DNA of 64,000 bases from a virus. The notes beneath the pieces are model-generated. The model ran no database searches. It was not told the origin of the DNA and worked only from the letters and a program-made list of their open reading frames with translations. Made by a program: the position numbers and the translations under genes. Numbering within the stretch: the first letter of the stretch is position 1; every line of letters begins with the position of its first letter. The stretch spans positions 1-64,000 of IMG/VR virus record IMGVR_UViG_3300048582_000136. The stretch is one strand, 5' to 3'. Shown here in pieces: positions 1-64,000 of this stretch.

Positions 1-152
1 TGCAAGAGCGCGAGCAACGCGGGCGGAACGGGGCGCTGCGGGAGGCGGCTGACGAATGGCTTAATGTGCGCGCCGAGGGCAGATTGGTTATGGGGGCGCT
101 CATTGCTTATTCTGACCGCATCCGCGCTCTGATCCAGGAGGCCCCGCAATGA
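1..152 (+). CDS. Hypothetical protein, 3' end only (cut by window start)
   Basis: The frame is open from base 3 to a TGA at 150-152 and encodes the last 49 residues of a protein whose start lies outside the window. The visible part is charged and helical-looking (rich in Arg, Glu and Ala), with no motif I recognise. The stop overlaps the next small frame as ATGA, so it belongs to a translationally coupled run of small genes. Base composition is higher in G+C than the genes after 950, suggesting a block of different origin. I cannot assign a function; that it is coding is inferred from the coupling and the open frame. Confidence 0.5.
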   Translation, partial: QEREQRGRNGALREAADEWLNVRAEGRLVMGALIAYSDRIRALIQEAPQ

Positions 153-214
153 CACCGCAAGAACTGGCCGACCACGCCGCCAGGATCGCCGCGCAGTTGG
201 AGGGGATGGGATGA
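149..214 (+). CDS. Very small ORF, 21 aa
   Basis: This short frame starts at an ATG overlapping the previous stop (ATGA at 149-152) and ends at a TGA overlapping the next ATG (211-214). The peptide begins MTPQELADHAARIAAQLEG and looks like one amphipathic helix. Both junctions being ATGA overlaps is the only support. It may be a real micro-protein or a translational coupler that carries ribosomes into the next gene. No family is recognised. Confidence 0.35.
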   Translation: MTPQELADHAARIAAQLEGMG

Positions 215-546
215 GGGATCGTGCGGAGCCAAATTTTGGCCACCATTATTCCCATTGCTACGGCGTCCATATCGACGGATGGGGCGACGGTCCGTTGCTG
301 ATCCGTTACAACGAACGCGAATGGTGGTTTGAATTTTCCGAAATGTGGGGGCCAACGCTTCTGCGGAAGCGCGATCTGCAACCATCTGAAAAGCAGCCGA
401 TACGCGAAGATGACCCGTTCTGGGCACCATTTCAGTTGTGGATGTCCGGCGGAAGGCGTTGCCGCGCCGTCTGGTCTCGCGCAACGCGACATCCGCGCCG
501 CATTAAATACTGGGTTTGCCACGTCCCGAAAGTGCACAAGCCATGA
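211..546 (+). CDS. Hypothetical protein, 111 aa
   Basis: The ATG at 211 overlaps the upstream stop (ATGA). The protein is rich in Trp, Tyr and Arg, with a stretch near residues 20-45 (VHIDGWGDGPLLIRYNEREW) that looks like a compact beta-rich fold. It has no signal peptide or membrane segment. I recognise no enzyme motif. It lies in the GC-rich left block (1-845), whose small ATGA-coupled genes resemble cargo found in phages of Rhodobacter-like hosts; that comparison is an inference from style, not a database match. Confidence 0.6.
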   Translation: MRDRAEPNFGHHYSHCYGVHIDGWGDGPLLIRYNEREWWFEFSEMWGPTLLRKRDLQPSEKQPIREDDPFWAPFQLWMSGGRRCRAVWSRATRHPRRIKYWVCHVPKVHKP

Positions 547-569
547 CCGCCCGCGCCATTGGAGGTAGA

Positions 570-845
570 ATGATGGGCCAATGGAAAGCCTACTTCCCCG
601 AAGATGGAGAGACCGCCGAGGACGCGCGGGAAATCAAGCCCCGCTATGACTGGCAGTCTCCCTTCTATGATGCCCGACACGCCGCCAGGCGCGCATGCGA
701 ATTTGATTACGATGAGCGCCATGGATGGGACCGCAGCCGAGACACCAGATTCCTGATCGTCATCATCGATCCGAAAGGCGTGCATCACAGCTTCAACGCT
801 TGGCATGAGCCAACGATTGACCACCTGGTCGAGGAGATCAAATGA
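570..845 (+). CDS. Hypothetical protein, 91 aa
   Basis: I chose the ATG at 570 (a second ATG follows at 573) because a GGAGGT ribosome binding site sits at 561-566. An in-frame ATG at 543 overlaps the previous stop (ATGA) and is an alternative start that adds nine residues. The protein is acidic and aromatic (FPEDGETAEDAREI near the start, then a DARHAARRACEFDYDERHGWD stretch split by Arg residues). No catalytic motif is recognised. It is the last gene of the GC-rich left block. Confidence 0.6.
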   Translation: MMGQWKAYFPEDGETAEDAREIKPRYDWQSPFYDARHAARRACEFDYDERHGWDRSRDTRFLIVIIDPKGVHHSFNAWHEPTIDHLVEEIK

Positions 846-934
846 TCCCCATCCCCCGATACCTCTTCGAATTCTACTCCCACATTTGGGGAAAAGAATT
901 CGTCAGTAAGATCTGGTTTCCAGCTCCTCTCTGA
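842..934 (+). CDS. Possible small ORF, 30 aa
   Basis: A 30-codon frame starts at an ATG overlapping the previous stop (ATGA at 842-845) and ends at a TGA at 932-934, 11 bases before the HD-domain gene. The peptide is hydrophobic and aromatic (MIPIPRYLFEFYSHIWGKEF). It sits where base composition shifts from the GC-rich block to the phage body, so it could equally be junction sequence. Support is only the overlap geometry. Confidence 0.3.
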   Translation: MIPIPRYLFEFYSHIWGKEFVSKIWFPAPL

Positions 935-945
935 AAGCTTCCCCC

Positions 946-1428
946 ATGTCCTACATGTCTCCTGTCGTCATTGCCCACCAGGCTGGGCAGGTCACTCGAT
1001 ACCACACCAATCCAGTGGTTTCTCGACTGAACCAGACCACGGCCGATCACAGCCATGGCGTGATCATGATACTCCTCAAGCTTCATCCAAACCCAAGCCG
1101 TAATCTCCTGGCTCAAGCTGCGGTCCACGACTCTGGTGAACGTTGGGCAGGGGATCTTCCATACCCTTTCAAGAAAGCCAACCCTGAAGCTGCTGCGGCT
1201 CATCATGAAACCGAAGTGCGGTTGGCAATCGAACACGAAATCCCACAGTTCCATCACGACCTCACCATGGAAGACCAGAAATGGCTCTTCTTCGCTGACA
1301 AGCTCGAATCCTACCTCTACGTCCAGATCTTCTGTCCCTGGATCCAAGTCGGCAACGGCTGGCCTGAACAGAAAGACATGCTTCTCCGGATGGCTCAAGA
1401 GCTCGGTATCAACCAGGAAATCTTCTGA
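946..1428 (+). CDS. HD-domain 5'-nucleotidase (YfbR-like)
   Basis: This 160-residue protein has the HD-domain signature of the YfbR family of 5'-deoxynucleotidases: a His pair in HSHG (about residues 36-39), then VHDSGERWAGDLPYPFK (about 61-77), matching the family pattern HD..E...GD.P.P.K. Such enzymes are metal-dependent and strip phosphate from (deoxy)nucleoside monophosphates in the cytoplasm. Length is close to the family norm. It overlaps the next gene as TGATG, so HD and HAD phosphatases are co-translated. It may balance nucleotide pools together with Dcd, ThyX and dUTPase at 7.7-10.3 kb. Substrate specificity cannot be read from the sequence. Confidence 0.8.
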   Translation: MSYMSPVVIAHQAGQVTRYHTNPVVSRLNQTTADHSHGVIMILLKLHPNPSRNLLAQAAVHDSGERWAGDLPYPFKKANPEAAAAHHETEVRLAIEHEIPQFHHDLTMEDQKWLFFADKLESYLYVQIFCPWIQVGNGWPEQKDMLLRMAQELGINQEIF

Positions 1429-1952
1429 TGGACATCATCTTCGACATCGACGGCACTCTTGCCGATGCTACCCACCGGCTGCACTTCATCAAGGACATGG
1501 CTTTCTGGACGTCCAAGGAAGGGCGTGTTCCCACCCCTGACTGGGATACCTTCCTCTCAGATGAGATGGTCTCCAAGGATGCTCCCATCCCCCAGACCTG
1601 GCAGATGCTGACCCTTCTCCTCATGGGCGGCAACAACCGGATCTACTTCATCACCGGCCGCCCGGAAGCCCAACGCCAGACCACCTACGACTGGCTCACA
1701 GATACCAGCTGTCCGGTCCGCTCCCAAGCTGCTCTCCTGATGAAGGATCATCCCTATGGTCGGATCCCCCAGATGGAGATGCGAACCACAGGTGATCGCC
1801 GGCCGAGTCACATCGTCAAGGAAGAGCGCCTGCAGCAAATCCGCTTCCGGGGAGCCAACCCTACCATGGTCTTCGAAGACCGGGCTGACGACACCGCCAT
1901 GTGGCGTCGCAACGGGCTCCTGTGCTGCCAGGTCGCAGAAGGAAACTACTGA
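1428..1952 (+). CDS. HAD-superfamily phosphatase
   Basis: The N-terminus FDIDGTLAD (residues 5-13) is HAD motif I with the nucleophile and acid/base Asp pair. IYFITGRPEAQR (about residues 72-83) fits motif II (S/T after hydrophobics), and VFEDRADD near residue 150 fits the C-terminal acidic motif. Layout and size resemble the phosphatase half of T4-type polynucleotide kinase/phosphatase or small deoxynucleotidases. There is no P-loop, so no kinase activity is expected. It is coupled by overlap to the HD nucleotidase before it and the zinc-ribbon gene after it. The role is probably nucleotide or nucleic-acid 3'-end dephosphorylation; which of the two is open. Confidence 0.75.
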   Translation: MDIIFDIDGTLADATHRLHFIKDMAFWTSKEGRVPTPDWDTFLSDEMVSKDAPIPQTWQMLTLLLMGGNNRIYFITGRPEAQRQTTYDWLTDTSCPVRSQAALLMKDHPYGRIPQMEMRTTGDRRPSHIVKEERLQQIRFRGANPTMVFEDRADDTAMWRRNGLLCCQVAEGNY

Positions 1953-2173
1953 TGATCGACACCAGCCTGACTCACTGCTCCTGCTGTGGAGCCAAGCTGG
2001 CCGTGATCGATAGTCGCCGGAGAGCCTATGGCAACGTCCAGGCTGTCTGGCGCCGTCGTCGTTGTGTCGACTGCAAGACCTACTCCCACACCGTGGAGAT
2101 GCCGGCAAAGCTGGCTCGTAAAGTTCTGCATGCTACCGCCACTCAACCCGTCCCTCTAGGTAAGATCACATGA
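1952..2173 (+). CDS. NrdR-like zinc-ribbon protein A, 73 aa
   Basis: I use the ATG at 1952, which overlaps the preceding TGA. Two CxxC pairs flank an Arg-rich strand: CSCC near residue 10, the segment VIDSRRRAYG, then RRRRCVDCKTYSHT. This is the layout of the N-terminal zinc ribbon of NrdR, the repressor of ribonucleotide reductase genes. The ATP-cone domain of NrdR is absent, so it is a free-standing ribbon. It probably binds DNA or a protein partner. It is followed at once by a second ribbon gene (ATGA overlap), making a tandem pair after two nucleotide phosphatases. Confidence 0.6.
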   Translation: MIDTSLTHCSCCGAKLAVIDSRRRAYGNVQAVWRRRRCVDCKTYSHTVEMPAKLARKVLHATATQPVPLGKIT

Positions 2174-2379
2174 CCAACCCTCTCCCCCAGGGACCAATCG
2201 AAGAGTCCCTTACCCACTGCAGCTGTGGTGCCAAGTTCAATGTCGTCAACAGCCGGGTGCATATCATCCAGGGCTTGCAGACTGTCTACCGTCGCAAGAC
2301 CTGTCCCACCTGCAAGACCAGCAAAAGCACCTATGAGCTCGAGCGCACGCTCGTACTCGATGTCTTGGGCGAAGCCTAG
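2170..2379 (+). CDS. NrdR-like zinc-ribbon protein B, 69 aa
   Basis: This is a paralogue of the preceding gene by pattern: SLTHCSCGAKFNVVNSR in the first half and YRRKTCPTCKTSKSTYELER in the second. The first knuckle is CSC rather than a full CxxC, so zinc binding may use the neighbouring His. Start and upstream stop overlap as ATGA. Like its neighbour it lacks an ATP-cone. A regulatory or adaptor role linked to nucleotide metabolism is an inference from the NrdR resemblance and from the neighbours. Confidence 0.6.
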   Translation: MTNPLPQGPIEESLTHCSCGAKFNVVNSRVHIIQGLQTVYRRKTCPTCKTSKSTYELERTLVLDVLGEA

Positions 2380-2436
2380 CTTCTGCCCTTTTCCTGGTGT
2401 TTTTTCGTTCCCCTGAACCCTCACAGGATCCCAACC

Positions 2437-2913
2437 ATGCGTACTCTTCTTGCCTCCGCTCTTCTCGCGGCCGTCCCTGCTTCACCCTCGTTGGCTGAAG
2501 AAAGCTTCCTTCTCTACTCCAAAGGCGCATGGGAAGTGCACTACACCATCATAAATGGTGTCCCCACTTGCTCGGCTTCAGTCGCCGGAGATGGAGTCTA
2601 TTTCTCCCTCGACACCACCGTCATGGGTCTCCATGCCTGGTACATTTCCCAAGACAACAACTTCGGTCCAAACATCGTCACCGGCAACATGGCCGTATGG
2701 ATCGACAACTATCCATCCTGGAACACCCCAGCTGAGGCCTCGCAAAACTGGGTCTACATGCAGAACCTGCACACAGACTTCCTGCGCCAGATCCTTAACG
2801 GCAATCGTTTGTGGATCGACCAAGAGGCAGATGGTCGTTGGGACGCCTGGTTCTCTCTCGATGGATCCACGGCCGCCCTCTACGCCCTGTCCGACTGCAA
2901 ACAGAAGCTCTGA
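2437..2913 (+). CDS. Secreted protein with signal peptide, 158 aa
   Basis: The first 20 residues (MRTLLASALLAAVPASPSLA) form a Sec-type signal peptide with a predicted cut after SLA-E. The mature part is rich in Trp, Asn and aromatic residues and has two Cys (near residues 45 and 154) that could form one disulphide in the periplasm. It shows no catalytic motif and no membrane anchor. Export by an early or middle phage gene suggests an envelope role such as superinfection exclusion, but this is inference only. Confidence 0.65.
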   Translation: MRTLLASALLAAVPASPSLAEESFLLYSKGAWEVHYTIINGVPTCSASVAGDGVYFSLDTTVMGLHAWYISQDNNFGPNIVTGNMAVWIDNYPSWNTPAEASQNWVYMQNLHTDFLRQILNGNRLWIDQEADGRWDAWFSLDGSTAALYALSDCKQKL

Positions 2914-2924
2914 AGGAGACTACT

Positions 2925-3323
2925 ATGTTCGACGGCTTCTGGTATCGCTGCGAAGTGAAACATTGCTCGGTCGCTGACGAGTGGGGTGACCATGACTACA
3001 CCTCTACCGAGATCGTCTGGACCAAGTTCGCAGTCATCAGAGAAACTCCGAAAGGGGTCTGGCTCACCCCAGTTCCCCTCTCCTACACAGATCCTGATGC
3101 TCTGCATGGCAAAGACCGGCATTTCAAGAATCTGGTCCTCGGCAACTCAAACAAGCAGCTCGCCTGTCCCACCAGAGAGCTGGCTTTGGCCGATGCCATC
3201 GCTCGCAAAGAGCGCCACATCGCTGGCTGTCAGGCCCGACTCTATCGAGCTCAGGAAGATTTTCGAGTCCTCAAAGGCGAGTCTTTTCGGCTCGCAGAGC
3301 CCATGTTTGAAGGAGTAGCCTGA
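2925..3323 (+). CDS. Hypothetical protein, 132 aa
   Basis: The ATG at 2925 is preceded by GAAGGAGA (2912-2919), a good ribosome binding site. The N-terminal half is beta-like with many aromatic residues (FDGFWYRCEVKHCSVADEW). The C-terminal third is a charged helix (IARKERHIAGCQARLYRAQED). No known family is recognised. The stop overlaps the next ATG, so the two are coupled. Confidence 0.6.
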   Translation: MFDGFWYRCEVKHCSVADEWGDHDYTSTEIVWTKFAVIRETPKGVWLTPVPLSYTDPDALHGKDRHFKNLVLGNSNKQLACPTRELALADAIARKERHIAGCQARLYRAQEDFRVLKGESFRLAEPMFEGVA

Positions 3324-3520
3324 TGGGCGAACACCCAAAAGACCTCCACAAGCTCTTCATGATCGATGATGACACCGTCTTCGTCCGAGAACAACTCCAC
3401 CAGATGGGTCTAACTCTACGCCAAGGGCTTGCAGCTGGTGCCCAAGGGTTTCAGCTTGAGCTTAACGCCAAGACCGCGGCACACCTGGCCAACATCCTCA
3501 TCATCGATGATGGCGGATAA
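3323..3520 (+). CDS. Hypothetical protein, 65 aa
   Basis: Small, mostly helical acidic protein starting at an ATG that overlaps the previous stop (TGATG). It ends in LIIDDGG. It has no cysteine, membrane segment or catalytic motif. It closes the first early transcription unit: the 111 bases after it contain tandem hairpins rather than genes. Function unknown. Confidence 0.55.
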   Translation: MGEHPKDLHKLFMIDDDTVFVREQLHQMGLTLRQGLAAGAQGFQLELNAKTAAHLANILIIDDGG

Positions 3521-3526
3521 TCCTCA

Positions 3527-3604
3527 AAGATCAGCTTGATCTTCTGCTGATCCTGTGGGATCAGATCGGTCTGTTTTGTGGGTTTCGTGGTTCTTGGAAT
3601 CACG
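3527..3604 (+). promoter_or_regulatory. Three tandem small hairpins, candidate N4-type vRNAP promoters
   Basis: The spacer 3521-3631 holds three hairpins. (1) AAGATCA-GCT-TGATCTT at 3527-3543: 7 bp, 3-nt loop. (2) CTGATCC-TGTG-GGATCAG at 3547-3564: 7 bp, 4-nt loop. (3) CGTGGTTC-TTG-GGAATCACG at 3586-3604: 8 bp with one G-T pair, 3-nt loop. N4 virion RNA polymerase reads promoters as single-stranded hairpins with 5-7 bp stems and 3-nt loops, so these are good candidates. There is no U-run after any of them, which argues against ordinary terminators. Confidence 0.5.
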
Positions 3605-3631
3605 AGACCAACCACAGATCGAGAAAGACCC

Positions 3632-3805
3632 ATGATCAAAAAATCCACCAACTGGCCTCGATACTCGCATGACGAAAGCCAAATCTGCACTTTTTGTGCA
3701 GGTAATGGATTCGTTCCTGCCATATCCAACTTCCCTCCCATCAAAACTTGCGCTGCCTGTGCCGGTTCTGGGTGTGTGACCCACTTCGAAAGGAAACCCG
3801 CATGA
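3632..3805 (+). CDS. DnaJ-type zinc-knuckle mini-protein, 57 aa
   Basis: The ATG at 3632 starts a 57-residue protein with two CxxCxGxG elements, CTFCAGNG and CAACAGSG, separated by about 17 residues. This is the repeat of the DnaJ cysteine-rich domain, here with one pair instead of two and without a J domain. It should bind one zinc ion. It may act as an adaptor or chaperone-like factor; nothing visible names the partner. It overlaps the next gene (ATGA-type at 3802-3805). Confidence 0.55.
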   Translation: MIKKSTNWPRYSHDESQICTFCAGNGFVPAISNFPPIKTCAACAGSGCVTHFERKPA

Positions 3806-4134
3806 ACGTCGAAGAGATGTATGCCACTGCCCGCCGCCTCAAGCAGCTCATGATCGACAAGGGCTACGGCTCTGCCAGAGTGAGCATCTCAGTCCAATAC
3901 ATCGGGGCCCCCCTGGTAATCTTTCTCGAGACCGGTGGAGGCCGATCCAATCCTCTCATGGGCAAGGCTACCGTTGAAGGGCTTGGTCGCCTCATCGAGA
4001 TGGCTGAAGACTGGATCGCAGATCTTCCCGATCAGATGATCGTCAAGCGGGAAGAGTTCTACAAGCTCGTCGAGAGTCTTTCCTCCCGTGCTGAGGAACT
4101 CGGCATCGAGCTGCCGGTCAAACTGGCCAGCTGA
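3802..4134 (+). CDS. Hypothetical protein, 110 aa
   Basis: I use the ATG at 3802 (MNVEEMYATARRLKQL), which overlaps the zinc-knuckle gene's stop and follows AAAGGAAA. Helical N- and C-terminal segments flank a central beta stretch (ARVSISVQYIGAPLVIFLE). There is no recognised domain. Its stop overlaps the start of the DUF4031 gene by one base, so both are in one operon with the SleB-type hydrolase. Confidence 0.55.
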   Translation: MNVEEMYATARRLKQLMIDKGYGSARVSISVQYIGAPLVIFLETGGGRSNPLMGKATVEGLGRLIEMAEDWIADLPDQMIVKREEFYKLVESLSSRAEELGIELPVKLAS

Positions 4135-4391
4135 TGGTTTACGTTGACCCAGCTCGGCATCCCTATGGCCGCATGCTCATGTGCCACATGATGGCCGATA
4201 CGACTGAAGAGCTTTTGCTCATGGCAGATCGCATCGGCGTTCAGCGCAAGTGGATCCAGAAACCTGGAACCGCTTATGAGCATTTCGACATCGCAAAAAA
4301 CAAGCGTGAGCTTGCTGTTGCTGCCGGAGCCAAGGAAGTCTCAAGCATGGATTTGGGTCGGCTCATCCGCAAACGAAAGGCCAATCCATGA
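4134..4391 (+). CDS. DUF4031 protein
   Basis: The opening VYVDPARHPYGRMLMCHMMAD followed by ADRIGVQRKWIQ is the signature of the DUF4031 family, which is common in phages and actinobacteria. The length (85 aa) fits. Conserved Asp, His, Arg and Met/Cys residues suggest a small catalytic or metal-binding protein, but the family has no established biochemical role that I know. It overlaps the hydrolase gene after it by four bases (ATGA). Confidence 0.75.
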   Translation: MVYVDPARHPYGRMLMCHMMADTTEELLLMADRIGVQRKWIQKPGTAYEHFDIAKNKRELAVAAGAKEVSSMDLGRLIRKRKANP

Positions 4392-4768
4392 CTGTCATCG
4401 CATCCGTCCTCTGTCTCGCCATGAACATCTATGGCGAGGCCAGAGGAGAGTCCCTCGAGGGCCAGATGGCTGTCGCCCAGGTGACGCTCAACCGGGTCGA
4501 GCACCCCGCTTATCCCGACGACGTCTGTTCTGTGGTGTTCCAGGAGAGCCAATTCTCCTGGACCAGATCTCCCTTGGAGATCAACGAACCAGAAGCTTTC
4601 GCTACGTCACTTCAAGTGGCTGGCCAGGTCCTTTTCGATCGGCCAGAGGATCTGACGCACGGATCGACCCATTTCTACTCGGGAAAAAGGGTTCCTTCCT
4701 GGGCACATCGTCTCGATCGCGTTGGTAGGATCGACAACCATACCTTCTTTCGGTTGCCTCGATCCTGA
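4388..4768 (+). CDS. SleB-type cell wall hydrolase
   Basis: This 126-residue protein matches the catalytic domain of SleB/CwlJ-type hydrolases (Hydrolase_2): NIYGEARGE near residues 13-21 with the probable catalytic Glu, GQMAVAQVTLNRV (25-37), and CSVVFQESQFSWT (46-58). Such domains act as lytic transglycosylases on peptidoglycan. There is no signal peptide or peptidoglycan-binding domain. It lies in the early/middle region, 42 kb from the T7-type amidase of the lysis cassette. Possible roles are a second endolysin or an entry-stage remodeller. A terminator follows its stop. Confidence 0.75.
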   Translation: MTVIASVLCLAMNIYGEARGESLEGQMAVAQVTLNRVEHPAYPDDVCSVVFQESQFSWTRSPLEINEPEAFATSLQVAGQVLFDRPEDLTHGSTHFYSGKRVPSWAHRLDRVGRIDNHTFFRLPRS

Positions 4769-4782
4769 TGGGCTCGACCCAC

Positions 4783-4806
4783 AGGAAGGGGTTGTCTTTC
4801 CTTTTT
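4783..4806 (+). terminator. Rho-independent terminator
   Basis: An 8-bp imperfect stem (4783-4790 with 4795-4802, two G-T pairs, loop GTTG) is followed by TTTT. It lies 15 bases after the SleB-type hydrolase stop and ends the operon that begins near 3632. Confidence 0.55.
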
Positions 4807-4879
4807 GATCAGATATAGCCCCCGCCCCAAAGGTCACACCCCTTGACCTAAACTGACAAGTTCACATTCGGAGACCGCC

Positions 4880-5233
4880 ATGCAAGAGACCAAACACGAG
4901 AAGTTTCTGCGGCTGATGAAAGCCCGTCTCGAACGTGCTCTGGAAGATTTCCGGCTGATCTCTCAGCTGGCATCCACCAACTACCGCAACACCCCCGAAG
5001 AGGCCTATGAGGCGATCACGATCCTCGATCGAGCCCTGAAAGCCACCGCGGCGTCCTTCGGCATCGGCTACCGATCCTGGGTCCAGGATCCCCGCAAGGC
5101 GAAGGACTTCGCCCCGCAGCTCGGTGAGATCAACGAGATCGACGCCGCCAAATCCATCGCCTTCATCGAATCCGGCAACCCCCAATTTGCCATCGAACAA
5201 CTCAAAGCCGCCATCAACAAAGAGCCCCGATAG
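4880..5233 (+). CDS. Hypothetical protein, 117 aa
   Basis: The ATG at 4880 follows a GGAGA site (4870-4874). The protein is almost all helix, with a basic N-terminal half (KHEKFLRLMKARLERALEDF) and an Ala-rich C-terminal half. It has no cysteine, signal or motif I recognise. It stands nine bases before the MoxR-type ATPase gene and is probably co-transcribed with it; a link to that ATPase is guilt by association only. Confidence 0.55.
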   Translation: MQETKHEKFLRLMKARLERALEDFRLISQLASTNYRNTPEEAYEAITILDRALKATAASFGIGYRSWVQDPRKAKDFAPQLGEINEIDAAKSIAFIESGNPQFAIEQLKAAINKEPR

Positions 5234-5242
5234 GATCCTGTC

Positions 5243-6268
5243 ATGAACCTCGCCTACTCTCCCAAACAGATCTACGAAGAGATCGAAGTGACCACTGCTG
5301 TCGGCCTTGTGCCGATGATCGAAGGCTCTCCTGGCTCGTCCAAATCCGCCATCGTGGCCAAGTTCGCCAAGGACTACGCTCTGAAGCTGATCGACATCCG
5401 GCTCGGACAGTACATGCCTGAAGACCTCAACGGTCTGCCCATGCGGAACGGCGACAAAGCAGCCTTTGTGCCTTTCGACACCTTCCCAATCGAAGGGGAT
5501 CCAATCCCCCCAGGCTACCAAGGCTGGCTCATCTTCTTCGACGAGATCACCTCGGCCCAGAAGCCGACCCAAGCCGCCGCCTACAAAATCATCCTCGACA
5601 AGATGACGGGCAACAAGAAGCTTCACCCCAACGTCATCATGGTGGCGGCCGGCAACAAGTCGACCGACAAAGCTGTCGTGACCCAGATGAGCACCGCTCT
5701 GGCTTCTCGAATGGTCCACTACTCCCTCGAACCAACGGTGCAAGACTTCACCGAGTATGGTCTCCAGGCCGGCATCGATCAGCGAATCCTGGCTTTCGTT
5801 AACGAAGTCCCTTCCCGTCTGATGCGGTTCAACCCGGAGAAAGTCGGCCTTGACAAGACCTTCCCCTGCCCGCGGACCTGGGAATTCCTCTCCCGTCTGA
5901 TCAAGAACAAGCCTATCGAAGATCGCCACCTCGGCCGTCTTGCCGGAACCATCGGCCAAGGCACTGCCATCGAGTTCCTGACCTTCGTGAAGCTCTACGA
6001 CAAGCTGCCGAAGCTTCCAGACATTCTGGCCAATCCCCAGGCAGTCCCCGTGCCGGCCGAAGCAAGTGCCAAATACGCCACCATGTTCATGCTCGTGGAA
6101 CATGCCGATCTGCAAAACATCGATCCGATTGTCGAATACATCAAGAAGTTCGGCCTCGATCAGCAGATCGTCTTCTCCCGATCCCTGAACGCCAGGGATC
6201 GGACCATCGTCGAAAAGTCGACAACCTTCGCTCAATACATCAACTCCATCCTTAAATACATGAGCTGA
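5243..6268 (+). CDS. MoxR-type AAA+ ATPase (N4 gp24-like)
   Basis: Walker A is GSPGSSKS (residues 28-35) and Walker B is WLIFFDEIT near residue 95. These are followed by sensor 1 (VMVAAGNKSTD) and a second-region Arg-rich stretch (CPRTWEFLSRLI). The order and length (341 aa) fit the MoxR/CoxD branch of AAA+ proteins, which remodel partners bound through a VWA-domain protein. Such a partner is encoded just downstream (6545-7681). N4-like phages carry this ATPase/VWA pair as gp24/gp25, which supports the phage assignment. The cellular target is unknown. Confidence 0.85.
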   Translation: MNLAYSPKQIYEEIEVTTAVGLVPMIEGSPGSSKSAIVAKFAKDYALKLIDIRLGQYMPEDLNGLPMRNGDKAAFVPFDTFPIEGDPIPPGYQGWLIFFDEITSAQKPTQAAAYKIILDKMTGNKKLHPNVIMVAAGNKSTDKAVVTQMSTALASRMVHYSLEPTVQDFTEYGLQAGIDQRILAFVNEVPSRLMRFNPEKVGLDKTFPCPRTWEFLSRLIKNKPIEDRHLGRLAGTIGQGTAIEFLTFVKLYDKLPKLPDILANPQAVPVPAEASAKYATMFMLVEHADLQNIDPIVEYIKKFGLDQQIVFSRSLNARDRTIVEKSTTFAQYINSILKYMS

Positions 6269-6301
6269 TGTTACCCAGATCCGCTTGCTGCAGCAGGCGG
6301 C

Positions 6302-6346
6302 GGGGGGACGGGTATGAGTCTGGCTTAGCTTGTCTACCGTCCCCCC
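6302..6346 (+). promoter_or_regulatory. 10-bp perfect hairpin between MoxR ATPase and next gene
   Basis: GGGGGGACGG (6302-6311) pairs perfectly with CCGTCCCCCC (6337-6346) across a 25-nt loop. There is no U-run, and the ribosome binding site and start of the next gene follow within 23 bases, so it is more likely an mRNA leader structure or processing/stability element than a terminator. A near-palindrome (GCTTGCTGCAGCAGGC, 6283-6298) lies just before it. Confidence 0.5.
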
Positions 6347-6368
6347 ACACTCTTTCCAGGAGAACCTC

Positions 6369-6548
6369 ATGCCTCGTTATAATCATGCCTATGACTTCGC
6401 TTTCGAAGTGATCTCTGAAGATGAACAAGCCGAAGACGTCACTGCGGCCATGATTCGAGAAGCGCTTCTAAAGCGAGCCACAAATCTCAGTGACAAAGAA
6501 ATCATGGAAGCATGTAACTGCTGGGACACCAACAGGATCGAACAATGA
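6369..6548 (+). CDS. Small acidic protein between MoxR and VWA genes, 59 aa
   Basis: I use the ATG at 6369, preceded by AGGAGAA (6358-6364). The sequence MPRYNHAYDFAFEVISEDEQ then AAMIREALLKR looks like a compact acidic helix-strand protein, of a kind often seen in phages of alphaproteobacteria (recollection, not a search). It overlaps the VWA gene by ATGA, so it is embedded in the MoxR-VWA operon and may be a regulator or adaptor of that complex. Confidence 0.6.
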   Translation: MPRYNHAYDFAFEVISEDEQAEDVTAAMIREALLKRATNLSDKEIMEACNCWDTNRIEQ

Positions 6549-7681
6549 ACGCCCTTCCCGATTCCGTCGACAAGCTCTTCGACATCACCAAAGGCAAGCT
6601 TTTCTTCGAGAAGTGTGCAGGCTTCTTCGGACCCCTTCTCTGCCAGCTCGAGTTCCACTGGACCCGTGACATCAAGACGGCTGCCATCTCAGCAACCACC
6701 CTCTACTGGAACCCTGACTTCTTCTTGTCGATCGACCCCAAGACCAGGGTCACTGTCCTGGCTCACGAGATCAAGCACAACGCTGACCTCGATGGCGCCC
6801 GCATGGGTAACCGGGATCCGGAGATCTGGAACCATGCCGCTGACCACGCCATCAACCTCTTCCTGAAAGAGCATGGCTACTACATGGACGGGTTCCCCTA
6901 CCTCATGGACCCGAAATACAAGGGTTGGGCCAGGGAAGACATCTATGATGACCTGGTCAAGCAGCAGAAGAAAGGCAACAAGCCTTTTCCGCCCAATCCC
7001 TTGGGCAATGACATTCGTAAGATCTCACCCGAAGAGCTACCAGCAGCTATCGCCACAGTAGCGGCCGCGGTTCAAACAGCCCGCATGTCAGGGAAGCCCG
7101 GATCCATCCCTGGAGACACGCTTGTCACCCTCGACAAGTTTCTCTTCCCCAAGCTTCCCTGGAACGTGATCCTCTTCAACTACTTCAATGCCCTGGTCCA
7201 GGATGACCGCTCCTACATGCGTCCCAGCCGGCGCCATGAAGAGATCATCATGCCAGGCAACATGGGCCGCTCTGGCCTCGAGCACCTCGTCTACGCTCTC
7301 GATCTTTCTGGCTCTACCACCGACGAGATGGTGAACCAATCTAACAACGAAGTCCGTCACATCCAGGAAGACCTGATGCCTGAGAGGCTGACGATGGTCA
7401 CCTTCGACACCAAGATCATCGACGAGTTCCATTTCGAGCGTGGTGATTCCTACCCCCCACTCAAGGTTCATGGCCGAGGGGGCACCGCTCTCGAACCGGT
7501 CTACGCATATGCTAAGAAACACGAAGCTACCGCGTTGATCATTCTGACTGATCTATTGGTCAGGATTCCGCCTGATCCGGGAATACCAGTCGTGTTTGTA
7601 TGTGTGGACAACCCCTCAGCATCTGTGCCATATGGGGTTGTGGTTCACATGGATACGACCACCGGATCAACCCCGATCTGA
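6545..7681 (+). CDS. DUF2201/VWA-like metallopeptidase protein (N4 gp25-like)
   Basis: The N-terminal part has a zinc-protease motif HEIKH (residues 74-78) followed by conserved His-rich helices (NHAADHAINLFLKEHGYY), as in the DUF2201 putative metallopeptidase domain. The C-terminal part is VWA-like with the MIDAS-type segment DLSGS beginning at Asp253. Proteins of this kind pair with MoxR ATPases. Its partner ATPase lies one small gene upstream, and the arrangement matches N4 gp24/gp25. The His/Glu ligands and the MIDAS residues are intact, so both halves may be active. The substrate is unknown. Confidence 0.8.
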   Translation: MNALPDSVDKLFDITKGKLFFEKCAGFFGPLLCQLEFHWTRDIKTAAISATTLYWNPDFFLSIDPKTRVTVLAHEIKHNADLDGARMGNRDPEIWNHAADHAINLFLKEHGYYMDGFPYLMDPKYKGWAREDIYDDLVKQQKKGNKPFPPNPLGNDIRKISPEELPAAIATVAAAVQTARMSGKPGSIPGDTLVTLDKFLFPKLPWNVILFNYFNALVQDDRSYMRPSRRHEEIIMPGNMGRSGLEHLVYALDLSGSTTDEMVNQSNNEVRHIQEDLMPERLTMVTFDTKIIDEFHFERGDSYPPLKVHGRGGTALEPVYAYAKKHEATALIILTDLLVRIPPDPGIPVVFVCVDNPSASVPYGVVVHMDTTTGSTPI

Positions 7682-7703
7682 CCCACTTACCCTGCCTGAA
7701 CTT

Positions 7704-7727
7704 GGCTCCCCTTCGGGGGAGTCTTTT
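7704..7727 (+). terminator. Rho-independent terminator with UUCG loop
   Basis: CTCCCC (7706-7711) and GGGGAG (7716-7721) pair around a stable TTCG loop and are followed by TCTTTTCT. It sits about 25 bases after the VWA gene stop and ends the MoxR/VWA operon. Confidence 0.8.
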
Positions 7728-7751
7728 CTCGAATCACGAGTCTGCATACCC

Positions 7752-8198
7752 ATGATCATCAACCAAAGACACCTTATCGAGGTGCACCCCGTCTCCCCCA
7801 TGATGGCTGAGAAGCATAGGCTCCATGGGGTTTCCCATGGCCTCAGCGAAGCGGGCTACGACATCCGTATCAAGCAGGATGTCTGGCTCTTCCCCTTCAA
7901 GCGGTTCGCTCTCGCCTCTGCCATCGAGAAGTTCCGCATGCCCCACCATCTCGTGGGCATCGTGCATGACAAGTCCACCTGGGCTCGTCGTGGCCTCTCC
8001 GTCTTCAACACCGTCATCGAACCAGGTTGGAATGGCTTCCTGACCCTTGAGCTCGTCTACCACCGCTGGAAGCCTCTTCACATTCCAGCGGGCGCCGGCA
8101 TTGCCCAGGTCATCTTCCACCAGACCTCGAGCACGGCTGCCTACAACGGCAAATACCAGAACCAAGAGAACCGGCCGGTCAAGGCCATCACAGTTTGA
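7752..8198 (+). CDS. dcd: dCTP deaminase
   Basis: I use the ATG at 7752; the 148-residue protein fits the dCTP deaminase/dUTPase fold. Motifs include GLSEAGYDIRI (about residues 31-41), HDKSTWARRGL then VFNTVIEPGWNGFLTLEL (about 75-102, with the catalytic Glu in the last segment), and GAGIAQVIFH near residue 120. The enzyme converts dCTP to dUTP in the cytoplasm. With the phage dUTPase (9844-10308) and ThyX (8518-9483) it gives a complete dCTP to dTMP route. The family also has bifunctional dCTP-to-dUMP members, which I cannot exclude. The gene starts a new unit after the terminator at 7704. Confidence 0.85.
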   Translation: MIINQRHLIEVHPVSPMMAEKHRLHGVSHGLSEAGYDIRIKQDVWLFPFKRFALASAIEKFRMPHHLVGIVHDKSTWARRGLSVFNTVIEPGWNGFLTLELVYHRWKPLHIPAGAGIAQVIFHQTSSTAAYNGKYQNQENRPVKAITV

Positions 8199-8209
8199 GG
8201 AGTCCCTTC

Positions 8210-8521
8210 GTGCAGTTTCCCGACATGACCGTCAACGGCATCACCGTCTCTCAGGAGGCGCAAATCGCCGCCTTGAGGCTCTTCCTTCAGAACGACAGCC
8301 GTCGTGCTCTGAATCTGGAATGCTTCCTGGAGGACGTTGGTGTCCCTGCCTGGAACGGTCTCAAAGGAGACCGGATCACCCCGCTCTACGTTTCCCCCGA
8401 AGCCGCTGACCGGCTCCTCAAGAGAGCCAAAGAGGCCGGCATCATCACCTTCGATCAGCAGACCCAGCGTTGGGCCAATGACCACGCTGCCGAAGCCTTC
8501 CTGCAAGGAACCGCTGCATGA
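8210..8521 (+). CDS. Hypothetical protein, 103 aa
   Basis: I chose the GTG at 8210 because GAGGAG at 8197-8202 is correctly spaced for it; an ATG at 8225 is the alternative. The C-terminal half (YVSPEAADRLLKRAKEAGI then WANDHAAEAFL) is helical. It lies between dcd and thyX and overlaps thyX by ATGA. It may be a small partner of the nucleotide enzymes, but no motif shows this. Confidence 0.55.
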   Translation: MQFPDMTVNGITVSQEAQIAALRLFLQNDSRRALNLECFLEDVGVPAWNGLKGDRITPLYVSPEAADRLLKRAKEAGIITFDQQTQRWANDHAAEAFLQGTAA

Positions 8522-9483
8522 CCAAGATCTACACCCATCCCGACCAGCCCCAGATGCAGGTCGAGGTCATCCTCGCCTCTCAGGGAACCAATGGTGCTCC
8601 CCCGATCTACACCCTGCGTCTGCGCTACCCTCGCATCATCCACGGCGAGATCATGACCCACCGGGTCTTCTCCCGCAACGCTCGCAGCTCTCGAGCTGTA
8701 CCGGTCAAGACCATGCTGAACGAGGTTCTCACTGTTCCCTTCGTGCCCTGGCACTGGGGCAAGAACCAGAGCGGTATGCAGGCAGCAGAAGAGTGTAACG
8801 AATTGGTCAACCCGATGCCCATGATGAGGGCAGCCGTCTACGACGCCTATGAGCTGCCTTATAATCTGACGCGAAAACAGGCTTGGCTTCACGCTCGCAA
8901 CCATGCTGTGGCAACTGCCGAAGCTCTCATGGAAGCTGGCTACCACAAGCAGATCCCAAACCGATTATTGGAGCCCTTCTCCTGGATCGACACTCTGATC
9001 ACCTCGACCAACTGGGCAAACTTCCTGCACCTGCGTGACCACAAGGATGCAGAACCTCACCTGCAGGATCTGGCTCGACTGGTGAAGCAGGCTCTCAAAG
9101 AGGCTGTGATCCAAAACTTGGATGAAGATCAGTGGCACTGGCCCTACATCACCGCTGCAGATGTCTATCATGGCAAAGACATCTGTCTCACCAAGGATGA
9201 GTTCGATCTTCTGATGTGCCAACTCTCAGCTGCTCGTTGCGCTCGTATCTCCTACAAGCCCTTCGACGGGGATGCCTCCTATGAGCGAGAGCTGGAACGC
9301 TACAACCAGCTCGTGACCTCTGAGCGTGTCCATGCCTCCCCCTTGGAGCATCAGGCTCAGGTGGATACATCTTGGGACGATGAAGTTAGAAATGAAGGTG
9401 GGTGGGAGCATCCACATCTCTCCGGTAACTTCGCCCCTGGATGGATCCAATTTAGAAAGCTCATCCCCGGTGAGGCTGTATAG
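8518..9483 (+). CDS. thyX: Flavin-dependent thymidylate synthase ThyX
   Basis: The ThyX signature region is at about residues 44-60 (THRVFSRNARSSRAVPV), a variant of RHRxxSxNxxSxR. Downstream are conserved helices with HARNHAVATAEALMEAG (about 124-140) and a C-terminal RISY...SPLEHQAQ segment. The 321-residue length is at the long end for the family, as in several phage ThyX proteins. It methylates dUMP to dTMP using FAD, NADPH and methylene-tetrahydrofolate. The first Arg of the classic RHR is Thr here. It overlaps the upstream gene by ATGA, and a hairpin spans its stop codon (9469-9490). Confidence 0.85.
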   Translation: MTKIYTHPDQPQMQVEVILASQGTNGAPPIYTLRLRYPRIIHGEIMTHRVFSRNARSSRAVPVKTMLNEVLTVPFVPWHWGKNQSGMQAAEECNELVNPMPMMRAAVYDAYELPYNLTRKQAWLHARNHAVATAEALMEAGYHKQIPNRLLEPFSWIDTLITSTNWANFLHLRDHKDAEPHLQDLARLVKQALKEAVIQNLDEDQWHWPYITAADVYHGKDICLTKDEFDLLMCQLSAARCARISYKPFDGDASYERELERYNQLVTSERVHASPLEHQAQVDTSWDDEVRNEGGWEHPHLSGNFAPGWIQFRKLIPGEAV

Positions 9484-9490
9484 CCTCACC
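9469..9490 (+). terminator. Perfect hairpin across the thyX stop codon
   Basis: GGTGAGGCT (9469-9477) and AGCCTCACC (9482-9490) form a 9-bp stem with a 4-nt loop; the TAG stop lies in the loop and stem. No U-run follows, so termination would be factor-assisted, or the hairpin may act as an mRNA 3'-end stabiliser. Confidence 0.45.
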
Positions 9491-9518
9491 AACCCAATCC
9501 CTCACACCGAGAGTCACC

Positions 9519-9842
9519 ATGCTTCCCACCGTCACCGACGCCAGTTTTGGCGCGCAAGTCCTTCATGCCGAGCTCCCCGTTCTGGTCAAATTCACCGCTT
9601 CATGGTGCCAGCCCTGCAAGACCATGACCGATATCCTTCGGGACTTCATTCCCGAAATGGGCAACCATGTCCGCTTCGTTGAAGTCGACATAGAGGCCAA
9701 TCCCGAGCTCTCGAACCTCTACCAGGTCCGCAGCCTGCCGACCCTGGTGCTCTTCAAGAAGGGTGCTCCGATCGCCAACATCACCGGCCTCTCTCCGAAG
9801 CCGAAGATCCGTTCCTGGATCATCAACCAGCTGGGACTCTGA
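9519..9842 (+). CDS. Thioredoxin
   Basis: A 107-residue protein with FTASWCQPCKTM (about residues 26-37), the CxxC redox centre of the thioredoxin fold, and the conserved cis-Pro strand RSLPTLVLFKKG further on. The length is that of a minimal thioredoxin. It has no signal peptide, so it is cytoplasmic. Usual partners are ribonucleotide reductase or, in T7, the DNA polymerase. No reductase is in this window, so its partner may be outside it or from the host. It sits between thyX and the dUTPase gene. Confidence 0.9.
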   Translation: MLPTVTDASFGAQVLHAELPVLVKFTASWCQPCKTMTDILRDFIPEMGNHVRFVEVDIEANPELSNLYQVRSLPTLVLFKKGAPIANITGLSPKPKIRSWIINQLGL

Positions 9843-9843
9843 C

Positions 9844-10308
9844 ATGGGACTCCACCATCACCCCGAGGTTGGCGTTTACGTCAACATGATCCTCCTTCCC
9901 GGAGCCAAGGAGCCTGTCTACTCCACGGCTGGAGCAGCTGGAGCGGATCTCCATGCCTTCCTGCTCGATGGTCCCCTGGTCCTCGTCAGGGGCGCCAGAT
10001 ACCTGGTTCGCACCGGGATCAAGCTGGAGCTTCCCCCCGGTTACGAGGCGCAGATCCGCTCTCGCTCGGGCCTGGCATCCAACCACGGCATCCACGTATT
10101 CAATGGTCCTGGCACCATTGACGAGGACTTCCGCGGAGAAGTGCAGGTGCTCCTTCGCAACAGCTCCGGCAAGGACTACACGATCAAGAACGGGGACCGC
10201 ATTGCCCAGATGGTCATTGCCCCCGTCGTCAGAGGCCTTTTCCGGAACGTGACTCATCTCGTGCCCACCGATCGTGGCGCCGGGGGTTTTGGTTCTTCTG
10301 GGGTTTAA
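9844..10308 (+). CDS. dut: dUTPase (trimeric type)
   Basis: I use the ATG at 9844, one base after the thioredoxin stop. All five dUTPase motifs are visible in order: AGADLHAF, RSRSGLAS, GTIDEDFRGEVQV, NGDRIAQMVI and DRGAGGFGSSG at the C-terminus. The catalytic Asp in TID is present; the usual Tyr of motif 3 is Phe. It hydrolyses dUTP to dUMP and pyrophosphate, supplying ThyX and keeping uracil out of DNA. The 154 aa are the normal length. Confidence 0.92.
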   Translation: MGLHHHPEVGVYVNMILLPGAKEPVYSTAGAAGADLHAFLLDGPLVLVRGARYLVRTGIKLELPPGYEAQIRSRSGLASNHGIHVFNGPGTIDEDFRGEVQVLLRNSSGKDYTIKNGDRIAQMVIAPVVRGLFRNVTHLVPTDRGAGGFGSSGV

Positions 10309-10339
10309 CTCCCCTCCCATCTTCCACAGGAACAGCAAC

Positions 10340-10591
10340 ATGTCGCACTTCTTCAACCCTCTTGAGGGAACGGTCCTTCTACGCTCGAAGGGCCTCTACC
10401 AAGAAGCCAAGCTCTTCGAAAGTAAAGGGGTTCTCTATGCCCAGTTCGGCAAGGGCTTCTTGAAGCTCCTGAGCCACGAGCGCACCAGCATGGGCGCAGT
10501 CAACTGGACCGGCATCTCTGGAAACCTTCTGGTCTCCGAAGATCAAGGCTTCGTTCGCATGCTTTCCATCACCACACCCAAGGCCGCCTGA
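10340..10591 (+). CDS. Hypothetical protein, 83 aa
   Basis: The ATG at 10340 opens a small, beta-rich basic protein (VLLRSKGLYQEAKLFESKGVLYAQFGKGFLKLL). There is no known motif. It follows the dUTPase gene after 31 bases and precedes another small gene by two bases. The regular alternation of strands could suit a small nucleic-acid-binding barrel, which is speculative. Confidence 0.55.
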   Translation: MSHFFNPLEGTVLLRSKGLYQEAKLFESKGVLYAQFGKGFLKLLSHERTSMGAVNWTGISGNLLVSEDQGFVRMLSITTPKAA

Positions 10592-10593
10592 AA

Positions 10594-10848
10594 ATGCATG
10601 ATGAGAATACCAGTCCGGTGGCAAACGCTCTGCGAAAAGCGGGCTATGTCCCGCTTCCACGCCTCTGGATCAAGGCCGAAGACATGCCCAAGATCCACAA
10701 AATCGCCCACCAGCATCTCCCCGGTGTGCGAGACATCCGCAAAGCTTTCAACGACGACCAGTCGGCCTACAAAGACCAGCCGGCTCCTGATCCCATCTCG
10801 GATCGGGAAGCTGCCTGGGCGGCCTACGAGAAGATGCGAGGAGGGTGA
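10594..10848 (+). CDS. Hypothetical protein, 84 aa
   Basis: Starts at the ATG at 10594, two bases after the upstream stop. It combines short helices (SPVANALRKAGYVPLPRLWI, then DMPKIHKIAHQH) with an acidic, Pro-rich tail. It has no recognised domain. It is a member of a run of small middle genes with tight spacing (10340-11618). Confidence 0.55.
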   Translation: MHDENTSPVANALRKAGYVPLPRLWIKAEDMPKIHKIAHQHLPGVRDIRKAFNDDQSAYKDQPAPDPISDREAAWAAYEKMRGG

Positions 10849-10851
10849 GCC

Positions 10852-11325
10852 ATGGGTCACATCCCGAAGCTCTTGACTTTCGAGAAAGCAGCTGAAAACC
10901 CAAACCCCACGGAGGATGTGATGGGCGACCGCACCTACTGCAGTCTCTATTGCTACCGAGATACCCCCCTCACCGAAGAGGAAAGCGCCCGGCTTACCAA
11001 AGCTCTCAAAAACGAGCTCCCCTCGGAGATCGAAGACAACTTCGCCGGTTTCCACGAAATCAACTACGGCGAGATGCCTTCTGATATCGGGACGCCTCTC
11101 GAAGAGATGGGTATCTCCTTCTCGTGGTATCATGGCAACGGCGATAGCTACAATTCCGGAGTCTACATCTTCGATGCTCTGACCCAGGAAAGTGACAGCT
11201 TCAACACCATCGACTCGCAAATCGTCATCACTGTCGACTGCACCCCAGAAGAGCTCGAGCATGCTCGTTCCTGGTATCGTCGGTTCGAAGGCCGCACTCC
11301 CCTTGTGCTTCCGAAGCTGGACTGA
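10852..11325 (+). CDS. Hypothetical protein, 157 aa, with possible second start
   Basis: The ATG at 10852 follows GAGGAGGG (10839-10846). A second in-frame ATG at 10921 has its own strong site, GGAGGA at 10911-10916, and would give a 134-residue form starting MGDRTYCSLYCYRDTPLT. The region after 10921 looks like the folded domain: aromatic, with a central SFSWYHGNGDSYNSGVYIFD strand pair and VITVDCTPEEL. The first 23 residues look unstructured. It may be translated from both starts. Function unknown. Confidence 0.6.
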   Translation: MGHIPKLLTFEKAAENPNPTEDVMGDRTYCSLYCYRDTPLTEEESARLTKALKNELPSEIEDNFAGFHEINYGEMPSDIGTPLEEMGISFSWYHGNGDSYNSGVYIFDALTQESDSFNTIDSQIVITVDCTPEELEHARSWYRRFEGRTPLVLPKLD

Positions 11326-11327
11326 CC

Positions 11328-11618
11328 ATGTCGATCGATCCCGCCAAGCACACTTTCACCCCCGATCAGATAGATCTGGCAGAAGTCTTCATCGATGTGT
11401 TCCCGATGATCCGTGAACCTTCGGGAGACTCCCGTATGGTCCAGGGCCTCGAAGAGCCTGCCTTCTACGACGTCATGCTTCGGCCGCACGACTGGGACAT
11501 CACTCAGAACGAGCCCTACGGCGAGTGGGAAAACCTCACCCTGGGACAGGCCAACACCATCGTGGAAGCTCTCGAAGCATTGAACCCAGGCATCGAAGTG
11601 AACTGGGTAGAAAGCTAA
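11328..11618 (+). CDS. Hypothetical protein, 96 aa
   Basis: The ATG at 11328 lies two bases after the upstream stop. The protein is acidic with Asp/Glu spread along its length and a C-terminal helix (LTLGQANTIVEALEALNPG). No motif is recognised. It is the last gene before the unusual spacer with a tRNA fragment. Confidence 0.55.
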   Translation: MSIDPAKHTFTPDQIDLAEVFIDVFPMIREPSGDSRMVQGLEEPAFYDVMLRPHDWDITQNEPYGEWENLTLGQANTIVEALEALNPGIEVNWVES

Positions 11619-11643
11619 GATTCGGCATCCAATCAGCACCGAA

Positions 11644-11665
11644 GCGGAACCGGAACCGGTTCCGC
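11644..11665. repeat. Inverted repeat after the 11328-11618 gene
   Basis: GCGGAACC (11644-11651) pairs with GGTTCCGC (11658-11665) over a 6-nt loop; a 14-nt palindrome (CGGAACCGGTTCCG, 11651-11664) overlaps it. There is no U-run. It could be an operator or a transcript end structure. Confidence 0.45.
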
Positions 11666-11698
11666 ATCACACCTACACCAACTAAGTCATTGATTTTG

Positions 11699-11739
11699 TG
11701 GCGCACCCGACAGGATTCGAACCTGTGACCCCTGCCTTT
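11699..11739 (-). other. 3' fragment of a tRNA-Arg gene (candidate attachment site)
   Basis: Read on the minus strand, this segment gives AAGGCAG, a variable stretch GGGTC, the T arm ACAGG-TTCGAAT-CCTGT, a 3' acceptor strand CGGGTGC, the discriminator G and an encoded CCA. This is the 3' half of an alphaproteobacterial tRNA-Arg (CCG type, from memory of that gene). The anticodon, D arm and 5' acceptor strand (expected GCACCCG) are not found upstream, so it is not a complete tRNA. A tRNA 3' fragment of about 40 bases is typical of an attP core, but no integrase is seen in the window. Confidence 0.7.
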
Positions 11740-11899
11740 CGAGGAAGTAATCAAAGCCGTCCGCGGCCATGCCAAACGAGGCAAGGCGCCGGCCCTCTAC
11801 CGCAACCCCGACAACCCGCGCCAGACCTGGTCTGGCAAAGGAGAGGCACCTACCTGGTTCACCAAAGCCAAGAACCCGGAAGAGCTTCGGATCGACTGA
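11738..11899 (+). pseudogene. Headless H-NS-family C-terminal DNA-binding domain
   Basis: An open frame without a usual start encodes 53 residues ending in a TGA at 11897-11899. It contains YRNPDNPRQTWSGKG then PTWF, the classic DNA-binding signature of H-NS/HvrA-type nucleoid proteins. The frame is open only from 11729, just after a TGA, and the first possible start is a CTG at 11732 inside the tRNA fragment. The N-terminal oligomerisation part is missing. A good terminator follows, so the original gene unit ended here. It is probably a fragment whose 5' part was replaced by the tRNA-derived sequence. Confidence 0.7.
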
Positions 11900-11930
11900 T
11901 TCGATCCACACAAACCCCAGCACTACATCA

Positions 11931-11957
11931 GCCTCGGTTTTCCGGGGCTTTTTCTTT
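11931..11957 (+). terminator. Rho-independent terminator after the H-NS fragment
   Basis: GCCTCGG (11931-11937) pairs with CCGGGGC (11942-11948, one G-T pair) around a TTTT loop, followed by TTTTTCTTT. It is well formed and rightward. Confidence 0.8.
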
Positions 11958-11970
11958 GTCTGGTGGTTTC

Positions 11971-12015
11971 AGATCGACTAGATATTCTCGATCTATCAGC
12001 ACGAAAAAAGTGCTG
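11971..12015. promoter_or_regulatory. Two hairpins upstream of the helicase operon
   Basis: AGATCGA (11971-11977) pairs with TCGATCT (11988-11994) over a 10-nt loop, and CAGCAC (11997-12002) pairs with GTGCTG (12010-12015) over GAAAAAA. They lie between the terminator and the first replication gene and may be promoter or operator elements of that operon. The rest of 11619-12074, apart from the features listed separately, shows no gene. Confidence 0.4.
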
Positions 12016-12074
12016 GATTTCCCCGATCACAGACTGTTATCTGGCCGATGAAGAGCCAGAACTGAGGAAGAGCA

Positions 12075-12281
12075 ATGCCTGCTGACTTCGCTGATGAAGC
12101 ACAAGAGATCAACGAGACCTTCCTGGAACTCTCGCTCAAAAAAGTTCCCCGAACGGCCCCACCCTTGTCTGGTTTTTGCCTCCACTGCGAAGAACCGGTC
12201 ACCCAACGCCGCTACTGCGACAGCACCTGCCGTGAAGGTCATGAGGCCTCTCAACGTCACACTGCTCGTTTCGCCCCATAA
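12075..12281 (+). CDS. Small zinc-finger protein (TraR/DksA-like), 68 aa
   Basis: An acidic N-terminal helix (MPADFADEAQEINETFLELSL) is followed by a compact zinc finger: GFCLHCEEPV then RRYCDSTCREGHE, i.e. two CxxC-like pairs. This is the layout of short phage TraR/DksA-type proteins, which bind the secondary channel of RNA polymerase. The second pair is CDSTC rather than CxxC, as in some Zn-finger variants. GAGGAAGAG at 12063-12071 is its ribosome binding site. A role in host transcription control is an inference from the family. Confidence 0.55.
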   Translation: MPADFADEAQEINETFLELSLKKVPRTAPPLSGFCLHCEEPVTQRRYCDSTCREGHEASQRHTARFAP

Positions 12282-12295
12282 TTTGAAGGCCCCCC

Positions 12296-13594
12296 ATGCT
12301 CCTGAACCAAGGTCAAGAGGCAGCCGCTACGGCTGTCTTGCAGTTTCTCCTATCCAACGAAAAGGAATTCAACATCTCCGGTCCTGCCGGGGTGGGCAAG
12401 ACTTTCATGATGCAACACATCATGTCCACGGTTCTGCAATCTTACCAGGATGCCTGCACCCTGCTCGATCGGCCCGCCGTCGACTACCAGATCGCTCTCA
12501 CCGCCACCACCAACAAGGCGGCTGAAGTTCTCTCAGTATCCACCGGCTTTCCGGCTCAAACCATTCACAGCTTCCTCAAGCTGAAGGTCTACGACGACTA
12601 CAAGACTGGCCAGTCTAAGTGTGAACCTACCAAGGACTTTGGTGTTCACACTCGCAAGCTGATCTTCGTCGACGAAGCATCCATGGTGGACCGAGTCCTT
12701 CACGGCTACCTTCACAAAGGCACGGACTCCAGCTGCAAGATCATCTACCTCGGTGATCACTGTCAGCTGGCTCCAGTGATGGAAGACCTCTCCCTGGTCT
12801 ACAAGCAACCCAAACCCATCGCTCATCTCACCGAGCCAATGCGGAACGCTGGTCAGCCGGCCCTGGTCGACCTCTGCAGCCGTCTCCGCAATGTCGTCGA
12901 AACCGGTGTCTTCTTTCAACTGGATCAGGTTCCCGGAGTCGTCGAATACCTGACCCAGGAGCAAGCCGCTGCCTTCGTGGACAGCACCTTCCGGGTCGAA
13001 GATCCCAACAGCCGGATCCTCTGCTACACGAACAATAGGGTGAAAGAATACAACACCTACATCCGGCAGCTCAGAGGCCACCCCGACCACTTCTCCGTCG
13101 GAGAAATTCTCATCAACAACAGCGGTCTCGCTATCGGCAAGACCTTCCTGCGCGTGGAACAGGAGCTCGTCGTCCAGAGTGTCGACACCACCATCCACAG
13201 TGTCACAATCGACGAAGACGATTCCAATACCGTTCTCCATGTCTACACTATCGTGGCCGGCAACACCGCAGGCAGTCTCGGCATCACCCTTCATGTGCCA
13301 GCCGATCCTGACCACTTCAAAGAGCTGATGAAGCACTACGCCAGGCAGAAGAACTGGTCGCCTTACTACAAGCTCAAGAACAACTACCCAGACCTTCGGC
13401 CTCGGGATGCGGCCACTGTCTACAAGGCCCAGGGCAGCACCTATGACTCGGTGCTCCTGGATCTCACTGATATCGGCAAGTGCACCCAGAACGACCAGCT
13501 CGCCCGGATGCTCTACGTCGCCGTCTCCAGAGCCCGATCCAAGGTCTACCTCTATGGCTCTCTGCCTGCTCGGCTCTTTGCCAAGGCAGCCTGA
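12296..13594 (+). CDS. Dda-like SF1B DNA helicase
   Basis: Walker A is GPAGVGKT (residues 29-36) and Walker B is LIFVDEASM near residue 122. GDHCQLAPV follows as motif III, and the C-terminus has AATVYKAQGSTYDSVLLDL with LYVAVSRARSKVYLYG as motifs V and VI. This is the superfamily 1B (RecD/Dda) layout at the T4 Dda length. Such enzymes unwind 5' to 3' and help initiate and restart replication. It leads the replication block and fits the helicase (gp37 type) that precedes DNA polymerase in N4-like genomes. The spacing to the next gene is 23 bases. Confidence 0.88.
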   Translation: MLLNQGQEAAATAVLQFLLSNEKEFNISGPAGVGKTFMMQHIMSTVLQSYQDACTLLDRPAVDYQIALTATTNKAAEVLSVSTGFPAQTIHSFLKLKVYDDYKTGQSKCEPTKDFGVHTRKLIFVDEASMVDRVLHGYLHKGTDSSCKIIYLGDHCQLAPVMEDLSLVYKQPKPIAHLTEPMRNAGQPALVDLCSRLRNVVETGVFFQLDQVPGVVEYLTQEQAAAFVDSTFRVEDPNSRILCYTNNRVKEYNTYIRQLRGHPDHFSVGEILINNSGLAIGKTFLRVEQELVVQSVDTTIHSVTIDEDDSNTVLHVYTIVAGNTAGSLGITLHVPADPDHFKELMKHYARQKNWSPYYKLKNNYPDLRPRDAATVYKAQGSTYDSVLLDLTDIGKCTQNDQLARMLYVAVSRARSKVYLYGSLPARLFAKAA

Positions 13595-13617
13595 CCTTTC
13601 ATCAAAGGAACGCCCCC

Positions 13618-14157
13618 ATGTTCAACAGCACACCCTATCGTCCACGCCCTCGTGTGGACCCAAACCCCAACCAGGGTTTCGTCGAACACATCGCCAACCA
13701 GTTTCTTCGGGAAGTCTCCGAGGCGACAGAAGAAAAAGGCAGGAACCTAATCTCTCTCAATGACCAGCTCGGTGGTAGCCCCAAAGGCTACACCTACGCT
13801 GGACTGTCTTTCCTGAGCGATCCCACCCTCCTTGACGACAAGACTCTCTACCTGGATCCAATCCACCCGTCTCTCGAGAAAGACGCCGAAGCTTTCCATC
13901 TGCGCGCCAGCCGTCTGCAAGGCATGCGGACCAAGCTGACTCAGGCTCTCGCAACCATTCTCCAGCGTTGCAACGGCGATGTTCAAACCTTCCGGGATGC
14001 TCTCCCGGATGAACTCGTGAACCTCACACAGCTGGAGTCCTACCCCCGCAATCGGCAGCCCGGCTTTCTCCTGAAAGCCCAGCCGATGCTCGCTGCGACC
14101 TACCGGTCGATCGACGACGCAATCCACTACCACAACCGCTACAGGCTCCTTGACTGA
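13618..14157 (+). CDS. Hypothetical replication-block protein, 179 aa
   Basis: The ATG at 13618 follows AAAGGAA (13604-13610). The protein is helical and charged, with a Pro/Arg-rich N-terminus (YRPRPRVDPNPN). No catalytic motif is recognised. It sits exactly between the helicase and the DNA polymerase, where N4-like phages carry a conserved small protein (gp38 position). A replication accessory role is inferred from place only. Confidence 0.6.
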   Translation: MFNSTPYRPRPRVDPNPNQGFVEHIANQFLREVSEATEEKGRNLISLNDQLGGSPKGYTYAGLSFLSDPTLLDDKTLYLDPIHPSLEKDAEAFHLRASRLQGMRTKLTQALATILQRCNGDVQTFRDALPDELVNLTQLESYPRNRQPGFLLKAQPMLAATYRSIDDAIHYHNRYRLLD

Positions 14158-14169
14158 AAGGTCTCTGTC

Positions 14170-16824
14170 TTGAAATACCTGACGTTCAGCGACCCGGAAC
14201 AGACCACCTACGAGATCTGCTTCCTGGTTCCCCAACTCAACCGGGCAGAAATCCTGCGCCACTATGTCGATCCCTACTTCGGTGGAGAGAAAGACAAGAT
14301 CCTTGCCTACGACCTCTTCAAGGAAGGCAAGAAGACCCTGGTGGCCAGGCAAAAGGAATACCTCGAAGACCTTCTGCCGGTCCTCATGGATCTCCAGGTC
14401 AAGTATCTGGTGGTCGCTGACGCCGAATACTTCAAGACCCTGACCAAGACCTCATCGGCCGACAAGGAACTCGGCTACGTTCATGAGTGTGTGGTGGGAG
14501 ACTTCAAAGTCATCTACTGCCCCAACTTCAGATCGGTTTTCTACAACCCGGACAAGGTCAAGGCAGAGATCCGGGTCGCCCTCTCGGCAGTCCAGAACCA
14601 CCGCACCGGCTCCTACGATGCCCCTGGTCTCGGGATCATCAAGTTCGCCGCCTATCCGGACACGGCCGAAGACATCAAGGCCTGGCTCGACAAGCTCATC
14701 GAGATGGACTGCGATCTCACCGCGGACATCGAGGGCTTCGGCCTGAAGCACTACGAGGCCGGGATCGGCACCATCAGCTTCGCCTGGAGCCAACACGAAG
14801 GCATTGCCTTCCCAGTGGATCTCCACCCCCATTCCCATCTCATCCGCAAGCACCTGAAGGACTTCTTCCTGCGCCACAAACGCAGCATGAAATGGCAAAA
14901 GATCAACTACGACGTCTACGTCCTGATCTACCAGCTCTTCATGAAGGACCTTCTGGACACTGAAGGCCTTCTCACCGGCCTCGAGGTGATGCTGCGGAAC
15001 TGGGACTGCACCCGTCTGATCACCTATCTGGCGACCAACTCCTGCTCGGGGAACCAACTGGGTCTAAAGCAACAGGCCCAGGAGTTTGCCGGCAACTGGG
15101 CGGTCGAGAAGATCACCGACATCCGGAAGATCCCTCTCCCGGACCTCCTTCAATACAATCTCGTGGACAGCCTTTCGACCTGGTATGTCTTCAACAAGCA
15201 CTACCCCACGGTGATCAAAGACGAGCAGCTCGAGATCTACGAGACGCTCTTCAAGCCGGCCATGGTCGACATCATCCAGATGCAGCTCACTGGCATGCCC
15301 CTCAACCGGGAGCGTGTCATCGAGGTCAATACCATCCTGCAGGATATCGCAGACGGGGCTGTCCGAGAGATGCAGTCCAGCGTCTGGATCCAGCGCTTCG
15401 AGGAAATGCGCCGCATCGAGTGGCGCGACAAGAAGCACCTCGAGTGGAAGAAGAAGCGGATCGAGCTCCACGAGGTTCCGGTCTGCAAAGACACGACCTT
15501 CAACCCCAACTCAAACCCCCAGCTCCAGCGGTTGCTCTATGACCCACAGTTCTTCGGACTGCCGGTCCTGGATCTCACCGACTCCAAGCTGCCTTCGACC
15601 GGTGGGGACACTCTCAAAAAGCTCGTGAACCACACCGACGACCCGGAGATCAAGGCCGTTCTTCTGGCTCTGATCGAATATGCCGCGGTCGAAATCATCC
15701 TGACCAACTTCATGCCGTCCTTCCTGGCGGCACCAGAAGGTCCTGATGGTTGGCATTGGCTCTTTGGCTTCTTCAACCTTGGGGGCACTCTCTCCGGCCG
15801 CCTGTCTTCATCGGAGCCCAACCTTCAGAACATCCCCGCCAACGTCGCCATGAAGCTCTCCGAAGCGCTCCTGGCCAAGTATGGGGAGATCCTGAAGGAC
15901 TACCTGGACAAGGGGAAACTGGTCCTGGGCAAGCTCATCAAGAGCTGCTTCGAAGCCCCTCCTGGCTGGTTGTTCTGTGGTCTGGATTTCGCGTCCCTAG
16001 AGGACCGGATTTCCGCTCTGACCACAAAGGATCCCAACAAGCTGAAGGTCTACACCGACGGCTATGATGGCCACTCCTTGCGGGCTTATGCCTACTTCTC
16101 GGAGCACATGCCCGACATCGATCCCACATCGGTGGAGAGCATCAACTCGATCGAGAAGAAGTATAAGCCTTTCCGCCAGGACTCCAAGGCACCCACTTTC
16201 GCGCTGACTTATCAGGGCACATATATGACCCTGATGAACAACTGCGGTTTCACCGAAGAACTCGCGAAACTGATTGAAAAGCGCTATCATGAGATGTACG
16301 TCATCTCGGATAAGTGGGTTCAAGATCGCCTCGATCTTGCCGCGAAAACAGGGTATGTGACGGCCGCATTCGGCCTTAGAGTTCGCACACCTTTGCTGCA
16401 TCAGGTGATCCGGGGAACCAGCCGGACACCCTTTGAAGCTGAGGCCGAAGGAAGAACCGCGGGCAACGCTCTCGGGCAATCCTGGTGTCTCCTCAACAGT
16501 CGTGCCGGCTCCGAGTTCATGGGCCGAGTCCGCAAGGAGAAGCATCGCCTCAACATCCGCCCCTGTGCTCAAATCCACGATGCCGGTTACTTTCTGATCA
16601 GAGATGATCTCGCAGCCCTGGCATACACAAACGAGCACCTCGTCAAGGCCGTCCAGTGGCAGGAACATCCCGACATCCAGCACGACGAAGTCAAGCTGGG
16701 GGGTGAGCTGTCGATCTTCTATCCCACCTGGGCAGTCGAGATGAACGTCCCCAACGGAGCCAAGGAAGAGGATATCCAACTCCTCGCCCAGAAGCACGTC
16801 GAAAGATTTGGGTTGGCCGCCTGA
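14170..16824 (+). CDS. Family A DNA polymerase with 3'-5' exonuclease
   Basis: Starts at TTG 14170 with AAAGG at 14157-14161; no better start is seen. The exonuclease motifs are DIEG (Asp186, Glu188), NYDVY near residue 250 and YNLVDSLS near 325. The polymerase motifs are GLDFASLEDR with Asp606 (motif A), RQDSKAPTFALTYQG near 675 (motif B) and QIHDAG with Asp804 (motif C). Motif C reads HDA rather than the usual HDE. No 5'-3' exonuclease domain is present, as in T7 and N4 enzymes. It is the replicative polymerase, and the 884 aa are close to N4 gp39 size. Confidence 0.93.
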   Translation: MKYLTFSDPEQTTYEICFLVPQLNRAEILRHYVDPYFGGEKDKILAYDLFKEGKKTLVARQKEYLEDLLPVLMDLQVKYLVVADAEYFKTLTKTSSADKELGYVHECVVGDFKVIYCPNFRSVFYNPDKVKAEIRVALSAVQNHRTGSYDAPGLGIIKFAAYPDTAEDIKAWLDKLIEMDCDLTADIEGFGLKHYEAGIGTISFAWSQHEGIAFPVDLHPHSHLIRKHLKDFFLRHKRSMKWQKINYDVYVLIYQLFMKDLLDTEGLLTGLEVMLRNWDCTRLITYLATNSCSGNQLGLKQQAQEFAGNWAVEKITDIRKIPLPDLLQYNLVDSLSTWYVFNKHYPTVIKDEQLEIYETLFKPAMVDIIQMQLTGMPLNRERVIEVNTILQDIADGAVREMQSSVWIQRFEEMRRIEWRDKKHLEWKKKRIELHEVPVCKDTTFNPNSNPQLQRLLYDPQFFGLPVLDLTDSKLPSTGGDTLKKLVNHTDDPEIKAVLLALIEYAAVEIILTNFMPSFLAAPEGPDGWHWLFGFFNLGGTLSGRLSSSEPNLQNIPANVAMKLSEALLAKYGEILKDYLDKGKLVLGKLIKSCFEAPPGWLFCGLDFASLEDRISALTTKDPNKLKVYTDGYDGHSLRAYAYFSEHMPDIDPTSVESINSIEKKYKPFRQDSKAPTFALTYQGTYMTLMNNCGFTEELAKLIEKRYHEMYVISDKWVQDRLDLAAKTGYVTAAFGLRVRTPLLHQVIRGTSRTPFEAEAEGRTAGNALGQSWCLLNSRAGSEFMGRVRKEKHRLNIRPCAQIHDAGYFLIRDDLAALAYTNEHLVKAVQWQEHPDIQHDEVKLGGELSIFYPTWAVEMNVPNGAKEEDIQLLAQKHVERFGLAA

Positions 16825-16867
16825 CGGCCACCTACTCAACTTCCTCATACATCAAGGATTCCTACCA

Positions 16868-17164
16868 ATGTCGGCCAGCCGTCTGCACACCTATCTCACC
16901 ACCGCCACCCTGGTTTACGTCCGTGACGGCCAAACCAAGCAGCGGGACATGAACCAGATCGTCGCTGTCGAAGAGCGGCGGATCGACCTTCGCACGCTCG
17001 ATGCTGCGAAGAACACGCTCATCCAGCGCCTGAACCAAGAAATGGATGTGCCCCGCGAAGACGTAAAAGACTTCGTCTTCACCAACTTCTCATACCTCGG
17101 CCACATGTCGGAGCGCGAGTTTCAAGGCAAGACCGTGAAAGCAGCCGATCCCCTTCATTCGTGA
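16868..17164 (+). CDS. Hypothetical protein, 98 aa
   Basis: I use the ATG at 16868, after AAGGATT. The protein has strand-rich N-terminal (LHTYLTTATLVYVRDG) and helical middle segments (AAKNTLIQRLNQEM) and no known motif. It lies between the DNA polymerase and the Cas4-like nuclease. Its stop codon is part of a terminator stem, so it ends a transcription unit. Confidence 0.6.
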   Translation: MSASRLHTYLTTATLVYVRDGQTKQRDMNQIVAVEERRIDLRTLDAAKNTLIQRLNQEMDVPREDVKDFVFTNFSYLGHMSEREFQGKTVKAADPLHS

Positions 17165-17177
17165 AGGTGGGTTTTTT
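17150..17177 (+). terminator. Rho-independent terminator overlapping a stop codon
   Basis: CCTTCA (17152-17157) and TGAAGG (17162-17167) pair around a TTCG loop, extended by CC/GG across a bulge, followed by TTTTTT (17172-17177). The TGA stop of the upstream gene is inside the stem. Confidence 0.75.
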
Positions 17178-17178
17178 C

Positions 17179-17191
17179 GGTTCTTTGAACC
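17179..17191. promoter_or_regulatory. Small 3-nt-loop hairpin upstream of nuclease gene
   Basis: GGTTC-TTT-GAACC is a 5-bp perfect stem with a 3-nt loop, 12 bases before the ATG at 17204. It has the size of an N4 hairpin promoter, but a 5-bp match can occur by chance. Confidence 0.3.
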
Positions 17192-17203
17192 AGCGAGGAC
17201 ATC

Positions 17204-18205
17204 ATGAACCAGATTACAAACAACAGCGGCTTCGGCCTGGCCATGGCCGTCTGGCTGGCCCATGACGAATACGATGCCGGAGAGAATCTCTTCCCCGGCA
17301 AGCCTGTGCTCTCCGTCACATCGCTTCTGAAGCCAACTCGGCAACTCATCCTGAGCAACCGGGTTCCCCCTTCCCAGCGGACCTCGGATGTAGCTGACCT
17401 CATCGCCTCTCGCTATGGGCATGCCATTCACGATTCTATCGAGACTGCCTGGCGGACTGGCTACAGGGAATCTCTGAAGAAACTGGGCCATCCTCAGAAG
17501 ATGATCGACCGGATCGTCATCAACCCGACCGATGCCATGCTCAAGGCCAACCCGGATCTTCTGCCAGTCTACCTAGAGCAACGCTTCTACCGGGAGTTCG
17601 ACGGGGTCGTCATCTCGGGCAAGTTCGATGCGATCATCGACGGCGAGGTCAACGACATCAAGACCACCTCGGCCTACACCTGGGTCCACAATCGCAAGGA
17701 TGATGACTACCAGCTGCAGGGCTCGCTCTACCGCTGGATCAATCCTGACAAGGTTACCTCCGACGTCATGCGGATCCAGCACGTCTTCACCGACTGGCAA
17801 CGGGCTCAGGCCAAGATCAACCCGGCCTACCCACAGAACCGCGTCTCCGAGAAGACCATCAAGCTCCTCTCCCTCAAGGAGACCGAGCAATGGCTCCGGG
17901 CAAAGTTCGCCGAGCTCCGAGCCAACGACATGCTCCCGGAAGACCAGATGATCCGCTGTTCCGACAAGGATCTCTGGCGCTCTGAGCCTGAGTTCAAATA
18001 CTACGCCGACCCCACCAAAGCGAGCCAAGGTGGCCGGTCGACGAAGAACTTCGACACCCTCGTCGCCGCCAATGCCTACTGCGCCAAGCAGGGCAAAGGC
18101 GTCGTCGTCACCATCCCCTCGAAGGTCAAGGCCTGCTCATACTGCCCGGCATTCGACCTTTGCAGCCAACAGAAAGAGTATGCGGACGATCATGAAAGAT
18201 CTTGA
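17204..18205 (+). CDS. Cas4/RecB-like PD-(D/E)XK nuclease
   Basis: The nuclease core is VISGKFDAIIDGEVNDIKTTS (split as GKFDAI and the D-I-K catalytic end), followed by a helix with Gln-rich YQLQGSLYRW, as in RecB-type motif III. Near the C-terminus are CSYCPAFDLC plus an earlier Cys in NAYCAKQ, giving the four cysteines expected for the Fe-S cluster of Cas4-like exonucleases. The length of 333 aa is moderate for this group. It probably resects DNA ends for recombination or replication-linked repair together with the Sak4-like and SSB-like genes downstream. No CRISPR array is present, so a spacer-acquisition role is unlikely. Confidence 0.8.
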   Translation: MNQITNNSGFGLAMAVWLAHDEYDAGENLFPGKPVLSVTSLLKPTRQLILSNRVPPSQRTSDVADLIASRYGHAIHDSIETAWRTGYRESLKKLGHPQKMIDRIVINPTDAMLKANPDLLPVYLEQRFYREFDGVVISGKFDAIIDGEVNDIKTTSAYTWVHNRKDDDYQLQGSLYRWINPDKVTSDVMRIQHVFTDWQRAQAKINPAYPQNRVSEKTIKLLSLKETEQWLRAKFAELRANDMLPEDQMIRCSDKDLWRSEPEFKYYADPTKASQGGRSTKNFDTLVAANAYCAKQGKGVVVTIPSKVKACSYCPAFDLCSQQKEYADDHERS

Positions 18206-20339
18206 CCAGATCCCCCACCACCCGGCGATCGAAGCTCTGGTGGACACCCTCTGCAGCAAGACCCAAAACAGCGACCGGAGCTTCTTCCGTATCGTCGCTG
18301 CCTACTTCCTGGCCAAGATGGCGGCATCCATGCGAGCCAAGATCCTGACCAAGGACCGGGGCGAGATTCCAGTGAACGTCTATGCCGTGGCTCTGGCCAC
18401 TTCGGGCTTCGGCAAAGGCCATTCGGTCAACATCCTGGAGACCGATTTCCTGGGCAAGTTCCGCAAGCGCTTCATGGAAGACACCTTCCCGCTGATCGCT
18501 GACGATCACCTCTGGAAGCGTGCCATCGAAATGGCCGCAACCCTCAGCACCCCGGAAGCTGATGAGAAAGAGAAGCTCGACAAGGAGTTCCAGCGTCTCG
18601 GTGCCCTGGCTTTCTCCTTCGACTCTGGCACTCCGGCCGCCATCAAGCAAATGCGCCAGAAGCTCCTCATGGCCAACATCGGCGCCATCAATTTCCAGAT
18701 GGACGAGATCGGCTCCAACCTGTCGAAGAACGAGGACGTGCTCGATCTCTACCTCGAGCTCTACGACCAGGGTATCGTCAAACAGAAGCTGACAAAGAAC
18801 ACCAACGAGAATCAGCGCGGCGAAGAGATCGAAGGGAAGACGCCCACCAATGCGCTTCTCTTCGGGACGCCGGCCAAGCTTCTCGATGGGGGTCCGATCG
18901 AGGACCTTTTCTACAGCTTCCTCGACACAGGCTATGCCCGTCGCTGCATCTTCGGCTGGGGCGTCTACAAGCGAGCTGATGACACCAGAACCGCGGCCGA
19001 AATCTACGCCCAGCGGATCCAACCCCAGATCGCTGCCACGGCTAACGTCTGGGCAGACCACTTCGAGCTCCTGGCCGATCCGGTCAAGTTCGACTGGAAG
19101 ATGGAAGTCGACGATCCCGTCGGCATCGAGCTTCTCGACTACAAGATGACCTGTGAGCGTCTGGCCGACAAGTTGCCGGAGCATGAGGAGATCCGCAAAG
19201 CGGAGCTCTCTCACCGCTACTTCAAGGCCCTGAAGCTTGCCGGCGCCTTCGCCTTTGTCGAAGAGAGCCCGGAAGTCACCATGGATCACCTCTACTCAGC
19301 TATCAAGCTCGTTGAGGAATCCGGCCTGGCCTTCGACAAGATGATGACCCGTGAGAAGAACTACGTTCGCCTCGCCAAATACATCGCGTCGGTGAAGACA
19401 GACCTCACCCAAGCGGACATCCAGGAAGCCCTGCCCTTCTTCAAGGGCTCGACTGGTCACCGCAACGACATGATGAACCTGGCGGCGAGCTGGGGCTACA
19501 AGCGTCACATCATCATCCGGAAGACCTTCAACGACGGGATCGAATTCTACTCCGGGGAGACCCTGGAAGAGACCGATACCAACAAGATCCGTATCTCCTG
19601 GTCGGATCACTTCGCCTACAACTACCAGACCGAAGAAGCCCCGTTCGACCAGCTCCACAAAATGACCCAAGCTCAGGGTCTTCACTGGGCAAACCACGGC
19701 TTCCAAGGTGGTCATCGGTCAGAAGAGAAAACCATTCCTGGCTTCAATCTTCTGGCGATCGATGTCGATGGAGGCGTCTCTCTCTCCACGGTTCATGACC
19801 TGATGAAAGACTATCAGTTCATGACCTATACCACCAAGCGCCACAACGATCAGGAGAACCGCTTCCGACTGATGCTCCCGATCAACTATGTGCTGCACCT
19901 CGACCACGAGGACTACAAGCAGTTCATGAACAACGTGATGCTGTGGCTCCCCTTCAAGACCGACGAGTCTGCCAACCAGCGGTCGAAAAAGTGGGAAACC
20001 TTCCCTGGCACCTACCACTACAATCTCCAGGGAGAGATCTTCGACTGCCTGCCGTTCATCCCCAAGACCTCGAAGAACGAGAGCTACCAGCGGGACATGA
20101 AGCCCCTGGAATCCCTCGACAACCTCGAGCGTTGGTTTGCCCAGCACATTGCCTCGGGCAACCGCAACAACCAGATGCTCCGCTATGCTATGGCTCTGGC
20201 TGACAGCGGGATGAACTTCATCGAGATCGAACGAAGTGTTCTCAGCTTCAATGCGCGGCTCAACAGCCCGCTCGACTCTGAAGAACTCCGCAATACCGTT
20301 CTCGTATCAGTGGCGAAGAAGCTCGCAAAAGCAGCTTGA
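18192..20339 (+). CDS. Primase/helicase fusion (DUF3987-like plus AEP-like)
   Basis: I use the ATG at 18192; an in-frame ATG at 18180 is possible, and the gene overlaps the previous one by 14 bases. The N-terminal half has a P-loop-like TSGFGKGHS (residues 70-78) and NFQMDEIGSNLS, typical of DUF3987-type primase-associated ATPases. The C-terminal half has LLAIDVDGG (Asp524, Asp526) and TTKRHN (His551), resembling the hhhDhD and sxH motifs of archaeo-eukaryotic primases. N4-like phages place a primase-type protein (gp43) here. The order ATPase first, primase second is unusual. A primase role is probable. Confidence 0.65.
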   Translation: MKDLDQIPHHPAIEALVDTLCSKTQNSDRSFFRIVAAYFLAKMAASMRAKILTKDRGEIPVNVYAVALATSGFGKGHSVNILETDFLGKFRKRFMEDTFPLIADDHLWKRAIEMAATLSTPEADEKEKLDKEFQRLGALAFSFDSGTPAAIKQMRQKLLMANIGAINFQMDEIGSNLSKNEDVLDLYLELYDQGIVKQKLTKNTNENQRGEEIEGKTPTNALLFGTPAKLLDGGPIEDLFYSFLDTGYARRCIFGWGVYKRADDTRTAAEIYAQRIQPQIAATANVWADHFELLADPVKFDWKMEVDDPVGIELLDYKMTCERLADKLPEHEEIRKAELSHRYFKALKLAGAFAFVEESPEVTMDHLYSAIKLVEESGLAFDKMMTREKNYVRLAKYIASVKTDLTQADIQEALPFFKGSTGHRNDMMNLAASWGYKRHIIIRKTFNDGIEFYSGETLEETDTNKIRISWSDHFAYNYQTEEAPFDQLHKMTQAQGLHWANHGFQGGHRSEEKTIPGFNLLAIDVDGGVSLSTVHDLMKDYQFMTYTTKRHNDQENRFRLMLPINYVLHLDHEDYKQFMNNVMLWLPFKTDESANQRSKKWETFPGTYHYNLQGEIFDCLPFIPKTSKNESYQRDMKPLESLDNLERWFAQHIASGNRNNQMLRYAMALADSGMNFIEIERSVLSFNARLNSPLDSEELRNTVLVSVAKKLAKAA

Positions 20340-20370
20340 TCTAGTCCAAAGATCATGTAGAAAAAGATCT

Positions 20371-20451
20371 CCGGTCACCGACCGGGGATCAACCCCGATC
20401 CTGATTCGTTTTCTTGGGTCTTGAACCCACAACAATGATCCCCCGGATCAT
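20371..20451 (+). promoter_or_regulatory. Hairpin cluster upstream of the Sak4-like gene
   Basis: Spacer 20340-20463 contains CCGGTC-ACC-GACCGG (20371-20385; 6 bp, 3-nt loop), TGGGT-CTTGA-ACCCA (20415-20429), and ATGATCC-CCC-GGATCAT (20435-20451; 7 bp, 3-nt loop). The last ends 12 bases before the ATG, with GAGGAG between. Its arms TGATCC/GGATCA recur at 3548-3563 and 62443-62457. Candidate promoters for an N4-type polymerase. Confidence 0.5.
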
Positions 20452-20463
20452 AGAGGAGACCCC

Positions 20464-21192
20464 ATGTCTGATGCTATCAACGATCAGCTCGTCCTGATCG
20501 CTGGAGAAAGCGCCACTGGCAAATCCGCCAGTCTCGCCAATCTTCCGAACCAAGAGAAAGTGATGTATCTGAACTGCGAAGCCGGCAAGCGCCTGCCCTT
20601 TCGCAACAAGTTCAAGAACTTCACCATCACGGACCCTTACCAGGTCCACGAAGCTTTCGATCACGCCAAGGGCAATCCCGCCTACGACGTCATCGTCATC
20701 GATACTCTGACCTTTCTCCTCGACATGTTCGAGACGCAGTATGTCCTGCCCTCGACCAATACCATGCAGGCCTGGGGAGCCTACGGTCAGTATTTCAAGA
20801 TCCTCATGCAGGAAAAAGTCGCCAGCTCGGACAAGTCGGTGATCATCCTGGCTCACACTCGGGCAGAGCTCGACGAGAAAGCCATGGAGATGAAGGTGTC
20901 CGTCCCCGTTAAGGGGGCGCTCAAGAACAACGGCGTCGAAGCCTATTTCTCGACCGTCGTTGCGACAAAAAAGGTCTCGCTCAAGGATCTGGAATCCTAC
21001 CAGTCCGATCTCCTGCACATCACTGAGCAAGACCAAATGCTTGGATACAAGCACGTTTTCCAGACCCAGCTGACCAAAGGCACCATCGGTGAACGCATCC
21101 GTTCTCCCATGGGCATGTTCAGCCGGGCGGAGACCTACATGGACAACGACTGCGGACTGCTCCTGAAGCATCTCCGCGAATACTACGCTTGA
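20464..21192 (+). CDS. Sak4-like RecA-fold ATPase
   Basis: Walker A is GESATGKS (about residues 15-22) and Walker B is YDVIVIDTLTF near residues 75-85, with IILAHTR as the following strand. This matches the AAA_24/Sak4 group of phage single-strand annealing or strand-exchange proteins (242 aa, normal size). It is followed by an SSB-like gene, the usual partner of Sak4. It likely serves phage recombination and replication restart. In N4 terms it occupies the gp44 position; one-to-one identity is an inference. Confidence 0.8.
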   Translation: MSDAINDQLVLIAGESATGKSASLANLPNQEKVMYLNCEAGKRLPFRNKFKNFTITDPYQVHEAFDHAKGNPAYDVIVIDTLTFLLDMFETQYVLPSTNTMQAWGAYGQYFKILMQEKVASSDKSVIILAHTRAELDEKAMEMKVSVPVKGALKNNGVEAYFSTVVATKKVSLKDLESYQSDLLHITEQDQMLGYKHVFQTQLTKGTIGERIRSPMGMFSRAETYMDNDCGLLLKHLREYYA

Positions 21193-21205
21193 GGAAGGAA
21201 TCCCT

Positions 21206-21949
21206 ATGAGCAAGCTTTTCGGAAATCTGAACACCGAGGGTGCGGAAAAAGTCGTCGATCGTGTCGGCGGCGGTGGCACCGTCCCGACCGGTATCCACAC
21301 CGGCACCATCAAGGCAGCCTATGCTGGCAAGTCGGACGGCGGCGCCAACTCGATCACCATTCTCGCCGATCTCGGCGGCCGTGAGCTTCGTGTCACCGAA
21401 TGGGTCACGAACAAGGCCGGCCAGAACACCTGGCAGGACAAGCAGGACAAGACCAAGAAGCACCTGCTCCCTGGCTTCATCACGGTCAACGACCTCTGCC
21501 TGCTTCTGGCCGACGCTGAGCTGAGCGACATGGACTTCGAGGAGAAGGTCCTGAAGCTCTACGACTACGACGCCAAGAAGGAGATCCCGACCAACGTTCA
21601 AGTCATCGCCGGCCTCACCGGGAAACCGGTCACCCTCGCTGTCGTCGAACAAATCGTCGACAAGACGAAGAAGAACGAAGCCACCGGGGAATACGAGCCC
21701 ACGGGTGAAACCCGCAACGAGAACATCATCGAAAAGGTGCTCCACTCGGACATGCGGACGGTGACCGAGATCCGTGAGGGTGTCACCGAAGCTGGCTGGG
21801 CTCCCAAGTGGCTCGAAAAGAACGCCGGCAAGACCCGCAACAAGGCCAAGGGTGCAGACGGCAAGACCGGTGCTCCTGGCGGCCGTGGAGCGCCTGCTGC
21901 AGGTGGGACGAGCCAGGCTCCGAAGTCCTCGCTTTTCGGCGCCAAGTGA
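21206..21949 (+). CDS. Single-stranded DNA-binding protein-like
   Basis: Follows GAGGAAGGAA (21191-21200). The N-terminal and middle part is beta-rich with many basic and aromatic residues (GIHTGTIKAAYAGKSDGGAN, then LRVTEWVTNKAGQ). The last 40 residues are a Gly/Ala/Lys-rich flexible tail ending in SSLFGAK. This is the build of phage SSBs of the N4 gp45 type, although the tail is not the acidic type of bacterial SSB. Adjacent Sak4-like and RuvC-like genes support the role. It should coat ssDNA during replication and recombination. Confidence 0.7.
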   Translation: MSKLFGNLNTEGAEKVVDRVGGGGTVPTGIHTGTIKAAYAGKSDGGANSITILADLGGRELRVTEWVTNKAGQNTWQDKQDKTKKHLLPGFITVNDLCLLLADAELSDMDFEEKVLKLYDYDAKKEIPTNVQVIAGLTGKPVTLAVVEQIVDKTKKNEATGEYEPTGETRNENIIEKVLHSDMRTVTEIREGVTEAGWAPKWLEKNAGKTRNKAKGADGKTGAPGGRGAPAAGGTSQAPKSSLFGAK

Positions 21950-22431
21950 TCGTCGGCATCGATCCTGGATTGAGTGGGGCTATTGCCCTGCTCAATCCTA
22001 CCACCAGGGAAGTGGAGATCCACGACATGCCGCTCGTTGCCTCAAAAGCAGGGCGGTCTGAAACGGATCTCCACAATCTGGCTCGTCTCCTCGTCCCACG
22101 AGGAGTGTTCAACATCGCCATCCTGGAACAGGTGCATGCCATGCCCAAGCAAGGCTCTGCATCGACCTTCCGGTTTGGCCAAAACTACGGGGCCTGTCAG
22201 ATGGCCATATCTGGTCACGGCTACGACGTGCGCGATGTCACCCCGCAATCCTGGAAGAAACACTTCCGTCTTGGCTCCGATGGCAATGCCAGCCGAGCCC
22301 TCGCCATGCAGCGCTTTCCCTCTCTTGCGGAAGCCCTGAAGCGTGTCAAAGACCACAACCGCGCAGAGGCGGTCCTTCTGGCTCTCTATGGCCTGGAGGT
22401 CGTCTACCCGACCTACCTACCCCATTCTTGA
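21946..22431 (+). CDS. RuvC-like Holliday junction resolvase
   Basis: I use the GTG at 21946, which overlaps the SSB stop (GTGA); starts further upstream give a non-homologous-looking leader. The protein begins IVGIDPGLSGAIALL, with the first catalytic Asp of the RNase H fold, then AILEQVHAMPKQG with the Glu, and DHNRAEAVLLALYG near the C-terminus with the last acidic pair. The 161 aa are a normal RuvC length. It would cut branched DNA during recombination or before packaging. Confidence 0.82.
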   Translation: MIVGIDPGLSGAIALLNPTTREVEIHDMPLVASKAGRSETDLHNLARLLVPRGVFNIAILEQVHAMPKQGSASTFRFGQNYGACQMAISGHGYDVRDVTPQSWKKHFRLGSDGNASRALAMQRFPSLAEALKRVKDHNRAEAVLLALYGLEVVYPTYLPHS

Positions 22432-22442
22432 GGAATTCTCCG

Positions 22443-22922
22443 ATGCAGATCATCTTCGACGAAGACGACATCAAGGCGGCTCTGACCGCTCACGCCACCT
22501 CCATGGTCACCATCAAGGACGACATGGAAATCACCATCGACATGAAGGCTGGCCGCGGTGAGAACGGCTACAGCGCCACGCTGAACATCCAGCCGAAACC
22601 GGCTCCGGTTGTTACCAAGATCACCACTCGTGGAACCAAAGCAGCTGCTACCCCGGCTGCTGAGCCCACCCCTGTTCCTGCCGTTTCGCCGGCCAAAGCG
22701 CTCTTCTCGAAGCCGACTCCGGTTGCAGTCGAAGCTACCCCTGAGCCAGTCCCTGAAGAGGCTCCAGAAGCCGCCAACGACGTGATCCCGGCTGGCATCT
22801 CGACCGGCGAAGACCGTGGTGAGCAGGAAGACGCCATCTCGGCCGACGTCGATGCCATTCCCGATGAGACTCCTGCTGAGAAGCCGAAGTCGATCTTCAA
22901 CTTCGCCAAGACCGGGGCGTAA
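22443..22922 (+). CDS. Acidic Pro/Ala-rich protein, 159 aa
   Basis: I use the ATG at 22443 after GAGGAATT (22430-22437). The first 50 residues could fold (MQIIFDEDDIKAALTAH and a strand pair). The rest is a long low-complexity region rich in Pro, Ala, Glu and Thr. It ends KSIFNFAKTGA and has an internal KALFSKPTP, both similar in style to the SSB tail SSLFGAK. It may be a scaffold or adaptor for replication proteins. Base composition fits the neighbours. Confidence 0.6.
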   Translation: MQIIFDEDDIKAALTAHATSMVTIKDDMEITIDMKAGRGENGYSATLNIQPKPAPVVTKITTRGTKAAATPAAEPTPVPAVSPAKALFSKPTPVAVEATPEPVPEEAPEAANDVIPAGISTGEDRGEQEDAISADVDAIPDETPAEKPKSIFNFAKTGA

Positions 22923-23089
22923 TGGACCTGATCAAGGCAGCTCTCTTCGGGGCTGTCTTGATTGCCGGAGTGGTCATGCTCCCGGTCATCATTGCAGCTC
23001 TCACCTTCCTTGTCGGATATGCGATTCTGGTTGCAATCATTTGGTTTGTCTTCCAGATCGTGAAAGAGGAGCCAAAGCCTCCTGACTAG
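22922..23089 (+). CDS. Small membrane protein, 55 aa
   Basis: The ATG at 22922 overlaps the previous TAA. Nearly the whole protein is hydrophobic: LFGAVLIAGVVMLPVIIAAL, then LTFLVGYAILVAIIWFVFQI form one long or two membrane helices, with a charged tail KEEPKPPD. It could be an inner-membrane protein such as a holin-like or exclusion protein. No family is recognised. Confidence 0.6.
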   Translation: MDLIKAALFGAVLIAGVVMLPVIIAALTFLVGYAILVAIIWFVFQIVKEEPKPPD

Positions 23090-23090
23090 A

Positions 23091-23145
23091 CCGGTGCCAC
23101 TCCTTCACCGGTTTCCGGGCCTCTCTCCTTCCACGGGAGAGGCCC
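23091..23145 (+). terminator. Two tandem hairpins
   Basis: CCGGTG (23091-23096) pairs with CACCGG (23106-23111), and GGGCCTCTC (23117-23125) pairs with GAGAGGCCC (23137-23145). Only short T stretches follow (ATCCTTCC), so this would be an atypical terminator or processing site. Confidence 0.45.
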
Positions 23146-23178
23146 ATCCTTCCCCCAATACAAATCGGAAATGCACCC

Positions 23179-23352
23179 ATGAGTGGTTGGACCGTCGCTT
23201 TCATTCTCTACCTGATCCCTCTCCTGGTCAGCCTCGTCTCGAACAAGTCCAAGACGGTTCGGGATCCTGACCTGTGGGAAGCTATCCTTTGGCCGCCCCT
23301 CATGCTTATCGGAGCCGTAGTGCTCTACCTCGAAAACCGGAAAAACTCATGA
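23179..23352 (+). CDS. Small membrane protein, 57 aa
   Basis: The ATG at 23179 starts a 57-residue protein with two hydrophobic segments: WTVAFILYLIPLLVSLV and AILWPPLMLIGAVVLYL, joined by a polar loop (SNKSKTVRDPD), and a basic end ENRKNS. The two-helix hairpin layout suits an inner-membrane protein with both ends on the same side. It overlaps the next gene by ATGA. Function unknown. Confidence 0.6.
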   Translation: MSGWTVAFILYLIPLLVSLVSNKSKTVRDPDLWEAILWPPLMLIGAVVLYLENRKNS

Positions 23353-23747
23353 GCACTCCCATCACTGTGCTCATGGGGACACCCATCTACTCCTGGAACA
23401 AGAAAGAAGTTTGGGCTTACTGGGCTGACAACTGCACTACCAATAGTCGCTATGTCCTTTTCAGAACAGTGCGCCAGTTTCTTGGTGATGACGAGCCTTC
23501 TCGCCAACCCGAAGTCTGCTGGAATGGCTCCATCTGGACTGTTGGTCCAGATACCACCCAAGCAGATCTTCATGACAGTCCACTCTTCTTCATCAACCCC
23601 ATGCAGGGGCCTCAAGCTCGGCTAGCAGCCATTCGCACGCTCAAAAATGACCCCAACTTCATGCGCTACTTTCAGCTACAGACAGATGGAATAGACGCCT
23701 ACGAGAGGTTTGCCGAAGCCAGAGCCAAAGATTCTGTCCCTTTCTGA
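23349..23747 (+). CDS. Hypothetical protein, 132 aa
   Basis: The ATG at 23349 overlaps the preceding stop. The protein is rich in Trp, Tyr and Asn in the first half and helical at the end (GIDAYERFAEARAKD). It is the last rightward gene of the replication block: its TGA (23745-23747) directly abuts the stop of the leftward virion polymerase gene (23748-23750), with no spacer. No family is recognised. Confidence 0.6.
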   Translation: MSTPITVLMGTPIYSWNKKEVWAYWADNCTTNSRYVLFRTVRQFLGDDEPSRQPEVCWNGSIWTVGPDTTQADLHDSPLFFINPMQGPQARLAAIRTLKNDPNFMRYFQLQTDGIDAYERFAEARAKDSVPF

Positions 23748-26700
23748 TCAGTTCATCAAGTTAACCCAGGGATGCAGGCTAGGCGCATTGAACGCCATGC
23801 CTGGTCCGATGGAATAGCCCAGACGACCATCAGCCGTCACTGACAAGAGGTTGTCCTCGATCGGCGAACCAAGGCTCAGACCCGGCACTTCCGGCATGAT
23901 CGGATTGCCCAGCGTCAGCATCAGAGCCCGGAACGGGTGGTTGATGATGTGCTGCCGCGCGATCTTGATCGACCGGAGCTTGAAGGCCGGGAACCAAACC
24001 AGACCCATCGCATCAGCATAGCTCCGCGTCCTGCCGGGCAGAAGGTTGTAGTTCACAAATTCTTCCGTGATCCCCTGGATCGCCTCGTCCTTCGACTTGC
24101 CCTGAACCCGCAGGTGATCGTAAAGAACACCCTTGGCCAGGAAGTCCCCATACTGCATGGCCCGAGCCATGCCTTGGAATAGAGCCGTGTCCCTGGTTAT
24201 AAAGGCATAGCGGCCAAAGTTCCCAAGCTTCGCCGGAACCTTGTCCATCAGACCCTGGATGTATTCCGCGTATTTACCGCTCGTCAGAGCAGCATCCGCA
24301 TCGGTCACACCCTCGGAAATCGAGGCAAATTCCCCTGCCTCGATGAGATCCCAGATCGACATCCGACGGTTGGCATCCTCGATCGACTTCAGCTCCGCCT
24401 GCAGCCGGCGCACTGCGTCGGGGTTGTTACGTTGGGCGGTGAGCTCGGCCTCGATGTCGATCCGGCGCTTCTCGTGCTTCTGATACTTGGTGATCTCCAG
24501 GAGCTTGGTCTGGTAGCCCTGATACATCTCCCTGACCCCGACACCGTGCATGGCGAGCTGCAGGAAGTTCGAAGCCATGTTGGCCATCGGGATCACGATC
24601 GACCGCACCACGATAGTCGACTTGACCACCGAAACCCCAGCCTGGATCGCTTTCTCCGACGTCGCCAGAACCTTGAAGGCATTGTCTCCGAAGACCGCCG
24701 TGGTGACCTTCCTGAAGCCTTCCTGCATCTCAGGGCGCATCCTCGAGATCCCGGTCCAGGGATCAGTGATCGAAGCTGCCCGGTAGCCCACAGCGTTGTT
24801 CAGCATGTCCTTGCGGATCGGGAACCCATCATCCCCGAAGACTTCCTTGATGTAGGCCCTGAGATCATTCGGCACCATCTCCCAGCTGTCGATGTGAACC
24901 TTATCTTGGCTCTGGGAGAGATCCACAAACTCGCTGGCCTTGGTTCCCTTGTCCCGGTCCCAGACCTTCTTCAGGTTGTCGATGAGGGTCTTGTTGAACT
25001 CCTGACCCAGCTCCTCTTCAGCCTGCCGGCCACGCCAGGCTCCGAGCATCTCGCCCATGTGGGTGTTCCGCTCCAGCATAGCCAGCGCGTGAGGGGCAAT
25101 ATGGCGTTCGTAGGCCACCACCTGACCCTTGGCATCATAGACGGGCAGAAGAGCCTCTACAGGCCCTTTCTGGACGTTCCTGAGCCGCTGCTGGATTATG
25201 CTCAAATATTTCCCCGAGATAACCCCTGCCGTGGCTCCAGTGACCGTCCTGCCAGTCCTGGGATCGATCCCCGCAGCCGACTGCTGGATCGTCTGCATGA
25301 CACCCTGAGTATAAGTGCCGTTGCCGGACACCGTCGAGAAGTAGTAGCCCTTCTTGCCCGACTCCACGCCAGCACCCTTGTAGTCACCCATTCGGGTGTA
25401 ACCCTGGGCCACCAGGCTATCGTGCTCGCTGTCATCCCGAACCAGAAGAGACACCCCATCAGCCCGCTCCGAAGGGATGTAGCCCTTGTAGTGGTTGAAC
25501 CTTGCCGCATCGGTCTGGATCTTGGCTTGTTCGTCCTGGGCTGTGGCCCAGAGGTAGCCTGTCAGGAAATCGATACCTTCAGCTTCGGTATCAGCCAGAA
25601 GAGCAACCCGGTTGATGTCGTCCTGCCCCACATTCTCCAGCGCGTAGAGGGTGGTCAGGATGTCGATCAGCTCGATGACGGCCGCATCATCCGTGCCTTT
25701 GCCGTTCTCGCCCATCAGGGCTGCAATGGCATTGGCGTTTCGCAGAAGGTTGTTGTTGGTCACCTCTCCGTTGACCATGAACTTCGCCAGCTCCTTGGCC
25801 TTGCGGAAAAAGGCGGCATGCGACCGGTGAGAGGCCTTCAGCTCGTCTTCCCGCTGCTGGATCTCCTGAGCCAGATAGGCCTTGTCAGTGACGAGCTTTC
25901 GCACGTCGGCGCCGGAGTAATACGCCCGCAGAGAACCCGCATCAGTCTTGCCCCAAACCAGATGCAAGGACGACCACTCTTCCGAGCTCAGCTCTCTGGT
26001 GAATTTCTCAGCGATCAGTCGGGGAACTTCTTCCCGGTAGTCCTGGCGCATGGCAGAGACCGCGGCTTTCACCTTGTTCACCAGACCCAAGACACCACGG
26101 TTCTCGTCGGTGATGCCGATGACTTCATTCATCAACTCTACCAGAGCCGTCGGAACCTTCTGAGCCTGATTGCCCATGCTCACCAGAGCGCTGCCCATGG
26201 CTTTGCCGCGGTTGTTATCGATTAGGGCTGCCACGATCGCAGCACCGTTACGGATGCTGGTCTTGATGGCGTTGCGTTGTTGGCCGAGGCTTTTCTGTGC
26301 CTCGTTGTCTGCCCATTGTCCGAGGCGCTCACCTGCCTTGGAGAGGAACTCTGCCGACTTGGCATCCAGCTTGTCTGCGAAGCCCTGGGTCTGCTTCTCG
26401 ATCCAGAGCCTGTCGTCCTTGTCAATTTCCGAGAGAACCAAAGACAGCCGGTCCAGGGCATCTTTCGTGCTCCTGGATCCAAGACCAGACCCACTGGCCG
26501 CCGTTGCCAGAGTATCGAGGCCAGAGTTGGCCACCGATGTCAGGAACTCGTCCATGCTCCCAAACGAGACCTGACGATCTTTCGGCAGCTCGATACGATC
26601 CAGAACCTTACGGAACTCAGGATCCACTTGGCTCAAAGCCAGGAAGGATGCGAGAAGGTTCGACCGCCCTTCAGGGTCGGTCTCATATCCGTATTTCCCC

Positions 26701-29700
26701 AAAAGCATGTCAAACCGGGACTGAGCCCTCAAAGCCCCATCCGGATAACCTTCAAAGTCCTTCGGCGTTAGCTGCTTGGTCACATGGCTGTATATCCGCT
26801 GGGCCTGCACCAGAGCCCGGTTGTCCATCTTCATCGACGAGGCCAAGGCTACCTGGATCTGACGAAAAGCAGACTTCTGCTGTGGGTCCATGTCGAACCC
26901 GTAGCCGATGAAGAAGTTGACCGACTGGTCTGCATTGGCTCGAACCGTGATCTCTTCACCCGGTTTGGTCGCCACGCTCATCGGATCAAAGTGGCTTTTG
27001 ACCTTGGTCTCGAACCGCTCCATCAGGGCTTGGATCCTGAGATCTACCGGAGCTCCTGTGGTCTGGTTCATCACTGAGCCAGCCGGAAGCTGCACTCGGG
27101 TATCCCCATTCAACACAGCTCCCGTGTTCAGAAGGATGTTCGAGAACATGTCGATCTTCTGGGTGGCCGGCAGACCCAAAAGCTTCCGGATCCAGGCGGT
27201 AGCCTTGAAGACCAACTGACGCAGAGGAGTCCGGACCTTCGTCTTCCGCATCACTTCGATCAGGTTCTGGTTCGACAGGGTCCAGGCCATGAACTCGTTA
27301 AGGGCAATGGCCTTGCCCAGAGCATCACCCTGCATCAGGGCATCTGCGATCTGGCGCTGCACGACCTGTGCCACGTTCAGAACCGCCCCGTCTTCCTGCT
27401 CGAGATCCCGACGCAAGGTCCGGCTGAAGTCCATGTCCAGGAACTGGTTCATCATGGCTTCGAGGTTCTGGATCGCAGCCTGCTGCACCTCATCAAGGCT
27501 CGAAGGATCAGCATAGCCCTGGTAGACCACTTCGAGGGTGGCCGTGTGCAAAGCTTCGTGCAGGACGGTTTCCCCTGCCATGTTGGCGATGTAGACCACC
27601 CGGTTGTTGATGTCGGTTTGGCCTTTGTCTATCGCCGCTGTCCCGATCATGTCGGGATAGGTTTCGTTTCTGTAGGCGGTCAGCTCTTCGCTGGAGCCAA
27701 AGAGAAAGGTGAAGTCTGGCAGCGTCTTCTGGATCATCGCCATGACGTCACGGGCTTCTTTCGTCACCCCTTCTGACTGCATCATTTTGGCCATCGCCTT
27801 CGCAGTCATGCGGGTGATAGGCCTATACCCCATCTCAACCCCAAACCGCTTAACCTTCTGGGCAAACCCATCCGAAGCCGGTTCCACACTCGGTTGAGCC
27901 AGCTCATCCTGCCGCTTGTCGGTGAGCTTCCTGAGCTCTTCTTCATAACGGAAGTTCAGCCAGTCGACGAGCTTGGTGTCGTAGTTCGGGTCACCCGGAT
28001 CCGCATCGAAGACTTCGCCGTCGTTGTTGTGTGGTGCCCGACCAGACGCCATGTGGTCCATCGAAAACTCGATCGACTTCATCACGTTCTTTCGGGCCTG
28101 CACTTCCCGAGCGATCTGGTTCAGCTCACCACTGAGCTGGCTTGCCACCTGAGTCATGGCCTTGACCAGACCATCGGGAGCCACCTCTTCCAGACCCATC
28201 GTCTTGGCGATCTCCATGAGAGCAGCCGAATCCTTGATGTCCGCGAAGGGTCCGCTCTTCCCTTGGCGGGTAAAGTCCGCAAAGCTATCAGCCAGGTCCT
28301 TCGGCCCGTTGTCGTTCATCCAGGCATCGGCGACAGCCTTGTTGATCTTCTGCGAGATCGTGGTGATCCCATCGGCCGGCATTTCGAGACCGTCGAAGAC
28401 GGCCAGCACACGGAGATCCGGGTCTTCTGACAGGAAGTAGTTGACCATCATCATCGCGTCACCACGAGAGATCGTCATCATGGCTGCTGCAGCCACACCC
28501 GCATCGGTTGGTTCGGGAAGTCTTGTGCTTTCCCCATATTTGCCATCCAGGCTCCGGGTGAAGCTGTAGGAGGATTTGACACTTTCCGAACCCGACAGGT
28601 TCAGGTGGTTCTCGTTCGAGTCAGCCGGTTCGATCACAGCCCCGAAGCGGGACATTCTGCGGTAGACCTCGTTGTAGTCATCCTGGCTCAGGAACTCGCC
28701 CTTCTCCAGCTTACCTGAAGCCCACTGACTATCCCGCAGCTCCCGCACGGCTTGCCGGAAGTGGGCGATCATCGTCTGCGACTGGATCTGGGTAGCCCGC
28801 TGCAAGACAGCGTTCACTTCCAGCGGGTTGGCCATCACCTGCCCGATCCCAGACCGCATCGGGTTGATCAGGATTTGGCGCAGGTTGTGAGAGAACATCT
28901 CCCGGTTTGCCGCATCAAGGACGAAGTCCTTTGGCCGACGCAGCTTCAAAGGCGCCTTCTTGCCTTTCGACGTCTTGTCGGTCGTGTAGAACCGGTCTTC
29001 CTTCTTGTTGTAGAGCACACGGCTCGAGGCCAGCACCATCAGATCCTGGATCACCGTGCCGTATCCTGCCATGCCCGGCAGATCCTCCAGACCAAGGTTC
29101 TGGTTACCGGTCTCTGCCCGCTTCATCTCAAGCTCGGTGAGGCGTTCGTAGAAGGCTTCCAAGAGGGCTCCGGCCACCTTGTCGGCGATACCATTCGCAC
29201 CTGAACCATAGACGGTCACGGTCAGAGGGTTCTTCAGAAGGCCCCGCTTGATCGTCAGCTCACCAGTCGCCTCATTGTAGGAGAAGTCCCCAGAGAAGGC
29301 ATTGAGGAACCGCAGCATGGCGTCAGCGTGCTGCTCCCCACCCTTTGCCTTCATCTCGCCGATCTTGGCCTTGAGGAACACTTCGGCCCCCATGGCGGCG
29401 ATGTTGTAGAGGTCCTTGTCCGCCTTGTTGTTCTGGAACTGGTCGTTCAAGGTGCGATCCCGGCGACCCAGGAAGAACCCGCCACGGGCAAAGTTCTTCA
29501 ATTCGGCAACCGTGAATTTCCCCTTCGAGTGGTTCACCAAGGCAGCCATCGGACCATCAGTCTTGCCGTCGGCTTCGAGCGACAGGAAGTGCCGGAAGTT
29601 CGACCGGGCTCCAGCTTCGTTGGATCCCATCGCAGCCTGGTATTGAGCCACAGCCAGAAGCGAGTGGATCAGTTTCTCATTGCCGCCACCGGCCTTCTTC

Positions 29701-32700
29701 ACCTCTGCTGCAAAAGCCTGACCCTGTTCCGGGGTCATGGTGCCCGTGCGGACGAACTCCACTAGAGCATCGACAGCACCGCTGTATTTCGTCATGAAAG
29801 CAGCTTCGGTGTCAGCCGCGGTCTTGGCGTGCTTGTAGGCCGGATCAGCTTGTCCCGGCTCTTCGTAGACCAACTCGGTCTTCACCAGCCCGGAGGACTG
29901 GGCGACGGTGAGCCAGAAGAGATGACGGTGCTCCGTGTTGTCGAGATCGAGAACCGACTCCGTCGAAGCCCAAGCTTCCCGCATTGTCTTGTTGGCTTGC
30001 GGGTTGAAGCCGTCCTGGTGGATCCGCTCGTTCGATACCGCATAGACGTCGAAATGGGTCACCACCTCGTCAGGGTTCTTGCCGGCCTTTGCCGCATGAG
30101 CCTCGAGACGGATGTTGTGTGCCACCACACCCTCCCAGCTCTTCTGCAGCTGGGTGTTCCGGCCTTCGACCGACAGCCGGTGCTCGGTGTTCATCAGGTC
30201 GGGGATTACCTTCTGGAATCCCATCAGGTCCATCCATGCGTCCTGACCAATGCCCTGCATCAGGTTCACAAAGGGGGTGTTGCGGTAGAACTTCTGTTCC
30301 TGGTGCCGACGCAGAGCTTTCTGCATCTTGGCTCCCAGACGACCGATCATGTTGCGTTTTTGCTTGGCCCGCACTTTGGCGGGCGGCTCGTCGAAGTAGT
30401 AAGGTTTCTCATCCTGCTCGAGGAAGTTTTCCTTCAGGAATGACCGGGCATAGGTGAGCTTCTTCAGACGCTCGTCCGTGTTCGGGTGCGAGGTCTTGAT
30501 CGCAATCGCCGTCACGGTCTTGCCTTCACGCTCGATCTCGATCGGGCTTTCTTCGGTCAGCTTGTCCCGCATCAGCGAAAGGAGATCCGAAGCCAGACCT
30601 TGAGCAATGCCGAGGCTGTCCGTCATCGGGGCATCCCCGTTGATCTGGGCGCCCCAGAACTCCATGATCTCCCGAGCCAGGCTCTCCACTGCCAGCGAGC
30701 CAGAGACAGCATTCCGGCTGGCCTGCATCATCTCGTGGGTCACAGCACTCTCAGGTACGCCGAACATCTTGGCGACGTCTTCCGCATCGGGAAGCTTGGC
30801 TGGGTTGGCGTGCATGACCCAATGCAGAGCAGCCAGAGCCGCAGTCTGCAGAAGGGTCGGATCGAATTCCCCAGTGTTCTCGTCCACCAGGTTCAGGCTT
30901 CGAGCCGTGTCGATCTTGGTGAAGTCCTTTTCGCCATAGGCCAGGGCTTCAAGCGGGCTCAGGATCTCTGCCTTTTCCTCTCCCGGCTTCTTCACTGCCT
31001 TCAGGGTCTGTTGGCGCTCCATGAGCTTGTCGTTCATGCCCTGAACCAAGGCACGAACCTCTTTCTCGAGGAGGTCCTGGAAGGCTTCCTTCTGGTCTTC
31101 GGTCAGATCGTAATCAACCTTCAACTCTTCCGGCCGGCGCAGGACATCTAGAACCGTCTCGATAGGGCTGCCAGATGTAATGAGCTCCGACTTCGTCGTG
31201 TCGATCGTGTAGGCCCGGACGAACCGGGCCACACCTTTGGCCGATTTCACGAGGTTGGTAAAAGGGTTTCCTCGAACTCTTCCAGATCCCTCAGATCCTG
31301 CATCAGCCGCAGGCTCCGTTCCAACATCTTCCTCGACACTCGCTCCTGCTTCTTCCTGATCCGCCTCGTCACGCGCCTCGTCGTTTCCTTCAGAGCTTCC
31401 GCGATCTTCTCGCGCTTCTTCTTGAGGAGCCGCTTGCGCTTCTTCAGCTGCCGCTTCAAGAACCTGTCCATTTACCAGGGGAGCTCCTTGCCCAGAGGTT
31501 CCTTGTCCGACTTCTCCACTCGGGGTGTCGGAGGTGACTTCGGCTTCTCGGACTCCGACTCCGTAGTTTTCGAGGAGCTTTTCGGCGAAGTAGGTGCTGA
31601 CATTTGGGACAATCTCCGCGAGTTTCTCAGGGTTCTTCAGGTAGAGAGCCAGAAGATCTGCGAAGATCTCCTCGTCCCTTTCCTGTCCTTCATAGGTCAA
31701 CGCATAGTTCTTCAGGAACTTGTGCAGGACATGCTTGGTGTTCTGGATGAGGTCAGCGATTTCCTTTCCTACCGGAGTGCGAGGGTTATACCACTTTTGA
31801 GTGTGCGAGAGGCCAGCATTGCCACCATACTCGAGATCGTAAAGATCCACGTCGAGAAGGTGAGCCAGCTCATGCATGATCGTATGCCGATCCTGCTGGG
31901 TCTCGGTCCCGTTCATGATCCGCTTGATGACGTTTTCATGCAGGGAAATCAGGCGGTTCTCGACATTCATCGAACCAAGGGCTTCGCCCTCACCGCTGAA
32001 GCTTCGCCATCCCATGACCACATCTGTGGCCCAGTTGCTAAAGTCGAACGAGGCTTCGATGATGGTCTTGATGAGACCGTTCACAGCCGCCTCTTCGGCC
32101 GTGGACATCGGCCGGCGCACATAGGACACACCATCGATCTCGAGGGTATCCGTGCCTTCTTCCAGCGCCTTTTCGATCACGGGCTCTGCCTCGGCTTGTG
32201 GCCGGGGGGTCGGTGCTGCATCTGGGTTCTTGGTCGGACGGGTGGGTCGAACCGGTGCCGGTTCTTGTGTGGGTTCGGGCTCCGATACAGTCTCGGTTGC
32301 TACCGCGGTCTGGTTGGAGATCCGACCATCTGCTGCCACACGCTGGATCGCACCTGCCTGAACCACAGAGCTCAGGCTGCGAGCCAGGGTCTCGTAGATA
32401 TCAGCCACGGTCTGGGCATCGTTCACGATGGCCTTACCAGTGATCAGCGAGTTCTTCGACCCGGCGTTGACGTAAAGGCTTCCTGCCCCTTCATCGGTGC
32501 TCTCGATCCAGCGACCACCATCCCAGGTGCGGTAGCTCACCTTGTTGTTTTGCCCCGGACGTTTCGTCAGGGACTCGTTAGCGGCCGACACCTTGTTCTG
32601 CATATGCTCGGCGAAGTTCCGCAGGTTGTCCATCAGGCTCTGGGCCTTGGCCTTGTTTCCTGCTCGTGCAGCCGAAAGGATCTTTCCCACATGGTCCTTG

Positions 32701-34964
32701 AGACCATACTGGTTCAGGTCGTTCTGCTTGCCGGCCGACAGCACCATGTTCCGCACGGAGCCAACGGAAGCACGACCCTCTTCCACCTGCAGATCCCGCG
32801 TCAGCTGGAGCTTCGTCTCATCAAGGTCGAAGTAGAGTTCCGAAATCTGTGCGGCTGCTTCCAGACGGAGCCTCGTCGACTCCTCGAGCTGGAGACGCCC
32901 ACTGGTTGCCTGGTTCAGGATCTTGCGGACATAGGTCGGATCCACCCCGGTCGGGTTGGTATAAGCCAGCTGAACCACCTTGCCGACGGCAGCCTGCACT
33001 TCCGGGCTGCCAGCGTTCTCGTCCGTGATCTCGGGCAGGACACCCAGATCATCCTGGGTCAGCGTCGGGGCGATCTCCATCGCACGTTTGAAGATCGGGC
33101 TGCTCTGGATCGTATCCAGCTGCTCCCGCATCTGTTCGATTTCCATCCGGTATTCTGCCGGCAGCTGGGCCAGGTCAGCATCCTTCACAGCCTCGTAGAG
33201 CGCTGCCTGGTCGTTGAGCCAGAGAATGGCATCCTTGCGGGTCTGGGGATCGATCGATCCACTGGTCACTGCTTTCAGAACCGCATCTGTTGCCAGCACT
33301 CGAGGCGCCGAAGCTCCTTCAGCCAGACGCTCGTCACCCGGAGCGAACATCTTACGAACGCTTTCCGGGGTCTGGTCGATCTCGTCCTGTCCGAGGTCCA
33401 GTGCCCGACCCAGTTGGGTCACGAAATCGGCAACCGGAGCCGGAGTAGGTTTCGCTTCTGTAGCACCCTCAGAAACGACAGGTGTTGCGATCTTTTCGCG
33501 CAGTTCCGTCATCGAGGTCTGAGCGGTTTCAGCCGCTTGAGTAACCGCGGCTTTGCCCACCGGGGAAGCTGCATCACGCTTTGCATTTAGCGCTTCCACT
33601 CGGCTGTTCACAGCACCGACCACTGCATTGCCGGTTGCCTTTGCCGTCCCCACCAGAGCCTCTCTGGCAAGGCCCGGAGCCTTCACTGCAGCGGTGACAC
33701 CAGCGCCTCCAAACGCACCCAGCGCAGCCCCTTCAGCCACGCCTTCAGAGAGCTCTTGCTCGTCATTGGCGAAGGTCTGGATCCCGAGGTTCTGGTTGAA
33801 CGTCCCAGTGCCTTCCTGGAATCCTTCTTCGAGCACCTGCTTGCCGATGTCAGCCAGACCTTCCTTGAAGGATCCAACCGAGGTAGGCGAGACTTCAAAA
33901 CGCTCCACCACCTTACCTGCAGCGGCCGCCAGAGGCGCCTGCACCACAGCCGCCATCATCCCGGCGTCAGTAGCAATCTCGATAGAAGCTTCTTCGTGGC
34001 TCATGCCACTGTCGATTAGACGACGGTAATCTTCAGAACCTGCATAAAGCTGTTCCGGGCTCATCTCCATGACCCGGTTCGTGGCACCTACATAAGCAGC
34101 TCCCGACTCTCCCAGAGCCACAGCAGCCGGCACAGCGACCTTGGCCAGTTTTGTGCCTTTGCTGACACCCTGTGCTACCTTGGCAAGGCCCGCAGACGGA
34201 ACCAAAGAACCAATGTTCTGTGCCACAAAGTCGCCTGCCAGAGCGGGATCCGAAGCCACACGGGACACTGCATCACCGGCACTCTTGCCCCAGAGCTTTG
34301 CCGTCTCCCAAGCCGGGGAAGCACCTGCTGCCACAGCCTCGTCGTATTCAGCCTGGTTGTCAGCCTGATCCAGACTGCCCATGAGCTGGTTGGCTTCCGA
34401 GAACCGCTGGAAAGTCGGAGACTTTTGTTCTTCGATCCATTCGCTTCCCTTGTCGACCAGCCCGGATACAGCCGCACCAGCCCGATCGTTGATCACTCCT
34501 GTGCCCAGAGCAGCGATCGAGCCTGCCAGGTTCCAGGCGCCTTGTCCAACGGCCAGAGCCGTGTCTCCGATCACCTCGTTGTCCGAACGGGTCTGTGCCA
34601 GATCCATGCCGAAATCACGTTCAGCATCAAGCAGCCGGCCACGGTTCCTTGCCACTTCAGATCCGTATTTCAGAACCACTTCACCGTAGGGAAGCGTCCG
34701 GAGATCCTGTAGCATTTCGTTGTCGGCCAGACGGTTGCCATTGCGCTGAGCTGCGGCATAAGTCCGAAGGGTGGCATCATCTGCCATCACCAGCTTCTTG
34801 GCTTCGCTGGCCGCCGTCACCGCAGCTTTCTTCTCTTCACTCTTGGTGGGAGGAGTTGCCACAGGCGAACCAAAGCTCGCCAGCTGGTCTGACATCTTCG
34901 GCTTTCCGAACTCCTCGATCGCAACCGGGAAGAAGGATGTCGGGGAGAGCCGCGGATCAGCCAT
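23748..34964 (-). CDS. Virion-encapsidated RNA polymerase (N4 gp50-like), 3738 aa
   Basis: The central part is a T7-superfamily single-subunit RNA polymerase. Motif A is LEADGKTDGP with Asp1799. Motif B is RGLLKNPLTVTVYG with Arg1907, Lys1911, Tyr1919 (R-x3-K-x7-YG as in T7). Motif C is LAVFDGLEMPADG with Asp2191. NERIHQDGFNPQ near Arg1647 is the probable T/DxxGR-type region. N4 mini-vRNAP uses D559, K670, Y678 and D951, almost the same spacing. The N-terminal 1600 residues are Ala/Gly-rich, with a metallopeptidase-like HELAH at 1031; a second HEALH is at 2469. It is injected with the genome to transcribe early genes from hairpin promoters. Confidence 0.92.
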   Translation of the reverse strand: MADPRLSPTSFFPVAIEEFGKPKMSDQLASFGSPVATPPTKSEEKKAAVTAASEAKKLVMADDATLRTYAAAQRNGNRLADNEMLQDLRTLPYGEVVLKYGSEVARNRGRLLDAERDFGMDLAQTRSDNEVIGDTALAVGQGAWNLAGSIAALGTGVINDRAGAAVSGLVDKGSEWIEEQKSPTFQRFSEANQLMGSLDQADNQAEYDEAVAAGASPAWETAKLWGKSAGDAVSRVASDPALAGDFVAQNIGSLVPSAGLAKVAQGVSKGTKLAKVAVPAAVALGESGAAYVGATNRVMEMSPEQLYAGSEDYRRLIDSGMSHEEASIEIATDAGMMAAVVQAPLAAAAGKVVERFEVSPTSVGSFKEGLADIGKQVLEEGFQEGTGTFNQNLGIQTFANDEQELSEGVAEGAALGAFGGAGVTAAVKAPGLAREALVGTAKATGNAVVGAVNSRVEALNAKRDAASPVGKAAVTQAAETAQTSMTELREKIATPVVSEGATEAKPTPAPVADFVTQLGRALDLGQDEIDQTPESVRKMFAPGDERLAEGASAPRVLATDAVLKAVTSGSIDPQTRKDAILWLNDQAALYEAVKDADLAQLPAEYRMEIEQMREQLDTIQSSPIFKRAMEIAPTLTQDDLGVLPEITDENAGSPEVQAAVGKVVQLAYTNPTGVDPTYVRKILNQATSGRLQLEESTRLRLEAAAQISELYFDLDETKLQLTRDLQVEEGRASVGSVRNMVLSAGKQNDLNQYGLKDHVGKILSAARAGNKAKAQSLMDNLRNFAEHMQNKVSAANESLTKRPGQNNKVSYRTWDGGRWIESTDEGAGSLYVNAGSKNSLITGKAIVNDAQTVADIYETLARSLSSVVQAGAIQRVAADGRISNQTAVATETVSEPEPTQEPAPVRPTRPTKNPDAAPTPRPQAEAEPVIEKALEEGTDTLEIDGVSYVRRPMSTAEEAAVNGLIKTIIEASFDFSNWATDVVMGWRSFSGEGEALGSMNVENRLISLHENVIKRIMNGTETQQDRHTIMHELAHLLDVDLYDLEYGGNAGLSHTQKWYNPRTPVGKEIADLIQNTKHVLHKFLKNYALTYEGQERDEEIFADLLALYLKNPEKLAEIVPNVSTYFAEKLLENYGVGVREAEVTSDTPSGEVGQGTSGQGAPLVNGQVLEAAAEEAQAAPQEEAREDRGSSEGNDEARDEADQEEAGASVEEDVGTEPAADAGSEGSGRVRGNPFTNLVKSAKGVARFVRAYTIDTTKSELITSGSPIETVLDVLRRPEELKVDYDLTEDQKEAFQDLLEKEVRALVQGMNDKLMERQQTLKAVKKPGEEKAEILSPLEALAYGEKDFTKIDTARSLNLVDENTGEFDPTLLQTAALAALHWVMHANPAKLPDAEDVAKMFGVPESAVTHEMMQASRNAVSGSLAVESLAREIMEFWGAQINGDAPMTDSLGIAQGLASDLLSLMRDKLTEESPIEIEREGKTVTAIAIKTSHPNTDERLKKLTYARSFLKENFLEQDEKPYYFDEPPAKVRAKQKRNMIGRLGAKMQKALRRHQEQKFYRNTPFVNLMQGIGQDAWMDLMGFQKVIPDLMNTEHRLSVEGRNTQLQKSWEGVVAHNIRLEAHAAKAGKNPDEVVTHFDVYAVSNERIHQDGFNPQANKTMREAWASTESVLDLDNTEHRHLFWLTVAQSSGLVKTELVYEEPGQADPAYKHAKTAADTEAAFMTKYSGAVDALVEFVRTGTMTPEQGQAFAAEVKKAGGGNEKLIHSLLAVAQYQAAMGSNEAGARSNFRHFLSLEADGKTDGPMAALVNHSKGKFTVAELKNFARGGFFLGRRDRTLNDQFQNNKADKDLYNIAAMGAEVFLKAKIGEMKAKGGEQHADAMLRFLNAFSGDFSYNEATGELTIKRGLLKNPLTVTVYGSGANGIADKVAGALLEAFYERLTELEMKRAETGNQNLGLEDLPGMAGYGTVIQDLMVLASSRVLYNKKEDRFYTTDKTSKGKKAPLKLRRPKDFVLDAANREMFSHNLRQILINPMRSGIGQVMANPLEVNAVLQRATQIQSQTMIAHFRQAVRELRDSQWASGKLEKGEFLSQDDYNEVYRRMSRFGAVIEPADSNENHLNLSGSESVKSSYSFTRSLDGKYGESTRLPEPTDAGVAAAAMMTISRGDAMMMVNYFLSEDPDLRVLAVFDGLEMPADGITTISQKINKAVADAWMNDNGPKDLADSFADFTRQGKSGPFADIKDSAALMEIAKTMGLEEVAPDGLVKAMTQVASQLSGELNQIAREVQARKNVMKSIEFSMDHMASGRAPHNNDGEVFDADPGDPNYDTKLVDWLNFRYEEELRKLTDKRQDELAQPSVEPASDGFAQKVKRFGVEMGYRPITRMTAKAMAKMMQSEGVTKEARDVMAMIQKTLPDFTFLFGSSEELTAYRNETYPDMIGTAAIDKGQTDINNRVVYIANMAGETVLHEALHTATLEVVYQGYADPSSLDEVQQAAIQNLEAMMNQFLDMDFSRTLRRDLEQEDGAVLNVAQVVQRQIADALMQGDALGKAIALNEFMAWTLSNQNLIEVMRKTKVRTPLRQLVFKATAWIRKLLGLPATQKIDMFSNILLNTGAVLNGDTRVQLPAGSVMNQTTGAPVDLRIQALMERFETKVKSHFDPMSVATKPGEEITVRANADQSVNFFIGYGFDMDPQQKSAFRQIQVALASSMKMDNRALVQAQRIYSHVTKQLTPKDFEGYPDGALRAQSRFDMLLGKYGYETDPEGRSNLLASFLALSQVDPEFRKVLDRIELPKDRQVSFGSMDEFLTSVANSGLDTLATAASGSGLGSRSTKDALDRLSLVLSEIDKDDRLWIEKQTQGFADKLDAKSAEFLSKAGERLGQWADNEAQKSLGQQRNAIKTSIRNGAAIVAALIDNNRGKAMGSALVSMGNQAQKVPTALVELMNEVIGITDENRGVLGLVNKVKAAVSAMRQDYREEVPRLIAEKFTRELSSEEWSSLHLVWGKTDAGSLRAYYSGADVRKLVTDKAYLAQEIQQREDELKASHRSHAAFFRKAKELAKFMVNGEVTNNNLLRNANAIAALMGENGKGTDDAAVIELIDILTTLYALENVGQDDINRVALLADTEAEGIDFLTGYLWATAQDEQAKIQTDAARFNHYKGYIPSERADGVSLLVRDDSEHDSLVAQGYTRMGDYKGAGVESGKKGYYFSTVSGNGTYTQGVMQTIQQSAAGIDPRTGRTVTGATAGVISGKYLSIIQQRLRNVQKGPVEALLPVYDAKGQVVAYERHIAPHALAMLERNTHMGEMLGAWRGRQAEEELGQEFNKTLIDNLKKVWDRDKGTKASEFVDLSQSQDKVHIDSWEMVPNDLRAYIKEVFGDDGFPIRKDMLNNAVGYRAASITDPWTGISRMRPEMQEGFRKVTTAVFGDNAFKVLATSEKAIQAGVSVVKSTIVVRSIVIPMANMASNFLQLAMHGVGVREMYQGYQTKLLEITKYQKHEKRRIDIEAELTAQRNNPDAVRRLQAELKSIEDANRRMSIWDLIEAGEFASISEGVTDADAALTSGKYAEYIQGLMDKVPAKLGNFGRYAFITRDTALFQGMARAMQYGDFLAKGVLYDHLRVQGKSKDEAIQGITEEFVNYNLLPGRTRSYADAMGLVWFPAFKLRSIKIARQHIINHPFRALMLTLGNPIMPEVPGLSLGSPIEDNLLSVTADGRLGYSIGPGMAFNAPSLHPWVNLMN

Positions 34965-34983
34965 ATTTTTCCTCAGATAATGC

Positions 34984-35047
34984 GGGGAAACCTATCAAGG
35001 TTTCCCCAGACTATCGGAGGGATATCACACAAAGATCAGTTTGATCT
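34984..35047. promoter_or_regulatory. Two hairpins in the vRNAP gene leader
   Basis: GGGGAAACC (34984-34992) pairs perfectly with GGTTTCCCC (34999-35007), and AGATCA-GTT-TGATCT (35033-35047) is a 6-bp stem with a 3-nt loop that overlaps the stop of the upstream late gene. The second is nearly identical to the hairpin at 3528-3542. There is no U-run on the minus strand. They may give the vRNAP gene its own promoter or mRNA processing site. Confidence 0.45.
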
Positions 35048-37202
35048 AGGGCCTATTCGCATATTCAGCATCTGCCCGAACAGCTTGCTCAAGAAGCATT
35101 TCAAGCGCCCTGATCTGTTCCGGCGATCCACCCTGCTCTTTCAAGGTATCTACAGCCGTTGTCAGAATTCGCACCTGCGTTTCCGGCGATGCTTTCGACA
35201 GTCCGGCCAGATCGATACCACCTTCAGTAGCCACTTGGAGAGCGTCGTCCACCACCTTCATCGCAGCTTGACGAATGGCCGTTTCCGGACCGCCCGGTGC
35301 AGCCGTGGTTGGTTGGGTTGTGGGTTGGGTCGAAGTCGTGTTGGGCTTTTCGCCCTTGTCTGACTTTGCCGGCTCATCCTTCTTTCCGAAACTGTATCCG
35401 CGCTCCACTGTCAGAGCGGCTTCCACCAGCTTCGCAGCCTTGGCTTCCCACTTCGCCGCAGCTTCTTCATCACCGCGATCAAGTGCACGAGCCTGAGCCT
35501 GGTTCACCTTGGCCAGATCGGTGCGAAGGCTTTCCGCAGCCGCCTTGGCTTCGTTGATCTCCGACAGCTTCTCAGAGCCGTTTCGCTTCTGCTCCGGCGT
35601 CAAGTAGGACTTTACCAGCTCCATTGCCGTGTCGGTGTTGACGTAGGTGTTCCCCCACTTCTCACCACCCGGCAGAACTCCACTCACCCAGCCAGCGTAT
35701 TCCGCACTCTCATAGAGCACAGCTGCAGCTTCACCAGGAGAAATGGTGATCCCTTCTTCTTTGGCTTGGCGCACCACCGTATTGATGGCATCCGTAGCCC
35801 AACCTTTACCATCTTCGGTCGTGTTTCCCAGGTTCTCAGCCAGCTTCACAGCCGGATCGGTGCCGTAGTCATCGGCCGTCGATTGGATCCGAATGGTAGG
35901 GTTGTTCTTGGTAGTGTCAGCCACCACCATGTCCAGCTGATCCAGGCTGCGCGAGGCATCAGCCATACCTGGAATGGCACTGGCTTTCAGCGGATCGTAG
36001 GTTGTCGCAAAGGCATTCTGTACCGCAGGATCGTTCTGTGCCGCCAGAACCGCCGCAGCTTTCACATCATCCGAAGCATCTGACTGATTGATGAGACCAG
36101 CCACATCTTCGGGAAGGTCAGCACCCTTGGCAGCTTCACGAGCCAGATCCAAACCTGCCTGAGCGACAGCCTTCTGAACGTCTGCCTCGTAGTCCGCCTC
36201 ACGGGCTCGACCAACGTTGTAGCCTTCTTGCTCTTGCGCCCGAGCATCGTCGGACTGGGGATCCCAGAAGTCCATGCCGAGAAGGTTGTTCTCGGGAACC
36301 AGATCGGCAACACCAGTTCTTCCCAGACCCTTCCCACCATGCTTTGCAGCGTAGTCAGACAGGCTCGTTCCAAAGCTGTCAGCAGGGTTATACTGGCCCC
36401 CACTTTCAACATACCGTATGGCTCCACCAGCACCACCAAGGTGACCCATGGCGACGAGCGCACCCATGTCCAGGGTCTGACCATTCACGACAGCCCCCAC
36501 ATAGGGTGCAAGCTTGTTCTCGAGGTCCGCGAAGTGCCAGTCTTCCGCCGCAAGTTGGGCAGCACGCCCTTCAGGCGTATCGGATCCAAACTGGTCGAAG
36601 GTCATGCCGGCAGGGATCACCCCTGCATTGACCGCATCTGCAAACCGGTCTTGGCCAAATTGGACTCGACCCACATGACCACGCTTCCCACCAGAACCAA
36701 CTTCGTTGTTTCTGGCTCCAAAGTTTCCACCGCTTTCCGTGCCGATCAGCGAAGCACGGTAGCCTCCTTCTTTGGCGGCCAACAGATCTCCCACCAAAGC
36801 CGCTTCCTGATCTTCACGAGCAATCCTGCGACCAAAATCAGTTTGAGCCCGGCCGTCCGCATTGCGGGTGGCGTTATTGTTGATCCGGGTAGTATCGAAG
36901 CCCATACCCTTGCCCATGAGACCCAAATAGGCTTCACGAGTTTCAGCGTTCATGTCTTCCGGACGCAACACCGACCCGATCTGAGACAAGGCGCCGGCAA
37001 CATCTCCGGAGCCTTGGATCCCCGCCAAAATGGGAAGAGCCGCTGCAGAGCGACGGTCCATCTGGTCTTGACGGGCATTCCGGAACGCACTGGCGATCCC
37101 TGTCCCACCATTACCGATTTGGGTCGCCGCAGCGTTCAGGATGTCCGCAGCACGGCCGACATCAGGCGCATCAACGTTCTGCCATGTGAGACGACCGGCC
37201 AT
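35046..37202 (-). CDS. Internal virion protein with transglycosylase-like domain (N4 gp51-like)
   Basis: 718 residues. Around residues 150-185 is IGTESGGNFGARNN followed by HVGRVQFGQDRF, which resembles the SLT-type lytic transglycosylase catalytic region (catalytic Glu in TESGG). The remainder is Ala/Asp-rich and helical, with a low-complexity Thr/Pro linker near residue 660. It lies next to the vRNAP gene and downstream of a gp52-like gene, as N4 gp51 does. It would be ejected with the genome and open the peptidoglycan for DNA and polymerase entry. The stop overlaps a hairpin before vRNAP. Confidence 0.75.
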   Translation of the reverse strand: MAGRLTWQNVDAPDVGRAADILNAAATQIGNGGTGIASAFRNARQDQMDRRSAAALPILAGIQGSGDVAGALSQIGSVLRPEDMNAETREAYLGLMGKGMGFDTTRINNNATRNADGRAQTDFGRRIAREDQEAALVGDLLAAKEGGYRASLIGTESGGNFGARNNEVGSGGKRGHVGRVQFGQDRFADAVNAGVIPAGMTFDQFGSDTPEGRAAQLAAEDWHFADLENKLAPYVGAVVNGQTLDMGALVAMGHLGGAGGAIRYVESGGQYNPADSFGTSLSDYAAKHGGKGLGRTGVADLVPENNLLGMDFWDPQSDDARAQEQEGYNVGRAREADYEADVQKAVAQAGLDLAREAAKGADLPEDVAGLINQSDASDDVKAAAVLAAQNDPAVQNAFATTYDPLKASAIPGMADASRSLDQLDMVVADTTKNNPTIRIQSTADDYGTDPAVKLAENLGNTTEDGKGWATDAINTVVRQAKEEGITISPGEAAAVLYESAEYAGWVSGVLPGGEKWGNTYVNTDTAMELVKSYLTPEQKRNGSEKLSEINEAKAAAESLRTDLAKVNQAQARALDRGDEEAAAKWEAKAAKLVEAALTVERGYSFGKKDEPAKSDKGEKPNTTSTQPTTQPTTAAPGGPETAIRQAAMKVVDDALQVATEGGIDLAGLSKASPETQVRILTTAVDTLKEQGGSPEQIRALEMLLEQAVRADAEYANRP

Positions 37203-37204
37203 GC

Positions 37205-37729
37205 TTAGCCCCTTCCTCTTCCGCGAGACGCGGGCATGTTGAGTTGGTTTTCAGCCATGTATTGGTCAGCGTAACCAGCCTCACGACCCTCAGTCACAGC
37301 CCGAGCGTTGATCCGGTCACGGAGAGCCGTGTTGTAGGATTGGGTCTGGTTGGTTAGGTTCGTCCGATAGGCTTCTTTCGAGAAGGCCAGCTGATCCTTG
37401 GCGAGACCCAGGCTCTTCAGGCCGATGTAAAGCTGACCCAAACCCGAAAGACCTTCAGCGATCGTTCCGAAGTTGCTCAGCATATTACCGAAGCCACCAC
37501 CCGGTGTAGCTGTAGCACCAGCTGCCGGAGTTGCTCCGGGCGCCGTAGGAGGCATATAGCTGGAAGGAGCACCTGCCGACATTGGTGCACCGTAGGTCAT
37601 GCCAGGCCCAGGAGTCGGAGCAACGGGAGGAGCGACTACCCCATTCCCGAACTGCCCGATCTCCGAACCGATGTTATAGGCCGCAGCTCCTCCAGGAGCC
37701 ATCTGCCCAAAAGTCAGGTTTGGATACAT
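37205..37729 (-). CDS. Internal virion protein (N4 gp52-like)
   Basis: 174 residues. A Pro/Gly/Ala-rich flexible N-terminal half is followed by a helical segment (LGQLYIGLKSLGLAKDQLAF then RTNLTNQTQSYNTALRDR) typical of small podophage ejection proteins. It is three bases upstream of the gp51-like gene and directly follows the large virion protein gene. The position matches N4 gp52, a small capsid-internal protein. Confidence 0.65.
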   Translation of the reverse strand: MYPNLTFGQMAPGGAAAYNIGSEIGQFGNGVVAPPVAPTPGPGMTYGAPMSAGAPSSYMPPTAPGATPAAGATATPGGGFGNMLSNFGTIAEGLSGLGQLYIGLKSLGLAKDQLAFSKEAYRTNLTNQTQSYNTALRDRINARAVTEGREAGYADQYMAENQLNMPASRGRGRG

Positions 37730-37738
37730 TTTCTACTC

Positions 37739-39910
37739 CTACGCAATCTTGTTCTCGAGCATCAGGTTGAGATCTGCGAAATCTTCGATCATCGCTATGC
37801 TCAGATCAATCAGATCCGAACCGGTCATCAGAGTTCGCTTGAGAAACGCATCACGAGATTCCGCGGGGTAGAACCGACTTTGCGCTTGTGTGAACATTAG
37901 CGGATCAATGGCTCCACCGCCAGCCCCAAGAAGCTCCAGAGCTTTTTTGTTCAGCTCCTCGAGATCGTCTTTGTATTTCTCTCCAGCCTCACCCAAAGCA
38001 ATCTGGATCTGGCCGATTTCCGCGTTGAGCCATTTAGACACTGTATCGACGGCAGTGTTCATAAGTGTCATCAGGTTGTCGATCCGCATCATCGATCCCC
38101 AGTCGATCGTGAAGCCCATACCTGCCGTGAAGTTGGCAAACGCCTGGAACGCCAGGAAGCTGAAAATCGCTGCCACAACAGCTCCCAACTCCTCCCCGAA
38201 GATGCCAGTCGAAAGGCCTTCAATCGACATCATCAGGCCGATCGCCCCCAGAGCATTCAACGTGGCTCCCAGGATGATTGCAGTCACTCCAGAGAGGCCG
38301 GCCGAGGTCCCCACGTTCAAGGCCGTTCCAAAGAGCCCTGAAGCGCCTGGGAAGATGAATGAGATCGCAATCGAGATCAGGATCGACAAGAGGATCTTGA
38401 AGATCCCCCGCTCGTACCACCGAACTTTCACCACCTTGTAGCAGTTGAAAACCACATGCCTGTTCGACAGAGCCAGCTGGTTGGCTTGGATCAGCGGCAG
38501 CTTTCTCAAGGTCGGGTAGTGCAATGGGACAATGAAACCTTCTTCGTCATCCCCACTCAGGGCATCAGACGTCGACAGATAAACTGCCTGTGCCCTGTAA
38601 ACGTAGTTCCTATGAACCATCCCATACAAGTCCAACACCTTGTAGGTGTTTGAATCTGTTTGCCAAAACAGCCTCGAATGCGGGATTTCATAGGGGTTTT
38701 TGAAATAGTTGAAGATGCTGGTATCGCCTGGGACAACTCCACTTTGAACGTTGATCGCCGGCCGATCCACGAACCAAAGGTCTCCCTTCTTCGCCCCGAC
38801 TTTTCCCACCCCACTGTAGAGCGTTTCGTCAATCGTGACCCAGTTGATCCGGATGTCATGATCGATGAAAGCGTTGTCCCCGGTGATCCTCAGTTCAGAG
38901 TTTGGAGGCTCGGCTCGAAACGTCAGGTCAAACGTAGTCCCCGTTTCGTGGGGCAACGAACCACCGCACCAGGTCTTGAACGACGCTGGGGAGTAGCTCT
39001 GGGTGTCTGCCAGGGTCTTGAAGAATTCGTAAAGGTAGCGAAGACCACACTTCTCTTGTGTGGTTATCTCAACCCCAAACATGACGCTAGCGAAGTCGAT
39101 GTCATCCACGTTGGGGTTATCTTCGATCTCCCCGAGTATGGTCGAAATCGACTCTCCCATCACCTTTTTGTAGGCTCGAGAGATCGTGTCGTAATCGTCT
39201 GCAAAATCTGCATGATCGATCGGTTTGTTGTTGATCCTCAATGGGATGAACGGAAAAAAGGTTTCCTCGTCTGTCCCCCCAACATAGAGGACATCCAAAA
39301 CCGAGTTTCCTGATCCAACCCGGTACAGGAAGATCCGCGGCATCCCATCTTCAGGGTCATCCCCGTCTGCCACCTTTCGGTAGTAGCAGACGATGTAGTT
39401 CGCGTTCCTCACATACCCCGTAGCCACTACCGTTTCGGTCGACAGATCCTCATAGGTGATTACCATCGAGTTCGTGCTCGAAACGTAATCCACCACCCAG
39501 GCCGTATTCAGGTCGGACGGGGTCGTCAGCATGATGTGCTGTTGTGCCCAGATCTCGATATCTGCAGACAGGACTTTGGCCTGGTCAATTACCAGGTAGA
39601 AGCCGGCTTCGGTGGGCAGGTAAGGTTCGACGACGCTTTCGTCGACATCCGCCTCCACTCCGAGGCGCCCTGCCACCTTGCCCTGATCGTAGTGGTTCTT
39701 GGTCCACCTGAACCAAGCACGTTGATCCATCGTGGGGCCATTGAGCTGGGTGTCGACAATCCGCTCACCAAGACCAATTTTTTTCTCGTTCAAAAGCACA
39801 TGCCGAGAAACGGTAGATTTCAGGACACTAACTCGGTCTGCTACAGGCCCTGCCATGTTGTAGGCGACCGAGGAGACGTAGACCACTTTCTTGTCACTGA
39901 AGAGGCTCAT
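37739..39910 (-). CDS. Large virion protein with C-terminal membrane segments (N4 gp53-like)
   Basis: 723 residues beginning MSLFSDKKVVYVSSVAYNMAG. The first 500 residues are beta-rich and acidic. Between about 500 and 610 are several hydrophobic stretches (FKILLSILISIAISFIFPG, then GVTAIILGATLNALGAIGLM and AAIFSFLAFQAFANF). A membrane-active region in a late gene next to the ejection proteins suggests a role in genome passage through the envelope. The assignment to N4 gp53 rests on position and opening sequence. Confidence 0.65.
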   Translation of the reverse strand: MSLFSDKKVVYVSSVAYNMAGPVADRVSVLKSTVSRHVLLNEKKIGLGERIVDTQLNGPTMDQRAWFRWTKNHYDQGKVAGRLGVEADVDESVVEPYLPTEAGFYLVIDQAKVLSADIEIWAQQHIMLTTPSDLNTAWVVDYVSSTNSMVITYEDLSTETVVATGYVRNANYIVCYYRKVADGDDPEDGMPRIFLYRVGSGNSVLDVLYVGGTDEETFFPFIPLRINNKPIDHADFADDYDTISRAYKKVMGESISTILGEIEDNPNVDDIDFASVMFGVEITTQEKCGLRYLYEFFKTLADTQSYSPASFKTWCGGSLPHETGTTFDLTFRAEPPNSELRITGDNAFIDHDIRINWVTIDETLYSGVGKVGAKKGDLWFVDRPAINVQSGVVPGDTSIFNYFKNPYEIPHSRLFWQTDSNTYKVLDLYGMVHRNYVYRAQAVYLSTSDALSGDDEEGFIVPLHYPTLRKLPLIQANQLALSNRHVVFNCYKVVKVRWYERGIFKILLSILISIAISFIFPGASGLFGTALNVGTSAGLSGVTAIILGATLNALGAIGLMMSIEGLSTGIFGEELGAVVAAIFSFLAFQAFANFTAGMGFTIDWGSMMRIDNLMTLMNTAVDTVSKWLNAEIGQIQIALGEAGEKYKDDLEELNKKALELLGAGGGAIDPLMFTQAQSRFYPAESRDAFLKRTLMTGSDLIDLSIAMIEDFADLNLMLENKIA

Positions 39911-39948
39911 GGTGTTTGGGGAGCCATTGGCTCCCCTACTCTCCTGTA

Positions 39949-40788
39949 TTACGGCGCCAGAACGCCAAGGTCCGTGAGCACCTCGTTCACACCTTCCTGG
40001 ATCTTCGTGTTCGTGAAGACCGTAGGTGCCGTCAGACCCTCGTCGATCGTCTTCTGGGCAATCCAGCTGTCGCTCAGAAGCTTCACGCCTTTGTATTTGG
40101 CGTCCTTGATGTAGCTGTCGATCTGTTGCGTGATCAGGTCTTTTTGCTTTTTCACCATGCCGTTGACCGGTGTGGTTCCATCGCTCAAAGTATCCCTGGT
40201 CTGTGCCCGGACACCTTCCAGCTGCTCTTCGACCAGCGCCTTCTGGGCATAGGTGGTTTCGTATTTGGCGACCTCGTTGGCCACCTGCAGCTGGATCAGC
40301 ACATACTGCGCCTCCAGGATCTCCGCCTGAGACTGTGCAGCCACCAACTGGGCCTTGGCCGTCTCCAGAGCCAGACGAGCCGTGACAGCCTCAATCTCGG
40401 CTTTCCGTGCCTGGAGCTGAACCAAGACGGCTGACCACTTCGACTGGTCCTTCTGCAGCAAGAACTGCAGACCGGTCGACAAGGCCGCCGTCGTCATCTC
40501 GATGTAGGCCTTGGTGTATTGGTCACCCGAGATGCGGTTCTTCTGGAACTGCTCGGCAAGGTGTTCCTTGATCGAGGACATCACCTTGTCAAAAGTGCCG
40601 CTGCCCCCAACAGAGCCCGTGGTCAGCTCATCGATCGTCAATGCCGCAATGTTGTCGTAAAGCGGGTTGCCGGTCTCAGGCGGAATGTTGAACTCTTCGC
40701 CGCCCAGATCAACCGTGGGGATGGTGATATCCACCCCCAAGGTCGACATCATGTTCTGGGCGACTGTTTCTGCGGGCAGCGGCGGCAT
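39949..40788 (-). CDS. Coiled-coil virion protein (N4 gp54-like)
   Basis: 279 residues, largely helical. A long Ala/Gln-rich coiled coil (LQARKAEIEAVTARLALETA, then KAQLVAAQSQAEILEAQYVL) spans about 125-200. There is no membrane segment or catalytic motif. N4 gp54 is an abundant internal head protein at this place in the gene order. It is four bases upstream of nothing else on its 5' side than the gp55-like gene (40792), so both are co-transcribed. Confidence 0.65.
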   Translation of the reverse strand: MPPLPAETVAQNMMSTLGVDITIPTVDLGGEEFNIPPETGNPLYDNIAALTIDELTTGSVGGSGTFDKVMSSIKEHLAEQFQKNRISGDQYTKAYIEMTTAALSTGLQFLLQKDQSKWSAVLVQLQARKAEIEAVTARLALETAKAQLVAAQSQAEILEAQYVLIQLQVANEVAKYETTYAQKALVEEQLEGVRAQTRDTLSDGTTPVNGMVKKQKDLITQQIDSYIKDAKYKGVKLLSDSWIAQKTIDEGLTAPTVFTNTKIQEGVNEVLTDLGVLAP

Positions 40789-40791
40789 GGG

Positions 40792-41394
40792 TTACACTCC
40801 CACTCGTTCGGCCGCGGCCTGCTTCAGAGCCAGCTCGGCGAGCTCTTCCGGCGTCAGCGGATCCAGAACCACGATGTTGTATTCCGGAGCCATACGGCGG
40901 ATGATTTCCACCTTGCCGTTCTTTTCTTTCGACCGGATATCCTGGTACTGGCGTTGGATCAGATCGTCATACAGCACCTTCGGGATGTGGTAGCCGTTGT
41001 CGGTCTCTTCGCCGAAGGGAATGAACTTCTGCACCTTGCCGATGTACTTGTTGGCGACGGTGATGATCTCGCCCTTGAGATCCCGTTTGTCAGGGTTCAG
41101 GTTGTAGATCTTGCACCGAACCAGAGCCATGCTTTCCTTGATCAGGTGCGTGCGAAGCTCCTGTTCTTTCTCGGCTTTGGTCTTCTCACGGATTGGCCCG
41201 ACAGAAGTTGGATCTTCGGTTTCCGTTTCGCTGACACCATTCAGCTTGTCATTGACCTTCTTGCGAAGGCTCTCGAGACCAATGTTGTTGCCATGGCTGA
41301 TGCCGAGCATCTTGGCTCGTTCTTTCAGCACAGCCAGCTCTTCAGTGGGGTTCGATTCCGTTTCGGTGTTCGGGTCTTGGATTTGCTCGCTCAT
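40792..41394 (-). CDS. Virion-region protein (N4 gp55-like)
   Basis: 200 residues. The N-terminal third is acidic and disordered-looking (DPNTETESNPTEE). It contains a short SAP-like segment (AKMLGISHGNNIGLESLRKKV) and a C-terminal folded domain with YHIPKVLYDDLIQRQYQDIR and an Ala/Glu helix. It lies between the major capsid gene and the gp54-like gene, as N4 gp55. The exact role in the head is not known to me. Confidence 0.6.
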   Translation of the reverse strand: MSEQIQDPNTETESNPTEELAVLKERAKMLGISHGNNIGLESLRKKVNDKLNGVSETETEDPTSVGPIREKTKAEKEQELRTHLIKESMALVRCKIYNLNPDKRDLKGEIITVANKYIGKVQKFIPFGEETDNGYHIPKVLYDDLIQRQYQDIRSKEKNGKVEIIRRMAPEYNIVVLDPLTPEELAELALKQAAAERVGV

Positions 41395-41435
41395 CGAGTT
41401 CCTGCTTCTTCTGCTCTAGGTTTCAAGGGTAGGTA

Positions 41436-41461
41436 GGAGGGGGGAATGTATCCCCCCCTCC
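41436..41461 (-). terminator. GC-rich hairpin after the major capsid gene
   Basis: GGAGGGGGG (41436-41444) pairs with CCCCCCTCC (41453-41461) over an 8-nt loop, just beyond the capsid stop codon. No U-run follows on the minus strand. It could stabilise the capsid mRNA end or attenuate downstream expression. Confidence 0.5.
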
Positions 41462-41476
41462 CAGGTCGCATCAGGC

Positions 41477-42898
41477 TCACATACGAGCGACGGTGCGGAT
41501 CGTGGCCAGGCGTTCCGGGCGCATGATCAGGGTGCCGTAGTACCACTTGATCGAGCTGAAGCCCTTCTCGCCGAACGGATCGTCACGGTCAGCCGTGGCT
41601 TCACCAGGCATCTTGGTGATGATCTTGAACTTCGTGGTCTTGCCGTCGGTCTGGAAACCGATGGTGGTGAAGCTCTCGGCACCGACGACGAGCATCGGGA
41701 ACACCGAGTAGCGATCGTTTTCGGCGTAGTAGCCCGCGTTGGTTCCGACTTCGGCACCAGCACCGGCCCAGTGCAGCATCTCGGGAACCACGATGATGCG
41801 GAACTGGTCGACGGTCCCGATCTCGCCGTTCATGATCGTGGTGGCATCAGCATACTGGTGCACCGGAATGAACGCCGGGTTGTTGTGGTAGTCCTTCATG
41901 CGCTTGACGGTCGACTCGAGCTCCGAGCCGATGTACATCACGCGACCCGAGTTGATCGTCTTGGTGTCGATCATGCGGGAACCGGTGATGACCTTGGTCT
42001 GCTTCGGCGTCCGGTTGTCGTTCAGGATGGTGGCCAGACGGGCCAGGTCATCGTAGTCGACTTCCGAGATCGTGCCTTCACCGGTCACGGTAGCGTTCGA
42101 GGTGGCAGCGCCGGCATAGACCGTCACACCAGCACCCTGCAGCAGATCGATCTGCAGCACGGCTTCAGTCAGCTGGGTTGCACCCTGAACCATCTCGCGC
42201 GACAGGTGCTCGTAGAGCATTTCGTCCGTGTCGAAATCGAAGGATTCCTGGGTGAACTCGGTGAAGAGACCGAACTTCGCGATCGAGCCAGTGCGCTCGA
42301 CACGGGTGAAGCCAACACGGTTCACACGACCACCGTCTTCGGTCAGAAGCGGGAGACGCGAGGTGATCGTGCCGACGTCCTTGGACGAGCCGTAGAGGTT
42401 CGCGTGGCCAGGCTTCGCAACGGCACCGAGATTCAGAGCCAGAACGGCATCTTTCTCGACAGCCGAAGCGTAGCGGGCCGAAGTGCCACCCACCAGGGTG
42501 ATGGTCGCAAGACCCGCACCACCGGAGTTGTCAGCGCCGGCCGTGGCGACAAGCGTCGAACCCACGTTGGCGTTGATGGCGGTAACCGCAGTGGCTTTGG
42601 TGGCGTTGGCAATCGCCATCACAGTCCGCGGGAAGGAGACGAACCAGTTGGTCGCCAGGATCGTGGCGCCCGAAGCATCGAGGCCCTGGTCCGAGACGTT
42701 CCGGCTGTCGAGCAGCGGAATGTACTGGTACACCTTGATCGACTTGCCGTAGTGCTTGGGCATGGCAATCACGTCAGCAAGCTGCGTGAAGTACATGTCC
42801 TTCTTGGCGTCGATGATGGCCTTCTTCTGGTAGAAGAAGGTGTTAAACTGCGGACCGATGTCCGACGGGGTGCCCGGAGGCTTGTTGTAGTGCTGCAT
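41477..42898 (-). CDS. Major capsid protein (N4 gp56-like)
   Basis: 473 residues. The N-terminus ([20 protein letters not shown] then [11 protein letters not shown]) and the central [37 protein letters not shown] and [16 protein letters not shown] segments have the character of the N4-like HK97-fold major coat protein. It is followed by a strong GC hairpin and preceded by a scaffold-like gene, the usual order. The Gly/Ala-rich insertion (about residues 115-165) may form an extra surface domain. Confidence 0.85.
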
Positions 42899-42921
42899 GC
42901 TCTTTCCTCAGTCTTTTCTCT

Positions 42922-44115
42922 TTACAGCCTCTTCGCGAGGGCTGCGTTTTTCTCGAAATCCTCATCCGATAGGGAGAGGGGGTTGAAGTCCTGGACGGCG
43001 GCCTTCTTGGGCACCGTGCTGGTGGGGGAAGCAGCCTTGGCCTTGTCGTTGTTGCTCACCGTGGACTTCGGGATCGCCGGGCGGGTTTCCAGAACTCGGC
43101 TTGGCTGGTTCACAGCTGCCGGTTTCGGGGTAAGCAGGCCTTGGGCGTCCAACTCCTTGCCGACGGCAAGGTAAGCGTGAATGAACGGTTGTCCGACAGG
43201 GAGTGCACCAAGCATCTTCCGCCGATCAATCTCGTCCGAAACCTTTTGGTAGATTCCAGACTGCCTTTGCTCATGCATCAGCCGAAGGAGATTCGGATCG
43301 GTGTAGAGCGCCTTCTTGCTCTCGGCGTCCCAGGTCCGGTTGACGGCGACAACGGTATCCTGACCTGCTTGGTCGAGCATCAGCTCATCAAGCGTGGTCT
43401 GGAAAGCGATCTCGGCGTCAGAGACCTTGTGATTGCCCGGCGTGTAGCGCGGCTCGACTGAGGTATCGATCTCCAGGGGATCGACACCACTTTCCTTGAT
43501 GAACTTCTGGATCGCTGCAGGGTTCTTCTTATCCAGATCGATCAGATAAGTAAGCTTGCCCTCGTCCAGAAGGTTATTGTTCTCCAGCATCTTTAGCAGC
43601 TTGAGACTCGGCTGCAAAGCCTGAAGTTTCTTCGTATAGTTCGCACCCATTTGCATGAGGCGAACAACTTCATCGACCGACTGAACCTGGATGTCTTTCC
43701 CGTTCGCTTTGATCGGTCCCATCACCCGGTCGTAGAAGGCCTTCAGATCGACGTCGGTCTTTCCTTCGGACTTCTCTGTCTCGGGCTTGTCCTCGCTTTT
43801 GCCTGGCTCATCTGCCTTGACATCAGCTTCGGGTTTGTCTTCTCCGGCCGGGGCTGTCGTCGTGGTTCCTGCTCCCGCAGGAACCTCTCCTCCGGCGTCC
43901 CCGTCCGGGGCAACACCGTCATCAGCACCAGCGAGAACATCAGCCTCCGAACCAACAGGAGCATCGGCCGCTTCTCCCTCATTTTCCGGCTCGGTAGGCT
44001 TCTCTTCTGTATCAGGCTCTTCAGCCGCAGACTCCACTTGAGGAGCCACAGCAAAGCCCATCACCTCTTCATCAGAGAGATTGGCCAGCTGGTCTTCGGT
44101 GAGAGTGGTGCTCAT
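42922..44115 (-). CDS. Scaffolding-like protein (N4 gp57-like)
   Basis: 397 residues. The first 130 are extremely acidic and low-complexity (many Glu, Asp, Pro, Ala). They are followed by helices (LMQMGANYTKKLQALQPSLK, then EIDRRKMLGALPVGQPFIHA) and a basic C-terminal end (LSDEDFEKNAALAKRL). Acidic, elongated proteins with a basic C-terminus directly upstream of the capsid gene are typical scaffolds. It overlaps the gp58-like gene by ATGA. Confidence 0.7.
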   Translation of the reverse strand: MSTTLTEDQLANLSDEEVMGFAVAPQVESAAEEPDTEEKPTEPENEGEAADAPVGSEADVLAGADDGVAPDGDAGGEVPAGAGTTTTAPAGEDKPEADVKADEPGKSEDKPETEKSEGKTDVDLKAFYDRVMGPIKANGKDIQVQSVDEVVRLMQMGANYTKKLQALQPSLKLLKMLENNNLLDEGKLTYLIDLDKKNPAAIQKFIKESGVDPLEIDTSVEPRYTPGNHKVSDAEIAFQTTLDELMLDQAGQDTVVAVNRTWDAESKKALYTDPNLLRLMHEQRQSGIYQKVSDEIDRRKMLGALPVGQPFIHAYLAVGKELDAQGLLTPKPAAVNQPSRVLETRPAIPKSTVSNNDKAKAASPTSTVPKKAAVQDFNPLSLSDEDFEKNAALAKRL

Positions 44116-44459
44116 TCAAGCACCCCTGCTTCTTCACCACGGATCTCGTCGAGGGTTTCACGGGCTTCCTCGATTTCACGTTCTGCCAGGTCACCCATTT
44201 GAATGGCTGTGGACAGGTAGCGGCGGAAGGCGCCGATGCCCATCATATCGTTCCAGACGTGCTTGTGGTTTTCACCCAGGCTCGGGTGCGAGATCAGGTT
44301 GGCGAGACGGGCGGCTTCCTTCTCGAAATAGCCTTCAAGCACGAGGGCCTTGAAATCGGGGTTGTCGGCAAGCCGGCGAGCCATAGAGGCACGCTCGACC
44401 ATCTTCTGGGCTTCTTCGATGGAGAGTTCGATCTGCTCGATGTCGTTCTGCTGAGACAC
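44112..44459 (-). CDS. Hypothetical late protein (N4 gp58-like)
   Basis: 115 residues, entirely helical by appearance (SIEEAQKMVERASMARRLAD, then REIEEARETLDEIRGEEAG), acidic. It sits between portal and scaffold genes, the place of N4 gp58. It could assist head assembly or dissolve before maturation. No motif supports a more exact role. Confidence 0.6.
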   Translation of the reverse strand: MSQQNDIEQIELSIEEAQKMVERASMARRLADNPDFKALVLEGYFEKEAARLANLISHPSLGENHKHVWNDMMGIGAFRRYLSTAIQMGDLAEREIEEARETLDEIRGEEAGVLE

Positions 44460-44522
44460 GATGTTTCCTCAGTTCTTTTCTGGTGTGTCTGGCCAAATCT
44501 GGCTTCGATAGGTTTCTCGGAT

Positions 44523-46667
44523 TTACCTGTTGTTGGCGGCCGAGAGGGCGTTCCACCCGACAGCAGCCTCAACGCTGCCAGGTGCCTCACCTTCCTTTTT
44601 CGGCTTGGTGAGGGCCTTCGTGATTTCGAGATCCTGGTTGGCCTGAGCCTGACCAGCCACCCGGTCCATGTCCCGAGCGTGCTTGGTTCCCGTTTCCTGT
44701 TCGACGTAGTCGAGGTCCTTGATATCTGCGTCCGAAGAGTGCTTCCTTGCAGCAGCCCGACGTTCTTCAGCTCGAGCCCGGATCTCGTCGATTTCAGCTT
44801 CAAGCTTAGCGAGCTCGAGCTTCTTGATGGCTTCCATGTGTGGATCCGGCTGGGGCTGGTAGTTCTCCAGCTTGTGTGCCAGCTCTGGCATGCGCTTCAG
44901 ATCCGCAATTTCAGCCAGGATCATTTGGCGCATGACGGGATCCATGTCGGGACCGATGGTCTGGAGCATAAAGCCCAGATCCTGAGCACGGGCTTCGTCA
45001 ACTTCTGCCGTAGCAATATCGACTTCGAGGTCAAAATTGCCTTTGAGGTCTTCCCGACGAATGGTGATGAATTTCGAGTTTGTCACTCGAATGACTTCTT
45101 CCTCGCTGAGGAAGACGGCGTTCATCGCCACGATCTTGGTGCCGATCTCCACTACGCCTTGAGCCAGGCGCTGTAGGATGTCCATTTCCCGCTTTGAGGC
45201 TGCGTCCAGCATGCCTCTGATGCCGGCCGCCACATCGCCGTAAGCATCCCCGGAGAGGCCACCAGTGAAGCTCTTTACCCCGGTCAGGGCTTCAGCTTCC
45301 TGGTTCTGCAGAGTCATCATCGTGACCGCGGAGTTCGGGATCTCCGGATACTGGTGCATGTAGATCGCCAGACGGGGATCCCCTGCACCAGGGTTGAACT
45401 CGTAGTCGAGGCCTCTCTCGAACCGACGCTTGTTCACCACATCAAGGAAGTTCTTGGCCACGCCTTGTTGTGAGTTAGCCGATCGAGCCAGAAGGTCGAT
45501 CATGCCTCGGGTGACGGCTCCCAGTATCGCCTGGTTGTCTTCCAGCACCTCGGCATCAGGTTCCCCGAGAAGAGAACGTTTCACCGGCAGGTATGGTACA
45601 ACGACGAAAGGAACCTTCTCGTCCGGGAAAGGGTTCTCCTCCATCCGGATCATCGTGTCACCGATCCAGGTGGCTACGATCGGTTTCAGGCTTTCGTTAC
45701 CCTCGACGTCGTAAAAGCCCCAGTATTCATAAGCGATGACTCGTTTGCGAAGATCATCGTTGAAGTTGAAATTGGACTCCGTCTGGGTCTTGTGATCCGG
45801 GGTTCCCAGGATGGTGTTGCCCGACCAGTTGACCGCATTGAGGTTCTTGTAGCGGCCGTCCTTCATCAAGTCAGCCTTCGAGGTTTCGAAGCTGATCACA
45901 ACGAACTTGGCCTTGGAAAGGTCACCTTCGCAGGACGGATCGACGTAGAAGTTGCTCGGATCTATGATCGAGACAGTCGGGTGGTTTGCCACCACCTCTT
46001 CCTCGTCGACTTCCTCTTCGCCGACCATATCGGCGATCACCGGCATCCCGGTTTCCAGGAAGTAGTCAACAGCTGCCCGCAGCTCTTCCGGCAGACTTAG
46101 GTATCCGTTCGGATCAGCCTCTTTCTGTTGAAGGGCCTGTTGCAGGACTTGCTCCTGCTCCGGCATATCCATGGTCCGATACTGAAACACCGGAACCATC
46201 TTCTTGATCATCCGGGTTACACGGTTCCAACCAACCCGCACAATCACCGAGCCTTCGTCGACAGCAGTGCGAACATACTGGTTGATGAAAGCGACCGAGT
46301 TCAGCTTGGTGCGGAACTGCCAGTTGAGGAGGATCTGGTTCTGCTCAGCACTGGCCGTGTCTTCAAAGGTCATCGGCGAAATCTTGAAGAGCTTCTTGCT
46401 CGACAGAAACGGGCTCGACAAAGCCGAATAGCGCCACTCTGCCTGGCGCCGGATCAGCTTCGGTTGAACGTTGGATCTGCCTTCGACTTTCTTCGGGCGA
46501 GCCTTGCCAGTCACATCCCGCAGGCTATTCCAATGAAGGACCTTCTGGACATGGGAATCATGAGCCTGTTTGGACCCTTCAAAGTCCTCCTTCAGCTTCA
46601 TAACCGAAGGCTCTTTTGCCCACTCTGTCAGTGGCTTTGCGCCAGGCAGTCCAACTTCAGTTGACAT
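44523..46667 (-). CDS. Portal protein (N4 gp59-like)
   Basis: 714 residues. N-terminal features include SLRDVTGKARPKKVEGRSNV and PKLIRRQAEWRYSALSSPFL. In the middle are IDPSNFYVDPSCEGDL, NFDLEVDIATAEVDEARAQD and a long C-terminal acidic/basic helix (EAIKKLELAKLEAEIDEIRA). This matches the large N4-type portal (about 94 kDa), which forms the 12-mer DNA entry ring at one vertex. It lies between the lysis genes and the gp58-like gene. Its start overlaps the end of the Rz1-like gene. Confidence 0.8.
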   Translation of the reverse strand: MSTEVGLPGAKPLTEWAKEPSVMKLKEDFEGSKQAHDSHVQKVLHWNSLRDVTGKARPKKVEGRSNVQPKLIRRQAEWRYSALSSPFLSSKKLFKISPMTFEDTASAEQNQILLNWQFRTKLNSVAFINQYVRTAVDEGSVIVRVGWNRVTRMIKKMVPVFQYRTMDMPEQEQVLQQALQQKEADPNGYLSLPEELRAAVDYFLETGMPVIADMVGEEEVDEEEVVANHPTVSIIDPSNFYVDPSCEGDLSKAKFVVISFETSKADLMKDGRYKNLNAVNWSGNTILGTPDHKTQTESNFNFNDDLRKRVIAYEYWGFYDVEGNESLKPIVATWIGDTMIRMEENPFPDEKVPFVVVPYLPVKRSLLGEPDAEVLEDNQAILGAVTRGMIDLLARSANSQQGVAKNFLDVVNKRRFERGLDYEFNPGAGDPRLAIYMHQYPEIPNSAVTMMTLQNQEAEALTGVKSFTGGLSGDAYGDVAAGIRGMLDAASKREMDILQRLAQGVVEIGTKIVAMNAVFLSEEEVIRVTNSKFITIRREDLKGNFDLEVDIATAEVDEARAQDLGFMLQTIGPDMDPVMRQMILAEIADLKRMPELAHKLENYQPQPDPHMEAIKKLELAKLEAEIDEIRARAEERRAAARKHSSDADIKDLDYVEQETGTKHARDMDRVAGQAQANQDLEITKALTKPKKEGEAPGSVEAAVGWNALSAANNR

Positions 46668-46944
46668 TCAGACCCTCGTCTTTGCACCGCTGGACCGCCA
46701 TGCAGATCGTGGTCAGCTTGTTGTTGGCTCGGCGCAGGGCGAAAGTGTTCGAGACATGAGCTTCAGCCAGTTGTCCCACTGTCTTCAGGGAACCAGTGGC
46801 TTCAGGCTCGGGCTCGAACACCTCGTCAGGTAGGGCTTCAAGGGGCCGGAGATCCTGCCCGCAAGCGCTCAAGGCTACGAACGACATCAGCAGAAAGCAG
46901 ATCCGAATAGCCCTGAGCATCCCGAAGATCGTTCCTGATATCAT
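46657..46944 (-). CDS. Rz1-like outer-membrane spanin lipoprotein
   Basis: A 95-residue protein. A hydrophobic stretch IRICFLLMSFVALSAC ends in a lipobox (LSAC) with the Cys near residue 28, after which it is polar. Its first 107 bases are nested in another frame inside the 3' end of the Rz-like gene. Lipoproteins encoded out of frame within an inner-membrane spanin gene are the hallmark of Rz1. A start at the internal Met (MLRAIRICF) is possible. The mature part (about 65 aa) is longer and less Pro-rich than lambda Rz1. Confidence 0.65.
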   Translation of the reverse strand: MISGTIFGMLRAIRICFLLMSFVALSACGQDLRPLEALPDEVFEPEPEATGSLKTVGQLAEAHVSNTFALRRANNKLTTICMAVQRCKDEGLNVN

Positions 46945-47140
46945 CCTGATCCTTATCTAGGATCGCATTAGCCTTTCTCAGTTGTTCCGTCAATGCCATT
47001 GCGGCGCGGATGTTCTTGATATCTTCCGTCAGACTCTTGTTCTGATCAGCCAGATCTTGAGCACGGATCGTAATCAATCCAGCATAGCCAACCAGAACCA
47101 GAACCAACCCCAGCGGTAGGAGCCTGAAAAACTGCATCAT
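46838..47140 (-). CDS. Rz-like inner-membrane spanin
   Basis: 100 residues with an N-terminal membrane anchor (LLPLGLVLVLVGYAGLITI) and a periplasmic coiled coil (DLADQNKSLTEDIKNIRAAM, then LRKANAILDKDQDDIRNDLR). This is the i-spanin build. The Rz1-like lipoprotein frame is nested in its 3' end, and its own start overlaps the amidase stop. Together they would fuse inner and outer membranes in the last step of lysis. Confidence 0.7.
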   Translation of the reverse strand: MMQFFRLLPLGLVLVLVGYAGLITIRAQDLADQNKSLTEDIKNIRAAMALTEQLRKANAILDKDQDDIRNDLRDAQGYSDLLSADVVRSLERLRAGSPAP

Positions 47141-47592
47141 AGCCAGTCCCTATCCTCCACCTTGAACCCTGGGCAAAGCTTGTTGGCGTAGTCGTTGTGG
47201 CCGGTGACCCACTTGATCCCCGGCAAACTAGCAATGAGCTTTTTCACTCCTTGACGCTGCGCGGCCGTGTAGAAATCTTCGAACCGGCCCATCTTCGTGA
47301 TCGTCTTCACATTGATCATACAGATCCCGATCGTACCTCGGTTCCGTTCGACGCAATGAGCTCCAATCTGGTTGAAGGTCCTGCCCTGGATCCAGCTCCC
47401 ATCGGGGTGCACTAGGACATGGTAGCCGATCATCTTGAAGCCTCGATCCCGGCGATGCCAGAGATCAATCTCCGATCTCATTTCCTTCAAGGTCTTTCCC
47501 TTCCACCAATCTCCTGGTGTGGCGGGGGTATGAAGGATCACCTCATTCACGAGGTAGCCGGCATTCCCTTGTCGGATCTGTTCCATTTTCAT
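47137..47592 (-). CDS. N-acetylmuramoyl-L-alanine amidase endolysin (T7 lysozyme-like)
   Basis: 151 residues. The zinc ligands and catalytic residues of the T7 lysozyme family are all visible: His21 in ILHTPATPGDW, Tyr57 in IGYHVL, and His132, Lys138 and Cys140 in TGHNDYANKLCPGF (T7: H17, Y46, H122, K128, C130, with identical spacing in the last three). It cuts the amide between N-acetylmuramic acid and L-alanine. There is no signal peptide, so release needs a holin; candidates lie upstream. It matches the N4 gp61-type endolysin. Confidence 0.92.
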   Translation of the reverse strand: MKMEQIRQGNAGYLVNEVILHTPATPGDWWKGKTLKEMRSEIDLWHRRDRGFKMIGYHVLVHPDGSWIQGRTFNQIGAHCVERNRGTIGICMINVKTITKMGRFEDFYTAAQRQGVKKLIASLPGIKWVTGHNDYANKLCPGFKVEDRDWL

Positions 47593-47741
47593 AGCCCGGA
47601 AACCCCTGTGATGTGGGAAGTGTGATCAGACCCATCTGATTGGCTCTGATCCGTGTGCGTGAGAAATGCCAGAAGCAGGCTGATTATCAAGATCACCAAA
47701 TATCTCTTCGAGTACCGAAGGGAGTCTTTAAGATTTTCCAT
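47589..47741 (-). CDS. Small membrane protein of the lysis cassette, 50 aa
   Basis: I use the ATG at 47741, which follows GGGAGG on the minus strand; an in-frame start at 47816 has no good site. The protein has a basic N-terminus (MENLKDSLRYSKRY), one membrane helix (LVILIISLLLAFLTH) and a polar Ser/Asp-rich end. One-helix N-in proteins next to an endolysin may be pinholins or antiholins. The stop overlaps the amidase start. Confidence 0.6.
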   Translation of the reverse strand: MENLKDSLRYSKRYLVILIISLLLAFLTHTDQSQSDGSDHTSHITGVSGL

Positions 47742-48036
47742 CGGTGGTTCCTCCCATCCGGTTTTGAATAAGCTCTTTGATGAAGGCCCTGTCCGAAACC
47801 AAAGCCGTCCCGACATCCAAAAGGATCATGCCGAAAGCCATGATACCGACTGTTGCAATGTTTTCGGAAACAGAGAACCAGCGAGCAGCGTCTCCGGAAA
47901 GGCCCACAGCAAGCGCTGCACTGGCCAAGGTTTTTCCAGTACGTTTCACTATGGGTTCTCTTTCTGCATCGCGTGTCGCGATGTAGAGGACCATGCCCAA
48001 GAGCACGAACCAGTATTCTATCGGTTTACTCATCAT
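47728..48036 (-). CDS. Holin candidate, 102 aa
   Basis: Starts at the ATG at 48036 (MMSKPIEYWFVLLGMVLYIA). There are three hydrophobic segments: WFVLLGMVLYIA, LASAALAVGLSG and IATVGIMAFGMILLDVGTAL. The C-terminus is charged (KELIQNRMGGTTDGKS). Size, topology and location two genes before the amidase fit a class I-like holin. It overlaps the 50-aa membrane protein gene by 14 bases. Lytic function is inferred from context. Confidence 0.65.
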   Translation of the reverse strand: MMSKPIEYWFVLLGMVLYIATRDAEREPIVKRTGKTLASAALAVGLSGDAARWFSVSENIATVGIMAFGMILLDVGTALVSDRAFIKELIQNRMGGTTDGKS

Positions 48037-48183
48037 CGCCGTTCATCTGCTCCTTGGCTCTTCAGCATTTCATTTCTCTTTCTCTCAGTATTTGAAGAAC
48101 GCGCCCGAAAAGAACGTGAGCGGATCAGTCATTACTGTCGTACTGCCACTACGGAAACTAGACATCCTGAGATGTTGTGCACA

Positions 48184-49914
48184 TCAAAGCTCCGTTATTG
48201 TGTAAAAGGAACTGGGCGCAATGTTGTTTTCCCCGTCCGCCTTCATCCAAGCTTCGGAAACGTAGTCATTGCGCGCCCAGGCATACTGGTAATAGCCCTC
48301 GCCTTGTTCGTTGCCTGCGGTGTCGGAACCGTTGATCGTGAATTCCATGTTGGACCCGGTGCCAGATGGCCGCGCGGAAATCGTGTTGTCGGTGGCGGCA
48401 AGCGCGCCGTCTTTGAACAGCCGCCGCTGCGTTGTGCCGTTGTGCTGCGACGCCACCCGGAAGGTGTCCTTGTAGGCAGGGTCATAGGTCGATTCCAGCC
48501 AAGTGTCGGTGCTGTTCCACAGCGCCAGACGGTTGCTGGACGTGCGATAAGCAGTTGTCGCACGTTGGCTGGAGCTGGTCCCGTTCGACATGGAGAAGAA
48601 AGCTTGCTGGAGGTCGCCGGTCAATTCGACCCAATGGACGGTTAGGCCTGCCGACCATACGGTAGACATCGGGTAGCGTTCCCAACTCGTCTGGTAGTGA
48701 AGCCGCCCAAAGTCAGCCAGCGCGTCCACCTTTTCCAAGACGGTCAGGTCGCCGTCGCCGTCCATGTGGTAAAGCTTGCCCGTGCTGGGGACGTAGGACA
48801 GGCCCTCGCCATCACCGCCTTGCGGGTTGACAAATTCATTGTCTAGCGCGACATCGACCACCCCGGTCTTGGAGACTTTCGTGATGCGGTTATTGTTCGT
48901 CGAAAGCAGTATCTCACCGTCAACGAAGGTGATGCCGTTCATCAGCGGGACGGTCGTGCTCAGAGAGACTGCCCCGAGATAGTTTCCGGACGTATCCCAC
49001 TGCATCAGGCTGGTGCCGTCCGTGTAGTCCACGCCCCAGATCGTGCCGGTGTCCGGGTCTTGCGCGATGCCTGCGACGGCGCGGTTCTGGGCAGAGACGT
49101 TGTAGTAGCGATCAAGCGCCAGCGTCGTCAGGTTGAAAACGCAGAGATACTCCTTGTAGGTCCCGACGAAGGGATATTCTTGGATCGGAACCCAGAGTTC
49201 GCCTGCAATGATGCAGCCATCGCTGGTGTGGTTCAGCGCGGTCACGCCGGTTGCGGTTTTCATATCGCCTACCGGGTCAAGGTTGGACGCGAGAACCGTG
49301 GTCGGTGAAGCCACTGTTGCGCGGCGGAGGCCGTTGGTGTCGATCGTGATGAGGTTGCCGGATGCGTCCACGGCAACGCCTTGTTCTGGTGTGCCGGTCA
49401 ATCCGCCGTAGTAATCGACCCGCTTCCACTCTGAAAATGCCGTGCTGACCGCGTTGCGGGTAAACGAATTGCCCGTGCGGTTGTCCGTCTGCGGATAGAC
49501 GATGACCACCTCATAATCCGACCAGACCGCGTTGCGCCCGTTGGTATCGGTGACGGCAAGGGCAACCTCGGACGGGCCAAGAAGCTTGATGATGACATCG
49601 TTGTTCGATGCGGTCAGCAGCGTGGTTTTGGTGAACATGCGCCCGAGTTCGCGGGCCTTGTTAATGTAGGTGACATCGTGCGGGATCATCGTCACCCCGT
49701 CGGCAGCATAAGCGCGGATATTGCCGCCGTCGCTGCGAACATCCGTCCAGAAGCTGGCAGGCATCCCCGAGAGGTCGATCATCAGCGGAAAGTCGGTCAA
49801 GTCTGCTGTGACCTCGCCCGAGGCCACGCGAACCTGATATTCGCCACCGACAAAAGCGCCAGTGTCCTTGTCGATCGAAGCGGCAATGATGCCAGAGAGA
49901 AGAGGGTGCGCCAT
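48184..49914 (-). CDS. Tail fibre/receptor-binding protein with propeller and LamG-like domains, 576 aa
   Basis: I use the ATG at 49914 (MAHPLLSG), overlapping the upstream stop. Residues 20-130 resemble DUF2341 (LTDFPLMIDLSGMPASFWTD). Residues 150-390 look like a beta-propeller with repeats such as EQGVAVDASGNLITI and GLSYVPSTGKLYHMDGDG. Residues 400-576 look like a LamG/concanavalin-type lectin domain ending in WARNDYVSEAWMKADG. These are carbohydrate-recognition folds, so it likely binds the host surface. Composition is richer in G+C than the capsid genes, suggesting module exchange. Confidence 0.7.
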   Translation of the reverse strand: MAHPLLSGIIAASIDKDTGAFVGGEYQVRVASGEVTADLTDFPLMIDLSGMPASFWTDVRSDGGNIRAYAADGVTMIPHDVTYINKARELGRMFTKTTLLTASNNDVIIKLLGPSEVALAVTDTNGRNAVWSDYEVVIVYPQTDNRTGNSFTRNAVSTAFSEWKRVDYYGGLTGTPEQGVAVDASGNLITIDTNGLRRATVASPTTVLASNLDPVGDMKTATGVTALNHTSDGCIIAGELWVPIQEYPFVGTYKEYLCVFNLTTLALDRYYNVSAQNRAVAGIAQDPDTGTIWGVDYTDGTSLMQWDTSGNYLGAVSLSTTVPLMNGITFVDGEILLSTNNNRITKVSKTGVVDVALDNEFVNPQGGDGEGLSYVPSTGKLYHMDGDGDLTVLEKVDALADFGRLHYQTSWERYPMSTVWSAGLTVHWVELTGDLQQAFFSMSNGTSSSQRATTAYRTSSNRLALWNSTDTWLESTYDPAYKDTFRVASQHNGTTQRRLFKDGALAATDNTISARPSGTGSNMEFTINGSDTAGNEQGEGYYQYAWARNDYVSEAWMKADGENNIAPSSFYTITEL

Positions 49915-51047
49915 CAGACAAGCTCCAGATCGCCGGTCAGATCCCAAGTGTCCGTCGCGACCTTGATCAGCGCGCCGGTCGATCCCGTCTTGCGAAGCTT
50001 CAGGGTTTCGGCGGTGTTGATCGTCACGCCGCCCGAGGCAACGAATGTGATCTGCCCAGCGCCCGCCTGCCGGACCTGAATGACCGTTCCGACCGGAAAC
50101 GCCACCGAGGCATTCGTCGGGACCGTCAGATCAACTGCGCTGCCCGATGTCATGCGGATGTATTTGCCCGCGTCGGTCAGGAGGAGGTTATAGGCCCCGG
50201 CCTGCGTGTTCAGTTCGACCAGCCTGGGATCTGCCCAAGTGCCATCAGCGCGCAGGTAGTTCACCGTACCGCCACCAGAGGCCGGCGTAACCCCATTGAG
50301 AGATGTGGTGAAGGTGTTAAGCAGCGTAGTAATCTGTGCCCCGGTCAGGTCAGTGATACCCCCGCCACTCAGGCGTCCCACCACCCGATCTTGCCCAACA
50401 ACGATGTCTTCTGGATCGCCGCTTCCGGCTGACGCCCTACCTTTCAGCGTGCGCCCCGCCATGTCGGCCAGCTTTGTGTTGTCGATCGCATTGGCTGCAA
50501 CCGTCCCTGCACCACCCGAAGCAGCAAAGGTAACATCACCTGAACCAAACGCAGGAAGTCTTCCTGTTGGAAGGGTTCCTACAACCAAGTCACTAGCCGA
50601 GCCACTGAAAGCTACAGCGGCAATATCTGCCACCCATTTGCCAAGCTTTGCAAATGCTCCAAGAATTGTGTCGGAAGCGCTCAATGAAACCCTGGATTCA
50701 GAGGCGGAATAACCACTCAGACTGGTTGCTCGTGTAGCCATCCCAAAGTCTGTTATCTCTGTCGAATCGTGGTTGTGAGCCACGGCAGGAAATACACTGG
50801 GTTTTGAAAGGATATCATCCCAGTCTACACCAGTAGGACCACCACCAGGCCCACTTTCGATCAAAACCAACAGCCCTGCGTAGTTTTCAGCCGAAATCAA
50901 GCCTGCATTTTCAGCAGTTGCCAAAGGCAAGAAAGTTCCATCACCCGTGGATGATGCAAGCCAGCGGGTTTGTGGGTCGTATTTTAGACTCGTAAAGGGA
51001 CCTGGATCCCAGTTGCTCGGCGGATTGATTGACGGAACACGCTTCAT
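49914..51047 (-). CDS. Tail fibre protein with repeats, 377 aa
   Basis: The N-terminus begins MKRVPS, like the neighbouring large fibre (MKRAPS), suggesting a shared virion anchor. The middle has fibre repeats (SGSASDLVVGTLPTGRLPAF, GSGDVTFAASGGAGTV) also found many times in the large fibre. The C-terminal 90 residues form a beta-sandwich-like head (LTDAGKYIRMTSGSAVDLTV, then VIQVRQAGAGQITFVA). It ends by ATGA overlap with the receptor-binding gene. Probably a fibre subunit or adaptor. Confidence 0.7.
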   Translation of the reverse strand: MKRVPSINPPSNWDPGPFTSLKYDPQTRWLASSTGDGTFLPLATAENAGLISAENYAGLLVLIESGPGGGPTGVDWDDILSKPSVFPAVAHNHDSTEITDFGMATRATSLSGYSASESRVSLSASDTILGAFAKLGKWVADIAAVAFSGSASDLVVGTLPTGRLPAFGSGDVTFAASGGAGTVAANAIDNTKLADMAGRTLKGRASAGSGDPEDIVVGQDRVVGRLSGGGITDLTGAQITTLLNTFTTSLNGVTPASGGGTVNYLRADGTWADPRLVELNTQAGAYNLLLTDAGKYIRMTSGSAVDLTVPTNASVAFPVGTVIQVRQAGAGQITFVASGGVTINTAETLKLRKTGSTGALIKVATDTWDLTGDLELV

Positions 51048-51126
51048 TTTATTGTCCTTGTGTGCTCGATTGGGTCGCTTTTGTTGGTGTCCACGTCCTG
51101 CTCCTGTGTCTTGCGGGGGGTCATGG

Positions 51127-54030
51127 TCAAAGCCCAGCCGTCAGCAGGTAGGCCATATGCCAGCGGTTGTCGGTTGCCGTGGCCCCGACCATTGCCTCTA
51201 TTCGCTGAGCGAGCGTTGTTGTGCTGGTCGGGATGTTCGTGGTGAGGGAGCCTTCCGCGACAAAGCGTGTATCGGTGCGGCGCACCATGTAGCGGACAAA
51301 AGCGGAGTTTGCAGGCGCGTAGAAGCAATACTCATAGGCCGCTGTTGCGGACGGCACAGGGAAGTTGGCCCCGAGGTTTACCGGTGTCCCCGCCGTTCCG
51401 GATGCGTAATAGACGCGAAGGGTGGTGTCAGCAGTCTGAGCCCCAATAAGAAGGCATTGTGTCAGAGCGTTGTTTAGTGTGGTTGAAACCGCACTGGTTC
51501 CAAGCATACCGGCGCGAACAGCCCCAGACGTGGCCCCCATCAGCGGGAAACGGACATGGCCCGCGTTGAAGAACCCGTTGACGTTGGTGGTGTCACCTCT
51601 GCGGTAATAGGTGGTAACAGTCCGAATGCTCGTTGTGCCGTTTGCAGCGTTGTTTGTCCCTTGGGTAAACCCCCAATATTCAAACGGAGAGCTGTTGGCT
51701 GGAGCATTTGTCGACAGGGTTGCGGTTGTCGTTGACAGAGGGTAGCCGATCACGGCGATAGAGGTTGTGGTGTTCGGCAGGAAGATGTGACCCGCACGAC
51801 CGGGCTGATACACGTCGAAGCTTTGCGAAACCAGCCGCCACCGAGATAGGGTAGCATCGTATCGAAGCTGAATGCTCTCAGTCGGCAAAAGCCATATAGA
51901 GCCGAAGGCCCGGAAGTTAAACCTGTTCGCCGCCGTGCTGGCCGTGCTTTCATTCTCAAGGCAGATGACGAAGGTACTGTCGTTGAACAGCGTGACGAAT
52001 TGGTCGGTCGCCCCTGCCGCAATGCCGGTAATGAAGCTGTTGGTTGTCGGCTGCGCCTTGATCGTGCCGGTGCCAGCGTCAAAGCCCGAAGGTGCCCAGT
52101 TGGCTTGGTCCGTTCCTGGTGCCGCCGTTACAAGGCCGTTGATGGTCAGGACAGCGGAAGAGGTGCCGGTTGCCCGTGCGCCAAGGCCGACGACATTCAG
52201 CGTCGCAAGGCCTGTGGTGACGTTGACGCCCTCGTCTTGCAGGGTGATCGGCGATCCGCCGCCAGCCGCCGCCCAGGTTCCATCGGCGCGCAGGAAGTTC
52301 GTCGTCCCGCCACCGGATGCAGGCGCAAGCCCGGCCTGCGTCGAGTTGAACGCGGTCAGGGTCGCATCGGTGCCGGTGTCGCTGGTGACGGTGCTGGTGG
52401 CCGCGTCCCATGCGAGGTTGGTGGCACCACCGCCGCCCGAGGCGTTCAACGTCGTGCCCGACATGGTGAGGTTTGTGCCAAGCGTGATGGCCGCAATGTC
52501 GCCGGTCGATCCGCGCCCGAGAAGCTGCGAAGCGCCAATCGCGACTTCACCCACGTTGCCAGTGGTGGCCGCAGCGCGGGCAAGGACGATATTCGCGCCG
52601 ACGTTGGCGATCTTGTTCAGCGCAACAGCGTTGTTTGAGATTTGCGCGCCGACAACCTGCGCCGCGACAATATCACCGGCCACGCGGCCCAAGACCGTGT
52701 TGGTCGGGATGTTCAGATCAGTCGGGTCGGCGGTCGAAGCCGTCGCGTTTACCTTGACGGTATTGGCCGCCATGTTGGCCAGCTTGGTGTTGTCCACCGC
52801 GTCAGCGGCGATGGTCAGGGCAGTGCCGCCCGCCGTCTTGGTCACGTCGCCGGTAAAGGCCGAGGTGCGGATACTGCCCGTGCCACTGAACTCGATGCCG
52901 CCTGTGACCGTGATGGCTTCCGGGTCGCCCGTGGCCGCTGTGTCGCGCCCGATCAGCGTATCGGTGGCGATGTCTGCCATCTTAGCGAAACTGACGGCAT
53001 TGTTCGCGATGGTGCCCGCGCCGCCGCCCGAGGCAAACGACACATCGCCCGAACCGAAGGACGGAAGCCGCGCCGCCGGAAGCGTGCCAGCGCCAAGGTC
53101 GGACGCGCTGCCAGAGGTGGCGACAGCGGCAAGGCCCGACACATCCCCCGCAGCGATGGACAACAGCGTCTTGACCTGTGCTGCCGTCAAGGCAATCGGG
53201 GTTGCAGGTGATCCGGTGTTGTTCCCGATGATGGTGGACGCCGCAAGGTTGGCCATCTTGGACAGCGTGACCGCGCCCGCCGTGATGGTCGTCGCGCCGT
53301 CCCCGACCGACGTGACATCGCCGGTATGATTCGGGTGGGCGTAGTTGTTCGCGCCCGTGGCGATGCTGTCCAGCTTGGTCTTGTCGGCGCCGGACATGAA
53401 GCCCGCGACCGAAGTGGTGGCCGCCGGGTGCAGCGTGCCGCCGGCCCGAGTTCCGTGCGCCGTATCGTCAAACCGCGCGGCAGGCAGAGTGCCCGCCGAC
53501 AGATCGCTGGCGCTTCCCGACGTAGCGACCGCGGCCAGCCCGGAAACGTCTCCGGCGACAATCGCCAACAGTGTCTTGGCCTGTGCCGGGGTCAGCGCCT
53601 CTGGATCGCCCGTACCGGTCGTCACGCGGCCGAGAATGGTGCTGGTAGCCAAGTCGGCCATCTTCGACAACGTGACTACGTTGTTGTCGATCGTCCACGT
53701 CGCGCCCGAACCGCTGACCGTGATGTCGCCCTTGTCGCCGTCAGACACGCCACCGCCGCCTGCCGGTTGCCAGGACGTGTCATAATCCGTCGCACTGTTC
53801 TTCGTCAAAATATGTCCGGTTGTACCACCGGCCGGTACACTCTTGCCCGGAACCAAAATGATACTTTCGTATTCCGCCACCAAAAAACTGATCTCATCGA
53901 GCTTCTCGTGGATATTGAGAATTTTTTCGATGTTGTCCCCGACCACCTTTACGGTGTCGTAAGCAGTGCCCACAAACCGATTTACGTTTGTCGGATCACT
54001 TTCTTTTACTGAAGACGGAGCCCTTTTCAT
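51127..54030 (-). CDS. Large repetitive tail fibre protein, 967 aa
   Basis: The N-terminal 60 residues (MKRAPSSVKESDPTNVNRFV then a helix) are followed by about 500 residues of degenerate repeats built from units like VATSGSASDLGAGTLPAARL, FGSGDVSFASGGGAGTIAN and MADIATDTLIGRDTAATGDP, as in trimeric fibre shafts. The C-terminal 300 residues are beta-rich and lack these repeats, so they are the likely receptor-binding tip. Its start overlaps the gp67-like gene stop (ATGA). Shared shaft units with the 377-aa fibre point to duplication or recombination. Confidence 0.78.
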   Translation of the reverse strand: MKRAPSSVKESDPTNVNRFVGTAYDTVKVVGDNIEKILNIHEKLDEISFLVAEYESIILVPGKSVPAGGTTGHILTKNSATDYDTSWQPAGGGGVSDGDKGDITVSGSGATWTIDNNVVTLSKMADLATSTILGRVTTGTGDPEALTPAQAKTLLAIVAGDVSGLAAVATSGSASDLSAGTLPAARFDDTAHGTRAGGTLHPAATTSVAGFMSGADKTKLDSIATGANNYAHPNHTGDVTSVGDGATTITAGAVTLSKMANLAASTIIGNNTGSPATPIALTAAQVKTLLSIAAGDVSGLAAVATSGSASDLGAGTLPAARLPSFGSGDVSFASGGGAGTIANNAVSFAKMADIATDTLIGRDTAATGDPEAITVTGGIEFSGTGSIRTSAFTGDVTKTAGGTALTIAADAVDNTKLANMAANTVKVNATASTADPTDLNIPTNTVLGRVAGDIVAAQVVGAQISNNAVALNKIANVGANIVLARAAATTGNVGEVAIGASQLLGRGSTGDIAAITLGTNLTMSGTTLNASGGGGATNLAWDAATSTVTSDTGTDATLTAFNSTQAGLAPASGGGTTNFLRADGTWAAAGGGSPITLQDEGVNVTTGLATLNVVGLGARATGTSSAVLTINGLVTAAPGTDQANWAPSGFDAGTGTIKAQPTTNSFITGIAAGATDQFVTLFNDSTFVICLENESTASTAANRFNFRAFGSIWLLPTESIQLRYDATLSRWRLVSQSFDVYQPGRAGHIFLPNTTTSIAVIGYPLSTTTATLSTNAPANSSPFEYWGFTQGTNNAANGTTSIRTVTTYYRRGDTTNVNGFFNAGHVRFPLMGATSGAVRAGMLGTSAVSTTLNNALTQCLLIGAQTADTTLRVYYASGTAGTPVNLGANFPVPSATAAYEYCFYAPANSAFVRYMVRRTDTRFVAEGSLTTNIPTSTTTLAQRIEAMVGATATDNRWHMAYLLTAGL

Positions 54031-54725
54031 TTCCAGCCCCGCATTTCAAGCTTGGTGCTGGTTTCGGGAATGCTCGTCGATACAAGGTCTTTTTCTAGCA
54101 CCTCAGCGCAGACCGCTTCGAACATCGCGTAATGCTCGGCCGCCTTTACAGAATGCTCCTGTCCGTTCATCGGCGACATGATCTTGTGCGCGACGTAGGC
54201 TTCCAGAGCCGGATGAAGAATCTCCGGCAAATCGATTTCAGCAGTCAGGTCTTCATACGTCAGACGAACATGCTTCGCCTGATACATGACGAAATATGTG
54301 TTTCCCTGGGTGGGTTCGGTGATCTGCAACGTTGTTGGGTTTGGGGTGTATATCTTCCCGAGACCACTGGGATCGTTCAGAACCAGCTGACAACCGCCTT
54401 CGTCGAAGACACTCAGAATTCTGATCACGTCTTCTTCAAACGGTTCCGCAAGGGAATCGCTGATATATTTTTGAGGAACGATCGCAGGATCAGTATCCGC
54501 AAAAATCTTCTTCAGTTGGTATAAAGTGATCGTATCGTAAGTCCGAACCTGGACTTCTTTTTCCTGAAGAATGAACTTTCCATGAAGAGCTGTCAGCCCT
54601 TGATTGATTGCTCGGCACACCTTTTCCTGATGCTCAAAGGGAATGAAGCCAGAGCCCTCTCCACCCACTTGAAGGTTGGACAGGACTCCCAGCGAAAGGT
54701 CTTTGTAGAGCTCTTCGAGCGTCAT
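54027..54725 (-). CDS. Tail tube/head-tail adaptor protein (N4 gp67-like)
   Basis: I use the ATG at 54725 (MTLEELYKDLSLGVLSNLQV); a GTG at 54767 inside the TerL end would add 14 residues. 232 residues, mixed alpha/beta, with TPNPTTLQITEPTQGNTYFV and LPEILHPALEAYVAHKIMSP followed by HSVKAAEHYAMFEAV, a pattern common to podophage adaptor/tube proteins. It lies next to TerL as N4 gp67 does, and would join the portal to the tail. Confidence 0.75.
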   Translation of the reverse strand: MTLEELYKDLSLGVLSNLQVGGEGSGFIPFEHQEKVCRAINQGLTALHGKFILQEKEVQVRTYDTITLYQLKKIFADTDPAIVPQKYISDSLAEPFEEDVIRILSVFDEGGCQLVLNDPSGLGKIYTPNPTTLQITEPTQGNTYFVMYQAKHVRLTYEDLTAEIDLPEILHPALEAYVAHKIMSPMNGQEHSVKAAEHYAMFEAVCAEVLEKDLVSTSIPETSTKLEMRGWK

Positions 54726-54741
54726 CGTCGCATCCCGTTTT

Positions 54742-56373
54742 TCAGACGATGTAGGAGCTAATGCCACCTACCCCGCCATCATCTTTGTCATCCACATCCC
54801 AGTGATCGTCTTTACGAGTCACGGGGGTATCCTCGGTTGGCTTCCAGGGCGTCATGTGCATCAGCATCGAGATCGTATCGAGGCAATCGTCCTTGCCTTT
54901 CAGCCCGTTCACCGTTGCCAGGCTGATCTGGCTCATGAACTCGACCATGATCTTGCTGGTCCTCATCTCGGTCGGGAAATACATCTTCCCGGCCTTGAAC
55001 AGTGGAACCACCAGGTTGAAACGGCTGAGCTTATTCGTCGTCGGCCGGATCCCTGGCTTCCCCTTCTCCAACGCGAAACTGAACCAGATGTTGCGGTTCA
55101 TTTGTTCTTGCTGGAGCCACTGGATGAAGGCGCCCTGTTGGCCAGTGATTTCCACACCTACCTGTTGGGGGCGATACTCGGATACCAGTCGGAAGAGAGC
55201 ATCGATCGACTTGTCCATGGTCTGGCGTTCACAGACGCCGTCGACCCAGAACCAGTCCCCATTCGCGTTATACGCCCAGACCGAGATGACCGAAAAGTCA
55301 GCCGTTTCCTTGTCCGAGGTCGCGAAATCGGTTGTGATATAGAAGTTGAACCTACCTCGATTGTTTAGCAGACTCGGTCGGGAATACCAGCGGATTTCTT
55401 CTTCCTGGATCAAACGCTCATCAGCCGAAGAGATCCGCAGCATCAGTTCCTGGTTGAAAGCCGAAAGCTTTCCGGACATGGCCGAGACTTCATATTGTTC
55501 TTTCACAAAGTCATAGGAGAACCGGTCTTCCCAGGCTCCACGAAACTCTTCCCTTGTGCAGGGAAAGCGCTCACAGATCGGCCAGACGTTCACATCCCAG
55601 GCCCCGGATTCCACCGCCTCGTAGAGGATGTCATCCTTGTTGAAAGGGGTGCCGTTGAAGATGATCTTCCGACGGGTCGGATCGAGCGCGTAGTCCACAC
55701 CCTTGTAGACCGTGTCCTTAATCGCCTGCATGGCGGCCTTGGACTTTGCATCGTCATCCGACAAGAGGTCATCAAGCACACAGAGCGGGGGACGTTTCCC
55801 AAAGATCTTCGTCCCGCGGATACCGGTCTTAGCCCCAAACAGCTTAACGCCGAACCGGCCACCTTCCTTGTTCTTGAACTCGAAATAGTTGTCGGTGAAG
55901 CTTGCTTCTTCGATCCATTCCTGCAGCCACTCGGAGTTGTGGTAGCGGTATTCAATGTTCTTCCGCAGACTCTTGCAGCCGTTGTCCATCGAGTCCGAGA
56001 TGTAGATCATGGCATCGACCTTGCCGAAGCCATCAATCTCCCCGAAGACCGCCAGGTAGAGCACCAGGTATTCCGCCATCAAGGTGGTCTTGGCCATCCC
56101 TCGGGCGCAGAGGTTCGCCACCCTGGTTCGCTTGCCCTGGATCTTGTCGAGCATCTTTAGGTGCACGACTGGCGTCTTGTGGCTTTCGCCTTGGGCTCCG
56201 TTCACCAGCTTGATGAAGTTCATGAACTTCAGGGCAAACGTCGACGGCACATAGCTGCCGTCGTTCAGGCTCGAGTAGTCAACCCCGTCCAACCATGCGT
56301 CGACGGTCTGCTTCTCGTAGCCAAGGTAAAATTCTGCCTTGGCTGCCTCGACAGGGTTGACAAAGGGGGTCAC
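54742..56373 (-). CDS. Terminase large subunit (N4 gp68-like)
   Basis: 543 residues. The ATPase has an adenine-binding/Walker A segment CARGMAKTT (residues 89-97) and Walker B PPLCVLDDLLSDDD near 215-228. NGTPFNKDDILYEA (about 262-275) is the coupling region. The nuclease has FYITTDFATSDKETADFSVI with its Asp pair near 345-360, VGVEITGQQGAFIQW, and KDDCLDTISMLMHM near the C-terminus. It packages DNA and cuts the concatemer. The start overlaps the DUF5664 gene end by ATGA. Confidence 0.9.
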   Translation of the reverse strand: MTPFVNPVEAAKAEFYLGYEKQTVDAWLDGVDYSSLNDGSYVPSTFALKFMNFIKLVNGAQGESHKTPVVHLKMLDKIQGKRTRVANLCARGMAKTTLMAEYLVLYLAVFGEIDGFGKVDAMIYISDSMDNGCKSLRKNIEYRYHNSEWLQEWIEEASFTDNYFEFKNKEGGRFGVKLFGAKTGIRGTKIFGKRPPLCVLDDLLSDDDAKSKAAMQAIKDTVYKGVDYALDPTRRKIIFNGTPFNKDDILYEAVESGAWDVNVWPICERFPCTREEFRGAWEDRFSYDFVKEQYEVSAMSGKLSAFNQELMLRISSADERLIQEEEIRWYSRPSLLNNRGRFNFYITTDFATSDKETADFSVISVWAYNANGDWFWVDGVCERQTMDKSIDALFRLVSEYRPQQVGVEITGQQGAFIQWLQQEQMNRNIWFSFALEKGKPGIRPTTNKLSRFNLVVPLFKAGKMYFPTEMRTSKIMVEFMSQISLATVNGLKGKDDCLDTISMLMHMTPWKPTEDTPVTRKDDHWDVDDKDDGGVGGISSYIV

Positions 56374-56735
56374 TTACCTTGTGCCCCCAGGCGATCGTCG
56401 GTGCCCACGCCACGCTCTTCGTAGGCGATCAGGAAGGCGATGCAGCAGCCTGCGTGCCAGAGATGAGACCGGCCGGTTTCCTGATCCAAGGAACCAAAGA
56501 TAAAGCTCTCCGTGGTTGGACCTTTGCCACCCCACCAGCACCACATGTGTCGCATCAGAGCGCCGAACACACGGCCCCAGCTCATGCCTTTTTCCCAATT
56601 CCGATCGGCATACTTGTTGGCGCCAAACGTCAGGATCTCGCCAACGGCGAAGACGAGTTCCGGGGGGATGAGGTCCAGCCGAACCTTGCCTGAATCCAGT
56701 TTGGTGCCCTCGGGAAGGGTGCTACCATCTGCCAT
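56370..56735 (-). CDS. dATP/dGTP diphosphohydrolase-type protein (DUF5664)
   Basis: 121 residues with TKLDSGKVRLDLIPPELVFA, VGEILTFGANKYADRNWEKG, WGRVFGALMRHMWCWWGG, DQETGRSHLWHAGCCIAFLI. This His/Glu/Asp pattern on four helices is the DUF5664 signature, often annotated as dATP/dGTP pyrophosphohydrolase. It is an all-alpha, MazG-like hydrolase, which may reduce purine dNTPs. It is inserted between TerL and the gp69-like gene, away from the other nucleotide genes, so it would be expressed late. Confidence 0.75.
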   Translation of the reverse strand: MADGSTLPEGTKLDSGKVRLDLIPPELVFAVGEILTFGANKYADRNWEKGMSWGRVFGALMRHMWCWWGGKGPTTESFIFGSLDQETGRSHLWHAGCCIAFLIAYEERGVGTDDRLGAQGK

Positions 56736-56736
56736 T

Positions 56737-57876
56737 CTAGTGTCCTCGATAAGTGTTTCTGAGGTTGGAGGTAATCCGCCCGATCTCGCCCCAGCTCTTG
56801 TGGACGGTCATCGCCGTCAGGGTTCCTCGGGAGAACAGCCCTTTGGTCTTGGCCCAGATGTTGGGCCTGTGTAGGGTCTGGAATTGCTCGGCGATGCAAC
56901 CGACCAGCTCCTGCTTCTTTCCGTGATGGAAGTGTGCCGTCATGATGATCCGGTGCATCTTTGCGGCCGCCCATGCGTCAGCGAATTGATCTGCCCAGAC
57001 ATCCTTCAGGCCAGCCCAGTTGAGGGTGTCGCCATGGTGCGGGAAGGCCGCACACTCGCCCCAGGAGATCACCCGATACTCGTCTTCGGTGATGACGAAG
57101 GTCACACGGTCGTTCAGTTCGAAGTGTGCCTGTAGAGCCAGCGCCACAGCCATGTAGGCGGTCGGATCGTGGTTGCCTTTGATGAAGTGCACCTCGACCG
57201 TCTGGTGCGTCTCGAGGAGCCGGTAGACCGCTCTCCGCATCAGGCGAATGGCAACCCGTGTGTTCGTCAGGTGTTGGTGCTTGATGACGTCCAGAGGGTT
57301 CCCGGAGTTGGGTGTCACCCCTTTGTGGTCGTTGGCTTCGAGCAAATCTCCGAGCTCGATCAAGACCGCATGCGAGGCACGAGGCAAACGAGTGACCACA
57401 TCGTCGAAGGCCTGATTGAACTCTTCTTCATTCTTGGGGTCTCCGTAGTGGCCGCCAATATGGAGGTCGGCCAAAGCGATCCAATTCGCCAGATCCGCAT
57501 CCGCATGTTCCCGTCCTGGAACCAAGGAGATCGGGAGCAGCCGAGGGATGTCGTCGAGGCTTTCAATCACTGCATCGGCGAAGCTGATCTTCTCATCCGT
57601 GTCCCCGATCATAAAGTAGAGCGAGCTTCCGGATCCGTATTTGTCCTTGTCCAAGAGCCAACCGGAATGGAGCGATCCGAGGTCTGTCAGCCCTTTTTCT
57701 GTCAGCCGGCGTAGAAGTTCCGGATCAAGGCTTGCTCGTTTCTTGGCTGATGCAATTCGCCGTTGTACTGCTCTCCGATTCATGTTGAGAGCCCTGGCAA
57801 TCTGCCTTTGGCTCATTCCCTGGTCGAGCTGTTCTTGAATCAACCGCTCTTCTTCTTCGAAGGTTCTACCTGACAT
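56737..57876 (-). CDS. HTH-metallophosphoesterase, 379 aa
   Basis: The N-terminal 50 residues are a resolvase-type helix-turn-helix (LDQGMSQRQIARALNMNRRA). The rest is a calcineurin-like phosphoesterase with ALADLHIGGH (DxH), LIELGDLLEAND (GDxxE), FIKGNHDP (GNHD) and MTAHFHHGKK (the later His pair) plus FPHHGD. All metal ligands appear intact. Such HTH-phosphoesterase fusions occur in many phages. It could be a DNA or nucleotide phosphodiesterase guided by the HTH. One base separates it from the DUF5664 gene. Confidence 0.8.
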   Translation of the reverse strand: MSGRTFEEEERLIQEQLDQGMSQRQIARALNMNRRAVQRRIASAKKRASLDPELLRRLTEKGLTDLGSLHSGWLLDKDKYGSGSSLYFMIGDTDEKISFADAVIESLDDIPRLLPISLVPGREHADADLANWIALADLHIGGHYGDPKNEEEFNQAFDDVVTRLPRASHAVLIELGDLLEANDHKGVTPNSGNPLDVIKHQHLTNTRVAIRLMRRAVYRLLETHQTVEVHFIKGNHDPTAYMAVALALQAHFELNDRVTFVITEDEYRVISWGECAAFPHHGDTLNWAGLKDVWADQFADAWAAAKMHRIIMTAHFHHGKKQELVGCIAEQFQTLHRPNIWAKTKGLFSRGTLTAMTVHKSWGEIGRITSNLRNTYRGH

Positions 57877-57894
57877 CTCGCCTCTTCATCATGC

Positions 57895-58578
57895 TCAATT
57901 TGTGTCTGTGAGCACTTCAGCATCGACGATGGATTGATGTGCGATCTCTTTGGTTTTCATGCCGGCCTGGATCAGATCCTTCTGCATTTCGGCCATCTTT
58001 CCCAACTGTTCCCGCAGCTCGTTCAGTCCCGAGTTGTCGGCCATGTTGAGATTCAGCTGCACCGCGGCAGCCTCGGGTTTTTTGAGGTGGTTCAAGAGGG
58101 AGTCCGCGGCTTTTTGTTGCACGTCTTCCCGCTTGGCATGTTTCATCAGCCAGACCTGTTTGTTGATCGCAGCCTGGTAGACGTCCTGATTCAGAACCCA
58201 GATCGGGATCAGGGATTGCTCCAGGATGATGTTCACCAGCTTGTTCTTGGCGAACGCAGCGACGTAAGCGCTAATGTCTTTATCCGTTGCACCCCGAGCG
58301 ACCAGCGTCTGGTAGCGGGCCGGGAAGGTCCTGACGTAGGACTCCTGGTTCGAGTAGCCCATCATCTTGAAGCTGACGTAGGCTACCGCGTTGACGTAGT
58401 CCTCGACCTTGAACTTTCCCTCTTTCAGGACCGCGGTGTAGGACAGAAGGTTGTCCCGAACGGTTCGGGCAATTTCTTCATCCGTGCAGATCCCGTTCAG
58501 GGTATCGACCAGCTCTTGCGACACGGCTGACTTCAGGGAAGCAGGTAGCGCAGTCTGCACTTCAGCTTGAGTCAGCAT
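57895..58578 (-). CDS. N4 gp69-like protein, possible small terminase
   Basis: 227 residues, nearly all helical. The first 150 hold segments like DEEIARTVRDNLLSYTAVLK and FKVEDYVNAVAYVSFKMMGY; the C-terminal part is a coiled coil (LNELREQLGKMAEMQKDLIQ). It is the first gene of the leftward late block, near TerL, where N4 has gp69. A small-terminase role is suggested by position and helical build, but no DNA-binding motif is evident. Confidence 0.6.
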   Translation of the reverse strand: MLTQAEVQTALPASLKSAVSQELVDTLNGICTDEEIARTVRDNLLSYTAVLKEGKFKVEDYVNAVAYVSFKMMGYSNQESYVRTFPARYQTLVARGATDKDISAYVAAFAKNKLVNIILEQSLIPIWVLNQDVYQAAINKQVWLMKHAKREDVQQKAADSLLNHLKKPEAAAVQLNLNMADNSGLNELREQLGKMAEMQKDLIQAGMKTKEIAHQSIVDAEVLTDTN

Positions 58579-58895
58579 GATGGTCTTTAGGTTTCCCGGA
58601 CTTACAACTTAAATCCTCCCTACAGATCAACGTTGATCTTTGCAAGAAATCTATTTGACAACCAGTTCAGGATCACGCTAATCCGAATCTAAGAATCGGA
58701 AATCGATCGAGCAGACATACTTCAATCGACCACCAGGCAGGTTGTCATGGGCCTGGTCTCCAAACGAGTGTCCGCTCGTTTTCCTGGTGGTCGTTTCGAG
58801 CGTGGCTACGCTGAAGCAGACAGCGACTGACCAGGTTTTCGGGGCTTCTCCTGGGAGTGCCACGCTCGACTGAATCCCCTCTGCCCAGGACCCAA
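58579..58895. promoter_or_regulatory. Divergent, highly structured intergenic region
   Basis: No gene is seen. A 16-nt palindrome AGATCAACGTTGATCT lies at 58624-58639. An imperfect hairpin TCCGAATC-TAA-GAATCGGA spans 58682-58700. An 11-bp outer stem CGACCACCAGG (58727-58737) with CCTGGTGGTCG (58783-58793) encloses two inner helices, including AAACGAG/CTCGTTT (58762-58768 with 58775-58781). AGCGT-GGCT-ACGCT follows near 58800. It must hold promoters for the leftward late block and the rightward unit, and may encode a structured RNA. Confidence 0.6.
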
Positions 58896-59402
58896 ATGAG
58901 CAACACACCAAGACTGACCAAGGCCCAACGCAAGATCGAGGCACTGGTCAAAGGCTGGATCTACATCGACATGTTCCACCTCAGCATTCCGGTATTTATC
59001 AGCGACGTGGATCGTGTGGCCTGGCTCTCCCACCACCAGATGGAGTTCAGCACTCTGGATCCGGACAAGAAGGTCGCAGCCATTGCCGGCTGGGCTTCGG
59101 ATCCCGAAGGATGCCGTTGCATTTACATGGTCTTGCCACTGGGAGTCACCTCAGCCACCTGGGCGCATGAAGCCTCACATGTCGTGGATTTCGTCATCGA
59201 ATACCTGGGGCTGGATCCAGGGCTCGAAGGCACCGAGGCTAGGGCTTACATGCTCGGCCACATCTTCTCCTCCATCGAGGACATCATGAAGCCACTTATA
59301 GCTTCTCAACCGGAGGTCTCAACAAATGAGAAACCCCGTCCTATCACTCCTGCTCCTATTGTCCCTATGTGCTCCTGCGCACGCGGAACCACCTGGAGGT
59401 AG
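58896..59402 (+). CDS. Putative zinc metallopeptidase, 168 aa
   Basis: I use the ATG at 58896 (MSNTPRLTKAQRKIEALVKG). Near residues 90-95 is WAHEASHVVDFVIEYLG, an HExxH zinc site, followed about 25 residues later by GTEARAYMLGHIF with a possible third ligand Glu, so it is gluzincin-like. There is no signal peptide. The last 25 residues (rich in Pro, Cys, Arg) are translated from sequence shared with the next gene and look non-structural. The substrate is unknown; it may cleave a host factor or phage precursor. Confidence 0.65.
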   Translation: MSNTPRLTKAQRKIEALVKGWIYIDMFHLSIPVFISDVDRVAWLSHHQMEFSTLDPDKKVAAIAGWASDPEGCRCIYMVLPLGVTSATWAHEASHVVDFVIEYLGLDPGLEGTEARAYMLGHIFSSIEDIMKPLIASQPEVSTNEKPRPITPAPIVPMCSCARGTTWR

Positions 59403-59694
59403 CTCCTGCTACCCCCAAGACAAAATCTCAATCCGTGATGACGGCCACGGCCGAGCAATCGTTAGCTTCTACAATTCGGAAGCCAAGTGTTCGACCAGAG
59501 ACATTGACGAAATGCACACCAGCGCCAATGGCATTGTTGTCCGGGTGATCATTCATCCGAACCAACCTGATGCAAGGGACGCTGAGCGTTTCACCGTCAT
59601 CCCCCAAGGACCAGGCATGTTCGCCGATCCACCTACGTTGGATGTGCCAGATGGCGAAACCCAAGAAATCTACGTCCAAGGAGGGATGTCATGA
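59326..59694 (+). CDS. Secreted protein with signal peptide, 122 aa
   Basis: Its start lies inside the upstream metallopeptidase gene (77-base out-of-frame overlap). The N-terminus MRNPVLSLLLLLSLCAPAHA is a clear Sec signal peptide with AHA-E cleavage. The mature protein has two Cys (CYPQ and AKCST) and is beta-rich. It probably acts in the periplasm. It is followed by a one-helix membrane protein gene in ATGA overlap. Confidence 0.65.
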   Translation: MRNPVLSLLLLLSLCAPAHAEPPGGSSCYPQDKISIRDDGHGRAIVSFYNSEAKCSTRDIDEMHTSANGIVVRVIIHPNQPDARDAERFTVIPQGPGMFADPPTLDVPDGETQEIYVQGGMS

Positions 59695-59792
59695 ACGCTT
59701 TTGAAGCTGTTCTACTGATGGTGTTTTCTGGGAGCTTCTTTGCCTCAGTTTTGGTAATTGCAGCCCTGATCATTTCAGGTCGCGAGGACTGA
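59691..59792 (+). CDS. One-helix membrane micro-protein, 33 aa
   Basis: The ATG at 59691 overlaps the preceding stop. Almost all of it is hydrophobic (AVLLMVFSGSFFASVLVIAA then LIISGRED), a single membrane helix with a charged C-terminus. Such short proteins in early phage operons may modulate host membrane proteins; the function here is unknown. Confidence 0.5.
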   Translation: MNAFEAVLLMVFSGSFFASVLVIAALIISGRED

Positions 59793-59880
59793 TCTCATGC
59801 ACCTGAGCCTCTACCCAATCGAAGATCTTCGAGTCGAAATCGCACGTCGCGAAATCAAGTTCCAACCAAGGAGTACCCGA

Positions 59881-60207
59881 ATGAACCAAGTGATGACACC
59901 CGCAGAGGTCGAAACCGCCCTGGCCAACAAGCCCTGGGCCGGCCAACGTGTCACTCCCGAACAGCTAGAGGAAGAGATCATCGACGAGGCCTACCATGTC
60001 TTTCCCGGAAGCACGGTAACCGTCTGTCTTCTCTTTCTCCGCAACGGTTTCAGCGTCACCGGTGAAAGCGCCTGTGCTGTGCCCTCGAACTTCGATCCCG
60101 AGATTGGCAAGGGACTTGCCCGAGCCAATGCGAAGCAGAAGCTCTGGTCCCACCTGGCCTTCCGTCTGCGTGACAGGATCACCCAGGAAGAGATCGCCCA
60201 GATCTGA
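59881..60207 (+). CDS. Gp49-like phage protein (PF13876 type), 108 aa
   Basis: I chose the ATG at 59881 because CAAGGAG (59867-59873) is well placed; an in-frame ATG at 59797 would add 28 residues (MHLSLYPIEDLRVEIARREI). The C-terminal two-thirds, VCLLFLRNGFSVTGESACAV then FDPEIGKGLARANAKQKLWS, is the signature of the Gp49-like family found in many tailed phages, whose function is not established. It ends the rightward unit before a bidirectional terminator. Confidence 0.75.
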   Translation: MNQVMTPAEVETALANKPWAGQRVTPEQLEEEIIDEAYHVFPGSTVTVCLLFLRNGFSVTGESACAVPSNFDPEIGKGLARANAKQKLWSHLAFRLRDRITQEEIAQI

Positions 60208-60229
60208 TCCTACAGTCCCATAATGAATC

Positions 60230-60257
60230 GACCCCCGCTTTTGGCGGGGGTCTTTTT
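60230..60257. terminator. Bidirectional rho-independent terminator
   Basis: GACCCCCGC (60230-60238) pairs perfectly with GCGGGGGTC (60244-60252), followed by TTTTT on the plus strand. It separates the rightward Gp49-like gene from the leftward transglutaminase-like gene, whose stop codon begins at 60257. Confidence 0.85.
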
Positions 60258-60652
60258 CATCCCAGGATCTTGCCGACCAGGAGCTTCATCGCGATTTCGA
60301 TGACCCATCGCTCGCGCACCAAGGTCAGGTCGTCTGCCACTTCTTCTGCCCATTCCGGTCGACCATTCTCGATCCAGCCATAGGTCTGGTGCCAGAGCAC
60401 CGCATGGCCGGCGCCTGTGTCTTTGACCTTGGTTCTCCAGATCTCGGCCGCACCAGTCACCAGAGCTAGCCACACACGCAGCATGCTTTTGCCTTCGGCC
60501 AGCCACAGGGCGGTGATCGCGAAGTCGTCACAGTCGCCGTGCATCCCACCAGCTTCGCGCCAGATGACACGGAAACTGTCGATCGCTTTATCAGACCTGT
60601 AGACGAAGCGCTTGGCGAAGTCTTCCATGTCCTCGTGGTAGTATCTGCTCAT
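60257..60652 (-). CDS. Transglutaminase-like cysteine protein, 131 aa
   Basis: I use the ATG at 60652, which overlaps the fibre stop as TGATG. The core MHGDCDDFAITALWLAEG carries the Cys, and GHAVLWHQTYGWIENG the His and acidic residue, in the order of the bacterial transglutaminase-like (BTLCP) fold. There is no signal peptide. Found after a tail fibre gene, it may process or crosslink fibre subunits, or act as a tail-associated amidase. Confidence 0.7.
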   Translation of the reverse strand: MSRYYHEDMEDFAKRFVYRSDKAIDSFRVIWREAGGMHGDCDDFAITALWLAEGKSMLRVWLALVTGAAEIWRTKVKDTGAGHAVLWHQTYGWIENGRPEWAEEVADDLTLVRERWVIEIAMKLLVGKILG

Positions 60653-62424
60653 CACTGGAATCCATACATTCTGATCCGTCCGCTGGCAGCGTTTCCAGAG
60701 GAAAAGATGAACCGCAGAGCAGTCGTATCTTCCCGCAGAACCCTAACTCCCGAAGACTTGATCGAGTTACAATTCCCACTTGTATTGTCGAAGGATCCTT
60801 CGAATTCGATACGGGTCTTGGCTCCGCCGTTCCCTGCGCTGAACATCTTCAAAGTCCCCGTAACACCATCTTCTGTTGACGCACTTCCGACAGATGCGTT
60901 GGTCAGTTGGATCAAGGATGCTGTTGCATCTTGTGTTCCAGGGTTCAATCCACCCGAAGACAAGCCTTGAACAGCATACTCATAGTCACTCGCACCTGCA
61001 GCATAGGTTGCCCCACCATCCGTCGAAGTCCTGACAGCCAAAGCAACGCCATCCGTCACAGGCTTTACGTTGTCCAACTCCCACTCGTAGTAACGATACA
61101 AGGAGTTATCGAACTCCGGAAAAGACACGCTGGATTGGTTGCTGATCGTCTTGTCTGCCAACAGGATTCGCCCAGTCCGGGGCACCCAATCCATCCCCGT
61201 ACCGTCTTCGTTTACAACCTGGATATATCCAGGCAGACCCGGTTCGAAAGGAGTTATAGTCGCGCCCCAATGGGTCGTTGCCCTCTGCTCAAACCTTGCC
61301 GTGCTCCTCCGAGGCAACAGGATTGGATCTCCTGCTGCCAAAAGGTTGATGATCACCCCCGTCTGGGGATACACCCACACAGGGTTGAACGCCCGGTTGT
61401 GGATCGTCAGAATCCTACCGTTCTCTCCCGAAACCGTGTTCGGAAGGGTAACCCCCGACGGGTCAGCATCCGCTGTCTGAATGAACACCAACCGGTCGGT
61501 CGCAGCAATCTGCCCCTGCCCCCTTGCATTGGTTCCAGCCGTGAAGCTGGTTTGGGTCGTTCCCCCCAGGAAATGCCGGCCGGCACCATTGATCGTATAC
61601 AGTGCCATTGCCGCGGCACCGGTAAAGTAAGCTGCCTTGTCACTCGCAGGGCTCAGCCCCGCCAATGCCTCCAGGATCTGGCTGAACTCCTGGACATCAG
61701 ATCCCAGCACCAAACCCAGGTTGGCTCTGAACGCAGCCGCCACCCCTGTATACTCCGAGCCGGCATTTGCTGCTTCCACGTCACCGGCCCCAGCGCCTGC
61801 AGCACCTTTCGATGCCCAGACCTCCCAATACACATCTCCTAGATCATCCAGGAACACGGTCGAAGTGTGGGGAACCAAACAGAAGTAAGTCGAGCCCCCT
61901 TCTTGAACCAAGTCCGCAAAGACATAGTTCGTTGCCGCAGCCCAAGGACCTCTCCGACGGGGAACCAAGGAAGCCTCAGCCAGGACCCCGTCCAAAGCAA
62001 CTTCAGCCTCATCTCTTGCATCTTCGGCCGCATCTCGTGCAGCCTCTGCCCCAACCCTCGCTGCCACCGCTTGGTTCGCATACCCCAGCATAGCGTCGAC
62101 CTGGACATCCCCAGGCAACACCTCCGGTGCTTGAGCCAAGAGCTGCGTGAAGCTCAGGGTCTCTTCTTCCGGGACAAACACCATGAACTTGTGCGTGTCT
62201 CCGCCTTTGGCGGTCAGGCTCACCTGATACCTTCCAGGGTAGAGCCCAATGGTCCCCACACCCATGCTGTTGGTTACCAGGCTCACTTCATCAGGAACCA
62301 CCACTGCAGTTCCCGCATCCAGGATCGTCCCATGAACCTTTGCGGATCGACGGAAACTTACCTTTGCTTCACCTTGCAGAACACCATCAGGTGTCCTGAA
62401 TTCTCCCGAAATCTGGCACAGCAT
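60652..62424 (-). CDS. Second tail fibre protein, 590 aa
   Basis: The N-terminal 110 residues form an Ig-like domain (GEFRTPDGVLQGEAKVSFRR, then LYPGRYQVSLTAKGGDTHKF). A coiled-coil segment follows (AARVGAEAARDAAEDARDEA) near 120-150. The shaft is beta-rich, and the C-terminal domain has YYEWELDNVKPVTDGVALAV and TLKMFSAGNGGAKTRIEFEG, which looks like a trimeric fibre head. It is transcribed leftward in an otherwise rightward zone, together with the transglutaminase-like gene. An alternative receptor-binding fibre is the likely role. Confidence 0.75.
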   Translation of the reverse strand: MLCQISGEFRTPDGVLQGEAKVSFRRSAKVHGTILDAGTAVVVPDEVSLVTNSMGVGTIGLYPGRYQVSLTAKGGDTHKFMVFVPEEETLSFTQLLAQAPEVLPGDVQVDAMLGYANQAVAARVGAEAARDAAEDARDEAEVALDGVLAEASLVPRRRGPWAAATNYVFADLVQEGGSTYFCLVPHTSTVFLDDLGDVYWEVWASKGAAGAGAGDVEAANAGSEYTGVAAAFRANLGLVLGSDVQEFSQILEALAGLSPASDKAAYFTGAAAMALYTINGAGRHFLGGTTQTSFTAGTNARGQGQIAATDRLVFIQTADADPSGVTLPNTVSGENGRILTIHNRAFNPVWVYPQTGVIINLLAAGDPILLPRRSTARFEQRATTHWGATITPFEPGLPGYIQVVNEDGTGMDWVPRTGRILLADKTISNQSSVSFPEFDNSLYRYYEWELDNVKPVTDGVALAVRTSTDGGATYAAGASDYEYAVQGLSSGGLNPGTQDATASLIQLTNASVGSASTEDGVTGTLKMFSAGNGGAKTRIEFEGSFDNTSGNCNSIKSSGVRVLREDTTALRFIFSSGNAASGRIRMYGFQ

Positions 62425-62674
62425 CGGCTCAATCTCTCCATCTGATCCTTCGGATCAGATACCCATATCTACTCGATCCGTCAACCCGATCAGGTCCGAT
62501 CGCGATATGGCAAAATTGTGGCCAAATTTTTTCAGAAGAGCATTTTGTAGTAGAGGTGGTGGTTTAGGGGTAGGGGTGGACTAACACTCCAACACACTAA
62601 CACCCCCCCCCCATTCGTGTTCCTTTGCTGCTCCGCAGCTGGCTGGATATCCCCACCAACCATGGAGCTTCATC
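62425..62674. promoter_or_regulatory. Divergent spacer with 9-bp hairpin, AT-rich patch and G/C runs
   Basis: No gene is seen. ATCTGATCC-TTC-GGATCAGAT (62440-62460) is a perfect 9-bp stem with a 3-nt loop whose core repeats the TGATCC/GGATCA arms found at 3548 and 20436. An A/T-rich patch with inverted AAAATT/AATTTT lies near 62512-62532. G runs GGTGGTGG then GGGGTAGGGGTGG span 62555-62579, and a run of ten C lies at 62603-62612. Likely promoter(s) for the divergent genes and perhaps an origin-like element. Confidence 0.5.
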
Positions 62675-63010
62675 ATGTCCACCTCTGTCATCGCCTCTGG
62701 CCGTCAGTCCGTCTCCTCTGTCTTCAACGTCATCACCGCCTCGGCAGGAAGCGTGCTCTCCATTCTCGAGGCCACCACCAACGCATCCGAGGTCCTCGTC
62801 CACAAGTCCCGCGTCCTTCAGCAAGGCGCCCTCGTCCAGGCCCAAGCTGACATCGTCCACCAGCGTGGCGACATCATCCGTCAGTCGGCCCTCAAGACCG
62901 TCACCGCTCAGGAAGAGATCCACAAGCGTCTGTTCCCCGGAACCAAGTTCGATGCTCCTGCTGCATTCGCTGCTGCCCTCAAGGAAATCGAAGACGCTCT
63001 GCAACCCTAA
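62675..63010 (+). CDS. Early-type hypothetical protein, 111 aa
   Basis: Starts at the ATG at 62675. It is a long amphipathic helical protein (FNVITASAGSVLSILEATTN, HKSRVLQQGALVQAQADIVH, then AFAAALKEIEDALQP) with no Cys and no membrane segment. It is the first gene after the hairpin-bearing spacer and so is probably transcribed very early. No family is recognised. Confidence 0.6.
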   Translation: MSTSVIASGRQSVSSVFNVITASAGSVLSILEATTNASEVLVHKSRVLQQGALVQAQADIVHQRGDIIRQSALKTVTAQEEIHKRLFPGTKFDAPAAFAAALKEIEDALQP

Positions 63011-63022
63011 AGAGCCCCTAAA

Positions 63023-63079
63023 CCCCAAGCCTCAGCGCTTGGGGCCAAGGCTTCTCCAACGATAGCACTGATAGGTGCT
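63023..63079 (+). terminator. Hairpins after the 111-aa gene
   Basis: CCCCAAGC (63023-63030) pairs with GCTTGGGG (63037-63044), and AGCAC (63064-63068) with GTGCT (63075-63079). No strong U-run follows either. They may be attenuators or processing sites; the spacer 63011-63135 has no gene. Confidence 0.4.
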
Positions 63080-63135
63080 CTCAGCCCTGCTCCGCAGGTG
63101 TCTGGAATCCATCCTCACATCTGTGGAGTCACACC

Positions 63136-63360
63136 ATGTTCATCGACACCCAAACCGAATACGAAAAAGCTCGTAAGCAGCTGCGCCATGTGATCAGGGA
63201 GCTGAACGCAACCGAGGAACTCCTGTCCTATCGGGAGCATCTCGGCTTCGACACGACCGAACAGATCCAAGAGATCCGGTCCCTCAACGCCCAGCATGAT
63301 CGTCTCGTCTACGCCATGAGCGAATTCGAGATCGAGACTATCTACCCCTGTAACTTCTGA
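63136..63360 (+). CDS. Hypothetical protein, 74 aa
   Basis: A helical coiled-coil-like protein (EYEKARKQLRHVIRELNATE, then IQEIRSLNAQHDRLVYAMSE) starting at the ATG at 63136. It has one Cys near the end. There is no catalytic motif. It is one of a run of small genes transcribed rightward to the window end, typical of early regions. Confidence 0.55.
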   Translation: MFIDTQTEYEKARKQLRHVIRELNATEELLSYREHLGFDTTEQIQEIRSLNAQHDRLVYAMSEFEIETIYPCNF

Positions 63361-63376
63361 ACCAAGGAGAACAACC

Positions 63377-63601
63377 ATGGTCGAGTCCCTAACCTATAGC
63401 GTCTCCCAACCTACTCGTGAGTGGGAATGGGATGACGCAACCAAAACCCGTCTGATCTCAGTCGATGGGGAATACGAGGTCACCCAAGATCTGACCTATG
63501 GATACTGGTCGCTCTGGACGACTGAAGGCACCTACATCGATTCACACCAAGTGCCACACGCCCTCGTAATGTTGGTTGAACCCAAGGAGAACAAACCGTG
63601 A
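63377..63601 (+). CDS. Hypothetical protein, 74 aa
   Basis: The ATG at 63377 follows AAGGAGAA (63363-63370). It is Trp-rich and beta-like (REWEWDDATKTRLISVDGEY, then GYWSLWTTEGTYIDSHQVPH). No motif is recognised. The stop overlaps the next GTG start (GTGA), and the next gene's ribosome binding site AAGGAGA is inside this gene. Confidence 0.55.
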   Translation: MVESLTYSVSQPTREWEWDDATKTRLISVDGEYEVTQDLTYGYWSLWTTEGTYIDSHQVPHALVMLVEPKENKP

Positions 63602-63744
63602 ACCCCAAGACCCTCGATGCAGGTCCCTCGCTCGAGGGCTTCCTCGCATATCTCGCTGATTCAGCGGGAGATGTCTTCGTGCTCTACGTCATTGGCGTAG
63701 TGGCAACCGCCTATCTCGCTCGCTACCTCAGCAAGCGGATCTGA
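63598..63744 (+). CDS. Small membrane protein, 48 aa
   Basis: GTG start at 63598, overlapping the previous stop, with AAGGAGA at 63584-63590. Translation gives a soluble head (PKTLDAGPSLEGFLAYLADS) and one membrane helix (DVFVLYVIGVVATAYLARYL) with a basic end (SKRI). Single-span, N-out or N-in topology is not decidable. Function unknown. Confidence 0.5.
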   Translation: MNPKTLDAGPSLEGFLAYLADSAGDVFVLYVIGVVATAYLARYLSKRI

Positions 63745-63746
63745 TC

Positions 63747-63902
63747 ATGGACCTCGCTCTCATGATCTTCATCGGAACAGTCTACTCCGCTGGTGGAGTG
63801 GGCTTCATCTTCGGCTATTTCGCAGGAAGGAACCGCTATGCCCGAAGGACTTCTCGCCCAAGAATACCTGACGCTCTTCGAACAAACCGCTCCGTTCGAT
63901 GA
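63747..63902 (+). CDS. Small membrane protein, 51 aa
   Basis: ATG at 63747. The first half is a membrane segment (LALMIFIGTVYSAGGVGFIF then GYFAGRNRYARR) and the second half is very basic (RRTSRPRIPDALRTNRSVR), so it should insert with the C-terminus in the cytoplasm. The basic tail is encoded in sequence that overlaps the next gene in another frame by 65 bases; the tail may therefore be unconstrained. Confidence 0.45.
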   Translation: MDLALMIFIGTVYSAGGVGFIFGYFAGRNRYARRTSRPRIPDALRTNRSVR

Positions 63903-63996
63903 GTTCCAGAACTTCGGGATTGATCCCGATCGCGATGAACTCTTCGACGATTTCGATGACGAGGAGGACCTGTCCCAACTCGATCTCGATGACTGA
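63838..63996 (+). CDS. Small very acidic protein, 52 aa
   Basis: I use the ATG at 63838, preceded by GGAAGGAA (63825-63832). The peptide MPEGLLAQEYLTLFEQTAPF is followed by an Asp/Glu-dominated tail (RDELFDDFDDEEDLSQLDLD). Acidic phage micro-proteins can mimic DNA or bind host polymerase or nucleases, which makes it a candidate inhibitor, but this is inference only. The window ends four bases after its stop. Confidence 0.5.
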   Translation: MPEGLLAQEYLTLFEQTAPFDEFQNFGIDPDRDELFDDFDDEEDLSQLDLDD

Positions 63997-64000
63997 ACCA

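Follow-up and report, generated by a model that had tools for sequence, protein, structure and literature searches.

The locus at positions 11,699 to 11,899 of a 64,000-nucleotide stretch of viral DNA (the whole stretch is called the window here) raises the question of why the 3′ half of a tRNA-Arg gene abuts a gene fragment for the DNA-binding end of an H-NS protein. The original prediction had offered three readings, namely an attP core in an otherwise lytic-type phage, a relic of integration, or the scar of a recombination that decapitated a phage xenogeneic silencer. On the evidence of a sister phage, these can be parts of one history, and the locus is very probably the fossil of an integration module, composed of an attP relic and an H-NS tail, in an N4-like phage.

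Gene neighbourhood in the window phage and its sister

The window lies within an IMG/VR record of 73,892 bases (73.9 kb). Its genes place it among the N4-like phages (Schitoviridae): the record encodes a giant virion RNA polymerase with 3,738 aa (PHROG 2206), the N4-like RNA polymerases (PHROG 2166 and 2051) are found in the 9.9 kb beyond the window, and DNA polymerase, primase, portal and TerL were also found in the record. N4-like phages were for a long time regarded as strictly lytic. The description as an otherwise lytic-type phage is nevertheless not borne out, since N4-like phages with integrases have been published (PMC10654107).

The sister phage (IMGVR_UViG_3300025887_000038; loci L002 and L004) is represented by a 46.7-kb fragment, whose locus is syntenic with that of the window. 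Its gene order is the homologue of the 84-aa gene, xis, int, the tRNA-Arg(CCG) 3′ half, a MazG-like gene, H-NS, the zinc-finger-like gene and the helicase gene; the 84-aa homologue stands immediately before xis and int, which overlap. A gap of 64 bp lies between int and the tRNA half, which is on the minus strand; the H-NS gene, which the original prediction had proposed to look for in sister phages, is full-length (105 aa) and has a terminator. The tyrosine integrase (2892-3989 in L004) matches PF00589 with E=1e-3, below the curated cut-off, and aligns over its full length with the Int protein of phage 16-3 at 34-35% identity. Two copies of the octamer CGGGTCCC flank the core on each side, at 3997 and 4009 on the left and at 4183 and 4194 on the right. 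These repeats are presumably arm sites of the integrase, and a tRNA 3′ half lying between such paired arm-type repeats would represent a textbook attP. Box II of the integrase reads HTLK in L004 and in the related loci L077 and L078, compared to HTLR (HxxR) in classical tyrosine recombinases.

The window retains both flanks of this arrangement (Table 1) and is devoid of xis-int, MazG, the right attP arm and the head of H-NS, with a breakpoint at the anticodon loop of the tRNA. The place of xis-int is occupied by two ORFs, relatives of which are absent from phages and from the N4-like loci compared, and no convincing int or xis remnants were found between 10848 and 11700. Most N4-like relatives carry MazG directly ahead of the helicase gene; in the record of the window, no MazG was found. 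On the right flank, the product of the small gene before the helicase has no Pfam match, and the term zinc-finger-like comes from its cysteine/histidine pattern alone. Farther to the left, thioredoxin-like and dUTPase-like ORFs, named by eye, are located at 9519-10308 between thyX and a 105-aa gene; they were not seen at that place in the sister (L002).

Table 1. Features of the locus and its flanks, in window coordinates
Feature	Position	Strand	Evidence or remark
84-aa gene, conserved left flank	10594..10848	+	49% identity, E=7e-15 to L076/L081
157-aa ORF in the place of xis-int	10852..11325	+	no Pfam
96-aa ORF in the place of xis-int	11328..11618	+	no Pfam
Possible remnant of left attP arm	11639..11665	.	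9-mer CCGAAGCGG, then hairpin GCGGAACC..GGTTCCGC; weak
tRNA-Arg(CCG) 3′ 40 nt, from 3′ edge of anticodon loop to CCA	11699..11738	-	very probably attP core relic
H-NS C-terminal DNA-binding domain fragment, 53 codons + TGA, start-less	11738..11899	+	PF00816
Junction bases	11739..11744	-	CCTC as in relatives' attP fragments; GA unlike them, fits H-NS side
Intrinsic terminator, presumably once the end of the H-NS gene	11930..11957	+	8-pair stem + T-run
Zinc-finger-like small protein gene, conserved right flank	12075..12281	+	52% identity to L076, same place
Dda-like helicase, conserved right flank	12296..13594	+	PHROG 325, E=4e-117

The tRNA half as a probable attachment-site core

The tRNA piece of the window, AAGGCAGGGGTCACAGGTTCGAATCCTGTCGGGTGCGCCA, is identical in 40/40 nt to the 3′ end of tRNA-Arg(CCG) with its CCA, as would be expected of an attP core derived from a bacterial tRNA gene; the tRNA-Arg 3′ half was thus correctly recognised by the original prediction, as was the position of its junction (11738/11739), and its isoacceptor can now be added. 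It is the only match to T-arm, acceptor and CCA in the 64-kb window, and its last 25 nt gave no chance match in 100 shuffles even when three mismatches were permitted. A whole tRNA was not found by ARAGORN, and no Rfam hit reached the gathering threshold. The proposed search of candidate hosts for a tRNA-Arg with the same 3′ end of about 40 bases was fruitful, as exact matches were obtained in 70 bacterial genome stretches, 58 of which contain the match inside the same full tRNA-Arg gene, and ARAGORN identified tRNA-Arg(CCG) in all ten bacterial loci checked. The matching taxa include Brevundimonas, Rhodobacter, Novosphingobium, Halopseudomonas and Alcanivorax, among others, and the host signal of the piece fits both alpha- and gammaproteobacteria. 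The exact tRNA core of the sister had no match in 369 genomes of the Pseudomonas class, and a search for N4-like proviruses with the helicase profile, run without a positive control, found none in 385 genomes of the Brevundimonas class (Alphaproteobacteria), so that attL and attR could not be compared with those of an integrated relative.

The 5′ edge of the piece, on which the original prediction was silent, coincides with the 3′ edge of the anticodon loop. Crossover in this loop is a recognised subsite of tRNA integration, used by 2,083 of 3,919 islands (PMC4383910). If the piece is the attP core of an integrase family, like fragments should accompany other members of the family. This prediction was tested on 19 loci that have an integrase of at least 42% identity and DNA beyond int. 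A tRNA-Arg(CCG)-type 3′ half was found in 13 of the 19 (L004, L077, L078 and ten further ones, where the window-type fragment adjoins int) and a tRNA-Pro 3′ half in three more. They lie 65-375 bp after int, and every one starts from the anticodon loop; the edge of the window fragment (CCTC..AAGG) is the boundary seen in this clade.

tRNA genes and pieces of them are common cargo of phages, and the piece might therefore be a captured host or phage remnant unrelated to integration, next to which H-NS was cut independently. The region has weak matches in 376 phage records, many of them probably through tRNA genes. However, the piece begins at the anticodon loop as the attP cores of the clade do and ends in CCA, and its orientation, place and isoacceptor are those of the sister attP. 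Capture is largely contradicted by the sister locus, and we regard it as extremely unlikely.

Isolated 3′ halves of tRNA-Arg(CCG) starting from the anticodon loop were also observed in the bacterial genomes L027, L029, L048, L059, L060, L068, L073 and L075, and are probably the ends of integrated elements; displaced halves with the window-type edge occur in several bacterial genomes (L029, L059, L060, L073 and others).

That the site is an attP core is well supported as far as a relic is concerned, the tRNA 3′ half being of the kind found in the sister attP. A still working attP, served in trans by the integrase of a prophage residing in the host or by a recombinase of the phage itself that escaped detection, would be in keeping with a 40-nt core that is exact to bacterial tRNA genes and in this sense not decayed, and the displaced tRNA-Arg(CCG) fragments in candidate host genera may mark other integrated elements. 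It is disfavoured by the lack of an integrase, which is present in the sister: the original prediction saw none in the window, and the proposed search of the rest of the genome failed to find one, as neither the PF00589 profile nor the L004 integrase has a match in the 73.9-kb record. A scan of the larger ORFs showed no serine recombinase. The core also lacks arm-type repeats on its two flanks: to its right lies H-NS coding sequence, in which the repeats of the L004 arm are absent, and to its left there is a single 9-mer match. A working site is accordingly very improbable. The same is true of the idea that selection maintains the intact core, with the phage relying at tRNA-Arg(CCG) on an integrase borrowed from a resident element, and that anticodon-loop recombination has reshaped neighbours such as H-NS.

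The 9-mer CCGAAGCGG is identical in the L004 arm (4003-4011). An inverted repeat (GCGGAACC..GGTTCCGC, 11644-11665, fold z -5.1) without a T-run separates the 96-aa ORF from the tRNA piece, and may be a former arm site or serve as a regulatory hairpin. The likeness to a left arm could also be due to chance, or to a hairpin with another role.

The H-NS tail and the junction

The frame on the other side of the junction matches PF00816 with 38.6 bits (cut-off 25.6; E=8.9e-10), in support of the predicted H-NS C-terminal DNA-binding domain without a start, and is the sole H-NS domain match in the whole record. It ends in a TGA at 11897-11899 and is headless, with a TGA just upstream and no ATG, GTG or TTG in frame; neither an N-terminal oligomerisation domain nor a match to the N-terminus of the L004 H-NS was found. 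The tail and the C-terminal half of the L004 H-NS (105 aa) are 74% identical, the dN/dS of the tail against the sister is 0.16, and no stop interrupts the frame. Since the sister gene is full-length and the window keeps the tail alone, the scar that decapitated a phage H-NS is well supported. Weak relatives of the tail were found in 20 of 274 genomes of the Pseudomonas class (identity up to 53%) and in none of 289 genomes of the Brevundimonas class. The terminator noticed after the frame is indeed intact (stem 11930-11949 followed by a T-run; fold z -3.5), and L004 has a terminator-like hairpin at the equivalent place.

The headless tail might still be made, through a CTG or ATC start near 11730-11751 or by read-through, and act as a DNA-binding competitor. 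The intact frame and the low dN/dS are compatible with this, although the latter mostly reflects the time before truncation; moreover, the frame has no ordinary start, is preceded closely by a stop, and no promoter-like site was found for it. We consider such expression highly unlikely.

At the junction, a few bases are common to both pieces: the H-NS side reads TTC-GAG-GAA, and the tRNA on the other strand reads CCTCCGAAGG. Aligned with the attP fragments of the relatives, the window has CCTC(GA)AAGGCAG versus CCTC(CG)AAGGCAG. The junction could in principle be artificial, with two strains, or phage and host, fused at 11738 during assembly, and a scan of IMG/VR for the exact patterns of tRNA fragment and junction returned no further contig. 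However, both flanks consist of phage genes in the order of the sister, this locus is where either piece would be expected, and the few shared bases are too short for the joining of contigs, which makes a chimera very unlikely. The sister also carries both the full H-NS gene and the tRNA sequence; the opposite case, a sister whose H-NS gene is complete but which lacks the tRNA sequence, which would have counted against the original prediction, was not found.

Collectively, a fossil integration module is the preferred explanation. In the ancestor, the 84-aa gene would have been separated from the zinc-finger-like and helicase genes by xis-int, attP, MazG and a complete H-NS gene, with the 3′ half of the host tRNA-Arg(CCG) as attP core. 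The arrangement in the sister is presumably this ancestral state, on the basis of one N4-like sister that has the module (61% identity between the two helicases) and of the general N4 gene order; the presence of int, attP, MazG and full H-NS in the sister and the lack of int in the window argue for the relic of integration. At the anticodon loop, a tyrosine integrase would have catalysed recombination between attP and the tRNA gene, and the host tRNA would have been restored by the 3′ half that the phage brought in, which is the known mechanism of tRNA-targeting phages. The ancestral H-NS was probably a silencer of prophage or host genes. The xis-int pair would then have been lost, or replaced by the two unrelated ORFs. 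In a second deletion, the middle of the H-NS gene would have become linked to attP at its anticodon-loop edge, with loss of MazG, the right arm of attP and the H-NS start and oligomerisation domain; this order of losses is the likely one. With its breakpoint at the crossover loop, and with no integrase or MazG found in the record, the site is very probably an attP fossil. The loss looks recent, because of the dN/dS of 0.16, the absence of a stop in the H-NS tail and the tRNA piece without a mismatch.

The second deletion may have arisen when the integrase cut a similar-looking site in H-NS, or through microhomology. A random deletion sparing the core would rarely hit the crossover point, which would favour the integrase as the cutter. 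A likeness of H-NS to the 5′ side of the tRNA as a guide of the recombination was considered and dropped, as it is equalled at 13% of random sites; because this likeness is no better than chance, joining by microhomology is an equally good explanation.

H-NS, integrases and comparison with known systems

Among 36 N4-like records, which are partly fragments and not independent, H-NS occurs in three, namely the window phage, its sister and the provirus-like record G682, and an integrase occurs in two, both of which also carry H-NS (Fisher p = 0.005). G682 (L093, IMGVR_UViG_2706794523_000001) is a provirus-like N4-like record of 72.8 kb with a different integrase at its right end; at 7258-7857, just before the helicase, it encodes a 199-aa protein that has an H-NS domain at its end. 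The co-occurrence of H-NS and integrase, with an overlap of two records and a scar as the third H-NS, suggests as a hypothesis only that H-NS serves lysogeny, or the prophage state, in N4-like phages.

Attachment sites in tRNA genes are classical, and the loss of lysogeny modules is a familiar process. On the searches made, the tRNA-Arg(CCG) site together with the 16-3-type integrase family in N4-like phages appears to be new, as does so clear a scar of loss, and the link of H-NS with an integrase in the N4-like group is newer than the knowledge of temperate N4-like phages, which have already been reported. A search of the literature joining N4-like phages with H-NS, tRNA and lysogeny gave a single match, on a filamentous prophage. 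The locus and its sister point to a specific integration site, tRNA-Arg(CCG), and a phage 16-3 type integrase in the N4-like group. The window lineage appears to have lost this module and offers a concrete case of a step from temperate to virulent life.

Temperate N4-like phages and proviruses are known, with 54 genomes that carry lysogeny genes (PMC10654107). Like the window, these are N4-like genomes with traces of integration modules; the passages retrieved from that paper describe neither a tRNA attachment site nor H-NS, and the module of the window is lost. Phage-encoded H-NS is likewise known, from EPV1, a podovirus with an integrase (PMC3097231). Both phages have a gene with the H-NS C-terminal domain, whereas the window keeps the DNA-binding end alone, and EPV1, at 36 kb, is not N4-like by its size.

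The closest parallel is with phage 16-3 and the Islander class A attP sites. In phage 16-3, xis and int overlap as in the sister; the attP annotated there lies after int, and its core falls on the anticodon arm of a tRNA. The tRNA used there, by its sequence tRNA-Pro, differs from the tRNA-Arg(CCG) of the window. Unlike these systems, the window has no int, xis or right arm, which marks it as a probable relic. Like them, the window has a tRNA 3′ half that runs from the anticodon loop to CCA, and the sister has this core right after overlapping xis-int, between paired arm repeats.
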